Positions 1 to 64,000 of a DNA stretch of 64,000 bases are shown here, one piece after another. A program made the position numbers and the translations under genes. Below the pieces are notes generated by a model. It was not told the DNA's origin. It was given only the letters and a program-made list of their open reading frames with translations, and did no database searches. Location: assembly GCA_032622095.1 (NCBI GenBank), contig CP136066.1, positions 8,579,784-8,643,783 on the forward strand. Reading direction: 5' to 3'. Origin of the DNA: Siphonodentalium dalli. Lineage: Eukaryota > Mollusca > Scaphopoda > Gadilida > Siphonodentaliidae. Each line of letters opens with the position of its first letter. The stretch's first letter is position 1.

Positions 1-536
1 TGGCAAGTCACTTTTTAATTCCTCGACATATATCGGTTAATCAATACCATTCATTTCAGAAAACTCTTATAATATAATTATATTAGTGGTGTTGTACACA
101 TGTATATGGTTTAGGAAGAGTTAACACCTCTATTAATATGCAGTTAATCTGGTAACATTCGTATCGATCGGTGGGGGATTACCCGTATTTAGACTGATGA
201 TGGTGTTTCAAAGGTAATCCTCTTGTGATGCTCCCTTCTGATGAAGCAACGCTTCTACCATTATATTGTTCGGTGATTGGTTAATTGTTGTATGATAAAC
301 CACAACAGAGATGAGAGTGTAACCATTAACTAACTGCTTTTCTAGTGATATCGAACCGCGAGTGTCTAAACATAAGACTCAATCAAGGTTGCAGAAACTG
401 ATACTATCGTTGGTAATATTTGGCAAATTCTAAACGAATTTGGCAAAAAATATTTTTATTTGGCAAAAGTAAATTTCGGTCCAGCGCGGACCCTGGACTA
501 TCACAAGATGCTAGTTTACTTCAAAGTACGTTTCTA
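1..536. other. Non-coding stretch, nothing recognised
   Basis: AT-rich sequence before the first MITE. The only short ORF runs into the MITE and shows no coding character. A few 'TTTGGCAAAA'-like words recur near 420-470, with no clear tandem structure. Confidence 0.5.
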
Positions 537-936
537 TTAACCCTTTACCCAACAGAAGGGCCCTGTGCCAATGCATTCTCTTATATATGCGAGTCGACCA
601 TATGTCGCCTCGTATATATAAGAGAATGCATTGGCTTAACACATTAAAAATTATAAAATTGTTAAAGAATGTAAGAAAAAATGGTAAAAAGTGTTAAAAA
701 AAGATTTTTTTTAGGCCAATGCATTCTCTTATATATGCGAGGCGACCTATGGTCGACTCGCATATATAAGAGAATGCATTGGCACAGGGCATAACTGTAA
801 CCATCACAATGTGGTCAAGGAGCCGGTTCCAATGATATCCATATGTGTATGGTTCTATTGAGACAGACCGAAGATATTTTAGGCTGTTGAAGCTTTATTT
901 GGCCGGTTTTGGCCGGTTTGTTGGGTAAAGGGTTAA
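537..936 (+). mobile_element. TTAA-type MITE family 1, copy 1
   Basis: The element is flanked by TTAA on both sides and its ends are inverted: CCCTTTACCCAACA at the left and TGTTGGGTAAAGGG at the right. TTAA target duplication with CCC-type ends is the hallmark of piggyBac-class transposons, so this is best read as a piggyBac-like MITE. Inside are two near-palindromes of about 66 bp, built on CCAATGCATTCTCTTATATA, in opposite orientation around an AT-rich spacer. They are followed on the right by about 120 bp of single-copy interior. There is no ORF of transposase type. Five further copies occur in the window. Confidence 0.85.
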
Positions 937-2083
937 TCATCTATAGCGGATATTACGCCCAGATCAAGTGGCGGGAATTTGCGTGGGTTCCTCGACTCGA
1001 ATCAAATATTTGTTACTCCCGAAGCCAAAGAAATAGTAATTTAGGAGCGTCTGATTGGATTGAGTACCTTTAAACTATTTTAATCATGGTTGCGCATGTG
1101 TTTGCAAAACGATAGTAATAGCCATCTTGATTATATTCTGTTACAAGAAGAAGTTCCACCATTGAAATACGTTACAATATATGTGTTTAATGTTTTATAC
1201 ACATAATGGGTGTTCTTAATTCATGCAGATTACCCGAAGACCGCGAAAAAATGGCGAAAACGATAGGTTTAGAAAAACTAACGCTGGCATACATTTTCGT
1301 AAAAGCAAATTTTAATCACTTTATCATACAGTGTAATCAAGACAGAATGTTAATAATCTCGTACTTTCAGCCACAAATTTTATTTGAGTAATTTGTGTAA
1401 ACATTGGGGTATAACACTTCTAGATGAACCCAGGGTCCGTACTATCACTCCTCTAACACGTGTAATGTAGTAGTGGAGAACGTGTTCAGTACTATGAACG
1501 CTAGGAATCTAATAGTGTAAGCGACTCTGTAAATTATCAGTGCAGGTCAAGTCGAATACTATGAATAGCGTTTGTTACGAATGTTGCTCGTCGATTGTCA
1601 TGTAAAGGGCAATAACTCTATATCTATGCGATTGGATATGAAAACTTCGTTTCTTCAGTTTCGGATTTCACAAGGGTATTTTAATCTGTTCGACCTGTTT
1701 TCAGAGGATTGTCTTCTTTATTACCTTACTTGACCATGTTGATCAAATCTGTTTAGAAATTAGAGACATAGAACTAACGCCTGATAGAGGGTCATCATGG
1801 ACATTGCCGTGGGGCCGGGGCATTGAGGTGTGTGTGTCTACCCACGCCAACTTTGGTTGTAATTGTTAACCATTGAAACATTCTGACCAGAGATAACATT
1901 ACCTGGAAATTGTCCACAAAATATGTTGAAATTGTTCTCATTATATGATTTTCCTTCCAGGGGTGCAAATGGAATTCTGCAAACCTGTGAGGTTGGTCTG
2001 GTTGAAGAGGAGGGACCCGGTGGAAATGTTACGCTGTCCCAACAACGGAGACCCTCTAGCCACGCACATGAATGTCACGTATA
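937..2083. other. Non-coding stretch with a short dispersed-repeat fragment
   Basis: No exon is recognisable. At about 1960-2065 there is a fragment of the 'GGGGTGCAAATGGAATT ... CGGAGACCCTCTAGCCACG' repeat that ends a longer copy near 40955-41075. The rest shows nothing I can name. Confidence 0.45.
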
Positions 2084-2710
2084 TTAACAGCCAATACGCA
2101 CACGCTTGACTACCAAAAGATAACATATCGGGGTCCACGATATGATGGCTCTTGGTATACAATCGCGACCACGGGAGGCACGTGATGTTCGATTGAATAT
2201 CAGAATGTAGGGTATCATATAATACCATATCCCATAATATGTCAAATATAGCGAAAAAGCGAAATAGGAAAATACATCGAAAATCGAAGTAGGAAAATAC
2301 AGCGAAATAGGGCGAAATATAGAACGAAATATAGAAATATGAAATTATTTTTATAAACGAAATAACGGAGATATATGAAAAAGTGTCTTTGACGAAATAA
2401 CGGACATATTTGGAGAAGTGTTTTAAAGAGCGTACCCCAAATCTCCCCCAAGCCCACCCACCCAAGGGAAGAATTTGACTTATATTTCTCCATAGTTGAT
2501 CTATTGTGGTGTTGCAATTTCTCATACAAATCGCCTTCATTTCGTCAAAAAAAATCTTTATAGAGTTATTACCCTTCAGATTAAATATGATGTTCAATCG
2601 AAAGCACGCGTGCCTCCCGTGGTCGCGATTATATGCCAATAGCCATCATATCGTGAACCCCGATATGTTATCATTTGATAGTCAAGCGTGTGCGTATTAG
2701 GTGATATTAA
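2084..2710. mobile_element. Foldback element A (long inverted arms, shared core)
   Basis: A left arm of about 120 bp (2084-2202) is the inverted copy of a right arm (about 2585-2709). Both carry 'AATACGCACACGCTTGACTA' and 'ATAATCGCGACCACGGGAGG' or one-base variants. TTAA lies at both outer ends (2084-2087 and 2707-2710). The core (about 2227-2574) is rich in 'GCGAAATA' words and includes a CCCACCCACCCAAG block. The same core occurs at 8803-9173 between entirely different inverted arms. No transposase ORF is present. Confidence 0.75.
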
Positions 2711-2716
2711 AGATCT

Positions 2717-3116
2717 TTAACCCTTTACCCAACATAATGGCCCTGTGTCAATGCATTCTCTTATATATGCGAGTCGACCATAGGTCGCCTCGCATATATA
2801 AGAGAATGCATTGGCTTAACACATTAAAAATTATAAAATTGTTAAAGAATGTAAGAAAAAATGGTAAAAAGTGTTAAAAAAAGATTTTTTTTAGGCCAAT
2901 GCATTCTCTTATATATGCGAGGCGACCTATGGTCGACTCGCATATATAAGAGAATGCATTGGCACAGGGCATAACTGTAACTATCACAATGTGGTCAAGG
3001 AGCCGGTTCCAATGATATCCATATTTGTATGGTTCTATTGAGACAGACCGAAGATATTTTAGGCTGTTGAAGCTTTATTTGGCCGGTTTTGGCCGGTTTG
3101 TTGGGTAAAGGGTTAA
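2717..3116 (+). mobile_element. TTAA-type MITE family 1, copy 2
   Basis: Same ends (CCCTTTACCCAACA and inverse), TTAA on both sides and same double-hairpin interior as copy 1, nearly identical in sequence. It begins 7 bp after the right end of foldback element A, so two TTAA-flanked elements sit almost back to back. Confidence 0.85.
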
Positions 3117-5562
3117 AATCGTGCAATGGACTGGATTAATTTTTTTTCTAGAACAAAATCAGGAATTTGTTACTTTTGAATATATTTTACGCCATTGTCC
3201 GTTTGACGCGCCCCCTGCATGCATTTGCAATTACAGTGAAAATTGCAACAAAGTCTCTGTAGATACCCTTTATTTATAAAAGGCAACATCTCTCTGTTTG
3301 TTAACACCACTCGAATATCTATTTATACACGCGTCCGTGCATGATTTGAGCCGAGCACCCTGTATACGCTACGTTGTTCACGATTATTATTCTAACTCAC
3401 CGATTCATCCACCATCTGTTTCTTATTCGCCAATGACACAAATGCGATGTTGTCGATGGCACCGGAAGCGTTTCATGTGAGGGTCTTGAGTCCCGGTTCT
3501 GCCATCACAATCCACCGCGTGTAATGCCGGATTCCAGTCTGGTGGCCCACATGCTTATCGTGTCGATTTAACTAATAATTGAAGTTCTTTGTTAGTTAAG
3601 GTATGTGTTTCAAATTTCCGACATGCCACATATCAAAGCCCAAACTAAAGATGTACACTTACGTTCCAGACCTTCTACATCAACACGATACAACATTTAA
3701 CGAAAACAGCTTTCTGCTTTGTTTATAATCAATTTATAAACTAAACCTACTAGTATATAATACATACAAGGACTGTCATTTTGTTATATAAAAAATAATA
3801 ACACAATTATTCCTGTCCCTCTAAACTAAACGAATTATATAATTGTATAGCAACCCCGAAAATTCCATACGACTGAATGGTTGTGCAGAAAGGCGTAAAT
3901 TTAATTGGGACAGCGTTGAAATGAGTATATGTGGAATATGACAGCAACAACAACCAGTTTACAACTGTAATCCAAATAATCGAAACAAATGTCAGCCTTG
4001 TTAACGCTGAGCCTAAATATTTTTTGGCCAATTCTGATTTTATTCCCCCTCATTTCCTGGTCTCACAATTAATGATTTTTCATCTCACATGCTGTATAGT
4101 TATGTCCATACCTTCAAGTTATCGTGTCTAGACTGATTTAGTCCTGCTACTTGACAATATACCACTACCCACCATCTACCATTCAGCCCTATGCCAGATA
4201 AAGGATTCATTCGTGTGAATACTCATCACTGCTTTGGACTATCATTAGTGCCCTTTCTTACCCATTAAACTGTATCACATAATCAGTTAGCAGATGATCA
4301 TACCATAAATTTGATTCGCATGTCGATCCCGTTGAATAGAGTAGCTGTTGCTTATCCTACATACATATCATATATCAAATTCAGACAATCTCATATAATT
4401 GGTTGAAACAAACAAGCTTTATGAGTTCTTACTATACGACTGTAATGGAAATAGAGCTATCGCCTGCTACCACTGGAATTGTTTTGTCCCCTTACTTGGA
4501 CCAAATTAACAAGTTCTGTTTCTCTCAAGATCTGGACCAATGCTCAAGCTTGATACATGTGCGTGTATCGAAATCTGGCTAAACATACATACATTTGCGC
4601 GGAAGATTTTCAAATGAACTCGCAGAAATATAGCCCTGAAAAAGTGTTGTTTCTTATTTTGTTTTCGTGAAGTGCAGTTTGTTTCTGTTGTGTCGGTTAC
4701 AATGCTGATATCTGCTCGGCAGTATCCGTGAAATTTCGGAGATATATATAGTTTTTGCATATAATTCATAAACATCCTTATGCGATCTAGCACAAATTCG
4801 TTTCATGGTACCATCGGCTGTGCGAGGAATGCTTCCTTCAATTTCAGGATGAACGACAGAACGCTTCGTCCAATGGGCAACGAATTCTACAGAAAGACCA
4901 TATGGTATGACTAATTGAAACTCGGAGAACACATTCACTTCTACCACATCGAGTTCGAGTTTTAAACCACCTGCTCTGGAGATCCCACCCACCCACCCAC
5001 GCACGGATAACACGTTACATTCATTTCACATGCTATGCATTTGTGAGGGCCACAGCCAACGGGCTGCCCCACCTGTTCTGTATATATATATGCTTTTATA
5101 GGCTGGAGAGTCATGCCAGCGTAGTATATAAAATTATATCACTTTCAATCTCTTGTCCACTATGCATGTACCATGAGGGTTGCTTCACACATCCTGCCCA
5201 GTCCTCGGTAACAACTAGGAGCATAAATATCCCTAAAGCCGTCGCGCGACTTTCTCCACCTACAGTTTTCTTTTGATGTCCCAACGATAATCTAACGTAC
5301 AACTGAGTTTTTGTTTTATCATGAAAATCACACCACGTTGGTTGCGCCGTCCTCTTTCTTGGGCAACGTGCAATTGTTTTAGCTAAATCCACAAAGTCGC
5401 TTTCATACATGTTTGTATGTGGTTGACAATTGCTTGTTGTTAATTGTCTACCATTCGATATAGAAGCCTTCCGACACATTTTTTTGTGGAGTTTTAAAAA
5501 TCGACTTTAGAAAATGTACTAACTTAATACGTCCGTATGCATGTCACACGGCTTACACTTAC
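3117..5562. other. Presumed intron downstream of exon 4; no exon identified
   Basis: If the minus-strand receptor gene continues, this is the start of its intron 4. Open frames at 4654-5013 and 5111-5479 on the minus strand are the longest, but neither has a convincing acceptor or donor or a sequence that fits the next part of the receptor domain. Otherwise I see only AT-rich single-copy sequence. Confidence 0.4.
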
Positions 5563-5756
5563 CGCTTTGAGAATACTTTCGATACACGGGTGATCACAGA
5601 TGAACAGAACATAATAATCTGTGCCATGGCGGCCTTCGACCAATCGTGCGATATTCGAATGCAGTTCTTCTGACGTCGTCATGGTGGAAGAATCGTATAT
5701 GGCGACCTTCACACCGAACTGCTCCAATGTCGACTGAGTGAATTTGATATCATATC
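5563..5756 (-). CDS. Exon 4 of a putative ionotropic glutamate receptor (amino-terminal domain)
   Basis: On the minus strand a pyrimidine-rich tract ending in TTGTAG leads into this 194-nt exon, and it ends at a consensus donor GCG|GTAAGT. It enters in phase 1 (two bases, then 64 codons) and leaves in phase 0. The peptide runs from YDIKFTQSTLEQFGVKVAIY to FICDHPCIESILKA. It fits lobe 2 of a type-I periplasmic-binding-protein fold: a helix, a 'GVKV' strand, a spacer rich in S and T, then the 'YYVLFICD' strand and a helix ending ILKA. This order, with YDI following the exon-3 strand FVIFQNSP, is what delta-type glutamate receptors show. The rest of the gene (lower lobe end, ligand-binding domain, membrane segments) would lie to the left, mostly outside the window. 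Confidence 0.6.
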
Positions 5757-6631
5757 CTACAAGGTATAGGAATGGGGAATTGTTTTGTTATTATTAAGCA
5801 TGGAATCATGTTTGACAATGTATATATTTGTTCTGATTTATCAAATTGTTTTTTCTCACGATCCAACTGAAACTGCTGACGCGTAATGCATAGTTTGAAT
5901 TTTTTTTTTTTTTAAGATTTTGGTCAGACTGTGGCATAGAAAGCGCTAAATTTATCAGAATTGGACAGCAGAGGTTATATACTCTTTCTAATTGTATAAA
6001 AAACATGTCGATATTATTTGGTTAGTTGCGAATAATCTCTGCTTGTCGATGCAGATGGTGTTCCTGTTACTGGCACATTTAGCTCCCTGACGCCTCTCAG
6101 TAATTTTTCGAAGTCTTTTATCAGATTGTTTCAAAATAAACAGCCAACGTGTTAGAATGCGCTATATTTTTAAAAAAATTTAAGAATAATTTTGTTTCAG
6201 TATCATTGTGTTAGCTGCGAAAACTCTTGAGATTTTCGACGAAGAATGTGTTCCTATTCATGACAAATTTCGCCCGGAACATGTCAATCTTTTTTCAAAG
6301 TTTTTCAAAAATTTGTTCAATAAAAAGTACCCTATGTATCTCAGTTGCGCAGCGTGATTGATACTCTTCACATTTATATGAATATTCGACAGTGATAGAA
6401 ATCTACGAATATTATGTTCCCTTCCACGGGGTACGTGCTAATTGTCGATTCACCTCTCGACGTTCCTTGCAAATTGTACGCTCAATTCTCAAATCTCAAA
6501 AGGTGATTTTAAATGTTGCAATATTCATTCAAGGGAAATGGTAAGCTTTTAACTGATGTGTATCATGTATTGTTTCTTTGCGTAGAGCAAGAAACATTTT
6601 AGTTTATATACAATATATGCTGCTGTTCCTC

Positions 6632-7140
6632 TTACCCGGAATATAGTCACTTGTTACCCGGAATATAGTCACTTGTTACCCGGAATATAGTCACCTGTTA
6701 CCCGGAATATAGTCACTTGTTACCCGGAACCTGTTCCTGTTCCCCGTTCCGTCCCTTTTACACGGAATATAGTCACCTGTTACCCGGAATATAGTCACCT
6801 GTTACCCGGAATATAGTCACCTGTTACCCGGAATATAGTCACCTGTTGCCCGGAATATAGTCACCTGTTACCCGGAATATAGTCACATGTTACCCGGAAT
6901 ATAGTCACATGTTATCCGGAATATAGTCACTTGTTACCCGGAATATAGTCACTTTTACCCGGAATATAGTCACTTGTTACCCGGAATATACATGTAGTCA
7001 CTTGTTACCCGGAATATAGTCACTCGTTACCCGGAATATAGTCACTTGTTACCCGGAATATAGTCACTTGTTACCCGGAATATAGTCACTTGTTACCCGG
7101 AACCTGTTCCTGTTCCTCGTTCCGTCCCTTCTACACGGAT
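6632..7140 (+). repeat. 22-bp minisatellite (ACCCGGAATATAGTCACYTG)
   Basis: About 21 tandem copies of a 22-bp unit, consensus ACCCGGAATATAGTCACTTG plus TT, with C/T variation near the end. The array is split into two blocks, each ending in a variant module 'CCTGTTCCTGTTCC(C/T)CGTTCC' followed by 'GTCCCTT(T/C)TACACGGA', near 6728-6772 and 7098-7139. This suggests a higher-order duplication of the whole block. Confidence 0.9.
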
Positions 7141-7296
7141 AGGAATAGTCCTTCCCTACAAATTGGTTAAGCGAGATGCTGTCATCCCTCAAATGATATT
7201 TTAAATGCAGGATGGGACTGACAGTAACCACAAACACACCACATATCACCATGTATATATGTTATGATCGTCATCAACATTGTAGTTGTTAGCATG

Positions 7297-7695
7297 TTAA
7301 CCCTTTACCCAACAAACCGGCCAAAACCGGCCAAATAAAGCTTCAACAGCCTAAAATATCTTCGGTCTGTCTCAATAGAACCATACAAATATGGATATCA
7401 TTGGAATCGGCTCCTTGACCACATTGTGATAGTTACAGTTAGCCCTGTGCCAATGCATTCTCTTATATATGCGAGTCGACCATATGTCGCCTCGCATATA
7501 TAAGAGAATGCATTGGCCTAAAAAAAATCTTTTTTTTACACTGTTTACCATTTTTACTTACATTCTTTAACAATTTTATAATTTTTAATGTGTTAAGCCA
7601 ATGCATTCTCTTATATATGCGAGGCGACCTATGGTCGACTCGCATATATAAGAGAATGCATTGGCACAGGGCCCTTCTGTTGGGTAAAGGGTTAA
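7297..7695 (-). mobile_element. TTAA-type MITE family 1, copy 3 (inverted)
   Basis: Same element in reverse orientation: the single-copy interior comes first and the double-hairpin half comes last. TTAA is present at both ends. It lies within intron 3 of the putative receptor gene. Confidence 0.85.
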
Positions 7696-7988
7696 TGGGA
7701 GAGGGGCGGATATAAGTTGTCAAACCTTGTGCCCCGATTCCTCTTGTAATATTATATTACAATAAAAATATGTTTAAAAAAAAATCCCGAATTCTTTAAA
7801 AATGCATTCTAGGAACTTGTGCCTATAAATAAAACAATAACAACAACAATAGCAATGAGCGAAACATCACTGTAAAACCGGTCTCGTATGAACATTAATT
7901 GTATCGGTGAGTATAGTATTATCCCGGATGTCTTATTGAAATGGTTAGTTTTTTCGAAGATCGTTTTCTTAGTGTAAAATATACGTAC

Positions 7989-8315
7989 TTGGTGAATTCT
8001 GGAAAATAACAAAGGCACTTGTTGGCAGACTGGACAACAGCAATCCAACCAGTTCACTCATATTAATGCGGGGTGGTTTGTGCTGTCGGGGTCGGATACA
8101 GCTCGGTTTCCCATCAGTGTCCACCTTATCCGTCGCGTTCTGACAGAAGCACACCGGATGTCGGACTGCGGCTGGAAGTCCATGCGCAAACACGTCGTTG
8201 GCATCCCACTGAATAAGTTTGTCGGTAGGCTTCCCGAAGGTTGTTATTGCGTCAAAGATTTCAGTGTGCGCATTTAATACGATGAGACTATAGTTCTGGT
8301 CCAGAAGATTAACGC
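7989..8315 (-). CDS. Exon 3 of a putative ionotropic glutamate receptor (amino-terminal domain)
   Basis: This 327-nt exon is preceded on the minus strand by the acceptor CGTTCCAG and ends at CCA A|GTACGT. It enters in phase 1 (two bases), has 108 codons and leaves in phase 1, matching both neighbours. The peptide begins GVNLLDQNYSLIVLNAHTEI and ends LPTSAFVIFQNSP. It contains three N-glycosylation sequons (NYS, NAT, NMS) and cysteines in HPVCFCQNAT and PSCIRP, as expected of a secreted domain. The stretch KPPRINMSELVGLLLSSLP just before the hydrophobic strand FVIFQNSP parallels the 'RPP..L.D...R.VTE' segment before the 'FYDSEYDI' strand that I recall in delta-type glutamate receptors. A search is needed to confirm the family. 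Confidence 0.65.
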
Positions 8316-8352
8316 CTGGAACGATATGTCGGATGGATTATTTGGCTAGCGT

Positions 8353-8634
8353 TTAAAGGGGAATGTACAATAAATCCGGCCATTTATGGGACCATCTCCT
8401 AGTATGCTCAACAGATTATATGCAACAAATTAATGAATTTGAGCTATGGATGGGGAAATACACTCATTTACTGTATGAATTATTTAAAACAACATGAAAA
8501 TTATAATGAAAATGAGTTTATGCTCGAGTCATCAACTCGTTTTCATTATAATTATCATGTTGTTTACATCGCTCATGAGTATAATAGGAGATTGTCCCAT
8601 AAATCCCCGGATTTAGTGTACAGTACCACTTTAA
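8353..8634. mobile_element. TTAA-flanked foldback MITE with central hairpin
   Basis: The whole interval is an inverted repeat. The left end, TTAAAGGGGAATGTACAATA, pairs with a right end of about the same sequence that also finishes in TTAA (8631-8634). At the centre (8487-8563) is a long, nearly perfect hairpin with arms starting AACAACATGAAAATTATAAT around a loop holding CTCGAG. There is no coding capacity; the ORF at 8433-8726 is a by-product of the hairpin. Confidence 0.75.
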
Positions 8635-8688
8635 AGGGATATACTGCAATCGCAATGGGTAAATGTGAAACCATTGACGTACGTGTGG

Positions 8689-9325
8689 CGTATTTCCACC
8701 TGATACAGACCAATGTTACTCTGTAGTAATACAAAACTATTAGTTAAAATTCCTCAGTGATAAAGGGTGTGTGGCATGCCACGCCAGCCGTTGAGGCATG
8801 CCAATATCCCATAATATGTCAAATATAGCGAATTATCGAAATATGAAATACCACGAAAAAGCGAAATAGGAAAATACAGCGAAATTGCGGAATAAAAAAT
8901 GCATCGAAATGACGAAATAGCGCGAATTATGAAATAAGAAATTATTTTTATTAACTAAATAACGGAGATATTTGAAGAAGTGTTTTTGACGAAATAACGG
9001 GCATATTTGGAGAAGTTTTTTAAAGAGCGTACCCCAAACCTCCCCCAAGCCCACCCACCCAAGAGAAGAATTTTACTTATATTTCACCACAGTTGATCTA
9101 TTGTGGTGTTCTAATTTCTAATACAAATCGCCGTTATTTCGTAAATATACATTCTTTATAGAGTTATTACCCTGTGGCAATGTTACGATATTAGCTTGTC
9201 AAAGAACATGTGGCATGCCTCAACGGCTGGCGTGGCATGCTACATACCCTATATCACTGCGGAATTTTAACTAATAGTTTTGTATTACTACAGAGTAACA
9301 TTGGTCTGTATCAGGTGCGTATTTC
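8689..9325. mobile_element. Foldback element B (same core as A, different arms)
   Basis: The left arm (about 8689-8802) and right arm (about 9211-9325) are inverted copies. Outermost they carry ACCTGATACAGACCAATGTT, and innermost GGCATGCC with CCACGCCAGCCGTTGAGGCA. The core 8803-9173 matches the core of element A at 2227-2574 ('ATATCCCATAATATGTCAAA' to 'GAGTTATTACCCT'). The arms have no similarity to those of element A. About 37 bp on the right lies between the core and the inner end of the arm. Confidence 0.7.
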
Positions 9326-10591
9326 TCTTTAACGTCATTTTCGGCTCAATTCCAATATCATATGCCGATAATTCCGTTATGTTTATTTTAGACTTTAATA
9401 CTAGTTCAGTTGGTAATCAATTGTAGTACATCCTTCGTGACATGTTATGTATAAAGTTATTAAATTGGTGGTTATCTCTTCGCTATTTATTGCGTATTGT
9501 TTCAATGATTTCTGTAAGATGAGACTAACAATCCGGTCACATGAAATGATATGTCGGGTGTATATCTTGGCTGAGGATTAAGTCGTTTGTGGTGCTATGC
9601 CAATAACACGGGTACATAAATTGATCATATTTAGAATTTAAAATTAGTCCAGTTGAATAATCAATCGTAGTACATCGTATGTGAAATTGTATGTTTGTGG
9701 TTATTTAATTTGGTGGGTTTGTTGTGGGTATTTTTGTTAGCGAATGACATGTGATACATCAGCTGTTTACTGTTTTACATTTTATTGATGTAATCAGTTA
9801 CGAGTTCACTTTGATACTTTTACAAGAAAACTAAGATGCATGCATCAGGTCACCCATGAACTATTTAGCATAGAATGATTCAGTTCGGTTGCAGTTTCAC
9901 AACGTTACAACTGACATACGATTACACAAGACGAGCCTTGGATGTGGAACTATGTAAGAGTGAATATTAATGTTCTAAATCACATGTTTCACATTTAGTG
10001 GTAATGGGGTCGTACTTTATTAACACGCAAGTAGTGTAATTAAGTACGGGTAATTAAAAGTAACAAATCGTTTAGTTTCTATCGTATCAGCTGAAAGGGG
10101 TGAGCAGATTACTGGTGATGAATGTTCTCTTTAGCTGCCATTATAATGTGAATATTTGTCCCGTTACGTTTATACACTGTAGCATTGGCGGGCCAGAGTG
10201 TGTTGACATGTTAATTGTTTGGTTCATTAATAACAGATCAGCAGGGATTTGTCGTGATAACGTATACGTGGAAATATGCTACCTAAACGGTTAAATTAAC
10301 GGTTGATCTATTACACCACCGTGTATAGTCGGTTTAAATAGGTATATTATATAGGGACGTGTGCTCAATTTTGGTGTGGACCGATGATCGAAAGAAAAAA
10401 AAATCAGAGGTTAATGTCGGCGGGCGGGAGGGCCATTTTTTCAATAATTTTTAAAGAAATTGAGCAGTTGCAGCAGCAAAAAAAAGGGTGTAAAATTGGC
10501 AAATGATGAGGGGCGGTGTGACGTGTAACTAGGATTGAAATTAGATATGCAATTTGGAGATTATTGGATGAGGGATGTTATATTAATTATA
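9326..10591. other. Non-coding intronic stretch
   Basis: AT-rich. Two diverged copies of a phrase ('AGTTCAGTTGGTAATCAATTG' and 'AGTCCAGTTGAATAATCAATC', then 'GTAGTACATC') occur near 9403-9435 and 9647-9680, about 245 bp apart, suggesting an old local duplication. Nothing else is recognised. Confidence 0.4.
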
Positions 10592-11089
10592 TTAAAGGAA
10601 CGAGCGGGCTTAGTTGTCTAAAATATTCATATTTGTTCCAAACACCGTAAACAGAAAAATATTAAAACGCATACATTTTGGTTCAAATATACGATCACTA
10701 TCGCTTAAACATCATGCTTACATAAAGACCTACTACATTTTACCTAAACAAGAGTCTGATTGTGTTATAGAAGGCAGCACAATGCTACTGGCTAATCACA
10801 CACAAATGGTATAAACGCTCTTTATTATTTCCAAATAAGGAATTGAGCAACAAAGAACGCTCTTTATGTTTACCATCATAATATAAAGAAACACCAGGAA
10901 AGTAACTTTTTATGCTTTGTTTACATAACAATCGTCAAATTTACGACAATAACATACTGTTTATGAGATATTTCTCATTTGTATATTAACAAAGTCTGTC
11001 TATATTTGAATATTTTTTTCGTTTGTAGCGGTTTTTGACAGGTGGAAATATGTTCACAGGATACCCACCAAGGCCTTCCGTACCTTTAC
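10592..11089 (+). mobile_element. TTAA element family 2, copy 1 (degenerate)
   Basis: Homologous along most of its length to the element at 59524-60048, which has a proven TTAA insertion site. Shared landmarks include 'ATAAACGCTCTTTATTATTT', 'AACGCTCTTTATGTTTACCA', 'TTGTTTACATAA' and the right end 'CCACCAAGGCCTTCCGTACC'. The left end is TTAAAGGAACGAGCGGGC; the right flank now reads TTTAC, so one TTAA is decayed. There is no transposase ORF. Confidence 0.65.
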
Positions 11090-11339
11090 GGTATACTGGA
11101 ACTTTTTTTCTGTTCAATAGCAGAATACAGAATGCTATTAAGAAGTGACAGAAAACACAGAACATTTGTTTTAATTATAAGTATTGAGCAGTAAGAAATA
11201 TTTGAGTCGAGGAAACCAGTAACGAAAGGCGATATTAACATGATTTCTGTCAGAGAATAATTGTTTACGTTCCAATGAATACTAAAATGTACTGAAAACA
11301 AACTGCTAATGGGTGCCAGACTTTCATAAACACAAATTA

Positions 11340-11625
11340 TGTATTAATGGTGTAACGACATATTTCGTTCTTTAATGTCTCAAAAAAGAGGGGGTGGTGA
11401 TGTTTGGATCTCTAGTTTAACGACATTTTTCGGTCTTTGTAGTTTAATGACATTTTTCGGTCTTTATAATATCTCAAGATATAGGGGGTATTTGGATCTC
11501 TAGTTTAACGACATTTTTCGGTCTTTATAGTTTAACGACATTTTCGGTCTTTAATATCTCAAGATACAGGGGCCCTTAGGGGGGTATTTGGATCTCTAGT
11601 TTAACGACATTTTTCGGTCTGTGAT
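11340..11625 (+). repeat. Degenerate short tandem repeat (TTTAACGACATTTTTCGGTC)
   Basis: Six related copies of the phrase 'GTTTAACGACATTTTTCGGT' with spacing of about 35-70 bp, alternating with 'ATATCTCAAGATA' and 'GGGGTATTTGGATCTCTA'. This is a two-level, partly decayed tandem repeat. Confidence 0.75.
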
Positions 11626-11764
11626 AGCAAAATGGAAGAAGTACATCTTTGGAAAGATGTGGTGGCCCTAAAAAGGAAAGTTGTTTGGTGGTCTTGAAAT
11701 ACAGTTTTTCTGAACAGTCTTCCTTGATTAAAGTGATGTGAAACACTCCGACAGACACCGGGCA

Positions 11765-12010
11765 GAGTGATCAAATAGAAATTAAGAATAATCTTTCTCA
11801 AAGTAGTTATTTGTTACGAATATTAATTCAAATGGATGATACACAACGTCATTCTTATATATTAGTTAAATGCAATGACTCTCGATGGCGAAATCATTTT
11901 TGTTTAATTATAGCCGATAGTTGCGCCCCGAATCGAGATGTAAATATTTACAATTTGGGGTAGTTCAGACGATGTTCTCTATGAAGTGGTGTGGTAGATT
12001 TCTTTGGAAA
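11765..12010 (-). repeat. Dispersed repeat D, copy 1
   Basis: The reverse complement matches 34765-35015 over about 250 bp. Conserved words include 'CATCGTCTGAACTAC', 'TTGTAAATATTTACATCTCG', 'ATGATTTCGC', 'GAGAGTCATT' and 'AACTACTTTGAG'. Both copies are followed within about 20 bp by 'CGGAGTGTTTCACA', after which they diverge. No ORF or terminal repeat was found, so the class is unknown. Confidence 0.7.
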
Positions 12011-13498
12011 TTTTTAGTGATGTTAGTAGAATGATAACATTCTCCAGGTTGGCAAAGTGCCTGAGCACTAACTTATCAATTTCTCGCACCCGAAAAAGTC
12101 CATAACAAGTCCATAATATGTCCATATATATAAATCTCCGAAAACAAAAATTCTAAAGCATTAAACGATTTGCTATATTTCCAGGGCATATATTTCATCT
12201 GATTTTGCTTTTTGCTGATATATACTTTTTCAAGAGAATCCAGGGTAATTTGCGAGAATATTTACGAGAATCTAGATTTGAATTCTCGCCGAAATATAAG
12301 CCCAGTGTGCCTGAAGTGTGCCTAAATGGCATAAATTGTACCGTGGTTCCCATGTTCGCCAAAGTGGCATAAATTTATTTCAGGATAATCATACTAATAG
12401 GCATTCATTTATATCACTGATATCAGGACAAAAAATAGCCATTTCCATTGCATGGACCAGAAAAGAGCGTTATTGTTTATCGGTGTTGTTTTTGGAAGTG
12501 GTGGTAGTTCAATTTTATACGTTTCGACCCCCAATAAGTATTTCCGAACAAATGAATTATTAACAAGCGTGACATGACATCATTGACGAAGATAATTAAC
12601 ACCGATCTACGAGAAGTAGCCAAATACCTTAAGGTAATTGACAGTCTTTCGGCTGCTATTATCTGATTATTGATAATCTCATGTTGGTATCCTGCTTATC
12701 TATAGGAATCAGATTTCTAGAGTCGGGGAGCGAGTACACCGTGGAATGCTAAAGGTGAAGGTAACTGAAGAATGACCTTCACCTGATACATGCGACACGT
12801 TATTAAAGGATGACATCCCGTTTATTTGATTTGTACATAATATCTAAATGACTAAATTTAGCAATCGCAGAAAATGGCAACACGCCAACTACTAGAGTAA
12901 CACAACAAAGGATTATTGAAATCTCCGATTATACAAATAAACTTCGCAGGTGCGGTGGATATTTGCAAACCTGATCTTAACCATCGTGTTATCAACACAA
13001 AATAGACTATTATTTATCAAATGACATCGCCATCATAAATTAAATAAATGAAACAAGTCAATACAAATTTCTCTGTCTGGACTGATAATAGGGATTTTAG
13101 GTGAAAATGTCATATTCAAGTACAATGTTTATAGTTAGTCTCATATGAAAGATTATGAATCGCAGATCACAAAACTTTTTACAGAACAAAAAAATTCCAT
13201 CTAGTTTCCTAGTTATGGTTAATCGAAGGTCGAAAAACCACTGATATTTTTTGTCACGTGGGCCTCAGTGCATTATGACTAAATAGGCTGAAGAGGAACG
13301 GCCCCAAAATGGGTGTTTTTGGGTACTTTTTCGGAATAAATTTTGCTTTAATTTTGCATAACTTAACAAATATTTGACGTATTATGCTGAAATTTGGTAC
13401 CATACCTTCGGGATAGATTTTCACATATGTCAAGGTTTTCGCGAACATCACACCATGTGAACTTGCCTAATTTGCATCTAATTTGCATATTATATATC
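12011..13498. other. Non-coding intronic stretch
   Basis: No exon is recognised. The last 240 bp (from about 13255) lead directly into the first copy of the 1,072-bp duplication and look like the 5' part of the same repeat family. Confidence 0.4.
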
Positions 13499-15642
13499 TA
13501 GTTGCCGAGACTAATGAGCTGGAAATTTAATGTGAAAGCAAACAAATACCACAATAATGAATGTAATATGGGTCTATTTCGATGATAAGGGGGCATTTTT
13601 GATCTTTAAACAATAATTTGTCCACTATAATACCAAATTTATGTATGAATGAAAGTGTCAATGACACTGTAGCTCAACTTGGAAAGGGAATAATTTAATG
13701 TATTACAGTCAATGGAGCGATTATGAATGTGGAAAGTTGAATGTCTAATACTAGTTTATAGACATGAAGAGAAAAGTAAAATCCAAGATGGCTGCTGACG
13801 GCCATGTCTTCGGCCGAATGACCCCAAAATGATTGTATCCCATCCGCATGTCATCGTTAACATCCATGACAAATTTTATGACGATCAGACTAAAGGTACG
13901 ACCTGTAGCCCATGATAAAGAATTTAGTCATACAAAGAGTAAAATCCAAGATGGCTGCTGGCGGCCATGCTTTTTGGACAAATGACCCCAAAATGACTCG
14001 TTCCCATCTACATGTCATTGCTAACATCCATGACAAATTTTATGATGATCAGACTAAAGGTACGACCTGTAGCCCGTGCTAAAGAATTTAGTCATACAAA
14101 GAGTAAAATCCAAGATGGCTGCAGCGGTCATGTTTTTTTGCCGAATGACCCCAAAATTAATTGTTCCCATCTACATGTCAATATTAACATCCATGATAAA
14201 TTTTATGATGATCAGACGAACAGTACGACCTGTAGCCTGTGCTAATGGATTGAATTTTGAAATCAAAGATGGCCACTGGCGGCCATGTTTTTCATCCAAA
14301 TGACCCCAAAATGACTCGTTCCCATCTAGATTCCAATTTCAACAGCCACGAAAAATTTCATGATGATCAGACTCAAGGTACGACCTGTAGTCCGTGCTAA
14401 AGGATTTAGTTATACAAAGAGTAAAATCCAAGATGGCTTCTGGTGGCCATGTTTTTTGGCCGAATGACCCCAAAATGACTCGTTCCCATCTACATGTCAT
14501 TATTAACATTCATGATAAATTTTATGATGATCAGACTAAAGGTACGACCTGTAGCCTGTGCTAAAGGATTTAGTTGCCGAGACTAATGAGCTGGAAATTT
14601 AATGTGAAAGCAAACAAATACCACAATAATGAATGTAATATGGGTCTATTTCGATGATAAGGGGGCATTTTTGATCTTTAAACAATAATTTGTCCACTAT
14701 AATACCAAATTTATGTATGAATGAAAGTGTCAATGACACTGTAGCTCAACTTGGAAAGGGAATAATTTAATGTATTACAGTCAATGGAGCGATTATGAAT
14801 GTGGAAAGTTGAATGTCTAATACTAGTTTATAGACATGAAGAGAAAAGTAAAATCCAAGATGGCTGCTGACGGCCATGTCTTCGGCCGAATGACCCCAAA
14901 ATGATTGTATCCCATCCGCATGTCATCGTTAACATCCATGACAAATTTTATGACGATCAGACTAAAGGTACGACCTGTAGCCCATGATAAAGAATTTAGT
15001 CATACAAAGAGTAAAATCCAAGATGGCTGCTGGCGGCCATGCTTTTTGGACAAATGACCCCAAAATGACTCGTTCCCATCTACATGTCATTGCTAACATC
15101 CATGACAAATTTTATGATGATCAGACTAAAGGTACGACCTGTAGCCCGTGCTAAAGAATTTAGTCATACAAAGAGTAAAATCCAAGATGGCTGCAGCGGT
15201 CATGTTTTTTTGCCGAATGACCCCAAAATTAATTGTTCCCATCTACATGTCAATATTAACATCCATGATAAATTTTATGATGATCAGACGAACAGTACGA
15301 CCTGTAGCCTGTGCTAATGGATTGAATTTTGAAATCAAAGATGGCCACTGGCGGCCATGTTTTTCATCCAAATGACCCCAAAATGACTCGTTCCCATCTA
15401 GATTCCAATTTCAACAGCCACGAAAAATTTCATGATGATCAGACTCAAGGTACGACCTGTAGTCCGTGCTAAAGGATTTAGTTATACAAAGAGTAAAATC
15501 CAAGATGGCTTCTGGTGGCCATGTTTTTTGGCCGAATGACCCCAAAATGACTCGTTCCCATCTACATGTCATTATTAACATTCATGATAAATTTTATGAT
15601 GATCAGACTAAAGGTACGACCTGTAGCCTGTGCTAAAGGATT
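13499..15642 (+). repeat. 1,072-bp direct tandem duplication (two copies)
   Basis: The interval 13499-14570 is repeated as 14571-15642. Every stretch I compared is identical, including the ORFs at 14012-14245 and 15084-15317, whose translations are the same. Each copy contains about 275 bp of single-copy leader ('GTTGCCGAGACTAATGAGCT' onward) plus five units of the 160-bp array. Such identity means either a very recent duplication or an assembly artefact. Confidence 0.9.
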
Positions 15643-16270
15643 TAGTCATGCAAAGAGTAAAATCTAAGATGGCTGCCGGCGGCCATGTTTTTTGGCCAAA
15701 TGACCCCAAAATTACTCGTTCCCATCTACATGTCAATATTAACATCCATGACAAATTTCATGACAATAAGACGAACGGTACAGCCTGTAGCCCGTGATAA
15801 TGGATTGAATTTTGAAATCCAAGATGGCCACTGGCGGCCATGTTTTTTTCCGAATGACCCCAAAATGAGTCGTTCCCATCTAGATTCCAATTTCAACAGC
15901 CACGAAAAATTTCATGATGATCAGACTCAAGGTACGACCTGTAGTCCGTGCTAAAGGATTTAGTCATACAAAGAGTAAAATCCAAGATGGCTTCTGGTGG
16001 CCATGTTTTTTGGCCGAATGACCCCAAAATGACTCGTTCCCATCTACATGTCATTATTAACATTCATGACAAATTTTATGATGATCAGACTAAAGGTACA
16101 GCCTGTAGCCCGTGATAATGGATTGAATTTTGAAATCCAAGATGGCCACTGGCGGCCATGTTTTTTTTCCGAATGACCCCAAAATGAGTCGTTCCCATCT
16201 ACATGTCAATGTCAACATCCAGGACAAATTTCATAATAATCGGACCAAAGGTACGAACTGTAGCCCGTGC
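13775..16270 (+). repeat. 160-165-bp tandem array with AAGATGGC core
   Basis: About 14 units, each with 'AAATCCAAGATGGC', 'GGCGGCCATGTTTTTTGGCC', 'GAATGACCCCAAAATGACTC', 'GTTCCCATCTACATGTCA' and 'GATCAGACTAAAGGTACGAC'. Two unit types alternate, one with 'TTTAGTCATACAAAGAGTAA' before the core and one with 'GGATTGAATTTTGAAATC'. Short ORFs in the array only reflect the repeat. The array ends at 16290-16350 in 'CGCACACACGGACGACGGAT' and 'AGTTGAGCTAATAAG', a tail I associate with molluscan dispersed repeats. Confidence 0.9.
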
Positions 16271-18851
16271 TAAAGGAAATTGTTGACGCATCACGCACAC
16301 ACGGACGACGGATACCAAGCCATGGCAATAGCTCAAACTTTACAAAGTAAAGTTGAGCTAATAAGTAATAATATATATGCAAATTTAGCTCAAATAGAAT
16401 TTAGAGGACGAGGTTGATAAATTACGTATAAAATAGGACGAGTGTGAGATACCTTTTATCACATGATCAAATAAACCCGAAGCAACGCGAAATATTCATC
16501 GAAAACAACAATCATAAACTACAGCGATCGCAAGTTATTTGAAGAACGCCGTGACGTCATCGCACGCGCTGATATTAAACGTGTCTATTACCGATAATTA
16601 TGAAACTGCTTTTATGGCCAAATTATGTGATAAATATATTTATAAAAAACAATGATATACCGGTATATAGTTGCCTACAGACAATGAAAGAAAGCTGGTA
16701 AGTAATGTTGATTGCTGCTTAGCGAATGAAGCCATTAGTTCAAATATTTAACGTATGGAAGCTGTATAGAGACAGAGATTTGACAACAAGCCAGCTACTC
16801 CATAGGGTCGCCGAGATTTCGGCACCCATATATAACTGACAACACAGTGACAGTGACAACGACGACGTTTGAATTTATTGTTAATTGTATTAATATAATC
16901 TTGTCATTATTATTATTAGTTTCATATTTCATATCATCATATAAAATAAAAAACGATTTAAAACAATGTTTCTGTTATATATGGGGCCGACTTCGTGCGG
17001 GGCCGTCATCGTATGGGGCCAACTTCGCACGGGGCCGACTTCTCCTGTATTCATAAAGAGCCCTGCAGTTAGAGAAGGTTGACTCTAACACATCAGCGAC
17101 TGATAGTGATACATGTTTTATATCAGTCACTGATTTTGCCTGTAGTACCAACCCAAATTAACAACTCACTACAGGACATGTTTAAATAAAAAAAAACACC
17201 TCAACTCAAGAATAAGGTAAAGGTATTATTCCAGATTCTTATATAAATCATAATCCCCATGTAAAAATGTCATTCTAATTAAAAATCAGTTAGGCCTAGC
17301 CCTAGAAGTAGTACACACTTATCAAGCCACACTCAATGGCACTTGTCAGATGTTGATTTTGTTTCTTCTTAAAAATTTCAATTTACTTTCATTTTCAACT
17401 TGCAATTGAATTGTGCAAAGATTGGGTTAACTTAAATACATTTCTGACTGAAGTTTTACTGCCATTAGCCGATGATTAGGAATGAATAAATACTCGAGAA
17501 AAACAATTAATCAATATCCACCAGCGTCATAGTACACAAACACGCACAGTTGTTAACGTTTCTTCTTATAAATTTGCATTTGTTTACAAACAATGCCGAG
17601 TCAAAACGGGGAATTCCCTGCCATTCCAATGTTCGACTCCAACCAAGTTGACCTACTCATTTTCACGCGATAACAGCCGCTGAGCGAAGTTATTTTAGCT
17701 GACAAAACTATTAAACATCGGAATAATAATGGATGCAACCTCATCAACTTATCATTACGCATGCATACAGTGCCTTATTTGCCTAAAATACGACAGCAAA
17801 TCATTGCACCGACACAAGAGAATGGAATAACAGTGATAATAAAAATGGCGACGTCTTCATGAAATTCTATCATTTCTGCGCATGCGCAAGAAAATTCCAA
17901 ATAAGGAGTTGCCATATAAGGAAACTGCAATCTCAATAATTACCAAGCAATTAAAGTCTCTACAAATTTTGTTTCATGATCGAACTGCGGACCTGATAAT
18001 TATCGAAATATGTAGTCGAAATAATTTTTAATTAGTTAATCACATGATTTAGATATCAACACACTCTTAAAGACGCAATACACCGCTATCTAATGTCGTT
18101 ATTTAACTGGGTCGGTGTTTGTTGTTCATTGCTTCGTTTTTAGGAAAACCATTGTATCTGTTTTGCGTATGCGCAAGTCACTTTCCATATTTGGAATTTC
18201 CATATATGGGATTTGTGTTAACCTCAATACCGATCGATACCGATCAAGCTACAACATATAACCACGCAATTATCTTAGCATAAACATAAGATATATTGTA
18301 ATTTATGCAACTACGACCCTGGTAACCCTGATAACTAATAAAATATACCGGCCAATTCATTTTAAGATCGTTATTTCACTTTGCTTTAAGCATAAATACA
18401 CTCTTAAACGCACATAAACGACCCATTGGCGTTAAAATTAAATATACTCGGTATTTATTATATTAGTTTTTTATTGCTCAGTATATAGTTAGACCCTTGA
18501 CACCTGTCAATATATTTGGGCTGAATTCATATGATGCGGTATTATTCCTCGAAATAAACAACAAAGCAGTCGTTACTTCGAAATGTCGTTTGGGCTAACA
18601 TTTACACAAATCCTTCGCGTGTTCTCCTCAATTGGCACATAGGTTCTCAGTCGACACACAGGTTATCCCAGAAAATGGTGTGAAATAAACACCCAAGGTT
18701 TGGGTGAAATGACAAGAAAGATCTTTAAAATTTAATGGTTGTCATGCACCTAGACAGTTGGCATAACAAACAAAAACTATTTCCTGTGGACCGTTATATA
18801 AGAAATGACTGGAAGATCGACTGGTGTCATTGGATTTGACCGGTGGAGTAA
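16271..18851. other. Non-coding intronic stretch
   Basis: Mostly AT-rich, with no recognised exon. At 16980-17045 'GGGGCCGACTTC' and variants repeat four times. Related phrases 'GCGCATGCGCAAG' (about 17878) and 'GCGTATGCGCAAG' (about 18165), each followed by 'TTCCA', hint at an old duplicated element. Confidence 0.4.
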
Positions 18852-19239
18852 TTAACCCTTTACCCAACAGAAGGGCCCTGTGCCAATGCATTCTCTTATA
18901 TATGCTAGTCGACCATAGGTCGCCTCGCATATATAAGAGAATGCATTGGCTTAACACATTAAAAATTATAAAATTGTTAAAGAATGTAAGAAAAAATGGT
19001 AAAAAGTGTTTTTTTAGGCCAATGCATTCTCTTGTATATGCGAGGCGACCTATGGTCGACTCGCATATATAAGAGAATGCATTGGCACAGGGCATAACTG
19101 TAACTATCACAATGTGGTCAAGGAGCCGGTTCCCATGATATCCATATTTGTATGGTTCTATTGAGACAGACCGAAGATATTTTAGGCTGTTGGAGCTTTA
19201 TTTGGCCGGTTTTGGCCGGTTTGTTGGGTAAAGGGTTAA
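18852..19239 (+). mobile_element. TTAA-type MITE family 1, copy 4
   Basis: Same ends and double-hairpin interior as copy 1, with TTAA on both sides. The central spacer is about 10 bp shorter ('AAAGTGTTTTTTTAGGCC'). Confidence 0.85.
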
Positions 19240-19580
19240 ACAAAGTGTGTGAAGGGGTGCACAATAAATGTGTTTAATAACCCTGCCGGTCAAAAACAAA
19301 GTCCCCTATCGATTGTCCAGTCATTCCTAATATTCATATACGAGTACATTTTAATAGAAAATTAATAAAATGAACAACTTTTCAAAACCACAAAAAGCAA
19401 TTGAAAGTAACACTGTTCAAATTCCAAAACAGTCTCCCAACAACAAAACGCAGCGATTGCGTGCACCATTGATGACCATTGTAAAATCATCTTCGTTATA
19501 ACACTCTATATTTTGCAATAAATGGCAGATGTAAGAATTGGACTGTACTTATCAGTGAGTGTTGTCTTTAAGGTACAATA

Positions 19581-19969
19581 GAGACCTTTCGCAAATCACT
19601 ATTACGATTACGGATAGGATATATTGTCCTAGTAAGGTCGACACCATCACAATTTACCTACGATGGCTAATTGGTGAGACGGCATATGCCCCACTATATT
19701 CAGTTACACATATATTTGATGGAAAAAGTAATGTGTGTCTCTTTCAGATCCCATGTTCTTATCCGTGTGTAATAGACCACACGGATATTGTTAGAGCGTC
19801 CCCACGCAGGACCGGTGGCACATTCTTGACACATCTGCAAATAATTAAACTGCGTGGGGTATATTTCGTCTCACATAAGAACCCCCGTGCGTCAAGATCG
19901 AATTTTGGCCGTATACTGGCAGGATATTTCCATATCCGTAATCGTATTCGTGATTTTGCGAAAGATCTC
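19581..19969. mobile_element. TA-flanked inverted-repeat MITE
   Basis: The left end GAGACCTTTCGCAAATCACT continues into 'ATTACGATTACGGATA', and the inverse appears at the right end up to 19969 with a few mismatches. TA flanks both ends (19579-19580 and 19970-19971), as expected of Tc1/mariner-class insertion. The open frame at 19559-19972 spans the element end to end but has no recognisable domain. It lies just downstream, in gene orientation, of exon 2. Confidence 0.65.
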
Positions 19970-19999
19970 TAGTGTTCGTAAACACACGTGTTCGTTGTT

Positions 20000-20132
20000 G
20001 GTATATGGTAAATGTATGAAGTGGACATGCTACCTCTGATTACTTGTTGGTATATGGTAGATGTATGAAGTGGACATGATACCTCTGATTACTTGTTGGT
20101 ATATGGTAGATGTATGAAGTGGACATACTTAC
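20000..20132. repeat. 49-50-bp minisatellite carrying copies of the exon-2 donor region
   Basis: Three tandem units with 'TTGTTGGTATATGGTA', 'ATGTATGAAGTGGACAT' and 'ACCTCTGAT'. The unit nearest exon 2 contains the true donor (on the minus strand AGAG|GTAAGT). The next two units repeat the same context with AGAG|GTATCA (after 20083) and AGAG|GTAGCA (after 20034). Confidence 0.8.
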
Positions 20133-20279
20133 CTCTGATGACTGTATTAAAAGCTTCGTATTCGTCCAGCCACGTGATTCTCGCTGACAAGTATTCTCCC
20201 TCTTCAGACAAGACTGACAGCACCTCGTGTTGTTTGTTCGTGTCCCCGCTCCCCGCGTGTGCGTTGTGAGTTAACACGG
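20133..20279 (-). CDS. Exon 2 of a putative ionotropic glutamate receptor
   Basis: On the minus strand this 147-nt exon follows the acceptor CCTTTGATACAG and ends at AGAG|GTAAGT, a consensus donor. It enters in phase 1 (two bases), has 48 codons and leaves in phase 1, consistent with exons 1 and 3. The peptide starts VLTHNAHAGSGDTNKQHEVL and ends ITWLDEYEAFNTVIR. Joined to exon 1 it gives 'IEKIFDV' then 'AVLTHN', which resembles the first strand of a type-I ligand-binding domain, with a 'W.DEYEAFNTV' helix where glutamate receptors have 'NNPFQAVQEAC'. The family assignment is an inference from the pattern across all four exons. Confidence 0.6.
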
Positions 20280-21133
20280 CTGTATCAAAGGATTAAGGTA
20301 CATGAACATTTGGTTAGAGGAGGGTGGTCACGTGGCCAGCTTTTGATAAATCGTTGTTTCATCGAGTGATATGCAGTAGATGACCTATACAACGTCGGAG
20401 ATGGAAACACTCGATTCGCGCATGATTTTTCAACGCCTTGTCAAAGGGCCTTTACCTATATGCGGTCATATATCCAGAATGTGTGTGTTTCAAAGTTGTC
20501 ATTTCAGCGCCGTTTTGGGACTGGGAAATATTGTTACCGGAACTGATTGATAAAACAGTGTAGTTTCAGAAATGTCCAATTAAATTAGTATTAGGACTCC
20601 ATATGATAAAAGGAAGCCGATCGTGTGATTTCATTATGCCAATGTTGCACCGTCTGAGTTAGTGGTGGGGTTGGGGTACCAAATTTGATAAAAGAAATAA
20701 CCAAAAGTCCCACACGAAACTACATCAAGTATCAGGTTACGTTGAAATAAAATATATTGTGTGTGTTTGTTTAGTGAATCAACTTGCTGAGTGAGTACTC
20801 AGACTTGGGGAAAATCTGGTAGAATGTGACAAATTGACAAAAGTATATTATTTCCGAGAATTATAACTACGCTGATAGTTCCATTTCAAAAATATATCGC
20901 ACAATTGTAAGCGTTTGTCTGAAATTTCCAACTACATGTAGTATTGCATCAGACTAAGTTGTGACTGTTGATTTTGGCCAACGTTGTGTTGAGACTAGCA
21001 CCACCCTGTCACCATTTCCCTAGTTCGAAGGTACCAAAACGACGAGTTGTATAAATTTTCTTCGCGGGTATACGGGAATTAGAATATAGTTATCGTTTGC
21101 GATAAGTATCGCCAACAAAATAACATGACTCAC

Positions 21134-21236
21134 CGACGTCGAATATTTTCTCAATGGGTGTGGCCAAAACAAGGAATGACGAAACGAAACAAATGAAAGT
21201 AACACAAGAACAAACTGCATGGCGGAACAATATCAT
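21134..21236 (-). CDS. Exon 1 (start codon and signal peptide) of a putative ionotropic glutamate receptor
   Basis: The ATG at 21236-21234 opens a 34-codon frame that ends in phase 1 at GTC G|GTGAGT. Residues 1-8 (MILFRHAV) are followed by a hydrophobic run from CSCVTFICFVSSFLVLA to TP, a classic signal peptide with likely cleavage near LA|TP. The mature start PIEKIFDV then leads into exon 2. I chose this ATG because it is the first Met in the frame before the hydrophobic core. The frame stays open upstream, and an AG acceptor (TATTTTACAG, about 21265) suggests that a 5'-UTR intron may precede it. Confidence 0.6.
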
Positions 21237-22628
21237 GTTGTCGATCCTCGATTCCAATATTCCAACTGTAAAATAGAATGGTTTTGTTCCCGCTGGCAAC
21301 TTTATACTGTCTGCTGTTAATGGTACACTACATAACTAAAAGCTACGATTTCGTCCCCCTGAGTAAGAATAAATCCATGAAATCCATAATAAAACCCAAC
21401 GTCACGACGAACTGTTGGCCTCGCTGCACTCCCCGTGCAACAGATACAGTGCATTATAGGAACGTAATGATCCGTAAGTTCACAAAGCAATGCGCATCGC
21501 GATTCAATTCAGTTAAATTTATTTCTGTTAATCGATATGTAGATATTACAGACAAAATATATATGACATCAAAATATTCAATTATGACATAATAACGATA
21601 ACTTTCACACGAGGAATACATGAGTGATTAGATACTTGGTAAATTTCCGCTCGGGTGATGATTTCAGGTGCATTGGGCGGGGAAGTTATGGCCAGGGACG
21701 TAGGTATTTTTAAAATAGGGGTGGGTACATGGCATATCAGTATTATATCCCTGACTTTCCTTATGAAAGTTGACAGATTCATAATTGTCTTTTTATTTCT
21801 AGTCTTAAATAGTTCTGAGAGTTTGTGGAATCGATAGGTACCTCTGTGAAATAAATGCTGATCAACTCAATACTTGATTGTTGTCAGATAGTATCTGATG
21901 ATTTTTGGTGCAAAAGTATGCTTTTTTGTATATCGTGATGCATCACTTCAGACATTCACGATGCGATGCATAGACACAAAATGCGATGCATTGAAATGGC
22001 GATGAATCGTTGCAGCCCTAGTTCATTTATTGCAGTACGATATATGTCCGTCAAATTAAACATGTTTATACCGAATTATTTCTCCCATTTCAGCTAAACA
22101 TAATGGAATGCTATTGTATATATATATATGATGGGTGTATTAATTAGATATCACATTTTTGCCATGAGAGACCTATTATTGACATCGGGTGATATCACTT
22201 CAAACTCGGCTGATAACCCACTAAACTCGACTGATATCGGTTGTGACGTCACCGATTGAAGCGCAGTGTTACATCCAACGTAACAGATATTCGGGGATGC
22301 AGTTGCAGTGCTATATGCCGATATAACGACAATTACATAATATACTTGAAGTAATGGCCTGTCATGGTATATTTCATGTTATTGGTATTTACTGCGTAAT
22401 TTAAATGAAATCGCGAATTTCTACTCGTGCGTTGTCATACACAAATTTACAACTCTTCGACGTCGTACTTGTAGTTATTTCGTTTATATTATTCCTGTTG
22501 TCCATTCATGTTTATGTTTACACCGGTGAACTGAAATTGGAATGGATAGTTATGGTATAACATAATACTGTTGATCTAATTAATAACGTATAACGGAACT
22601 CGTCAATGAATATGTAGACAAGAAGGTT
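21237..22628. other. Upstream region of the putative receptor gene, no feature resolved
   Basis: This should hold the 5' UTR and possibly the promoter of the minus-strand gene, but I see no TATA box or initiator I would defend. It is AT-rich with a short (TA)n at about 22115-22128. Confidence 0.35.
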
Positions 22629-22878
22629 TTAAAGGTCGCGCCGGAACAGCATTAAAGATCATGTGCCAGTGCATTCTCTTATATGCGAGTCTCTCATGGG
22701 GAGCCTCGCATATGTAAAAGAATGCTTTGGCCTGACAATATTTACACTGACCTTGTAAGCCATTGAATTATCTTATATATGCGAGGCTCCCAATGGGAGA
22801 CTCGCATATATATAAGAAGATACATGCACTGGCGCAGGATCTTTAATGCAGCACCAGAGTCCTGTCGTGCAAGGGTTA
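22629..22878. mobile_element. Diverged TTAA-type MITE (family 1 relative) with satellite-like ends
   Basis: TTAA is at the left and TTAG at the right. The interior has the same plan as MITE family 1: two palindromes built on 'GCATTCTCTTATAT' around 'GAGTCTCTCATGGGGAGCCTC' and its inverse. The ends differ: the right end is 'CTTTAATGCAGCACCAGAGT' then 'CCTGTCGTGCAAGGGTTA'. That terminal segment matches the monomer of the 37-bp satellite at 45331-47194. Confidence 0.75.
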
Positions 22879-23194
22879 GTGTTTCGCCCATTTGAACGTC
22901 ACTGTCACACTATGCATGTTCTGTTTGTCTTATTTTATTTGTTTCTTTGTGTGTAGGGGTGTAAGCCACCGACTGCATGCCTCGTTGTATATACAACTGA
23001 GCATCTCATATAGTGATTGATTTATTGAGAGTCTAATGTTTTTTCAATCGTCACGCCGTGTAACGACATGATCATGGTGCATATATACTACAAAGGACAT
23101 CGTTCCTGAATTATGCGTGATGTTATTAGTTCAAAGGGTGGAAATTAGGTGACTTGTTTTAGCGGACACAAGTATTTATGAAAACTAGATTATT

Positions 23195-23581
23195 TTAACC
23201 CTTTACCCAACAGAAGGGCCCTGTGCCAATGCATTCTCTTATATATGCGAGTCGACCATAGGTCGCCTCGCATATATAAGAGAATGCATTGGCTTAACAC
23301 ATTACAAATTATAAAATTGTTAAAGAATGTAAGAAAAAATGGTAAAAAGTTTTTTTTAGGCCAATGCATTCTCTTATATATGCGAGGCGACCTATGGTCG
23401 ACTCGCATATATAAGAGAATGCATTGGCACAGGGCATAACTGTAACTATCACAATGTGGTCAAGGAGCCGGTTCCAATGATATCCATATTTGTATGGTTC
23501 TATTGAGACAGACCGAAGATATTTTAGGCCGTTGAAGCTTTATTTGGCCGGTTTTGGCCGGTTTGTTGGGTAAAGGGTTAA
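23195..23581 (+). mobile_element. TTAA-type MITE family 1, copy 5
   Basis: Same ends, TTAA on both sides and double-hairpin interior as the other copies, with a spacer shortened by about 10 bp ('AAAAAGTTTTTTTTAGGCC'). Confidence 0.85.
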
Positions 23582-23877
23582 GTTGAATTTGAATCTATAA
23601 GAACAAACTGAAAGTTAACAGTGTTAGTGCACTATCTGGTTTTTCAAATATGTTCATTTGGTAGGAATTTGTTTTAATATCTTTTGTAAATGAACTAGCT
23701 GCGGAACAATACATTTATATGTCGCATTATTGTTGCACTGGACCGACCTGACATGTTGCAGCTTTGACGACCATGGCATTTTTAAAGAAACCAAATCATC
23801 CATAGCCAAAGATAAATAAACTATTGCATTCATTGAAAACCTAACAGAGCACCCAACAAGTGCACAACTTAGCTTAA

Positions 23878-24100
23878 ATTATTGGAACAGATACCAAGTG
23901 TGGAATGTGGTTTATATTATTGAAACAGATTCCGATAGTGTATTTGGTTTATAGTATTGGAACAGATACCGTTTGTGTGATTTGATTTATATTATTGGAA
24001 CATATGCCGAGTGTTTGAATTTGGTTTAAATTATTTGAATAGATAATGAGTGTGTCATTTGGTTTATAGTATTGCAACAAAGACCGAGTGTGGAAATTGG
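23878..24100 (+). repeat. 38-bp degenerate minisatellite
   Basis: Six units at about 38-bp spacing with consensus 'TTATTGGAACAGATACCGAG' followed by 'TGTG.AATTTGGTTTATA'. Units are diverged from each other. Confidence 0.8.
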
Positions 24101-24114
24101 TTCTTTCAAAACGG

Positions 24115-24180
24115 CCCTGACTATGGGAAACTCTTATATGTAAGATAATGTACTGGTACATGATCTTTAGTGTAAACATA
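24115..24180. repeat. Remnant of the diverged TTAA MITE
   Basis: 'CTCTTATATGTAAGATAATG' then 'TACTGGTACATGATCTTTA' is recognisable as part of the 22629-22878 element. No ends are preserved. Confidence 0.5.
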
Positions 24181-24732
24181 TTTTATTCTCTAAATCATGC
24201 ACATGAATTAACAAGCTAATGGTACAAGTATAACATAAAGACAATTTTATTAGAGAATGGGATTTGGCAGAAAGCATGATGCTTTTATCAGCCATGTCCC
24301 CATCTTTAGCATTCACAGGTGGTGTCTTTATTGATTATTTATAATGTTCTTTTCCCAGTTAGATTTTGCTTTCATGTTCAATGTTTCTATCTTATTGGCT
24401 TTGTCAGCCATCTGGGGCATAGACTGTCAAACAGTAACTCATCATGAGTCACTGCTGGGCAGTCCATGCATCAGATGACCGGAATTGTTACATGTATGTG
24501 ACCTGACCCCAGACCTAGGCCTCACCCCATCATTTTCTAATAATCGTAGCTCAAAGTTCAAGTTTCGAAATCAAAACGACAAGAGAGTTGTGTCTTATAG
24601 TATTACGAGCAAAATATAATACATGTATACTGAAATATATGATATTTTTCCACTTTTCTAAGTTATACTGTATAATTGGTAACTTCGAAGTCTAGTTTTC
24701 ACACGTTCACGTTGTTTCATAGAGGCAGAATG

Positions 24733-25450
24733 TTTTATTTATTTATAAAGTTTATTTATAAAGTTAGCGACTTAGGAAAAGTTCAATTTGGAAATCGTTC
24801 AGATAAAATTATGAATTTTTGGACCCTCATAAATAAATCTATATTCTCTTCCAATGATAGTTTGTGGCTTCCATGTAGCAAGGTTTTTACTCCTGGTCTT
24901 GTTATTAATCCCCCAAAACACCTATCTCTTTCAACCAAATATCTGCGACAATAAAAAAGAAAATGTTCTGATGTTTCTTTGGCACCACAAATACACAACG
25001 GACTATCTCTCAGACGGTTGCTGAAAAGATCATAGTTTAAATTACTGCATTCCAGTCTTAATCGGCAATGGTATATTTGACTTGCTCTCGTATATGCATA
25101 TTCCAAGTATCTAGGACGCTCTTTGAGGTCACTATTCAAAAATGTTTTGAAGTCTGAGAGTGTTTCACATTTCCTCACTTCTGGTTTTAACTCGTTCCAA
25201 AGATTGATTGTGTGTGGAAGAAATGATTTCTGATAAGTAACTGAGTTGCAGAAAGGTACTCTAAGATCATCTGATCTCGTGTCATATCCACTAGTACTCG
25301 ATATTGTATTCGGAACAGCATTGTATAGATAAGGGGGAGTGAGTTTTTTCGTCATTTTAAAAAAGAGCATGAGTTTAGTCTTTACTCTCCGTTTTGATAA
25401 TTTTTCCCACCCAACTTCTTGAAGAACTGTGCATTTATTACAACTTCATT
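24733..25450 (-). pseudogene. 3' end of a 5'-truncated non-LTR retrotransposon (C-terminal region of the pol ORF)
   Basis: The minus-strand frame is open from about 25440, beginning VLQEVGWEKLSKRRVKTKL, through the Met at 25370 to a stop at 24783. The pattern 'E.GW..L..RR' then 'K..LTPPYL...VP', 'FLPHTINLWNEL' and a final C-x-C-G-x5-H-x5-C cluster (CICGAKETSEHFLFYC) is the conserved tail after the reverse transcriptase in animal non-LTR elements of the Jockey/CR1/I group. The RT domain and everything 5' is missing, as usual for 5' truncation. Downstream, two copies of 'ACTTTATAAATAAA' form a short 3' tail. The 5' break is followed by a fragment of the satellite/MITE end (25455-25515). Function is lost. 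Confidence 0.75.
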
Positions 25451-25454
25451 ACTT

Positions 25455-25515
25455 CAAGATTACTACATGATCTTTAATGCCGCACCAGCGCTGATCTCGT
25501 CGTGAAATGGTTAGG
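25455..25515 (+). repeat. Single unit of the 37-bp satellite / MITE-end sequence
   Basis: 'GATCTTTAATGCCGCACCAG' then 'CGCTGATCTCGTCGTGAAATGGTTA' matches both the end of the 22629-22878 MITE and the monomer of the 45-47 kb satellite. It sits at the truncation point of the retrotransposon fragment. Confidence 0.65.
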
Positions 25516-26542
25516 AATACATATTAAGCCCAATGTCGTTTGATTGTTGTAGAAATATTGGTTTTCATGTTTATTAACTCAATATTACCATGATATAAAC
25601 TTCGTTTGAAATTCAACAAACCAACCGTACATACATGTATACGAAGTGCATTCTCATCGTAAGTTCGTGGCGTAACATATGTGGATATCAAGCTACGACG
25701 AACTGAGGATGTCTGCACATGTGCATAGGAAATAAAAGTGACTGTATGGTCTCCGTTGTGCACCACGAATCCATTGCTTACCGGCTGAATTGGAACTATC
25801 CTACTGTTGAGATGTTCCAACCTAACACCCCATGTCATTGGAAATATCCAACAGACGGCCACTTCAGTAAAAAACGATGAGCAAAAGTATCATTATATTT
25901 GACTTTTTGTTAAAAAAAACGAAAATAACAATTGCCACATTTAATGCTGGCTGGCATATAAAACTATCATACTAAAATTCAACTTATAGTTATCTGGTAA
26001 TTCCCAATGCTAACTATTTAACATGTTGGTCACATTTTAGCATTACACCACCATCGTGGTCGCCACACCCGAGCAGGTGGCTATTGACAATCGGTTCACA
26101 TTAGCAGCACATTCATTAAACTGGCACTGTATCATTCATTTGCATAAGCTGCAACACCAAATAGTGTGTAATGCATGCACAATTCATAGAGAACGCAATC
26201 AATCAGAGGTTGAAGTATAGTCCCAGGCACCCATCTGCGTGCATTTGTCATACCTTCGAGATGTGTCCACAGAGTGGAATTAATAATTAATGATTATCTT
26301 ATTGATTGCGGCCAAAATCATTATAATCAAGCTATTCCATTCCGTTTGTTATCACGGTAGGCATGGACCTCGCTATAGAGTTTATCCGCTGTGGAGGGGT
26401 GTCCATATTAATGATATTATACTTTAGGCTTTCATCAATATCTTCGTTTCATATCTGTCACTAAATGTTGGCGCCCCTTTGATCAGTTCGTATGTAATTA
26501 TCACTGATTAATATTTCAATCAGCCTCGGCGTTTACGCTCAG
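25516..26542. other. Non-coding stretch
   Basis: One minus-strand open frame (25524-25862) includes a possible donor CCG|GTAAGC near 25772, but the sequence shows no domain and the candidate exon would be only about 80 nt. I do not call it. Confidence 0.35.
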
Positions 26543-26713
26543 GTGGAGAAAAGTTATGACCAGAGAAGATCACCTGCGAATAAGGCTAGATATGTGATCC
26601 GTCTGAGGACATTCAACGTGAAAAGGCGTCATGAGGAGTTTGATCACCAAAGAGTTAACATGGTTAACAACGCAGTTAACATTGTCAAAGAGATTAGTGA
26701 GAATGATGCAACA
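26543..26713 (+). CDS. Possible internal exon of an unidentified gene
   Basis: On the plus strand a tract GCGTTTACGCTCAG acts as a plausible acceptor, and GCAACA|GTGAGT is a good donor. Between them are 57 complete codons without a stop, in phase 0 at both ends. The peptide starts VEKSYDQRRSPANKARYVIR and ends NIVKEISENDAT. It is hydrophilic and helix-prone, with charged residues spread as in coding sequence. I do not recognise the family and see no partner exon nearby, so it could be an isolated exon of a plus-strand gene with large introns or a chance frame. Confidence 0.3.
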
Positions 26714-28778
26714 GTGAGTATCGTTTCTTTTGGTGTAAACAATATTTATTCCCAGTACAAAAACGTTTAATGTTTTAACAAAAATACTAATGGATGATTA
26801 TGGGTGATTGGAATGGGATGAGACAACAAGCCTATTGTGGCTTTTTTGTAAGTCCTCTCCCAGATCGCTCAAATTTCCCGAACGACATAAGGCCGTTCGG
26901 GGCGAGTCAGGCGGGAATTTGGGCTGGTTTGTTACTCAGTGGTGAATTTAATATAGATCACACTCAAAAACAGATAGCAAGAGGTAAGATTAGAAGTGGA
27001 GTGGGGTAAGATTGGGGAATTGAAGATAAACAATGAAATGAAAGGACAGTAGTTAGATTTAAGAGAGTTTATAAAGAGAGGATGGTCAGTGGGGGGGGGA
27101 TTGACACACGGCTGTTGAATTGTGTGGTAATTGTGTATTACTGGGCGTACAGAGACTACATGAGTTCATTTCCTTTCTGCGGCGGTTTGGGGTCGATACC
27201 TCGAGTTATGTAGTTGATGTATGCGGGAGTGTTAATGCTAATTGTGCGGACCGTATTGGAAACCTGTTAGTCAATTCGAGAACATTTAGACGTTTCGTAT
27301 ACTATATAGACATAACCATGGATACGCTGCGATGGACATTCGGTATTTATCACATGGGATAACGCTAGTGTCAGTAATATGACGAACACCTTATCAAATA
27401 CAAATGTAGTGAAGGACAATGCATTACAGATTATACATAGTGTTCTTAAAACACTAAAATGTTTCACATGTCAGTACACATTAAGTTAAAATAATAATAA
27501 AAAAAACAGATTCCCATTGCTGGTGCACAACCCTAAACCCAAACCCTAATCCTAAACCTATTGACCGAAACATGTAGGAATGAAAGCTCTGACTAAATTA
27601 AGCATGTTGCGAAAATGGTCTAAGTCGAAAAAGGGGGATAACTCCACTAGAAAAATGTCAGACAGACAAATTTGTGTCCACTACGACGGATGGACGGACG
27701 ACGGACGGACAAGCTGATTCCAGTATACACCCCCTAACTTCGTTGCGGGGGGGGGGGATATAATAACTGACCCAGAAGATGATTATGATTTCTCTATTTA
27801 GATGATAATAAGAACATGTAATGATCTTCATGATGTTTAGTGCAAGTTTATCACAAATCAGTTAAACAATACGTTTATGTTTACCACAGCGACAATCTTT
27901 GATACATTTACCGACCGAATGAGGCACCGAAATAAGCGACTACTATAATTATATAATTATAGCTGAAAGTCAGAGGCTCCCGTCGGGATCATTTAGTTTA
28001 AACAGTATGTATTCCATGAACTATTGCAAAATGTCAGATATAGAAAAAAAAAAAAAACAATATGTTATCATGGAATGGATTCAACATCAAGCATTGTGCT
28101 TATATTAGTCGTTTCCGAGAAAATAATGTAACAAATGATCCCACGAGAACGTATGACGTGAAATCGACATATTAACTAGTCTTGCAAATCCACCCCACCA
28201 GGAGGCATTCAAGCAAAGCACGATGTATCAAATAAACTTGCAAAGAGTTAATATAGTTTTTTATCATATGACTCAATCATTATTTACGTTGGAAAGTATG
28301 TCATAAATCAATTTCATATCAATTACTAGTTCATATCACCTTCCGATAATTTTATTGGTTTGTTGACAAAACGTGTGTTCTGATTGGCTGAATGGCTGCC
28401 GGGGCCGAGCCGCATCTCTAACTAAATGCAGGTCAAATTCGTGCGCGTCAATCAACGCGATGCCGAAATTCTAGCAATTATAATCTTGAAATATATAGTT
28501 TTGGACATTGGTGTACGACAAATAGAATATGTAATTCGTATTTATCTAATAAACATAAGATATAATGTCACAAACTGAGAACAGAATAGCGCACTATATC
28601 TTCGCGTGCATATTATTTCTGCTAGTTCACCAGGTGTGATTGGACTTCCGGTGCAATGAAGTGACGTCACATTAACCTTTTGCTGCCGATGTCATATAGA
28701 TATTTAGTGATTTGTGTGCGTTTTGGACATCATAATCAATTTATAGGTGTCATATGATAAATAGAATATGTAATTCGT
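26714..28778. other. Non-coding stretch
   Basis: No exon is recognised. It contains the dispersed repeat tail at 27600-27770. Near 28504-28560 and 28728-28790 the phrase 'AATAGAATATGTAATTCGT' occurs twice, suggesting that the foldback at 28779-28903 belongs to a larger decayed element. Confidence 0.4.
27600..27770 (+). repeat. Dispersed repeat tail (GGACGGACGG ... CCCCCTAACTTCGTTGCGGG)
   Basis: 'GATGGACGGACGACGGACGG' is followed by 'CCAGTATACACCCCCTAACT' and a G-run. I recognise this arrangement as the end of a repeat common in molluscan genomes; this rests on memory, and no copy elsewhere in the window proves the boundaries. Confidence 0.45.
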
Positions 28779-28903
28779 GTTTCTCTCATATGATATTTAT
28801 TAAACTCGTCACGAATTTTCAGTTTTCTCTCGCCGGAGGCTCGAGAAAACTGAAAATTCTTAGACTCGTTTCATAAATATCATATGAGAGAAACACTCAT
28901 TTC
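28779..28903. repeat. Long hairpin (foldback)
   Basis: Arms of about 55 bp containing 'TTTCTCTCATATGATATTTA' and 'GAATTTTCAGTTTTCTC' are inverted around a short loop 'TCGCCGGAGGCTC'. It forms a strong hairpin on either strand. It lies about 55 bp before the TAA-flanked element. Confidence 0.85.
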
Positions 28904-28960
28904 ATATCCTCTATATCTATATGTCATGCCAGTGGTGCGATAATTAGTGTTTCTTTCTAA

Positions 28961-30229
28961 GGCCACTGTTTTTTTATTAGTTGGTTCGCGGATCCGACGG
29001 AGTCATTTTTTTCTTCGGTTTTTAGAAAAAAATAAAAATGTGTTTCGAACTTTTTTTTATTGACGCCGACCCGTTTTTTCCGCACTAAAAATTTTATTTT
29101 ATTAAAACAAATGAGAAAAATCGCTTTGTGTACCGTTTGTAGGAACGGATTAATTTTGGCGACGTTTCGCATCCGTGTTTTCTGCATCACTTCCGCTACT
29201 ATGTAATCTAGAAAAACGCTAGGCTACTTTCGTTTTTTTCGAAATGGGGAAAGCAGTTGTCATTTCGGAAAACAGGACCATACGAAAACAGCTGAAATGT
29301 GTTTATCCCAAAAATTACAGTTCGAGAGCTGTTCTCGTTTGTCGAGGACGATGCATTGATTCGTCGTGACTACTTTGGTGGTCTTACCGAACAATTTACC
29401 GAGGGGTCACCGAAATCGAGGAGCCCGGCGTTCCAGTGTCGGTACTCAGGCTCAGTTCATAATTTGGAAACAATTGTTGAGTTGACGATTTTATTTGACA
29501 TTTATAGCAAAGTATATTTTACATATTATACACATTTGATATAACACAGTGCCACATAGATGTAATATAAATTCACATGTATATTACACATATTTGACAT
29601 TTATAGCCAAGTATATTTTACATGACTTCTCCTGTGTTCAAAGTATATTTTACATGACTTCTCCTATATTCATACACATTTGATATAATATAGTGCCACA
29701 TAGATGTAATATAAATTCACATATATATTACACCTATTTGACATTTATAGCAACGTACATTTTACATGACTTCTCCTGTATTCAAAGTATATTTTACATG
29801 ACTTCTCCTGTATTCATACACATTTGATATAATATAGTGCCACATAGATGTAATATAAATTCACATATATATTACACCTCTATGGCACTGTATTATATTA
29901 AATTCATATAGGATGTAAAATGTATATACTGTATAATGTCAAATAAAATCAACTAGTTTTGTGGGTTTTTTTCGCTATGTTATATTTAAAGAGTATTAAA
30001 AGTGATTACAAACATATATCAACCTTGTTTTTCTAGTCAGATCAAGTATATAGCTGTATATTGATATGCCAATAATAAATGTAAGATAATAGATATGATA
30101 CAAAGTTATTTTCTGACCATTTTCCTTTTATTTGAAAATTTTGAGTGTTTTCCATCTTTTTTTTCCGACCGACCGACCCAACTTTTCCAGAAAAAATTCC
30201 GCGAACCAACTAATAAAAAAACAGTGGCC
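28961..30229. mobile_element. PIF/Harbinger-like DNA transposon, 1.27 kb, transposase not seen
   Basis: The two ends are a perfect inverted repeat of about 33 bp, beginning GGCCACTGTTTTTTTATTAG and ending with GTTCGCGGA. TAA flanks each end (28958-28960 and 30230-30232), fitting the 3-bp TWA duplication of PIF/Harbinger elements. The interior has no recognisable transposase. An open frame at 29299-29544 (KITVRELFSFVEDDAL onward) has unusual amino-acid composition for this region and could be captured host sequence. A 144-bp tandem repeat fills 29500-29895. Confidence 0.75.
29500..29895 (+). repeat. 144-bp tandem repeat, about 2.7 copies
   Basis: 'GTGCCACATAGATGTAATAT' recurs at about 29550, 29694 and 29838, each with 'GACATTTATAGC' and 'TTTACATGACTTCTCCT' in the same relative place. 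It lies inside the 28961-30229 element. Confidence 0.85.
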
Positions 30230-30397
30230 TAAACAGCTCGACCGACATTCAGGTGGATATTGCATAGTGATCACATGGAACAGTTGATATGGTACATCAA
30301 CTGATTTAACAATTGAATTGAACACATCGTCTATGCAAGCACACGTGGCTGTCATGTGATGCCGCTCTTTTTATAACCTTTCTCCTCTGTTCTAACT

Positions 30398-30486
30398 AGG
30401 ATTAACTGTCATGTGGACATACAAGTTATGACCACTTACCTCACGGTTACATCTCCATAAAAACAGTCCACATGACAGTTAATCCT
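30398..30486. repeat. Short perfect inverted repeat
   Basis: AGGATTAACTGTCATGTGGA (30398 onward) is repeated in perfect inversion ending at 30486, with 47 bp between the arms. It may be a minimal MITE or a decayed one. Confidence 0.7.
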
Positions 30487-32320
30487 TATATTTATATACA
30501 TTTAGCGAAAAAGCCACTTTTGTAAATATATTTAAATCGAAAAGTGTATCGTGACAAGATCAGCCCAAAATACACAATAGCACCCTTGGCAAAAGTTAAT
30601 AGGAACAATTTCTCTTCATGTTGAAACCCGATGATGTATTAAGTCAATCCTGCGCGAGTCCAAATGCGCCCAAAACATTACGCGTTCGTCTTTCCAAACC
30701 TAATGACGTATCGATGGTGTTATTAGCTTGGTGTTATGAGGCGTTACGCATTCACCGAGAAATAACTGCAACTAGCCACGTGGGCGCCGACCAATCAGAA
30801 TGCTGGATTTAGTGATGACAACACTTAGTGTGTAAATATACGACAATGATAGTTTCTAAAAATGACCAACATTGTTTGATGAGTTCATTTGTATTATATT
30901 CGATTTATTAGATGGAAAACGTTATCATGCGGTAGCATGTGATGTTAACTTCACACGGTAAAATCATTGCTTTGTTAAATTCCAATAGAATAGTCTTTTG
31001 AGTAGATGGGAGGTCATTATATTGCAAAACACCGTTGTGTATGTATATAACCATACCATTACTGTTACTCTTGAACATTGCTATTTGAACGAAATGTATC
31101 AACCATAATTATGGTAAACCCGTAACACTCAATTATTTGAAATAAATAAAGTTCTAAACAGGGACGTTGCTAAAAGTTTCGGGTGAAGGAGAATATCACT
31201 CAATATGTTTGACCATCCCGGGCGCTTCGCGCACAACTACCCCTTCTCTCATAACTAAAAGGGTACCCGTTGAGCGGTGTGGATGTCCACATTGGAATTT
31301 CAGAGTGCTGACCCCTCACTCACACAGCCCATAACTTGACCAAACTCCCAAATGCCAAACTTCCTTGTGCACATCATATTTGATTGCAATTTTACAACTG
31401 ATACCTCAAGTTTTCCATCTGATGAATATTTCCAACCTGAGATGCCTCCTTTTTACTACCGACCAACCCCATTTAAATATACACTTATTTTATTTCCCGC
31501 TATCTTTGGACCCTACACACCAAAAATATCAGATTAGTCCGGTGGTTTCAGAGAAGAAAATAGATTAAACCGTTTCATATAACCGTGATTTAGTTGGATA
31601 TACAAGTTGTAAAGTCCACTTGGCCCGTCATTTGTCGACTCCGTTTTAACAAATATGTATCGCCGCCACATAAGGACCCTCCATACCATATATGAGCTTA
31701 CTCGGTCCGATGACTATGTTGCAAAAGAGTTATGTCCCTGGTCGGTCTTATTGGATCTGGTGACCCTATTTGAACAAATCTGAATCCCGATCACCAAAGG
31801 AACCTCCATATTAAATATAAACTTCATTCACATTTTGAAAAGTAAAATATTCCAGCTAGTGGTCGTGATTCACATTTTTTATGAGGCAGAGTATGGGAGA
31901 AAAGAGTCAGCCTAGATTGTGTCACTACAAGTAAGAATATACGCGCCTTCTGCAATAGCGGATCCTATAAATACCAATACGTGCAGCAGATTGTGTTCAG
32001 TCGAGGAATTGTAAAACATGTTTAATAATTAATTTTTAAAAGCGTGGCTTACAAAGCAGTCATACAGTTAACATATTTATGATCACAGCTTCAGATAAAT
32101 GAAATGCATTACATGAATGTTAGCGGATATTCAAAGTCCAAGTCAAACGTTCACGTAAAGTCGATTGTTATGAATGAATATACCCGGAGGCAAACTTGGG
32201 TATCATTACCACCATAGAAATATATGATCGTTCAACCATGCATTATGAAACATTGATGTTTAAACACATCCCACATCGACCAAACGCCGAACATTTTTCA
32301 TTGATTTCGTTGTCGCCACG
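30487..32320. other. Non-coding stretch with a dispersed-repeat C fragment
   Basis: At about 31160-31500 the words 'CAGGGACGTTGCTA', 'GTCCACATTGGAATTTC', 'GACCAAACTCCCA' and 'ACTGATACCTCAAGTTTTCC' match the repeat C family of 42860-43350. No exon is recognised. Confidence 0.45.
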
Positions 32321-32566
32321 TGAATATCACCCAATTCGGATCAGGATCCATCTGTAATACTTCTTTGTATCTATCTATACTCACTCTGCCATCTTCTAGC
32401 ACGATCTTCGTATTCTTTCTTTTCTCTCATCTCTGTCTCTTTCTCCGTTCGCGCCTCCTCTTCCCTCACTTCTGTTCCCGGCCGATTCGCCCCACTTCCG
32501 GTCGTCCCGTGGACGATCGTATCGGTCGTGGTTGATCGTAGCGGTTACACACCTCCACCCGTCACA
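32321..32566 (-). mobile_element. Candidate 3' LTR of the Ty3-type element
   Basis: On the minus strand, about 290 bp after the end of the pol frame, a segment begins TGTGACGGGTGGAGGTG and ends GTGATATTCA. TG...CA ends and a length of 246 bp are right for a short LTR. It contains a purine-rich stretch (32395-32470). It is followed by CGTGGCGACAACG, which resembles a primer-binding-site context and would fit tandem or recombined copies. No second LTR is in the window to test it. Confidence 0.3.
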
Positions 32567-32856
32567 AGAACATGACCTCATGTTCTCATCATAAAAACAC
32601 AACTGTACACCGTCCTTATTTTAGACAGGCTGAAAGTCTATACAATAAATAAAATTATAACAACTGTACACTGTCCAATCAGATGTATACTATTGGAACA
32701 GGGCTAAATCTGTATATTTAAAAAGGTTACCACTGTGGTAACAATATACACTACTCATAACAGAGATACTATTAGATTGTCAGTAGGAATACACTTTAAT
32801 CGAAGAGCCAATTTCTCCCAGCTATAACTGATATGGATATACCTGCCTGTGAACTA

Positions 32857-34607
32857 CTAGGATAACTCATAATCCTGCAAATGACTAGGAGTTTTTGTCA
32901 AACGACCGGATCTGGTCCTTTGAGAATCTGTATGAGACAAACCTTGATTGTTGTTTACACTATTGGGCAATGTGTCAGAGTTGACTGTCTGAGAAATGAT
33001 ATCAGTAGCAGTGGATTCAACCAAAGACGCCCTACCTTCATCAATGATGTTTTGTGCAGAATCATTTTCTGACAACCTGGGAGTTGATATTGATATGTCG
33101 TCGGTGACAACATCACCAGTCTGAGCAGGTAGCCCTACATCCGATACCACAATAATCAATTCAGATGGGATTTGACTAACCTTATTTGACTCTCGCAACT
33201 GGCAGTGTTTCCTGTACATTAACAGGACTACTATCGTTAATTCCTGTCTGATCATCAGGACCAACTCCATTCGACATTTCTCCTGCAGTACTGAGGACAC
33301 CCTTGAATGGCTTCATACGCTCATAATGGATAATTCTCCTTTGCTGACCGCCTATCAGTTTCACACGGTATACTATATCGGATATCTTTTTACAGATGGA
33401 GAATTGTCCCACCCAATTTCTACTAAGCTTGGGGGAATAACCCTTTTTGGAGAATGGCTTATACACCATGACCAAATCTCCAATGTTGTATAATGGACCT
33501 CTTTGATGTTTGTCATAAAAATGTTTCTGACGTTCCTGTGCCAACTTAGCATTTTCACGAACTCGTCTATAGCTATCATCCATATCTTTCCTCAACTTAT
33601 TCACATATTCAATGGTGCTGTCAAATCTCTCCTCGCTACCCCCATACATAATATCTAATGGAAGTGTTACATCTCTACCAAACATAAGGAAATATGGTGT
33701 ATACTTAGTGGATGACTGAATGCTTGATCGGTAAGCCAGCAAGGCATGTGGAATACATCTATCCCAATCTCTTTGTTTCGCTGATACCATGGATTTAAGC
33801 ATACCAACCAATGTTCTATTCAATCTCTCAACTAAGCCATCAGACTGGATGATATGGTGTTGTCCGAGTTTTGTGGTTAGCAAGAAGCTCACACATCTTC
33901 TTAAACAACTTGGAATTGAATTCGGCACCCTGATCAGAATGTATTTTAGCAGGAACTCCAAACCGACAAAATATGTCTCTTACTAATATATCTGCAACTG
34001 ACTTTGCTGTGTGATTTGGTAGGGCAAAAGCTTCAGGCCACTTGGTAAAGTAATCAGATATAACCAACATATATTTATTACCCCTCTCTGTTTCTGGAAG
34101 TGGTCCAACAATATCCAGGGCCATTCGTTCCCATGGGTAACTAGCCCGATCTGTTGTCATTGCGCCCCTTGCCTTCACGGGTGGAGGTTTACAGGTAGCA
34201 CAAGTTGTGCATGACCAACACCACTGTTCGACATCCTTAACCATATCATACCAATAAAATCTGCTTTACAACTTGGATAATGTCTTTTCAGCACCCAAAT
34301 GACCACCTGATATTCCATCATGAGCTTCTTTTATCACATCTTCTTTGATCATGTATGGTACTACTGTTTGCCGTAATGTTACTTGGCATGTATCATTCTC
34401 CCATTTCCGGTGCAGAACTCGTCCCTCCATCGATAGTCGATTCCATTGGGACCACACACTTTTTAGTACTTTGCTGCACCCAACAGGACATGCAGGTCTA
34501 TCTGTGCTCTCTGACTGTTTCATCATTTCTACCATTTGACTGAGTGGAAATCGATCAATGCCCTCTATTGAACAATTCCGTTCAGAATTTCTGACTCATC
34601 ACTGAAT
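32857..34607 (-). pseudogene. Broken 3' part of a Ty3/gypsy-type pol (integrase)
   Basis: Read on the minus strand. 34535-34266 has the start of the zinc-binding region (HDGISGGHLG). 34244-33840 has its cysteines (CWSCTTCATCK), the first catalytic Asp region (MALDIVGPLP) and the second (IHSDQGAEF). 33961-33182 has the catalytic Glu region (GLVERLNRT), the linker DKHQRGPLYNIGDLVMV and the GPY/F-like module (NWVGQFSI). 33300-32857 ends in TRSGRLTKTPSHLQDY, typical of the C-terminus. The frame is broken by an in-frame stop at 34266-34268, a frameshift near 33845-33850 and another near 33190-33300. Protease, reverse transcriptase and RNase H are absent, and the frame is closed 5' of 34607. It is a dead fragment. 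A chromodomain is not seen. Confidence 0.85.
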
Positions 34608-34764
34608 ATTAATGATGTTCACTACCTGAACCTGTATTACCATGCTTTGGTGATTCTCTGTTAAAGACATATTATGGATTTGTTCGGGTGTGTGAAATTG
34701 ATCAGATAGTAAGTACCCAGGTGATACGGTAACTTAAGGGATGTAGCATTCTACTAACATTGCC

Positions 34765-35015
34765 GAAAATTTTAAAGAAATCGACCATGACACTGCATCG
34801 AAAACATCGTCTGAACTACGCTCAATTGTAAATATTTACATCTCGATTTGGGACGCAACTATCGTCGATAAACAATACAAATGATTTCGCTGTCGAGAGT
34901 CATTATATTTAATTAATATATAAGGCTGACAGTGTGTGTTGTCAATTTGGATTAATATTTATGAAAAAATAACTACTTTGAGCAAGATTGTTCTCAATTT
35001 CTATTTGCTCACGCA
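34765..35015 (+). repeat. Dispersed repeat D, copy 2
   Basis: Inverted match of 11765-12010. It ends at 'CGGAGTGTTTCACACCAC', immediately where the reverse-transcriptase fragment begins, so the repeat may be the 5' region of that retrotransposon or its insertion target. Confidence 0.7.
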
Positions 35016-35021
35016 ATCGGA

Positions 35022-35860
35022 GTGTTTCACACCACATTAAACAACCCATTGGATATGGGTGAACTTGAGAAAGCAGTAAAATCATTAAATAATGCGAAGG
35101 CTCTAGGTTTGGACAAAATAATTAACAAATATATTAACGATTCATTTTTTAAATTGCAACATCTATCTGATACTATTCAACATTATATTGAAAACAGGCT
35201 TTATCCCACCCAGTTGGAGTGTCGGCCAAATTAAGCACGTGTACACGTCCGGTAACCAGCAATCATCCAGTAATTATAGACATATAACTCTAGTTAGCTG
35301 CCTTGGTAAATTATTGTCAAGTATCTTAAGTTCGAGAATACAAGGTTTCCTAGATACGAGTGGTGTTATGACAGTCAGGCAGGATCCCGAAAACAGTTGT
35401 CAACATTGGACCATTTGTCTACATTGAATACAATGATTAACCCTTTACCCAACAAACCGGCCAAAACCGGCCAAATAAAGCTTCAACAGCCTAAAATATC
35501 TTCGGTCTGTCTCAATAGAACCATACAAATATGGATATCATTGGAACCGGCTCCTTGACCGCATTGTGATAGTTACAGTTATGCCCTGTGCCAATGCATT
35601 CTCTTATATATGCGAGTCGACCATAGGTCGCCTCGCATATATAAGAGAATGCATTGGCCTAAAAAAATTCTTTAACAATTTTATAATTTTTAATGTGTTA
35701 AGCCAATGCATTCTCTTATATATGCGAGCCGACCTATGGTCGACTCGCATATATAAGAGAATGCATTGGCACAGGGCCCTTCTGTTGGGTAAAGGGTTAT
35801 TACATTGTAGGCTTCATTGTGCTTTCAGTGGTCAATGAAGCGTTTTATTTGTAAGGTTCT
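35022..35860 (+). pseudogene. Frameshifted reverse-transcriptase fragment of a non-LTR retrotransposon, split by a MITE
   Basis: The first frame (35022-35234) carries LNNPLDMGELEKAVKSLNNA and KALGLDKIIN, the conserved N-terminal RT block ('K...APG.D.I..E'). It shifts near 35188 to a second frame with PPSWSVGQIKHVY and SSNYRHITLVSCLGKLLSSI, the block that normally reads 'W....I.P..K...P...YRPI.L'. A second shift near 35370 gives QAGSRKQLSTLDHL, the 'QAGFR...ST.DH' block. MITE copy 6 (35437-35800) then interrupts. After it, 'TTCATTGTGCTTTCAGTGGT' and 'CAATGAAGCGTTT' look like the decayed next block ('CAF.DF.KAFD'). The active-site box is not visible. Dead fragment. Confidence 0.75.
35437..35800 (-). 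mobile_element. TTAA-type MITE family 1, copy 6 (inverted, inside a retrotransposon)
   Basis: Reverse orientation, with the shortest spacer between the hairpins ('CTAAAAAAATTCTTTAACAA'). The left flank is TTAA and the right flank TTAT. It interrupts the reverse-transcriptase frame just after the ST.DH block. Confidence 0.85.
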
Positions 35861-35937
35861 ACAATTGTTTGTAAGAAATAACAATTTCTCATTCCGCTAA
35901 TACTATGATCCTACGATTACAAACATAAATCACATAT

Positions 35938-36460
35938 AGTATGTGTTCTTTGTAACTACAATCATCTCCAAATCACAAAGAATTTTCGAGTACTATGACA
36001 GTTAATTGAAAGTTATAACGTTAAGGAACGTGACTAGAATTTTCAGTTTTTCACACCCTTAAACCGGATAATATACCCATCTATGATACGCAGGGACGTT
36101 ACGACCAGGGGTCGATTCACCGCCTTGCGAAAATGTTTTTTCAGCTGGACATCTCAAGTACAACCCACAGGGACGTCGCAACAAGGGGATTTGGTTGGGT
36201 GTCTCGCCCCTCCCCAAAATACATTTTGTCAACACGTTCAACAGTTGGAAATTTGATACCTGGCACAACATGAGTTTAAATTCACGACAACAATAGGTTG
36301 AAATTGTTCTGGTAGTTTGATTTTCCAACAATTTATTAGTGGGAAAGTGTTGGTTTTAGAACAACATTTGCATATTTTCCTCCATTGGTCAAAAGTTTGG
36401 ATTGAAATGGCCATTATTTAGAAATTGCCCAACTTTAGGGGGGTCAACTTGGATGTGAGG
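35938..36460 (+). repeat. Dispersed repeat C, partial copy
   Basis: Matches 39727-40260: 'TATGTGTTCTTTGTAACTAC', 'CACCCTTAAACCGGAT', 'GATACGCAGGGACGT', 'AACAATAGGTTGAAA' and 'TTTGCATATTTTCCT' occur in the same order. Frequent 'TTGGAAATTTCCAA' palindromes mark the family. No protein-coding capacity is seen, so the class is unknown. Confidence 0.75.
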
Positions 36461-36473
36461 TATCGGTATGTAT

Positions 36474-36970
36474 GGAATCCTATTACGGCCACTTGCTAAT
36501 GGCGCTTTCGGCGCTTTCGGCGCGATGCGCCGAAAGCGCCGAAAGCGACAAAAAGTGCGCCATTAGTAACGCGCCGAAAGCGCCGAAAGCGCCGAAAGCG
36601 ACAAAAAGTGCGCCGTAACGGCGCACTATTTGTCGCTTTCGGCGCTTTCGGCGCTTTCGGCGCGCGCCGAAACAACGCTAATGGCGCACTTTTTGTCGCT
36701 TTCGGCGCGCGCGCCGAAAGCGCCGAAAGCGACAAAAAGTGCGCCGATCGGCGCACATTTTGTCGCTTTCGGCGCTTTCGGCGCGCGCCGAAACAACGCT
36801 AATGGCGCACTTTTTGTCGCTTTCGGCGCGCGCGCCGAAAGCGCCGAAAGCGACAAAAAGTGCGCCGATCGGCGCACATTTTGTCGCTTTCGGCGCTTTC
36901 GGCGCGATGCGCCGAAAGCGACAAAAGGTGCGCCGAAAGCGCCTTTAGCAAGTGGCCGTAATAGGATTCC
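36474..36970. mobile_element. GC-rich foldback element, copy 1
   Basis: The ends are inverted: GGAATCCTATTACGGCCACT at the left and its inverse at the right. The interior is almost wholly nested palindromes built from 'GGCGCTTTCGGCGC', 'GCGACAAAAAGTGCGCC' and 'GATCGGCGCAC'. The apparent long ORFs on both strands (AFGAFGA..., APKAPKA...) are artefacts of this repeat. It sits within AT-rich sequence and interrupts a copy of repeat C. Confidence 0.9.
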
Positions 36971-37319
36971 TTAGTATGCCATTAAAATGGAGGCGTTTAT
37001 TGTTGACAATTTTTTTCTAAATTTTACACACCGTGAAATTATCTATAAGTTTTATCAGAAATATGGAATTACAATTAGGTGAGTGAACTTCAAAAGCCAC
37101 AGCTCCTGAACCCCCCCCCCCCCATTCGCATGGATGCAGGGATGTGGTAACGGAGAGTCCAACATGTTCTCTGCCTTGTTTGTTCAATGTTATAAAGTTC
37201 CATGTTAGAACATAAATAAAGTTCCCATGTTTTGCACTGATGGAATAATATCTCTACAAGCACTATGCAGAGTAAAGTTTCATGGCACAATCTGGGGGGA
37301 GGGGTTCTTCTGACTTCAA

Positions 37320-38205
37320 TTTCAACTACATGTTTGGGGGGGGGTGTCCACCTTGGGAAATTCCAACTGCATCCCCCCTTTAGTCAGAATCAGACCAACA
37401 CAAGTTTTTGAATAATTCCATTTGCACCCCCCCCCCCTTGAACCTCAGTCAGGCCTAATTTCTAATATATTCATAAGCCATGGTTTTATATTTCTATATT
37501 CCTGGTATGAGAACATTGACAGATATTTTAACCTGAACATTTATTAGTTATTTGAAAATTTCAAACCTCATACTCCCCTCAGGTTGGAAAATTCTTCAAG
37601 TGATGACCATTTCTGTCCACAAATTTGACCAAATGTAGTAAAATATTGTTTTGCTAAACTAATTAGCAGTTTTGTATTGGCCATGTGGATGTGGGGCAAT
37701 GACACACCGGGCCGACCATGGTTCGATCCGGTGTGCGAAAATTTAGAAATCTTAACAAGAAAATTTTGAAATCGTAACATCTACACTAGCCTCAAGCCTT
37801 CCTACCGTTGTAAATTTAAACCCTACACCCCCCCACTTAGGTTGGAAAATTTCCAACTGATGACAATTCCAATGACAATGTTGACCAAATGTATGACAAT
37901 ATTGTTTTCTTAAATTAACTAGAAGTTTTTGACTGGCCACGGGGGAGGGACCAGGACACAAGCTTTCCAAGTGTTGGAAATTTCCAATCTGTTACCCCCC
38001 CTAAGGTTGGAAAATTTCCAACTGATGACCATTTCTGTCCAAAGTTTTTACCAAACATAGGAACATTCCCCCCCCCCCCCAATAAATTGTTTTATAATCA
38101 AACTACAAGAACATATTTCACCTATTGTTGGTGTGAAATTTCCAACTAATGTTTTGGCAAGTATGAAATTTCCAACTGTTATACTTTTGACCAAAGTTGG
38201 GGGGC
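37320..38205 (-). repeat. Dispersed repeat C, inverted long copy
   Basis: The reverse complement matches about 40130-41070 throughout: 'TTGGAAAGCTTGTGTCCT', 'GTGGCCAGTCAAAAAC', 'ACAATATTGTCATACATTTG', 'TTTACTACATTTGGTCAAA' and finally the G-rich 'GGTGCAGTTGGAATTTCCCA'. Several C-runs (e.g. 37112-37124) lie in or near it. Confidence 0.8.
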
Positions 38206-38217
38206 TAACTACTAGTA

Positions 38218-38505
38218 TACGTGCGAAATAAATCTCTGTAGTTCCACTGGTAACGATGCTACCGGAATTTGCCTGTAAATATCATGCAAATTATCTCACA
38301 AGAATAAATCATACAGGTATTTGGAGGTAGCACTGGTAGTACAAGTGGAACTATATAAATGTTACTTCCGATGTCTTTCGCTCTGGTAAAGATGCATGTT
38401 AGGTGCATATTTCCGTTCATATTCTGGCACCATGTGGTTTTCTATGACGAAATGCCCACAAAAATGTACCTTGCAAACTTGCCAGCGTATGAACGTACCC
38501 TGAAT
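38218..38505 (-). mobile_element. Truncated Harbinger-like MITE
   Basis: Reverse complement of part of the element at 58605-59018. It ends with GCGTATGAACGTACCC, the terminal repeat, and starts abruptly at ACGTGCGAAATAAATC, so about 150 bp and one terminus are missing. ORFs across it are not genes. Confidence 0.75.
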
Positions 38506-39271
38506 CATGCCAGAAGCTGGGGTTTGTCCCACAAAAATATTCATGATTGCCAATTACTCAATCAATATATTCACTGCAAGTCTATCACAGCTAGTGACAG
38601 TCAGTTGTGGTGTTCAATTATTAACAGACTTTTTCATTATATTACATTTAATTACATGCGGCAACACTCACTTAAAAAGTTGCTCAAATGTATGCATACT
38701 AATCACTTGACTATATTTAGACTCATTTATAGTGAAAATTCATACATGTGTTAAGTACCATATTAATAAATAATTTTAAATCTGAATAATGACAAATTAT
38801 AGCATTTAGAGGTGTATCTACAGCAAAATTCAGCCCCTCCCTTTTAAAATTGATACATAGGCCTATACATTGTACACATATGGCCATGTCCGATCTGCAC
38901 TGAGGTGCCGGGAGCATCCAAGGGCATCGGGGGGGGGAGCCTACAAAAATGGCACTTTTCTGCCCAAAAAAGGGAATTTTCTCCGCAAACTCGGAAAAAA
39001 CAACCATAAATTCATTGTGGCAAAAATCCCTATTTTAAAGGTATTTGTCGGTTTTTATGGCCGTTTTTGACAAAAAATTAATATTCCTTGTGAAATTGGC
39101 GGTATTTGGACCCAAAAAGTTACATTTTGCTATAAAAACACGAGATTAAACACAGCATTTTCTGTCTCCAGAAAAAGGGCAAGTCCTGCCCCCATTGGTC
39201 AAGGGCAGGGGATCAGCTGCCCCCTCTTCCGGCACCCCTGCTGGGCTGATCACATACTTAATTGTATACAT
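38506..39271. other. Non-coding stretch
   Basis: No recognisable exon or element. 38820-39240 contains phrases such as 'GCAAGTCCTGCCCCCATTGG' and 'AAAAAGGGAATTTTCTCC' that look repeat-derived but have no second copy here. Confidence 0.35.
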
Positions 39272-39723
39272 GCGCTAATGGCGCACCGCGCCGAATGCCC
39301 TAATGGCGCACTTTCTGTCGCTTTCGGCGCGGTGCGCCGAAAGCGCCGAAAGCGACAAAAAGTGCGCCGATCGGCGCACATTTTGTCGCTTTCGGCGCTT
39401 TCGGCGCGCGCCGAAACAACGCTAATGGCGCACTTTTTGTCGCTTTCGGCGCGCGCGCCGAAAGCGCCGAAAGCGACAAAAAGTGCGCCGATCGGCGCAC
39501 ATTTTGTCGCTTTCGGCGCTTTCGGCGCTTTCGGCGCGCGCCGAAACAACGCTAATGGCGCACTTTTTGTCGCTTTCGGCGCGCGCGCCGAAAGCGCCGA
39601 AAGCGACAAAAAGTGCGCCGATCGGCGCACATTTTGTCGCTTTCGGCGCTTTCGGCGCGATGCGCCGAAAGCGACAAAAAGTGCGCCGAAAGCGCCATTA
39701 GCAAGTGGCCGTAATAGGATTCC
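39272..39723. mobile_element. GC-rich foldback element, copy 2 (left end lost)
   Basis: Nearly the same interior and right end as copy 1 (ending in GTGGCCGTAATAGGATTCC), but the left side starts at 'GCGCTAATGGCGCACCGCGC' without the terminal repeat. One internal unit has an extra 'GCTTTCGGC', as expected of replication slippage in such repeats. Confidence 0.88.
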
Positions 39724-39726
39724 ATA

Positions 39727-41095
39727 GGTATGTGTTCTTTGTAACTACTAAAATTTCCTAATCACATGTAATTTTCGAGTAACATGAACGTTTGTTGAAA
39801 GTTACAACGTAAGGAGCGAGTCTAGAAGGTCTTCGCGTATAGGGTCTCAAAAATAACTTGTCGATTTTCTCACCCTTAAACCGGATCATATAGCCATCTC
39901 TGATACGCAGGGACCTAGCGCCCCGCCCCCACTTGTGAAAATGTTTTATCAATGGAATTATCATGAACAGGGCGATAGTGTTCTTGCCTGGCACGTTACA
40001 ACTGTTCAGAATATGGAGATTCGAGCAGAGACGTGGCGACAGGGGGTTTTTGGGGGTGTCTCACCGCCCAACTTTGGTAAAAAAAATTAACAGTTGGAAA
40101 TTTCATACCTGCCAAAACATTAGTTGGAAACTCACACAAACAATAGGTTGAAAATGTTCTTGTAGTTTGATTTTCAAACAATTTATTCGGGGAATTAATT
40201 GTTTTTGGACCAATATTTGCATATTTTCCTATTTTTGGTCAAAATTTTGGAATGAAATTTCATCAGTTGGAAATTTTCCAACCTTAGGGGGGTGACAGGT
40301 TGGAAATTTCCAACACTTGGAAAGCTTGTGTCCTCGTCCCTCCCCCGTGGCCAGTCAAAAACTGCTAGTTAATTTAAGAAAACAATATTGTCATACATTT
40401 GGTCAGCATTGTCATTGTAATTGTCATCAGTTGGAAATTTTCCAACCTAAGTGGGGATGTCAGGTTTGAAATTTCCAACTCTAGGAAGGCTTGATGCTAG
40501 TCTAGAAGGTAGGATTTTGCATTTTACTTGTTCAGATTCAAAATTTTCGCGGTGCGTCATTGTCCCCGTGGCCAATAAAAAACTACTAAGTAGTTTAACA
40601 AAACAATATTTTACTACATTTGGTCAAACTTGTGGACGGAAATGGTCAACATGAGGTTTTAAATTTCCAACACTATAGGAAAACTTCAGTTGAGGCCAGT
40701 CTAGATGCTATAGGATTTGCGATTTTCTTGTATAGTTTTCAAAATTTTCTCACACCGGGCGGAACAACCATGGTCAGCCCGGTGTATGCTGGTCTCTTGT
40801 CCGTAGTCGTGTGCATTTGTCTGGAGTTAGACCACTAGATGTTAGGATTTATGCAATTTTTCAGGTTAAAATATATGAATGTTTTCATACTGGGAATTTA
40901 GAACCATGGTTTATGAATATATAGGATATTAGGCATGAGAGCACTGATGTGCAAGGGGGTGCAAATGGAATTATGCAAAACTTGTGTTTGGTCCGAATCT
41001 GATTCAAGGGGGGGGGGTGCAGTTGGAATTTCCCAAGGTGGACACCCCCAACGGAGACCCTCTAGCCACGTCCATGGGTTCAAGTCGCCACCAAT
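39727..41095 (+). repeat. Dispersed repeat C, longest copy
   Basis: Continuous from 'TATGTGTTCTTTGTAACTAC' to 'CCCTCTAGCCACGTCCATGG'. It contains nearly all segments found separately in the other copies and so approximates the full unit (about 1.35 kb). It has 'CAGGGACGT'-type words near the 5' part and repeated 'TTGGAAATTTCCAAC' palindromes. No TIR, LTR or poly-A tail was found. Confidence 0.75.
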
Positions 41096-42859
41096 CCCTA
41101 TGTGTCACAACGTCTCTGATCAACGTTGTGATTGATACAGACGGAATGTCCATAATGAGTGATACTTGCAGATAACAGCCAATATTAGCATGTTACATGT
41201 ACTTAGCATAATCAACGATATCTCCAAGAATGTTAACGGTAGTGAAGCTTGTCCGATTTATTTCTACGCCGGGTATATATACTGCATTCGGCTATTGTGA
41301 ACCATCCATATCAAGTACAACCCACGGGGACGTCGCGACAAGGGGGTTGGGTTGGGTGTCTCGCCCCCCAAACATGTCTAACATATAAACCAGAACTTAA
41401 CTCTCACAACAAATGCTAACTTATTTGGATAAAAGGTTCATATTCCATAGACACAACAGACATGTCGGAAAATGAACCAGTTAAACAGACATATACCACA
41501 AGCTATGTTTTGGAGAATTTATTGAAAGTCTGTCCTGCTTTCAACTCGGTCTCTGATGCTGGATTATATATAATTTAGTCAATTATTGGAATTATTTGCA
41601 CAAAATGTCCACCAACTTACATTTTCGCCTTCCCGATGAATAAGAAAAGTTATGACTCAATGTTGGCCATTTCCTTGTCGTTATGACTAATATCACCCTA
41701 GTAATTTTGACTAATGTTATGCCTCAGTCATGTTGACTAAACTAAGTTAGTCATCCTGGGAAAAACTATGGACTATCCTATGTTAGTCATATTGACTAAC
41801 TTATGTTATCAGGGTAGAAAAATACTCGTCTCTTGATATACGATTCCATCGCTATGTGGCATTTATAGGCATTTTGTTTTGGTTCAAAGGGTGCGTATTA
41901 AAATTATAGGATGGATACCTCATCACAAAATGGAGCCCATATAGCCACGTCCCTGTCTCGATATATTATAAAATATCGGAGCAGTTTGAAATTATAGAAT
42001 GACCCCCCCCCCCCCTCATATAACTGAGAGCCTTAGTACGTCCCTGCTTCGATAATGTGATGGACACCCATGATAAAACGGAGCGACGTCCCTGCCTCGA
42101 TATGTTATGATACGATGGACGATTCAGTTTAAAATCATAGGATGGGCACAATATATATAATGTTGACCATCAAAATAATGTTTGGTTTCACAAATTGTAA
42201 GGTTCTAATTTGTCAAAACAATGATACCAAATTAGTTGTAGTATACGTACTCGATGTCACAAAGATGTGTACTTACATACACAATTTACAAACGAACAAT
42301 GCATTGGTTAACTTTGCGCAGACATGTGGCCATCAACATACCAATCCGTGTACCGATTGGATAGCTCTGATCAGCGATCAACCTCTCAACTTATGATTGG
42401 TTAATTATTTTGTAACTTTGGCTTACCGTGATTCAATATACTGTGAATCACTCACAGGCGACACCTTGCCCGTTAGCAATTTACAATAATCAATAGTTTA
42501 TCTTTGTGAAATTGGCGAGATTTTGTTAGCTCATCGTTTCATGGTACCGGCGATATCACCAATCACAAAATAATAGCACGCATTGTAACGTTCCCATGGT
42601 AATTGTGTGTTAATTATTTTAACTTCCACATGTCCGTATAATTTGAACTAGGTATTCAGACAACACTGGTAACGGGTGAATGAGAGCAGAGTGGTGAGTT
42701 ATTTTGTTTCCTACTTTGAGATTGATACAGACCCCTCTCCCAGTCTACGGTAGAACATTAATTTATATCCCTAACACTCGTAGCATATCGGGTGCATATG
42801 AAATTTAGATATAGACACTCCTCCCCTCAACTGAAAAGATAACAACATATTCGGTCACA
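41096..42859. other. Non-coding stretch with a repeat C fragment
   Basis: 41315-41380 repeats the 'TCAAGTACAACCCAC' and 'GTTGGGTGTCTCGCCCC' segment also found near 36155-36215. 41653-41799 has an AP-1-like cluster. No exon is recognised. Confidence 0.4.
41653..41799. promoter_or_regulatory. Cluster of AP-1-like TGACTCA/TGACTAA sites
   Basis: One TGACTCA (41653) and six TGACTAA sites on either strand (41684, 41708, 41734, 41747, 41783 and 41793) lie within 147 bp. TGA(C/G)TCA is the AP-1 consensus; TGACTAA is a near match. No gene is recognised nearby, so a regulatory role is only a suggestion and the cluster may be a decayed short repeat. Confidence 0.25.
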
Positions 42860-43350
42860 GGGACGTGACTAGTGAGTATTCATGGGCTCCCCACGTTTAA
42901 TTTTCCAACTGCACCCATTGAACAAGACCAAACTCCCAGTTTTGCAACATTAAATTTGTACCAATTGGGTTGGAAGTTTCCAGCTGGTACCTCAAGCTTT
43001 CCGTCTGTTAAAGTGTCTAACCTGATACAGGAAATAGTTTGAAGAAGTTCTATCTGATGATCATTTATACCATAATTTTCAACAAAAGTCGAATATAGAC
43101 TGGTGATTCAGTCTAAATGGTCTCCAAACACATTTCTCACTTATTATTGGTTGTGAAATTAAACAATAAGGACAAAGTGGGCTTGTTTACTTGTGGAATG
43201 AAACAACAAGGACAATGTGAGCTTGTAAAATGTTTGGGTCAGCCTATCGGTGTGAAATTTTCAACTTTTGAAATATTTTGACCAAAGTTGGGGGGCAAGC
43301 CTTCCAACACCCCACCTGTATGTCACCCCTCGCGTCGCCGTGTCCCTGTT
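42860..43350 (-). repeat. Dispersed repeat C, inverted partial copy
   Basis: 'CAGGGACGTGACTAG', 'TTTCCAACTGCACCCATTGA', 'GTTGGAAGTTTCCAGCTGGT', 'GTGTGAAATTTTCAACTTTT' and 'GACCAAAGTTGGGGGGCAAG' follow the order of the family, diverged. Confidence 0.65.
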
Positions 43351-43704
43351 AGCCGAAATGGTATGGTCGGGAGACTATAACAATTAACTATTAAACTATT
43401 AATAATATGTTTGTATATTCATAATTTATTGTACAAATAATACGGCTCAATTTTCCCTGTACTATGAAACCACTGTGATGTTTGACACAAATTTGTAAAT
43501 ACTATTTGTATTTACAGGTATAAAATCGTTCAGAGTATTGACCCCAGGGTGTGTTTACATTGGTGTTGATCTGTATGCAGAACTGGGTGAAGTAGTTAAG
43601 GCGCGCTCATCAGTACTCGGGTAATGGACAGTTCACTGCGCGTTCGCGTCAATTTAGGCCAAACAAAACATGAATCATGCACTATCAGCGGACCAAACCT
43701 ATTT

Positions 43705-43945
43705 AGTCTATGTCGAACAGGGACGTGCCTATAGAGCCCACGTTGGGGGGGGGTCCACATTGAAATATTTCTACCTGCACCCATCCCCTTGAACCAGACC
43801 AATCCCACGAGCTTCAAACTGCAAGAACAATTTCAACATAGTGTTGGTGTGAAATTTCCAACAAAATTGTTGTCGGGCATGAAATTTCCAACTGTTGAAC
43901 AAAATTACCAAAGTTGGGGGTGTCACGCCCCTGGTGCCGCATCAG
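43705..43945 (-). repeat. Dispersed repeat C, inverted short copy
   Basis: 'GGTCCACATTGAAATATTTC', 'TGCACCCATCCCCTTGAACC', 'GTGTTGGTGTGAAATTTCCA' and 'CCAAAGTTGGGGGTGTCACG' match the family in inverted orientation. It appears internally deleted. Confidence 0.65.
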
Positions 43946-44642
43946 CATCGTTCATAGATTCAGCCGAGTCTACGAGAAGCACAATTTCAGAAAGAATTGA
44001 CGCCGTATCAAATAATGTTCGTCACTGCGATTCATGGCTTGTGGTTGCGAACCGAGTTTATGCAATATGCAAAATCGTACCAGATGTTTGCTCAGCCATA
44101 TACCAATTACTTAAATGTGATCACCTTCACGAATCATCTGATGCCACGGAATAGCTCGAATAGGTGGGTTGAACAACAACGGTTAAGCACATATACACCA
44201 AGCACCAGTAACGATTAATCAAATCCGATTTTCCTGTCGCAATGCCTCGGTGTTATAACGGATACGATTTTTGCTCACAGGAACGAATACCGTTTTCTTT
44301 CTGTGCGCATTTATATATATACCCGTTACACTAGTATGTGGAACTGTACACAGATATACACTAATGTAAACACACCCACTTTGATAGTATATCGATACAT
44401 GGACTATGATTTAAACTGATACAAGCATGATTGAATGGAAATGTCATTACAGCGATTGTAAATGTACATAAGGATGTAAAGTATTGTGTCTTTCTAAATA
44501 ATGAATATTCAGATTTTTCAGCTGACTAGTAGGAGTGAGGCAGCGCGGAAATTTATCACCTATATTATTTTGTATCGACCTGAATGATTTGGAATCATAC
44601 GTAGAAAACCGCTGTAACTTTGTCAGCTATCACTGGTAGAGC
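43946..44642. other. Non-coding or unassigned stretch
   Basis: An open plus-strand frame continues to 44154 (ASASFIDSAESTRSTISERI onward), but the first third of it is repeat C and no splice signals or domain are visible. The remainder is AT-rich. Confidence 0.35.
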
Positions 44643-44710
44643 CACACACACACACACCCTCACCCTCACACACACACCCCCACACACGCACACACACACA
44701 CACACACACA
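44643..44710 (+). repeat. (CA)n microsatellite
   Basis: About 68 bp of CA repeats with a few CCCTC interruptions. It borders the first, diverged macrosatellite copy. Confidence 0.95.
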
Positions 44711-45330
44711 TACCTGTTTTAGGCGCCAATCGAGGACCCATGACGGAACACCACCAAATGAGGACTTTAGTGTTACCAATAGATAGCGAGAAAAGAAATG
44801 ACTGTTGATATTCTCTATGTGTCTACTAACGTGTTTAAGGGTATAAATTTGCTGCAATATTGCATATTTAGAACGTGACTTTTGCCCAGCAAATGGGGAC
44901 CTCGTGTGTAACAATTGAGGACTCGATTTACACACCTCTGATTCATGAATGCACACTGTCAATTACGGACATAGATACAAAAATGCCTTCCGAGGACCAA
45001 CTGATGCAAGCTACCAAATGGAGACTACCCCGGCATTATAACATATTCGACGAGCACTATGGAGCTCATTAGGGCAAGGGGTATTGTTTTACAAATGTAT
45101 GGATTGTGTGTATTATTTTCGGTGTGAGTCCTGACGAAGAAGTATTTTTCTCTAAATTACTATACTGTACATCGCGTCATAAACGTGTACGTTTTTTTAT
45201 GACTGGTACCAAACATATTCTGGTATAAGATTTGATCAGTCGCCTGTCGCCACTGGTTGTCACTAATATGAATCATACGTGACACATAGTGGGGCAACCA
45301 CACATGCTGTATCCCGAATTTGCTTTTCAT
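44711..45330 (+). repeat. Macrosatellite M, diverged copy
   Basis: 'AGATAGCGAGAAAAGAAATG', 'TTGCTGCAATATTGCATATT', 'GAATGCACACTGTCAATTAC', 'GAGGACCAACTGATGCA' and 'AATGGAGACTACCCCGGCAT' match the unit that dominates 47.6-61 kb. It continues into the 'TTCTGGTATAAGATTTGATC' segment, then meets the 37-bp satellite. Confidence 0.75.
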
Positions 45331-47194
45331 CACCAACGCAGGTCCCTTCATAAAAGAATTAATGCTGCACCAGCACAAATGCCGTCATGAAATGGTTAAT
45401 GCTGCACCAATGCAGCTCCCGTCATTAAAGGGTTAATGCTGCACCAGCACAGCTCCCGTCATGAAATGGTTAATGCTGCACAGCACAGCTCCCGCCATGA
45501 AAGGGTTAATGATGCACCAACGCAGCTCCCAACATGGAAGGTTAATGCTGCACCAGCACAGATCCCATCATAAAATAATTAATGCTGCACCAACGCAGCT
45601 CCCGTCATGAAATAATTAATGTTGCACCAGCGCAGCTCCCGTCATGAAAGGGTTTATTGCTGCACCAGCGCAGCTCCCGTCGTGAAATGGTTAATGCTGC
45701 ACCAACGCAGCTCCCGTCATGAAAGGGTTAATACTGCACCAACGCAGCTCCCATCATAAAAATGTTAATGCGGCACCAGCACAGCTCCCCGTCATGAAAG
45801 GGTTAATGCTGCACCAGCACAGATCCCATCATAAAATAATTAATGCTGCACCAACGCAGATCCCGTCACGAAAGAATTAATGCTGCCCCAACGCAGCTCC
45901 CGTCATGGGAGACTTAATGCTGCACCAGCACAGCTCCCGTCATGAAAGGGTTAATGCTGCACCAACGCAACCCCCATCATAAAAGAATAAATGCTGCACC
46001 AGCACAGCTCCCATCATAAATAATTAATGCTGCACCAGCTCAGTTCCTTTCATGAAAGGATTAATCCTGCACCAACGCAGCTCCCGCCATGAAAGGGTTA
46101 ATGGTGTTGCACCAAAGCAGCTCCCATCATAAAATAATTAACGCTGCACCAGCACATCTCCCGTCATGAAATAATTAATGCTGCCCCAACGCAGCTCCCG
46201 TAATGAAATAATTAATGCTGCACCAGCACATCTCCCGTCATAAAAAGGTTAATGTTGCACCAGCGCAGCTCCCGTCGTGAAAATGGTAATGCTGCACCAG
46301 CACAGCTCCCTTCATGAAATGGTTAATGCTGCACCAACGCAGCTCCCGTCATGAAAGGGATATTGCTGCACCAGCACAGCTCCCGTCATGAAATGGTTAA
46401 TGCTGCACCAACGCAGCTCCCGTCATAAAAAAGGTTAATGCTGCACCAGCACAGCTCCCATCATAAAATAATTAATGCTGCACCTGCACAGCTCCCATCA
46501 TAAAAAATTAATGCTGCACCAGCACAGTTCCTTTCGTGAAATGGTTAATACTGCACCGACGCAGCTCCAGTCACGAAAGGGTTAATGCTGCACCAACGCA
46601 GCTCCCATAATAAAATAATTAATGCTGCACCAACGCAGGTTCCGTCGAGAAATAATTAATGCTGCACCAGCGCAGCTCCCGTCATGAAAGGTAAATGCTG
46701 CACCAGCGCAGCTCCCATTATGAATGGGTTAATGCTGCACCAACACAGCTCCCGTCATGAAATAATTAATGCTGCACCAGCGCAGCTCCCGTCACGAAAG
46801 GGTTAATGCTGCACCCGCGCAGCCCCCATCATGAATGGGTTAATGCTGCACCAACGCAGCTCCCATCATAAAAAATGTTAATGCTGCACCAGCACAGCTC
46901 CCATCATAAAATAATTAATGTTTCACCAGCACATTTCCTTTCATAAAAGGGTTAATGCTGCACCAGCACAGCTCCCGTCATGAACAAGTTAATGCTGCAC
47001 CGACGCAGCTCCCATCGTGAAAGTGTTAATGCTGCACCAGCACATCTCCCCGTCATGAAAGGTTAATGCTGCACCAGCACAGCTCCCGTCGTGAAATTGT
47101 TAATGCTGCACCAACACAGCTCCCGTAATAAAAACATTAATGCTGCACCAGCGCATCTCCCATCGTGAATGGGTTAATGCTGCACCTACGCAGC
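45331..47194 (+). repeat. 37-bp satellite array, about 50 monomers
   Basis: The monomer is TTAATGCTGCACCAGCACAG followed by CTCCCGTCATGAAAGGG. Two monomer types intermix, one with CACCAGC(A/G)CAGC and one with CACCAACGCAGC. Variation is by substitution and 1-2-bp indels near AAAGGG (AAATGG, AAATAA). The monomer matches the terminal segment of the TTAA MITE at 22629-22878, including the final AAGGGTTA. Not a CRISPR: units are continuous with no unique spacers. Confidence 0.95.
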
Positions 47195-47640
47195 AAACAT
47201 GACGTAAATGACGCCATGAGCCGTGGCATTTCATCTCGTTGTTCCACTACCGATTCCGCAATTTTAAACAGTTGCTAATCGGTCAGTTGCTAAATCACGT
47301 GTCAATTTCGCTAAATAGCATACACTCTTTCCTGAAATTCCTCTCATCGTATAGAAAATATAAAAAAAATTATATGACGTCATTCACCTGCCTAATGTAT
47401 AAACAACAACGCTCGCCTGCGGCGAGCTGGTGGTTGCTATAATATTGCCAGAGGCCAGGCATGTTCAAGGACACATCGATTCATAGATATTTGTGTGATA
47501 AAACATTGAAAACGACAGAAAAATCCTATTTCCCGAAATTTAGGTTACGCATGAAATAGTTGCGCAAAATTAGGCAATTTCGCCTTTTTTGGGGTGGGAA
47601 ACCCCTCACATTGTGTGTGGTTCAAGCCGGTACGTCGAAG
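47195..47640. other. Non-coding stretch
   Basis: Single-copy in this window. It contains a small palindrome CTCGCCTGCGGCGAG at 47412-47426 and no recognised gene. Confidence 0.4.
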
Positions 47641-49539
47641 ATAACCTGGGTCGAACTAGCGTTTTAAAGCTTCTTTTATTAATGTCATTCCGTGGCAATG
47701 GATTTAGCTAAGCACATCAGCATGAGAACGGTCTTTTTGTTTCTCCGTGAAGCATAAGTATTTGCTTCAGGAACGAACCCGAACTATGAAAAGAGCTAGT
47801 TCAGGAGATTTGCCCGTTTTGCCAATTTCACGGAAATTTCCTCAGAAGGGGAGGGGGCAGAACAGCACCAACTGAGGATTGTATTGTTCTATCAGTAGAT
47901 AGCCGAGAAAGAAAGGACAGTTGCTAGTCTCAATATGTCCTCCAACGTGCTTCAGGATGTAAAATTGCTGTAATACTAAATATATGGAACGTCATTTATA
48001 TCTATGGATAGTGGGGACCTTCTATGTGACAACTGAGGACTCGGTTGACACGTGTGGCCCGTGAATGCACACTGTCAATTTGGGACCCAGACACTACAAC
48101 GCCTTCTGGGGACAAACTGATACACATTACCGAATGGAGACTACCCAGGAATTATAACAGATATGGGCAAAAGGGAGCCCATTAGGACATGGGGTCACGT
48201 TCACGCGAACACCCATGCGCTACCAAGGTATTGACGAGGGTTTGAAAAACCAGTGTTGAGCCTTAATTTGCACGGCTCTTCACACCTAGGTCACAGGACA
48301 TTCTAATTGCGGATTAGCAATGAGGAAATTAACTGAGTTGGTCAACTCCTCATATATATGCAGCATTTGTTCCAACCCACGCAAACTCAATGAACGCAAC
48401 ACAGGATTCAATGTATCCGGATTTAACAGATGAGTATGTCAATTTTCTTTTTCAGATACCTTGAACTGCTTTACTGTCTCAGTGTCATCAATTGCAGACT
48501 TCCTAAAAACATTTTTCTCGACTAAATTACTATACTTTATACATGCATTACTTATTTGTCCTGCTTATGACAAAAACTTGAACGTTTTTTTAATTGAACC
48601 AAAACCATTCTGGTATCAGATTTGACCAGTCACCATTGGCTGTCTCTATACTATTGCTTAATCTGAAATTCCACAGTTATCCACCCAGGTCTCTGTTTGC
48701 TGGTTTGCATTCACATGTTATGAGACTGAGAGGAGGTATCGTGATATTTGTGAGAACATAGAAATGTCTTGAATACAATAATCCAGAGTGCTTTGTTATC
48801 ACTCGGATTTGTTATCATTACTCATCATATCTTCACAATAAACAACACAAGTAGACCACTTCAAATACATCCTTAACTCACAAAGGCTGTTTCAACTCTG
48901 CCAGTTTCACGAATTCCCATCATCCATTGAAATAGCGTGAACAATGAGCGGATAGTTGGGGTATTTTTTTCGTGCGATCTTACAAGAAGACACTGTAGAT
49001 TTCTAAAAATTGCTGCACACACATGGGGTGAGAATACACGGTAGCAATAGGAAACTCAAATAAAGAGAAAATGCACATCTGCAATACGGGACCCGAAATA
49101 CACAGGCTCAACATAGTACTCATCTCAGCTACCGAATCAACATTCGTTCCAATCCTATCGAAATTGATTTTTCAATTGGTCAATATAAAATCATGTGTAG
49201 GAGAAAAATGTGGTATGCGAATTGTTCAACCCGGAAAGATGAACACTGGGTGATACTTTTGAAGTATAACTTAGTCATTCCGTAAAATAGCAGTGCATGG
49301 AACTAACGAGTGGGTTGTTAACCTGGTTTTATATACAGGACATACCAGGTTTCAGCAAGACTATAGTGGTGCACACGCGATATAGGATTCTGAATAGGCA
49401 GTAGCAATACAAGGCTAGTTCAGGAGATTTCTCCGCTTTGTTCAAATTAGTTTTAATAATAGAGAACGGATGAAGAAAGGACTGTTGATATTATCTATAT
49501 GCCCCTCCCAACGCGTTTCAGGATGTAAAATTGCTGCAA
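47641..49539 (+). repeat. Macrosatellite M, copies upstream of the Helitron
   Basis: Carries the M landmarks 'CCGTGAATGCACACTGTCAA', 'GACTACCCAGGAATTATAAC', 'AGTGTTGAGCCTTAATTTGC', 'AACGCAACACAGGATTCAAT' and 'TACAGGACATACCAGGTTTC'. It ends in 'GATGTAAAATTGCTGCAA' exactly where the Helitron begins. The 48.4-48.8 kb part matches the type at 60.1-60.7 kb rather than the 54-58 kb type. Confidence 0.8.
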
Positions 49540-49559
49540 TCTATATCTATATTTGCGAA

Positions 49560-49584
49560 TGTCTGTCTGTCTGTCTGTCTGTGT
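49560..49584 (+). repeat. (GTCT)n microsatellite at the Helitron 5' end
   Basis: Five to six GTCT units directly after the TCTATAT terminus, a common feature of Helitron 5' regions in invertebrates. Confidence 0.9.
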
Positions 49585-50504
49585 TCTATAGAAATTCACA
49601 GGGGACCACCTAGATGACAAAAAAGGGGTCTAATAGGGGTAACGTTTTACGAGAAAGATAATGGCGAGGGTTAGAATTTTATAAAGTGACGCCGTTGTTG
49701 TCAGGGGCAGAAAAGGGGGAGGGGCAGAACACAAATTGTCGCCGATTCCCACCAAACTTATATATAATCATTCCCATAATATGAGGAATCTAATGGTGTG
49801 GTTTAAATATGTCAAAAGTCGCGCCGTTCGCGCCAGGGATGCCCGGAATGGGAGAGGGGCACCAAAATTGATCAAAATAATTTTAGCGACGAATTCCACC
49901 AAATTTATGCACATTCTTCTGAGATCTTCTCCATGAAACAAGGAATCTTATTGCGTGATTTAAAGACGCCAAATTGGTGTCGTTGGGTTTAGAGATTTGG
50001 GGGGCGGTAGGTGGGTACTAAATCTGATAAGAATTGGTTTAGTCGCTGATTGACACGAAACTTATACAAATTCATCCCATGATATGAGGTGTCTAATGGC
50101 ATGGCTTAAAGCTGTCAAACGTGGCGTCATTCGAGTCAGGGGCGCCCTGAAACGGAGAGGGTCACCAAAATTGATACACATTATCTTTAGCGCCAATTGC
50201 CACCAACTTGATACACATTCTTATCCATGATATGAGGTATCTAATCGCGTGACGTCATATTGGTGCTGCTTTGGTGAGAGATGTGGTGGGATGGGGTGAG
50301 CACTAAATTTGATAAAAAAATTGTTTAGTCGCTTATTAGCACCAAACAAACAAATAATAATATCCATGATATAAAGAGTCCAACCAAATTAAACTTATAA
50401 AAAATGTTTAGTGCCAATTACCATCAAACTCATACACGTTCTTCTCAAATGATACAATGAATCAAATATTTGCGAATATCTAGCTTTCTGTGTTCTACAT
50501 GTAT

Positions 50505-52208
50505 ATATAACTTTAAGGGTACAATCTAGATGGCACCAAGGCGGTCTGACAGGGGTAACTTTTTACGAGTAAGATAATGGTCAGGGTTAAACTTTTCTAA
50601 AGTTACGTTGTTGATACGAGGGATATAAACGTGTGATTTAAGACGCGAAATTGGTGCCGTTTGTGTGAGGGATTGGGGGGGGGGGGGTAATAAATATGAT
50701 AAGAATTTGTTTAGTTGCCGAATACAACCAAAATCATCTCCATTATATAAAGCACGCATGAGTCTAATATACCTGGTTTATATATGATAAAAGTGGCGCG
50801 ATTCAAGTCATGCATGAGGGGAGTTGCACCAAAGTCGATACAAATATATTAATAGCACTGATTCCACCAAATTCATGCACGTTCGTATCTAATGATATGA
50901 TTAATTAAATCACATTTGGGGTCGTTTGGTTCATGGCTGGCGAGAGGAGATTCACTAGCATTTATAAGAGTGTTCAATTCGCCGATATCCAACAAAATTA
51001 TATATATTCATCTCCCAGGCCATCTCCATGTCGTTATGAGGAGTTGTTGGCATTCTAATTTCACAATCTCGACAAATGGTGACCGCATTAAGTCACTTGA
51101 ACAATTATTTTGAGTGTGTTTTATTGAAGGGCATAGCGCTGTAGGCGTCGAACATACTAAATGTACCCCATGTTGTCATTTCCCTTGCACAAAATATAAT
51201 CGAACCCCTTCATGGTATGTGCAAGTAGGGTCTTGATCGATGCATGCCAATATGTTACTGTGAAATGTTCTGAACGCCCGCTGTTTTCTCAAGTTCGAGA
51301 ACCGAGGTTATTCAGGTTACACCATTAATATTTTAAACCACCGGGAGTGCTAGCATAACATCCAGCTGATTCGAACTTAGGAGGGTTTTTGTCTCTTCTG
51401 TAAATTGAAGATATATTTTGGTCGAACAATAGACAATTTTTCTTACCAATATAGTATGGTCGTTGTACGCAAAAATGGGGTTGACCCAGAAAAAATTGTT
51501 AAAGAAGCGATCTTGGTGTCATTCAACGCGGGATAATCTCTCGTACAACATATCCAAAATCCGCTTTGGGGACAATCCAGGATCCAAGATGGCGTCCAAC
51601 ATGACCGCCCTTAGCCAAAAGAGACTCTGGTTGAGAAATTATTCGATTATAATGAGAACAAATGTTGCCATATGTATACAAATAACTTTAAGGGTACAAT
51701 CGATATGGCACCAAGGTGGTCTGACAGTGGTAACTTTTGAAGACGCGAAATTGGTGCCGTTTGTGTGAGAGATGGGGGGGGGGGGGTAATAAATATGATA
51801 AGAATTTGTTCAGTTGCCGAATACCACCAAACTTATATATAATCATCTCCATTATACAATGCATGCATGAGTCTAATAGACGTGGTTTATATATGGCACA
51901 AGTGGCGCGGTTCAAGTCATGCATGAGGGGAGTTGCAACAAAGTCGATACAAATATATTAATAGCACTGATTCCACCAAATCCATGCACGTTCGTCTCTA
52001 ATGCCATGATTAATTATATCACATTTGGGGCCGTTTGGGTATTGGATGGGGAGAGGAGATTCACTAGCATATATAAGAGTGTTCAATTCGCCGATATCCA
52101 ACAAAGTTATATATAGTCATCTCACAGGCCATCTCCATGTCGTTATGAGGAGTTGTTGGCATTCTAATTTCACAATCTCGACAAATGGTGACCGCATTAA
52201 GTCACTTG
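50505..52208 (+). repeat. Internal duplication within the Helitron (two blocks of about 530-610 bp)
   Basis: 50505-51113 and 51677-52208 share 'ACTTTAAGGGTACAATC', 'GACGCGAAATTGGTGCCGTT', 'AATAAATATGATAAGAATTT', 'CAAGTCATGCATGAGGGGAG' and 'TCGACAAATGGTGACCGCAT'. Between them, 51114-51676 is different and includes 'ATCCAAGATGGCGTCC' at about 51581. Confidence 0.85.
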
Positions 52209-53001
52209 AACAATTATATCTTCTCAACTGTCATATTTATATGGGGATGGAAATCAGGGCATTCATATAATGATCTAGCCACACAGATACATAGAAGAAA
52301 GCATTAAAAGTATATTTATATCAATCTATTTAAAAGCTCCATATATTCATTCAAACTGAGGGACCTTGAATCGTCAGAGGATTGCATATTAGAATGGCTC
52401 ATGTATATATTATAACACGATTGATATGAGTCTGTCTCATTCAATATAGTTTCCACAAAAAACAGTTACAATTGACAAGAGCTATGGAAATGTAGTGCAG
52501 GCCTGTTCAAAAATAGTGGTCACAGTGTGCAGTCAAATATGGTTACTTCTGAGATAAAGGAAAACGCAGTCCGTAGCACATGACTTTTCGGGATCCTCTG
52601 ACAAGGGTATATCTGCCCGATACAGAGGATTTCTTTCATATTTTAGAACAGACGCATCGCCTAACATAAACAATTCAAAATCTTGCTTTGTCGGACACAT
52701 GTAGCTGCTATATACATGCATACCATCATTTCTTTTAAACTGAAAATGATTAGCCAGTATATATATAGCACCAGAACAGAGGAGCACATGGACATATCTT
52801 TAAGACATCTGTATCTTCATGAAGATGTGATAAATTAGATCGATTGATTGATTGATAGATCTCTATGTAAAACATAATTGTCGTCTTTTATTGTTTCGAA
52901 CTAATGTGTTTATGATGTTCAGGTTTCATGCTATAACGTCTGAAGTATACGCAGTTGTAAATAAATAAATACTTCTTTATTGGGGGAGGGAATAAACGCG
53001 A

Positions 53002-55333
53002 CAAACAAAATTATAATCGCTCCGATCTGACAAGGTTAGCCCTACTTATATTCCAAATGTAATAATCATGTTTTGTGATGCCATTTTGATATACAATTTA
53101 TGAGAATACGTGTACTACTTTGAGAGAAAGAGTATTCTCTATTCCCACTAAATATCCACAGAGGGTTTCACATCACTTTAACCTGGGCAACGCCGGGTAA
53201 CCCTGCTAGTATTAAATATATGGAACGTGATTTTTATCTACCAAATGAGGACCTTGTGCGTAACAACTGAGGACTTCGTTTGGCACGTGTGGCCCGTGAA
53301 TGCACACTGTCAATTTGGGACCCAGACACAACAACGCCTTCTGGGGACCAACTGATACACCTTACCGAATGGAGACTACCCCGGAATTAATACAGATATG
53401 GGCAATATGGAGCTCATCGTGACATGGGGTATTGTTCAACTACTGTATGGATTGTGCTGTATTATTTTCGGTATCTGAGACCTGATTCCTGATAATGACC
53501 ACCCCTTCCATCTACCCTAATTCTATACAAATACTAAAAGCACCATTACTCTGAGTTCCCGATTCTTTAACATCATTAGTTCATTAATTTATATATATGA
53601 ATATTCATATGGTATACAACGGAATTCTAATATGTGATAATTCCTTTCCTTATATATGGGCATGCAGCGTGCTAAAGATACATGCTAAAATGCATGATGG
53701 ATCTGTCACGCATCTGGTTGAATAAACCCTCAGTAAACACCCCTTTCAGAGCTTGTTCGTTTACTATAACGAGGTTTTGAAGTGAATCATGTGTTTGAAT
53801 GATGCCATGTCTATTTGAGCATCTCGTTTGATTCTCATCCGACAGATATTATTGCGACTCCAAGTTAATGGAAAACATCACTTAAGACCCCAGTTGCCAG
53901 TGTGCGTTCACGTGAACACCCATGCGCTACCAAGGTATTGATGAGAGTTTGAAAAAACCAGTGTTGAGCCTTAATTTGCACGGATATTCACACCTAGGTC
54001 ACAGAACATTCCAATTGCGGATTAGGAATGAGGGAATTAACTGAGTTGGTCAGCTCCTCATATATATGCAGTATTGGTACCAACCCACGCAAACTCCATG
54101 AACGCAACACAGGATTCAATAAAGGAACCCGAACTGATGACAAGCTGGTCGAGCTGCTTCAGTAGCGACAAACAAAATTATAATCGCTGCGATCTGACAA
54201 GGTGAGCCCTACTTATATTCCAAATGTAATAATCATGTTTTGTGATGCCATTTTGACATACAATTTATGAGAATACGTGTACTACTTTGAGAGAAAGAGT
54301 ATTCTCTATTCCCACTAAATATCCACAGAGGGTTTCACATCACTTTAACCTGGGCAACGCCGGGTAACCCTGCTAGTATTAAATATATGGAACGTGATTT
54401 TGATCTACCAAATGAGGACCTTGTGCGTAACAACTGAGGACTCCGTTTGGCACGTGTGGCCCGTGAATGCACACTGTCAATTTGGGACCCAGACACAACA
54501 ACGCCTTCTGGGGACCAACTGATACACCTTACCGAATGGAGACTACCCCGGAATTAATACAGATATGGGCAATATGGAGCTCATCGTGACATGGGGTATT
54601 GTTCAACTACTGTATGGATTGTGCTGTATTATTTTCGGTATCTGAGACCTGATTCCTGATAATGACCACCCCCTTCCATCTACCCTAATTCTATACAAAT
54701 ACTAAAAGCACCATTACTCTGAGTTCCCGATTCTTTAACATCATTAGTTCATTAATTTATATATATGAATATTCATATGGTATACAACGGAATACTAATA
54801 TGTGATAATTCCTTTCCTTATATATGGGCATGCAGCGTGCTAAAGATACATGCTAAAATGCATGATGGATCTGTCACGCATCTGGTTGAATAAACCATCA
54901 GTAAACAGCCCTTTCAGAGCTTGTTCGTTTACTATAACGAGGTTTTGAAGTGAATCATGTGTTTGAATGATGACATGTCTATTTGAGAATCTCGTTTGAC
55001 TCTCATCCGACAGATATTATTGCGACTCCAAGTTAATGGAAAACATCACTTAAGACCCCAGTTGCCAGTGTGCGTTCACGTGAACACCCATGCGCTACCA
55101 AGGTATTGGTGAGAGTTTGAAAAAAACCAGTGTTGAGCCTTAATTTGCACGGATCTTCACACCTAGGTCACAGAACATTCCAATTGCGGATTAGCAATGA
55201 GGAAATTAATTGAGTTGGTCAGCTCCTCATATATGCAGTATTGGTTCCAACCCACGCAAACTCCATAAACGCAACACAGGATTCAATAAACGAACCCGAA
55301 CTGATGAAAAGCTGGTCGAGCTGCTTCAGTAGA
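53002..55333 (+). repeat. 1,166-bp tandem duplication spanning the Helitron 3' end
   Basis: 53002-54167 is repeated as 54168-55333. Both start 'CGACAAACAAAATTATAATC' (last 208 bp of the Helitron) and run through 'CTGCTTCAGTAG'. The second copy therefore carries a Helitron 3' end (to 54376) with no 5' end. The copies differ at scattered sites (e.g. CTCCGATC versus CTGCGATC, 'AGGTTAGC' versus 'AGGTGAGC'), so this is a real duplication with some age, not an assembly overlap. Confidence 0.88.
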
Positions 55334-58300
55334 ATAACAAGGCTATTTCAGGAGATTTGGCCGTTTTGCCGATTTCACGGAAATTTCACCAGAAGGGGGA
55401 AAGAACAGCACCAAATGAGGATTGTATTGTTCTAACAGTAGATAGCTGAGAAAGAAAGGACTGTTGCTAGTCTCAATATGTCCTACAACGTGCTTTGGGA
55501 TGTAAAATTGCTGTAATACTAAATATATGGAACGTGATTTATATCTATGGATAGTAGGGACCTTGTATGTGACAACTGAGGACTCAGTTGACACGTGTGG
55601 CCCGTGAATGCACACTGTCAATTTGGGACCCAGACACAACAACGCCTTCTGATGACCAACTGATACACATTACCGAATGGAGACTACCCCGGAATTATAA
55701 CATATATGGGCAACATGGAGCTCATTATGACATGGGGTATTGTTCAACTACTGTATGGATTGTGCTGTATTATTTTCGGTGTCTGGGACCTGATTCCTGA
55801 TAATGACCCCCCCCCCCTTCCCACCCACCCTAATTCTATACAAATACTAAAAGCACCATTACTCTGAGTTCCCGATTCTTTAACATTATTAGTTCATTAA
55901 TTTATATATATGAATATTCATATGGTATACAACAGAATACAAGTATGTGATACTTCCTTTCCTTATATATGGGCATGCAGCGTGCTAAAGATATATGCTA
56001 AAATGCATGATGGATCTGTTACGCATCTGGTTGAATAAACCCTCAGTAAACACCCCTTTCAGAGCTTGTTCGTTTACTATAACGAGGTTTTGAAGTGAAT
56101 CATGAGTTTGAATGATGCCATGTCTATTTGAGCAACTCGTTTGATTCTCATCCGACAGATATTATTGCGACTCCAAGATAATGGAAAACATCACTTAAGA
56201 CCCCAGTTGCCAGTGTGCGTTCACGTGAACACACATGCGCTACCAAGGTATTGATGAGAGTTTGAAAAAACCAGTGTTGAGCCTTAATTTGCACGGATCT
56301 TCACACCTAGGTCACAGAACATTCCAATTGCGGATTAGGAATGAGGAATTAACTGAGTTGGTCAGCTCCTCATATAAGCAGTATTGGTACCAACCCACGC
56401 AAACTCCATGAACGCAACACAGGATTCAATAAACGAACCCGAACTGATGAAAAGCTGGTCGAGCTGCTTCAGTAGCATAACAAGGCTAGTTCAGAAGATT
56501 TGGCCGTTTTGCCAATTTCACGGAAATTTCCTCATAAGGGGAGGGGAGCAGAACAGCACCAAATGAGGATTGTATTGTTCTAACAGTAGATAGCTGAGAA
56601 AGAAAGGACTGTTGCTAGTCTCAATATGCCCTACAACGTGCTTTGGGATGTAAAATTGCTGTAATACTAAATATATGGAACGTCATTTATATATATGGAT
56701 AGTAGGGACCTTGTATGTGACAACTGAAGACTCAGTTGACACGTGTGGACCGTGAATGCACACTGTCAATTTGGGACCCAGACACAACAACGCCTTCTGA
56801 GGACTAACTGATACACATTACCGAATGGAGACTACCCCGGAATTATAACAGATATGGGCAAAATGGAGATCACTAGGACATGGGTTCACGTTCACGCAAA
56901 CACCCATGCACTACCAAGGTATTGACGAGAGTTTTAATAATAGAGAACGGACGAAGAAAGGACTGTTAATCTGGTTTTATATACAGGACATACCAGGTTT
57001 CAGATAGTGGTGCACACGCAATATAGGATTCTTAATACGCATTAGCAATACAAGGCTAGTTCAGGAGATTAGCCCGTTTTGTTCAAATAGGGATTAATAT
57101 AGTTTTAGTAATAGATAACGGAGGAAGAAAGGACTGTTGATATTATCTATATATATGCCCCTCCCAACGCGTTTCAGGATGTAAAATTGCTGCAATATTA
57201 AATATATGGAACGTGATTTTTATCTACCAAATGGGGACCTTGTGCGTAACAACTGAGGACTCCGTTTGGCACGTGTGGCCCGTGAATGCACACTTTCAAT
57301 TTGGGACCCAGACACAACAACGCCTTGTGGGGACCAACTGATACACATTACCGAATGGAGACTACCCCGGAATTAATACAGATATGGGCAATATGGAGCT
57401 CATTATAACATGGGTTATTGTTCAACTGTACTGTATGGATTGTGCTGTATTATTTTCGGTCTCTGAGACCTGATTCCTGATAATGACCCTTCCACCCACC
57501 CTAATTCTATACAAATACTAAAAGCACCATTACTCTGAGTTCCCGATTCTTTAACATTATTAGTTCATTAATTTATATATATGAATATTCATATGGTATA
57601 CAACGGAATTACTAGTATGTGATAATTCCTTTCCTTATATATGGGCATGCAGCGTGCTAAAGATACATGCTAAAATGCATGATGGATCTGTCACGCATCT
57701 GATTGAATAAACCCTCAGTAAACACCCCTTTCAGAGCTTGTTCGTTTACTATAACGAGGTTTTGAAGTAAATCATGAGTTTGAATGATGCCATGTCTATT
57801 TGAGAATCTCGTTTGACTCTCATCCGACAGATATTATTGCGACTCCAAGTTAATGGAAAACATCACTTAAGACCCCAGTTGCCAGTGTGCGTTCACGTGA
57901 ACACCCATGCGCTACCAAGGTATTGATGAGAGTTTGAAAAAACCAGTGTTGAGCCTTAATTTGCACGGATCTTCACACCTAGGTCACAGAACATTCCAAT
58001 TGCGGATTAGCAATGAGGAAATTAAATGAGTTGGTCAGCTCCTCATATATGCAGTATTGGTTCCAACCCACGCAAACTCCATGAACGCAACACAGGATTC
58101 AATAAACGAACCCGAACTGATGAAAAGCTGGTCGAGCTGCTTCAGTAGCATAACAAGGCTAGTTCAGGAGATTTGGCCGTTTTGCCAATTTAACGGAAAT
58201 TTCCTCAGAAGGGGAGCAGAACAGCACCAAATGAGGATTGTATTGTTCTAACAGTAGATAGCTGAGAAAGAAAGGACTGTTGCTAGTCTCAATATGCCCT

Positions 58301-58604
58301 ACAACGTGCTTTGGGATGTAAAATTGCTGTAATACTAAATATATGGAACGTGATTTATATCTATGGATAGTAGGGACATTGTATGTGACAACTGAGGACT
58401 CAGTTGACACGTGTGGCCGATGAATGCACACTGTCAATTTGGGACCCAGACACAACAACGCCTTCTGAGGACCAACTGATACACGTTACTGAATAGAGAC
58501 TACCCCGGAATTATAACAGATATGGGCAAAATGGAGATCACTAGGACATGGGGTCACGTTCACACAAACACCCATGCACTACCAAGGTATTGACGAGAGT
58601 TTTA
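53210..58604 (+). repeat. Macrosatellite M, main array (units of about 1.14-1.67 kb)
   Basis: The landmark 'GAGCTGCTTCAGTAG' recurs at about 54152, 55319, 56461 and 58132. Units share 'CCGTGAATGCACACTGTCAA', 'CTGATAATGACC', 'TATGAATATTCATATGGTAT', 'GTGTTGAGCCTTAATTTGCA' and 'CATGAACGCAACACAGGATT'. The longest unit (56461-58132) has an extra segment with 'AATAATAGAGAACGGACGAA' and 'TACAGGACATACCAGGTTTC'. Short ORFs recur in register (starting VPTHANS.NATQDSINEPEL) at about 55241, 56384 and 58057. I do not recognise the encoded peptide. Confidence 0.9.
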
Positions 58605-59018
58605 GGCTACGTTCATACGCTGGCAAGTTTGCTCTGTATGTTTTTGCGGGCATTTGGTCATAGAAAACCACATGGTGCCAGAATATGAATGGAGCCGTGC
58701 ACATAAAATGCATCTTTACCAAAGTGAAAGACACGAGACGTAGCATTTATCTAGTTCTACCTGTAACAGTGCTATTGGAATTTGCCTTCCAATACCTGTA
58801 TGAATTATTCTTGCGAGATAATTGCATGATATTCACAGGCAAACTCTGGTAGCATCGTTGCTATTGGAACTACAGAGATTTTACTTCGCACGTATTTAGC
58901 TGTGGCACAGATGCACTTTGTGTACTTGTTTCCGTTCAAATTATGGCACAATATCGTTCTCTACGACAAAATGCCTGCAAACCATACCGTGCAAACTTGC
59001 TGGTGTATGAACGTACCC
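58605..59018. mobile_element. PIF/Harbinger-like MITE, 414 bp, exact ends
   Basis: The left end GGCTACGTTCATACGCTGGC and right end inverse of GGGTACGTTCATACACCAGC continue as inverted arms of about 100 bp. A TTA lies on each side (58602-58604 and 59019-59021). The unoccupied site is present in another macrosatellite copy near 56935-56950 as GAGTTTTAATAATAGAGAAC with a single TTA, confirming a 3-bp duplication. There is no transposase ORF. A truncated relative lies at 38218-38505. Confidence 0.9.
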
Positions 59019-59021
59019 TTA

Positions 59022-59523
59022 ATAATAGAGAACGGACGAAGAAAGGACTGTTAACCTGGTTTTATATACAGGACATACCAGGTTTTAGAAAGTGGTGCAC
59101 ACGCAATATAGGATTCTTAATACGCAGTATCAATACAAGGCTAGTTCAGGAGATTAGCCCGTTTTGTTCAAATAGGGATTAATATAGTTTTAGTAATAGA
59201 TAACGGAGGAAGAATGGACCATTGATATTCTCTATATGTCCCCCAACGCGTTTCAGGATGTAAAATTGCTGCAATATTAAATATATGGAACGTGATTTTT
59301 ATCTATCAAATGGGGACCTTGTGCGTAACAACTGAGGACTCAGTTGGCACGGGTGGTCCATCAATGCACACTAACAATTTGGAATCCAGACATAAGTCTT
59401 ATGGGGACCAACCGATACACATTGCCGAATGGGTACTACCCCGGAATTATAACATATATGAGCAATATTGAGCTCATTATAACATGGGGTATTGATGAGA
59501 GTTTGAAAAAGCATTGTTGAGCC
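59022..59523 (+). repeat. Macrosatellite M segment
   Basis: Continues the array with 'AATAATAGAGAACGGACGAA', 'TACAGGACATACCAGGTTTT', 'TTGCTGCAATATTAAATATA' and a diverged 'CACTAACAATTTGGAATCCA' block, ending 'GTTGAGCC' at the TTAA insertion. Confidence 0.8.
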
Positions 59524-60048
59524 TTAAAGGCACGGGCGGCGTTCGTTGCAGAAATAGTTATATTTGTTCAAATCGCCATCAACAGAAGGAACACCAAAAT
59601 ATATACAGTTCCGTTCATATGCCAAACATAATCAGCGCGTAAATAGTATATTGTCGTCCAGACGTACGGTGGTGTACGTAAACAAGAGCATGCTCGCGTT
59701 ACAGAAGTTGTGCTTCTGTTTACATAACACAACTCAATTATATTGGTTAATCACTCACAAATGATATAAACGCTCTTTATTATTTCCATATCAGGAAAAC
59801 TAACAAATAACGCTGTTTATGTTTACCATATCCGCATCTAAACAAAAGCCAGGAAACGTAACCGTTTTTTGCTTTTGTTTACATAATAAAGGGGGGAAAT
59901 TGACAATAACGTAATGTTTATGCCATATTTCTGATTGGCATAAAAACAAACTCTGTCTACATATTACATTTCCATCTGTTTATGGCGGTTTTTGGCGGAG
60001 GTGAATATTTTGACAGCATACCACCGCCAACGCCTCCCGTATCTTTAA
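59524..60048 (+). mobile_element. TTAA element family 2, copy 2, exact ends
   Basis: TTAA at 59524-59527 and 60045-60048. The inner ends AGGCACGGGCGGCGTT and the inverse of AGATACGGGAGGCGTT are a short imperfect terminal repeat. Other macrosatellite copies show the empty site GTTGAGCCTTAATTTGCACGG with one TTAA, so TTAA was duplicated on insertion, as in piggyBac-class elements. The interior has 'ATAAACGCTCTTTATTATTT' and 'TTTGTTTACATAATAAAGGG'; no transposase. The older copy is at 10592-11089. Confidence 0.88.
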
Positions 60049-61010
60049 TTTGCACGGATCTCCACACTTAGGTCATAGAACATTCCAATTGCGGATTAGC
60101 AATGAGGAAATCAACTGAGTTGGTCAGCTCCTCATATGCAGTATTTGTTCCAACCCACCCGAACGCAAAAAAGGATTCAATGTATCCGGATTTAACAGAT
60201 GAATATGTCAATTTTCTTTTACAGATCATGACGACTAATGGGAAATTGAACGATACCTTTAATTGTTTTACTGTCTCAGTGTCATCAATTGCAGACTTCC
60301 TGCAAATCTCTAACCAAAAAGTTTGTCACCACTAAATTAATATACTGTACACATGCATTACTTATTTTCCCTGCTTATGTCATAAACTTGAACGGTTTTT
60401 TAATGGAACCAAAGCTATTCTGGTATCATATTTGATCAGTCACCACTGGCTGTCTCCACATAGGTCTCTGTTTTCTGGTTTGCATCCACATGTTATGAGA
60501 TTGACAGGAGGTACCGTGCTATTTGTGAGAACATAGAAATGTCTTGGATAAAATAATCGAGAGTGCTTTGTCACCACGCTGATTCGTCATCATTACTCAT
60601 CATATGTTCATAATGAACAACACCAGTAGAACAGTTTAAATACATCCATAACTCACAAAGGCTGTTGCAACCTATACGCGATGAATGTAACACCACAACA
60701 CAGTTTTTCAGGTAATTTGAATCTGTAAACAAAATTCTTCATCCCTTTGTGAGAATAGAGGGAATTGACATTGAATTAAAAACATTCCACTGTGTACCTT
60801 TGTGTAGACCAGGCTTCTATAAGATTAGCCATAGCAAGTGGGAATGGGTGGGTAATTAACCCGTGTTCTTATATACAGGACATAACAGGTTTCAGCAAGT
60901 GGTTCACAAGCAATATTGGACAGGGAATACACAGTAGCAATACAAGGCTATCTCAGGTAGTCCAGGAGGTATTAGTCGACCTCTGAACCCCAGGACTCAA
61001 CTTCACCCCA
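60049..61010 (+). repeat. Macrosatellite M, right-hand copies
   Basis: Resumes at 'TTTGCACGGATCTCCACACT' and matches 48270-48780 and 49260-49450 rather than the main array. The frame 60102-60335 is unusually open, with MYPDLTDEYVNFLLQ, NDTFNCFTVSVSSIADFLQI, and the 48.4-kb copy shows part of the same peptide with a deletion. The repeat may therefore include a decayed exon of unknown identity. Confidence 0.7.
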
Positions 61011-61488
61011 CTAATTTTCTTTCTTAATGTCTCCAATAATTTGTTTCGGTTGTTAAACACGAAATAAAATGGCCGCAGAGACTCCAGACAAGATGTCGAC
61101 CATCATGGCGGCCAGTTTTTGTATATGCACCAGGTCTCTTTGATCACCGTTATAGTAAAGATGATATCACGTGCGGTCTTTTTATCCGCTCGATTCTTTA
61201 TGCTAATATACATCCCTCTTACAAATTAGCAAACAGAAATAGAAAAATCTCCGATTTTAACATCAGTGAGCAATATTATCATGACAACTCCACACCTGCT
61301 TACTATTGTGAGTTGGGAGCACTTAGGCGAAGAATGACGCCCACAATTTGGAAAGATCACCGAAATTTTCTCATATTCACATCATTGGGCATTATTGTCG
61401 AGACAACTCCACCAATGCTTTCAGTTGAGTTGGAAATACTGAGGTCAAGTAATTACCTTACATCTCATGCAAAAAATGGTTTTCCAAA
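61011..61488 (+). repeat. Degenerate repeats with AAGATGG/ATGGCGGCC words
   Basis: Two related segments, near 61250-61325 and 61355-61440, share 'CAT(T/G)A(T/G)(T/C)...GACAACTCCAC' and 'GTGAGTTGG...CACT/AATACT', spaced about 115-120 bp. 61066-61118 contains 'AAAATGGCCGCAGAG' and 'ATCATGGCGGCCAG'. Confidence 0.5.
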
Positions 61489-61925
61489 TCGAAGATGGCT
61501 GCCAAAATGGCGACCGAAATTAAAAAAAAAAAACCTACATTCCTTTACTTTCTTACGATGGGCATTATTGTTTCGCGATTTCTACCCACCAATACATGTT
61601 GATATGCAATATTGATAAGAAGTATTCATTAGGGTTTGGCAATTGATACTCACAGTCAAGATTGCGGCTAAAATGGCGGCCAGAAAAAGAAATCGATATT
61701 TTCGCATACTATTTCCAACTTGTCGTCATAATATGGGTATGTATGGATGTAACTGTACATAACCCATCTACTAGTTCAACTTAAACGTATCAAAACGCGT
61801 AACATAGATCGTATTATTCTGGATAGATGAAAACCCAAATTTAATATCGCGATGTGGCATTTCGAAATGCTTTCTCCACTTAGTGCCGACAATGACCGTA
61901 ACCGTAGGTGCGCCGAATAGTCAGA
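61489..61925. repeat. Left arm of a long inverted repeat
   Basis: The reverse complement of 63590-64000 matches across the whole arm, with several indels: 'GAAGTATTCATTAGGGTTTG', 'CAATTGATACTCACA', 'TTTCTTTACTTTCTTACGAT'-like and 'CCGTAACCGTA...GGTGCGCCGAATA'. It contains 'GAAGATGGCTGCC' and 'AAAATGGCGGCCAG'. Confidence 0.85.
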
Positions 61926-63589
61926 ACAATTACCTGATAACAGATTCTGATTTGCCATCTCACTTCTATAATTATCTGGACCAGCTTGAATTTCTTTGTC
62001 AGATAAATCTAGGTCGCTCACACCGACAAAGTATTCATTCCTGGGAGAAGGTAATGCGAAAGTTATGGTGTCGGTTTTTGTTTTTGTTGTGGTAAGATTT
62101 TATTTCCACATCCGTTTCGAAGCCGTTCTGATTCAACTTGACTAGACGTAAAATTTTGTCTGGATAATATTATGCTAGCCTCCCTCAAAACAGTCGGATG
62201 GACTACAGAATAATGCCTTTATAGCATGAATGTATGCGTTTCTGTTACCCTCTCTCAGGGTTATTGTCAGTATGTGGGCGGCATTATTCAAGAAAATGTC
62301 AGGAACTGTGGTGAATTCATTTCACTATGTATTAAAAGAACAATTTATAGTCTCGATGGCAATGGCTGTGGACGTTGGGGAACGCGACCTTTATGACCAT
62401 ACAGTTTTATATATAACTTTAGAATATAGTAGTTAATGTCTCGTGCAGGAAAATGATCGCAATGTTGATGTTACTAAGAAATCAATTGGTGTACCAACGT
62501 ATGTTGAACTGAATGCAAGAGCTCATCAATGTAACATTCCTCTTGATGTTTTTCGCGTTGAACATTTCACACATTTGTTGATGGCATTTGTACTTTCTTG
62601 AACCATACCGACCTCCACCCAGCGTGAGTATGACATATCAGCCAACTATCTAAGGTATCGCCTTTTAGACTACACCCCAGTCTTGGTGGGGCTTATACAG
62701 TAGTAGCAAATGGCACATGCCTGGTCCAGTTGATTAAGAACGGCTTCCAAACAGATGGAAACATACAATCTTAGCATATAAGAAAAGAAAAGCCACACAT
62801 GAGATCCTGTCTGAATCCAAAACATACCAAAATAATGGGCTGTGCAGTCATGGTCCAAATTCATTTCCACTATCATGACACATTCCCACAAACTAGAACC
62901 GTGTGTATTGTTATCATCTGCTTGGATCTGTTCGGTGAGACGATTGCTAAAAGCCAACAAGATTGTTCTTAGGATCATGTTCAAGAAGTTTGGGTATATT
63001 ATGCATTATGGTCTTCTACGCCTTTGCAGAAAGGCATCCGTCAAATATCAGACTTGCAAACTCGAAGCCATATACAGAAGTTGTCCGGGTACGCCAGTCC
63101 GTTAGATGAGTATGTGAATTGGTGAACCATATATTAAGAAGTGGCTGTATGGGAAGATCACCCGCTGTACATGTTGTTATCCCCATTAGGTCAACAAAGT
63201 TGACAATACGCAGATATATAGGTCCTTCTGAAAGCTAGTATACGCATCGACCGAATACCTTTATAGTGTATCGCACAAGATGAGGCCCATATGGGGCATA
63301 TGTAGCATCTGAATTATACCATAAGCTATACCACGAATGAAGCTCGCCAAGAATAAGGATAAGAATTCCAAGCTTCCGAAACAAACACGTGAGCAGGACA
63401 CCGGCATATGCATTGTTTGAAACATTCCGATTAATGGGACCCTTCTACAAAGAAGTGTAGAAAACTGTTATGAGTGAGATAAATTAATCTGACGAAGAGA
63501 TGGATGGAAATTGGTCTAGATAATGCTAAATGTGACAATTAGAATAAGCTCAGCTACTGCTGTTTTGATTCTTGGAAGTCATAATATGA
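61926..63589. other. Spacer between inverted arms
   Basis: About 1.66 kb with no recognised gene. Open frames at 62230-62436, 62670-62984 (minus) and 62842-63105 overlap one another or lack splice signals and domains. Confidence 0.4.
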
Positions 63590-64000
63590 ATATTCGGCGC
63601 ACCTATATACGGTTACGGCCATTATCGGCTCTTAGTGGAGAATGGATTTTGAAATATCACATCTCGATTTTTGGTTATTATCCTTCCAAAAGGTTACGAC
63701 TTACGTTGGAACTAATGTGCCGTTTCGTTTATACAGATCGATATTATTATGACAAAAAGTTGAAATTAGTATGTGATAATATCGGCTTCTTTTCAATATC
63801 TGGCCGCCAGTTTGGCCGCCATATTGATTGTGAGTATCAATTGCCAAACCCTAATGAATACTTCATATCAATATTCCGTATCAACATGTGATGGTGGGTA
63901 GAAATCGTGTAACAATAACGCCCATCGTAAGAAAGTAAAGAAATGTAGGCGTGTTTCGAATTTCGGTCGCCATGTTGGCCGCATCTTCAATTTGGAAAAC
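63590..64000. repeat. Right arm of a long inverted repeat (cut by the window edge)
   Basis: Inverted partner of 61489-61925. The match reaches the last base of the window ('CAATTTGGAAAAC' against 'GTTTTCCAAAT'), so the arm continues outside. The ORF 63523-63891 and the minus-strand ORF 61776-62021 share RLR.LSALSGE only because of this inversion. Confidence 0.85.

Follow-up and report, generated by a model that had tools for sequence, protein, structure and literature searches.

How a satellite can come to consist of the end of a transposon, and whether it was built at the place where it is now found, are the questions raised by a tandem array in the 64-kb stretch of DNA analysed here (the window; C6:8,579,784-8,643,783 of genome G000, 2.23 Gb in 9 contigs, which was searched). 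TRF found one array in the window, at 45331-47194 on the forward strand, with a period of 37, 50.3 copies, 80% matches and the unit TTAATGCTGCACCAGCRCAGCTCCCGTCATGAAAGGG. The initial annotation had described a 37-bp satellite of about 50 units with monomers starting in TTAA, and this description agrees with the copy number and with the presence of TTAA in nearly every unit. Splitting at TTAA recovered 50 monomers, in which TTAA and the TGCTGCACC block were near-invariant and the TTAATGCTGCACCA block was almost unchanging as well; AGC/AAC and GGG/TGG/TAA were found as two-state positions. Both borders of the array fall within a unit. Related arrays, for which 40 of 2179 candidates were scored, occur at dozens of sites on several chromosomes. 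Most of the arrays read lie between HINE flanks or truncated HINE flanks and the others are attached to MITEs; long self-standing arrays without a mobile carrier, as expected of a classical satellite, were not found among them. At one locus (L042, ~875-1466 in array orientation) a TTAA element, AGGGGTACTGTACGCC ... GGCGTACAGTACCCCT, is apparently inserted at a TTAA of the 37-bp array, and judging from this case the arrays themselves appear to serve as insertion targets. The window also contains GC-rich palindromic tandem repeats (CGCTTTCGG / CCGAAAGCG units) at 36571-36906 and 39300-39689, which are unrelated to the 37-bp array.

The array unit is the TIR end of an abundant TTAA-type (piggyBac-like) MITE family. 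A query with window positions 22600-22900 gave 82 matches, with about 40 scored places of 6590 candidates, and the aligned family copies constitute a foldback MITE of the structure TTAA, CCCTTTCATGACGGGAGCTGYGCTGGTGCAGCA, TTAA, AGATCCTGTGCCAGTGCATTCTCTTATATATGCGAG ... plus the mirror, with the ends CCCTTTCATGAC. In the family alignment the satellite unit equals the first 37 bp of the MITE read as the reverse complement; it comprises the outer 37 bp, from the terminal TTAA (the target duplication) to a second TTAA inside the TIR. The consensus of 76 MITE-borne units differs from that of 1304 array units at polymorphic positions only, and the 20-mer AGGATCTTTAATGCTGCACC, consisting of MITE interior, inner TTAA and monomer start, has 7173 genomic copies (reversed control: 0). 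The alignment of the monomer with the right end of a MITE, which had been noticed for the copy at 22639-22878, is thus true of the family consensus; a chance likeness of this one copy, with a family end unlike the monomer, is contradicted by the family-wide match.

The window copy itself is a degenerate foldback TTAA MITE (22639-22879, no strand assigned) with a right-end unit at 22843-22875, followed by TTAG, and a damaged left TIR; it is the family, not this copy, that carries the case. A locus on another contig (L002, C8:150,694,815-150,695,115) exhibits 97% identity to window positions 22600-22900 across the whole query; as this identity includes the flanks, the window MITE is part of a longer stretch that has been duplicated. 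The lone unit at 25455-25515, which had been proposed to be an intermediate or a solo end, turned out to be a truncated MITE end (25465-25514, forward strand), in which the interior ACATGATCT precedes the TTAA of one unit (25474-25510), followed by TTAG.

With regard to the class of the family, TTAA is found on both sides of the MITE, as in piggyBac-type elements; in the aligned copies L003-L020 most of the intact outer ends have TTAA and are followed by unrelated DNA. The terminal motif CC[C/T]T, a rule for piggyBac-type MITEs (PMC2872659), is present as well, TTAACCCTTYCATGA having 42,340 genomic copies (control: 12). Kolobok MITEs have an RR (AGG...) terminal sequence (PMC6004289), and because the family ends in CCC rather than AGG, this identity was dropped and the piggyBac type is preferred. 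Many piggyBac-type transposases with an intact frame (PF13843) are encoded in the genome; the MITE TIR was not found in the flanks of 10 of these transposase families, for which short windows at a minority of copies were read. Helitron_like_N proteins are also abundant, some of them exceeding 2500 aa. The machineries of both element kinds are present in the genome; as partners of the MITE and HINE ends described here, these proteins are candidates only. Six window segments (556-789, 2739-2969, 7443-7675, 18872-19092, 23215-23434 and 35584-35780) contain the palindromic core of the MITE in a different element with TTAACCCTTTACCCAACA ends. The ends have thus been exchanged around a common core, a situation similar to that in the coral CMITEs. 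At C1:736,392-921,612, the MITE-end 20-mer is spaced at about 14,558 bp and later at 11,175 bp, which reflects a large tandem repeat carrying the MITE.

Many copies of this MITE group carry a second TIR type (CCCTTCCATGACTGGAGCTTCCTGAAATTTTG...), which has only the outer ~24 bp in common with the first and differs in its inner part. This second TIR has formed its own, independent array, which supports tandemisation of MITE ends. At one locus (L130, C1:542,250-544,050) 8.6 copies of the 33-bp unit TTAACCCTTCCATGACTGGAGTTACCTCCCTTA (C1:542,288-542,568), which likewise starts at TTAA, stand in front of a MITE that has this second TIR. The arrangement of array and MITE recurs 1.47 kb further on (1-320 and 1513-1796 of the locus).

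INTERMEDIATES exist elsewhere in the genome, as self-nested MITEs, dimers and MITE-attached arrays. A MITE within the inner TTAA of another MITE was found at 34 exact places with the junction AGGATCT-TTAA-CCCTTTCATGA and at 21 with AGGATCT-TTAA-CCCTTCCATGA, i.e., at 55 exact junctions in total, with controls of 0. A rough chance estimate (42,340/2 x 7,173 / ~16.5 million TTAA sites, the latter derived from 7.4 TTAA/kb in the window) predicts about 9 such junctions, or perhaps 20 with a looser context. The observed number, which includes some segmental duplicates (L124/L127), exceeds this rough estimate only a few-fold, which is a point against the explanation favoured below, and self-insertion therefore needs no special hotspot. 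At many of the nested loci read (e.g., L054, L059, L063, L064, L068) the terminal unit of the host lies beyond the guest, which identifies them as true insertions. In two nests with direct orientation (L090, L128) the guest end and the host end together form an in-register head-to-tail dimer.

In addition, MITEs with two units (L088, L091) and with three units (L089, L094) were found, as well as longer MITE-attached arrays of about 10 (L085), 13 (L082 and L115) and 19 units (L093 and L116). All of them begin at the inner TTAA, and L085, L115 and L116 terminate in GGG-TTAA with unrelated DNA after it. Loci with 2-5 monomers attached to a MITE, which the initial annotation had named as a sign of such an origin, are therefore present, and larger arrays reach 19 units. 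The short arrays with exact TTAA borders that it had also named were likewise encountered elsewhere in the genome, with a start at the inner TTAA and, for the longer ones, a TTAA end; the window array does not have such borders. Three further candidates (L086, L087, L092) were rejected as dimers, having one unit plus about 9 matching bases, and are chance or partial cases. A mismatch-tolerant dimer pattern also matches the interiors of HINE arrays (AATAATTAATG context) and does not represent a count of MITE dimers. At one locus (L123, C6:201,432,000-201,433,150) three to four MITEs stand end to end at TTAA, with a terminal unit only in the last one. At a MITE junction on C5 (L129, C5:107,148,910-107,149,660; ~490-530), a 38-bp palindrome, CCCTTTCAGTGCCAAGTCCGATTTTGGCACTGAAAGGG, lies between two TTAA sites and is perhaps among the smallest TTAA-type elements.

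As to the origin of the first tandem units, nesting is somewhat favoured as the usual seed. Its main rival is slippage between the two TTAA sites, which we regard as possible and as the less probable of the two. Being 33 bp apart, these sites are direct repeats of 4 bp, and the segment between them could be duplicated in single MITEs by slippage or by end joining, a tandemisation without transposition. Unequal exchange would then do the rest and the nests would be incidental; the later step, in which a HINE takes up the array, would be unchanged. The two-unit loci L088 and L091 fit this alternative, as they are single MITEs without a surrounding host MITE, although a dimer-ended MITE could also have moved as a unit and would then stand without its host. 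Homogenised units in L082 and L093 point in the same direction. In L082, units 3-13 carry one common variant, CATAGCTCACTTCATG, as local amplification would lead one to expect, and the array has therefore probably grown in this way and not by 13 insertions. The nested or concatenated MITEs of L123 and L125 have a single terminal unit, which means that a dimer is not an invariable product of self-insertion or that units can disappear afterwards; these one-unit nests, too, are in favour of duplication without transposition, as is the 33-bp array of the other TIR, whose joints are also TTA/TTAA. Against it stands the fact that nesting at the inner TTAA demonstrably gives a dimer in L090 and L128.

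The window array is not a free satellite; it forms the core of tandem repeats in a Helentron-like (HINE) element. The complete HINE/Helentron-like non-autonomous element extends from 45265 to 47439 on the forward strand and is flanked by T (45264) and T (47440), with no longer target duplication apparent. Its left terminal segment, AATATGAATCATACGTGACACATAGTGGGGCAACCACACATGC...TTTTCAT (45265-45330, forward strand), is common to the array-free relatives L119-L121. In its right segment (47187-47439, forward strand), the stretch CCTACGCAGC|AAACATGACGTAAATGACG has a homologous counterpart in L120, which lacks an array. A 3′ terminal hairpin (47404-47436, forward strand; z -2.4) is followed by GCTA. 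As in other HINEs, precise conserved ends with unrelated flanks are present, together with this hairpin and a subterminal inverted repeat, GTGGTTGC being the inverse of the left-end GCAACCAC. The arrays L021-L050, oriented alike, have a common left segment starting with AATATGAATCATACGTGACACRTAGTGGRGCAACCAC and a common right segment ending with ...AACCACGCTCGCCTGCGGCGAGCTGGTGGTTGCTA, and beyond these flanks the alignment shows unrelated DNA; the ends of the HINE are AATATGAATCATACGTGACAC...GGTTGCTA. In the copies read, the base before the element is T, and so is, in most of them, the base after it. A left-flank microsatellite of the Cg_HINE type was not found between the left end and the array in the copies examined. 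To our knowledge, such a microsatellite is typical of Cg_HINE and not required of all HINEs. An early reading of the borders as those of a simple satellite with TTAA ends was dropped once the common flanks emerged. Longer HINE ends, as suggested by flank likeness among L021, L023, L025, L026 and L028, were also rejected; the window HINE has its surrounding host DNA in common with copies on C2, and this likeness is therefore explained by duplication of a larger segment.

The left-end pattern of the HINE has 2109 copies genome-wide and the array-side right block 164, a difference that is partly due to other HINE variants without this block. Array-free relatives are L119 (complete, ~500 bp), L120 and L121; in L117 a complete element has an array of no more than about 10 units. 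L120 retains CCTGCGAAGCCAACATGACGTAAATTACGTCAT, which is homologous to the right junction CCTACGAAGCCAACATGACGTAAATGACGTCAT, and the left array border lies inside a unit, between CAT and CACCAACGCAGG, not at TTAA. The homology in L120 implies that the array replaced part of the HINE core, with borders inside the unit. One pattern representing the exact HINE junction of a precursor without an array was tried genome-wide and gave 0 matches. The route from transposon end to satellite that had been proposed, by insertion or end joining at TTAA, is thus supported by the MITE-attached arrays and inner-TTAA insertions elsewhere and fails for the window array, which has no TTAA borders and no MITE. 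As the core of an element present at dozens of sites, this array owes its location to the spread of the HINE and to duplication of a segment; insertion at TTAA did not bring it there.

The last three bases of the unit, GGG, are critical for the transposon. MITE-borne units retain them in 54 of 76 cases and units of MITE-attached arrays in 35 of 39, yet units of HINE arrays in only 306 of 1304, with TAA instead in 421 of these 1304. The decay of GGG in HINE arrays and its retention at MITEs fit a succession from MITE to array to HINE, with the constraint being lost in the HINE. No transition from a MITE-attached array to a HINE was encountered among the loci read. The reverse order, with a 37-bp array first present in a HINE and the MITE taking its TIRs from satellite units, is very improbable. 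HINEs are numerous and their arrays are old and diverged (~80% matches), as such an order would have it. It is disfavoured because the outer ~24 bp recur in the second TIR type, whose inner part is unlike that of the first, a pattern that a functional end would be expected to show, and because array-free HINEs form the wider group (2109 left ends vs. 164 array-side right blocks); the restriction of GGG decay to HINE arrays speaks against it as well. A free satellite formed in place by tandem TTAA insertion in the window would account for the TTAA in nearly all units and is refuted by the borders inside units, which are common to the arrays keeping both flanks and are followed by conserved HINE ends. 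A coincidence or an assembly artefact as the source of the paired TTAA sites and of the monomer match, for which nothing was found in favour, is refuted by the 7173 exact MITE-end 20-mers against a control of 0 and by the dozens of independent places, spread over several chromosomes, where arrays occur.

The best explanation, to which we assign a probability of roughly three in four, is tandemisation of a MITE end followed by capture and dispersal of the array by a HINE. The identity of unit and TIR end, the nesting at the inner TTAA, the dimers and MITE-attached arrays, the HINE as carrier and its array-free relatives are direct observations; from these we infer the order of events, the mode of expansion, the capture event and the identity of the transposase. 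The unit would be a terminal TIR segment that happens to lie between two TTAA sites. As the transposon targets TTAA, some insertions would hit the inner TTAA of another copy, and in direct orientation guest end, TTAA and host end would yield an exact head-to-tail 37-bp dimer. Such dimers may act as seeds, with unequal exchange or slippage in the 37-bp register expanding the MITE-adjoining arrays to 10-19 units. A Helentron-like rolling-circle element would then have exchanged part of its core for an array, with breakpoints inside the unit, possibly through filler DNA or template switching during HINE replication. At the right junction of the HINE, CACCAGCGCAGC and GGCCTGCGAAGC exhibit partial homology. 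Replication of the HINE itself, together with segment duplication, could have spread arrays of about 10-85 units genome-wide, the window array being one of them. Whether this amounts to a relay of two transposons, in which a cut-and-paste element with TTAA in its TIR makes a satellite of its end and a rolling-circle element adopts and broadcasts it, is in our view an even bet, and the same odds apply to the idea that all stages of such a relay still coexist in one genome.

Accounts of how transposons give rise to satellites usually rest on end products. The genome searched here contains single ends, dimers from self-insertion and arrays of 3, 10, 13 and 19 units in a register set by the target site, and because the 37-bp unit is also the core of a different mobile element, birth and dispersal of the satellite can be counted separately. 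This offers a testable rule, namely that a TIR containing its own target site tends to tandemise, and suggests a possible source for the core repeats of HINEs.

Double TE insertion has reportedly been described as a satellite seed by McGurk and Barbash in 2018, with target-site preference leading to tandem dimers that seed arrays. That case concerned whole elements, whereas here the repeated segment is a piece of a TIR, delimited by a subterminal target site. Each component of the present case has a known precedent, including TIR-derived satellites, tandem piggyBac MITEs, repeats in TTAA-MITEs, HINE-borne arrays and double-insertion seeds; for the combination of a TTAA-register route with a HINE relay no equivalent was found in the literature searched, which mostly comprised sources other than subscription journals. 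The CMITEs of Acropora (PMC2872659) resemble the MITE family in their TTAA duplication, CCCTTT ends, tandem arrays and a core that is better conserved than the TIRs. Their arrays, however, repeat whole MITEs, whereas here only the end from TTAA to TTAA is repeated, in addition to nesting at the subterminal TTAA. The Tetris/TIR-220 satellite of Drosophila virilis likewise goes back to a sequence repeated in tandem in the TIR of a foldback element, but has a 220-bp unit, and no TTAA register, nested-insertion seed or HINE transfer is described for it (PMC4079207). In Xstir of the Xenopus Xmix T2-MITE, tandem repeats were also amplified within a MITE with TTAA target, though this MITE is of the Kolobok type with AGGRR ends and an internal segment, not the end, was amplified (PMC6004289). 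Among non-autonomous Helentron elements with central tandem repeats, Cg_HINE/Pearl of bivalves and DINE-1 of Drosophila (PMC7492417) are similar to the window HINE in having short conserved flanks around a tandem core, a subterminal inverted repeat, a 3′ palindrome and, as it appears from the flanking bases, a T-rich target without duplication. Related flanks with differing cores are a further likeness, as in Crassostrea gigas related Cg_HINE flanks carry unrelated tandem cores (PMC7492417). The window HINE differs from them in its 37-bp core unit, in arrays of up to ~85 units, in the lack of a visible left-flank microsatellite and in a subterminal repeat shorter than the 11-12 bp of the HINEs in PMC7492417. 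Finally, while most Cg_HINE cores are of unknown source, the core of this HINE can be traced to the end of a cut-and-paste transposon.
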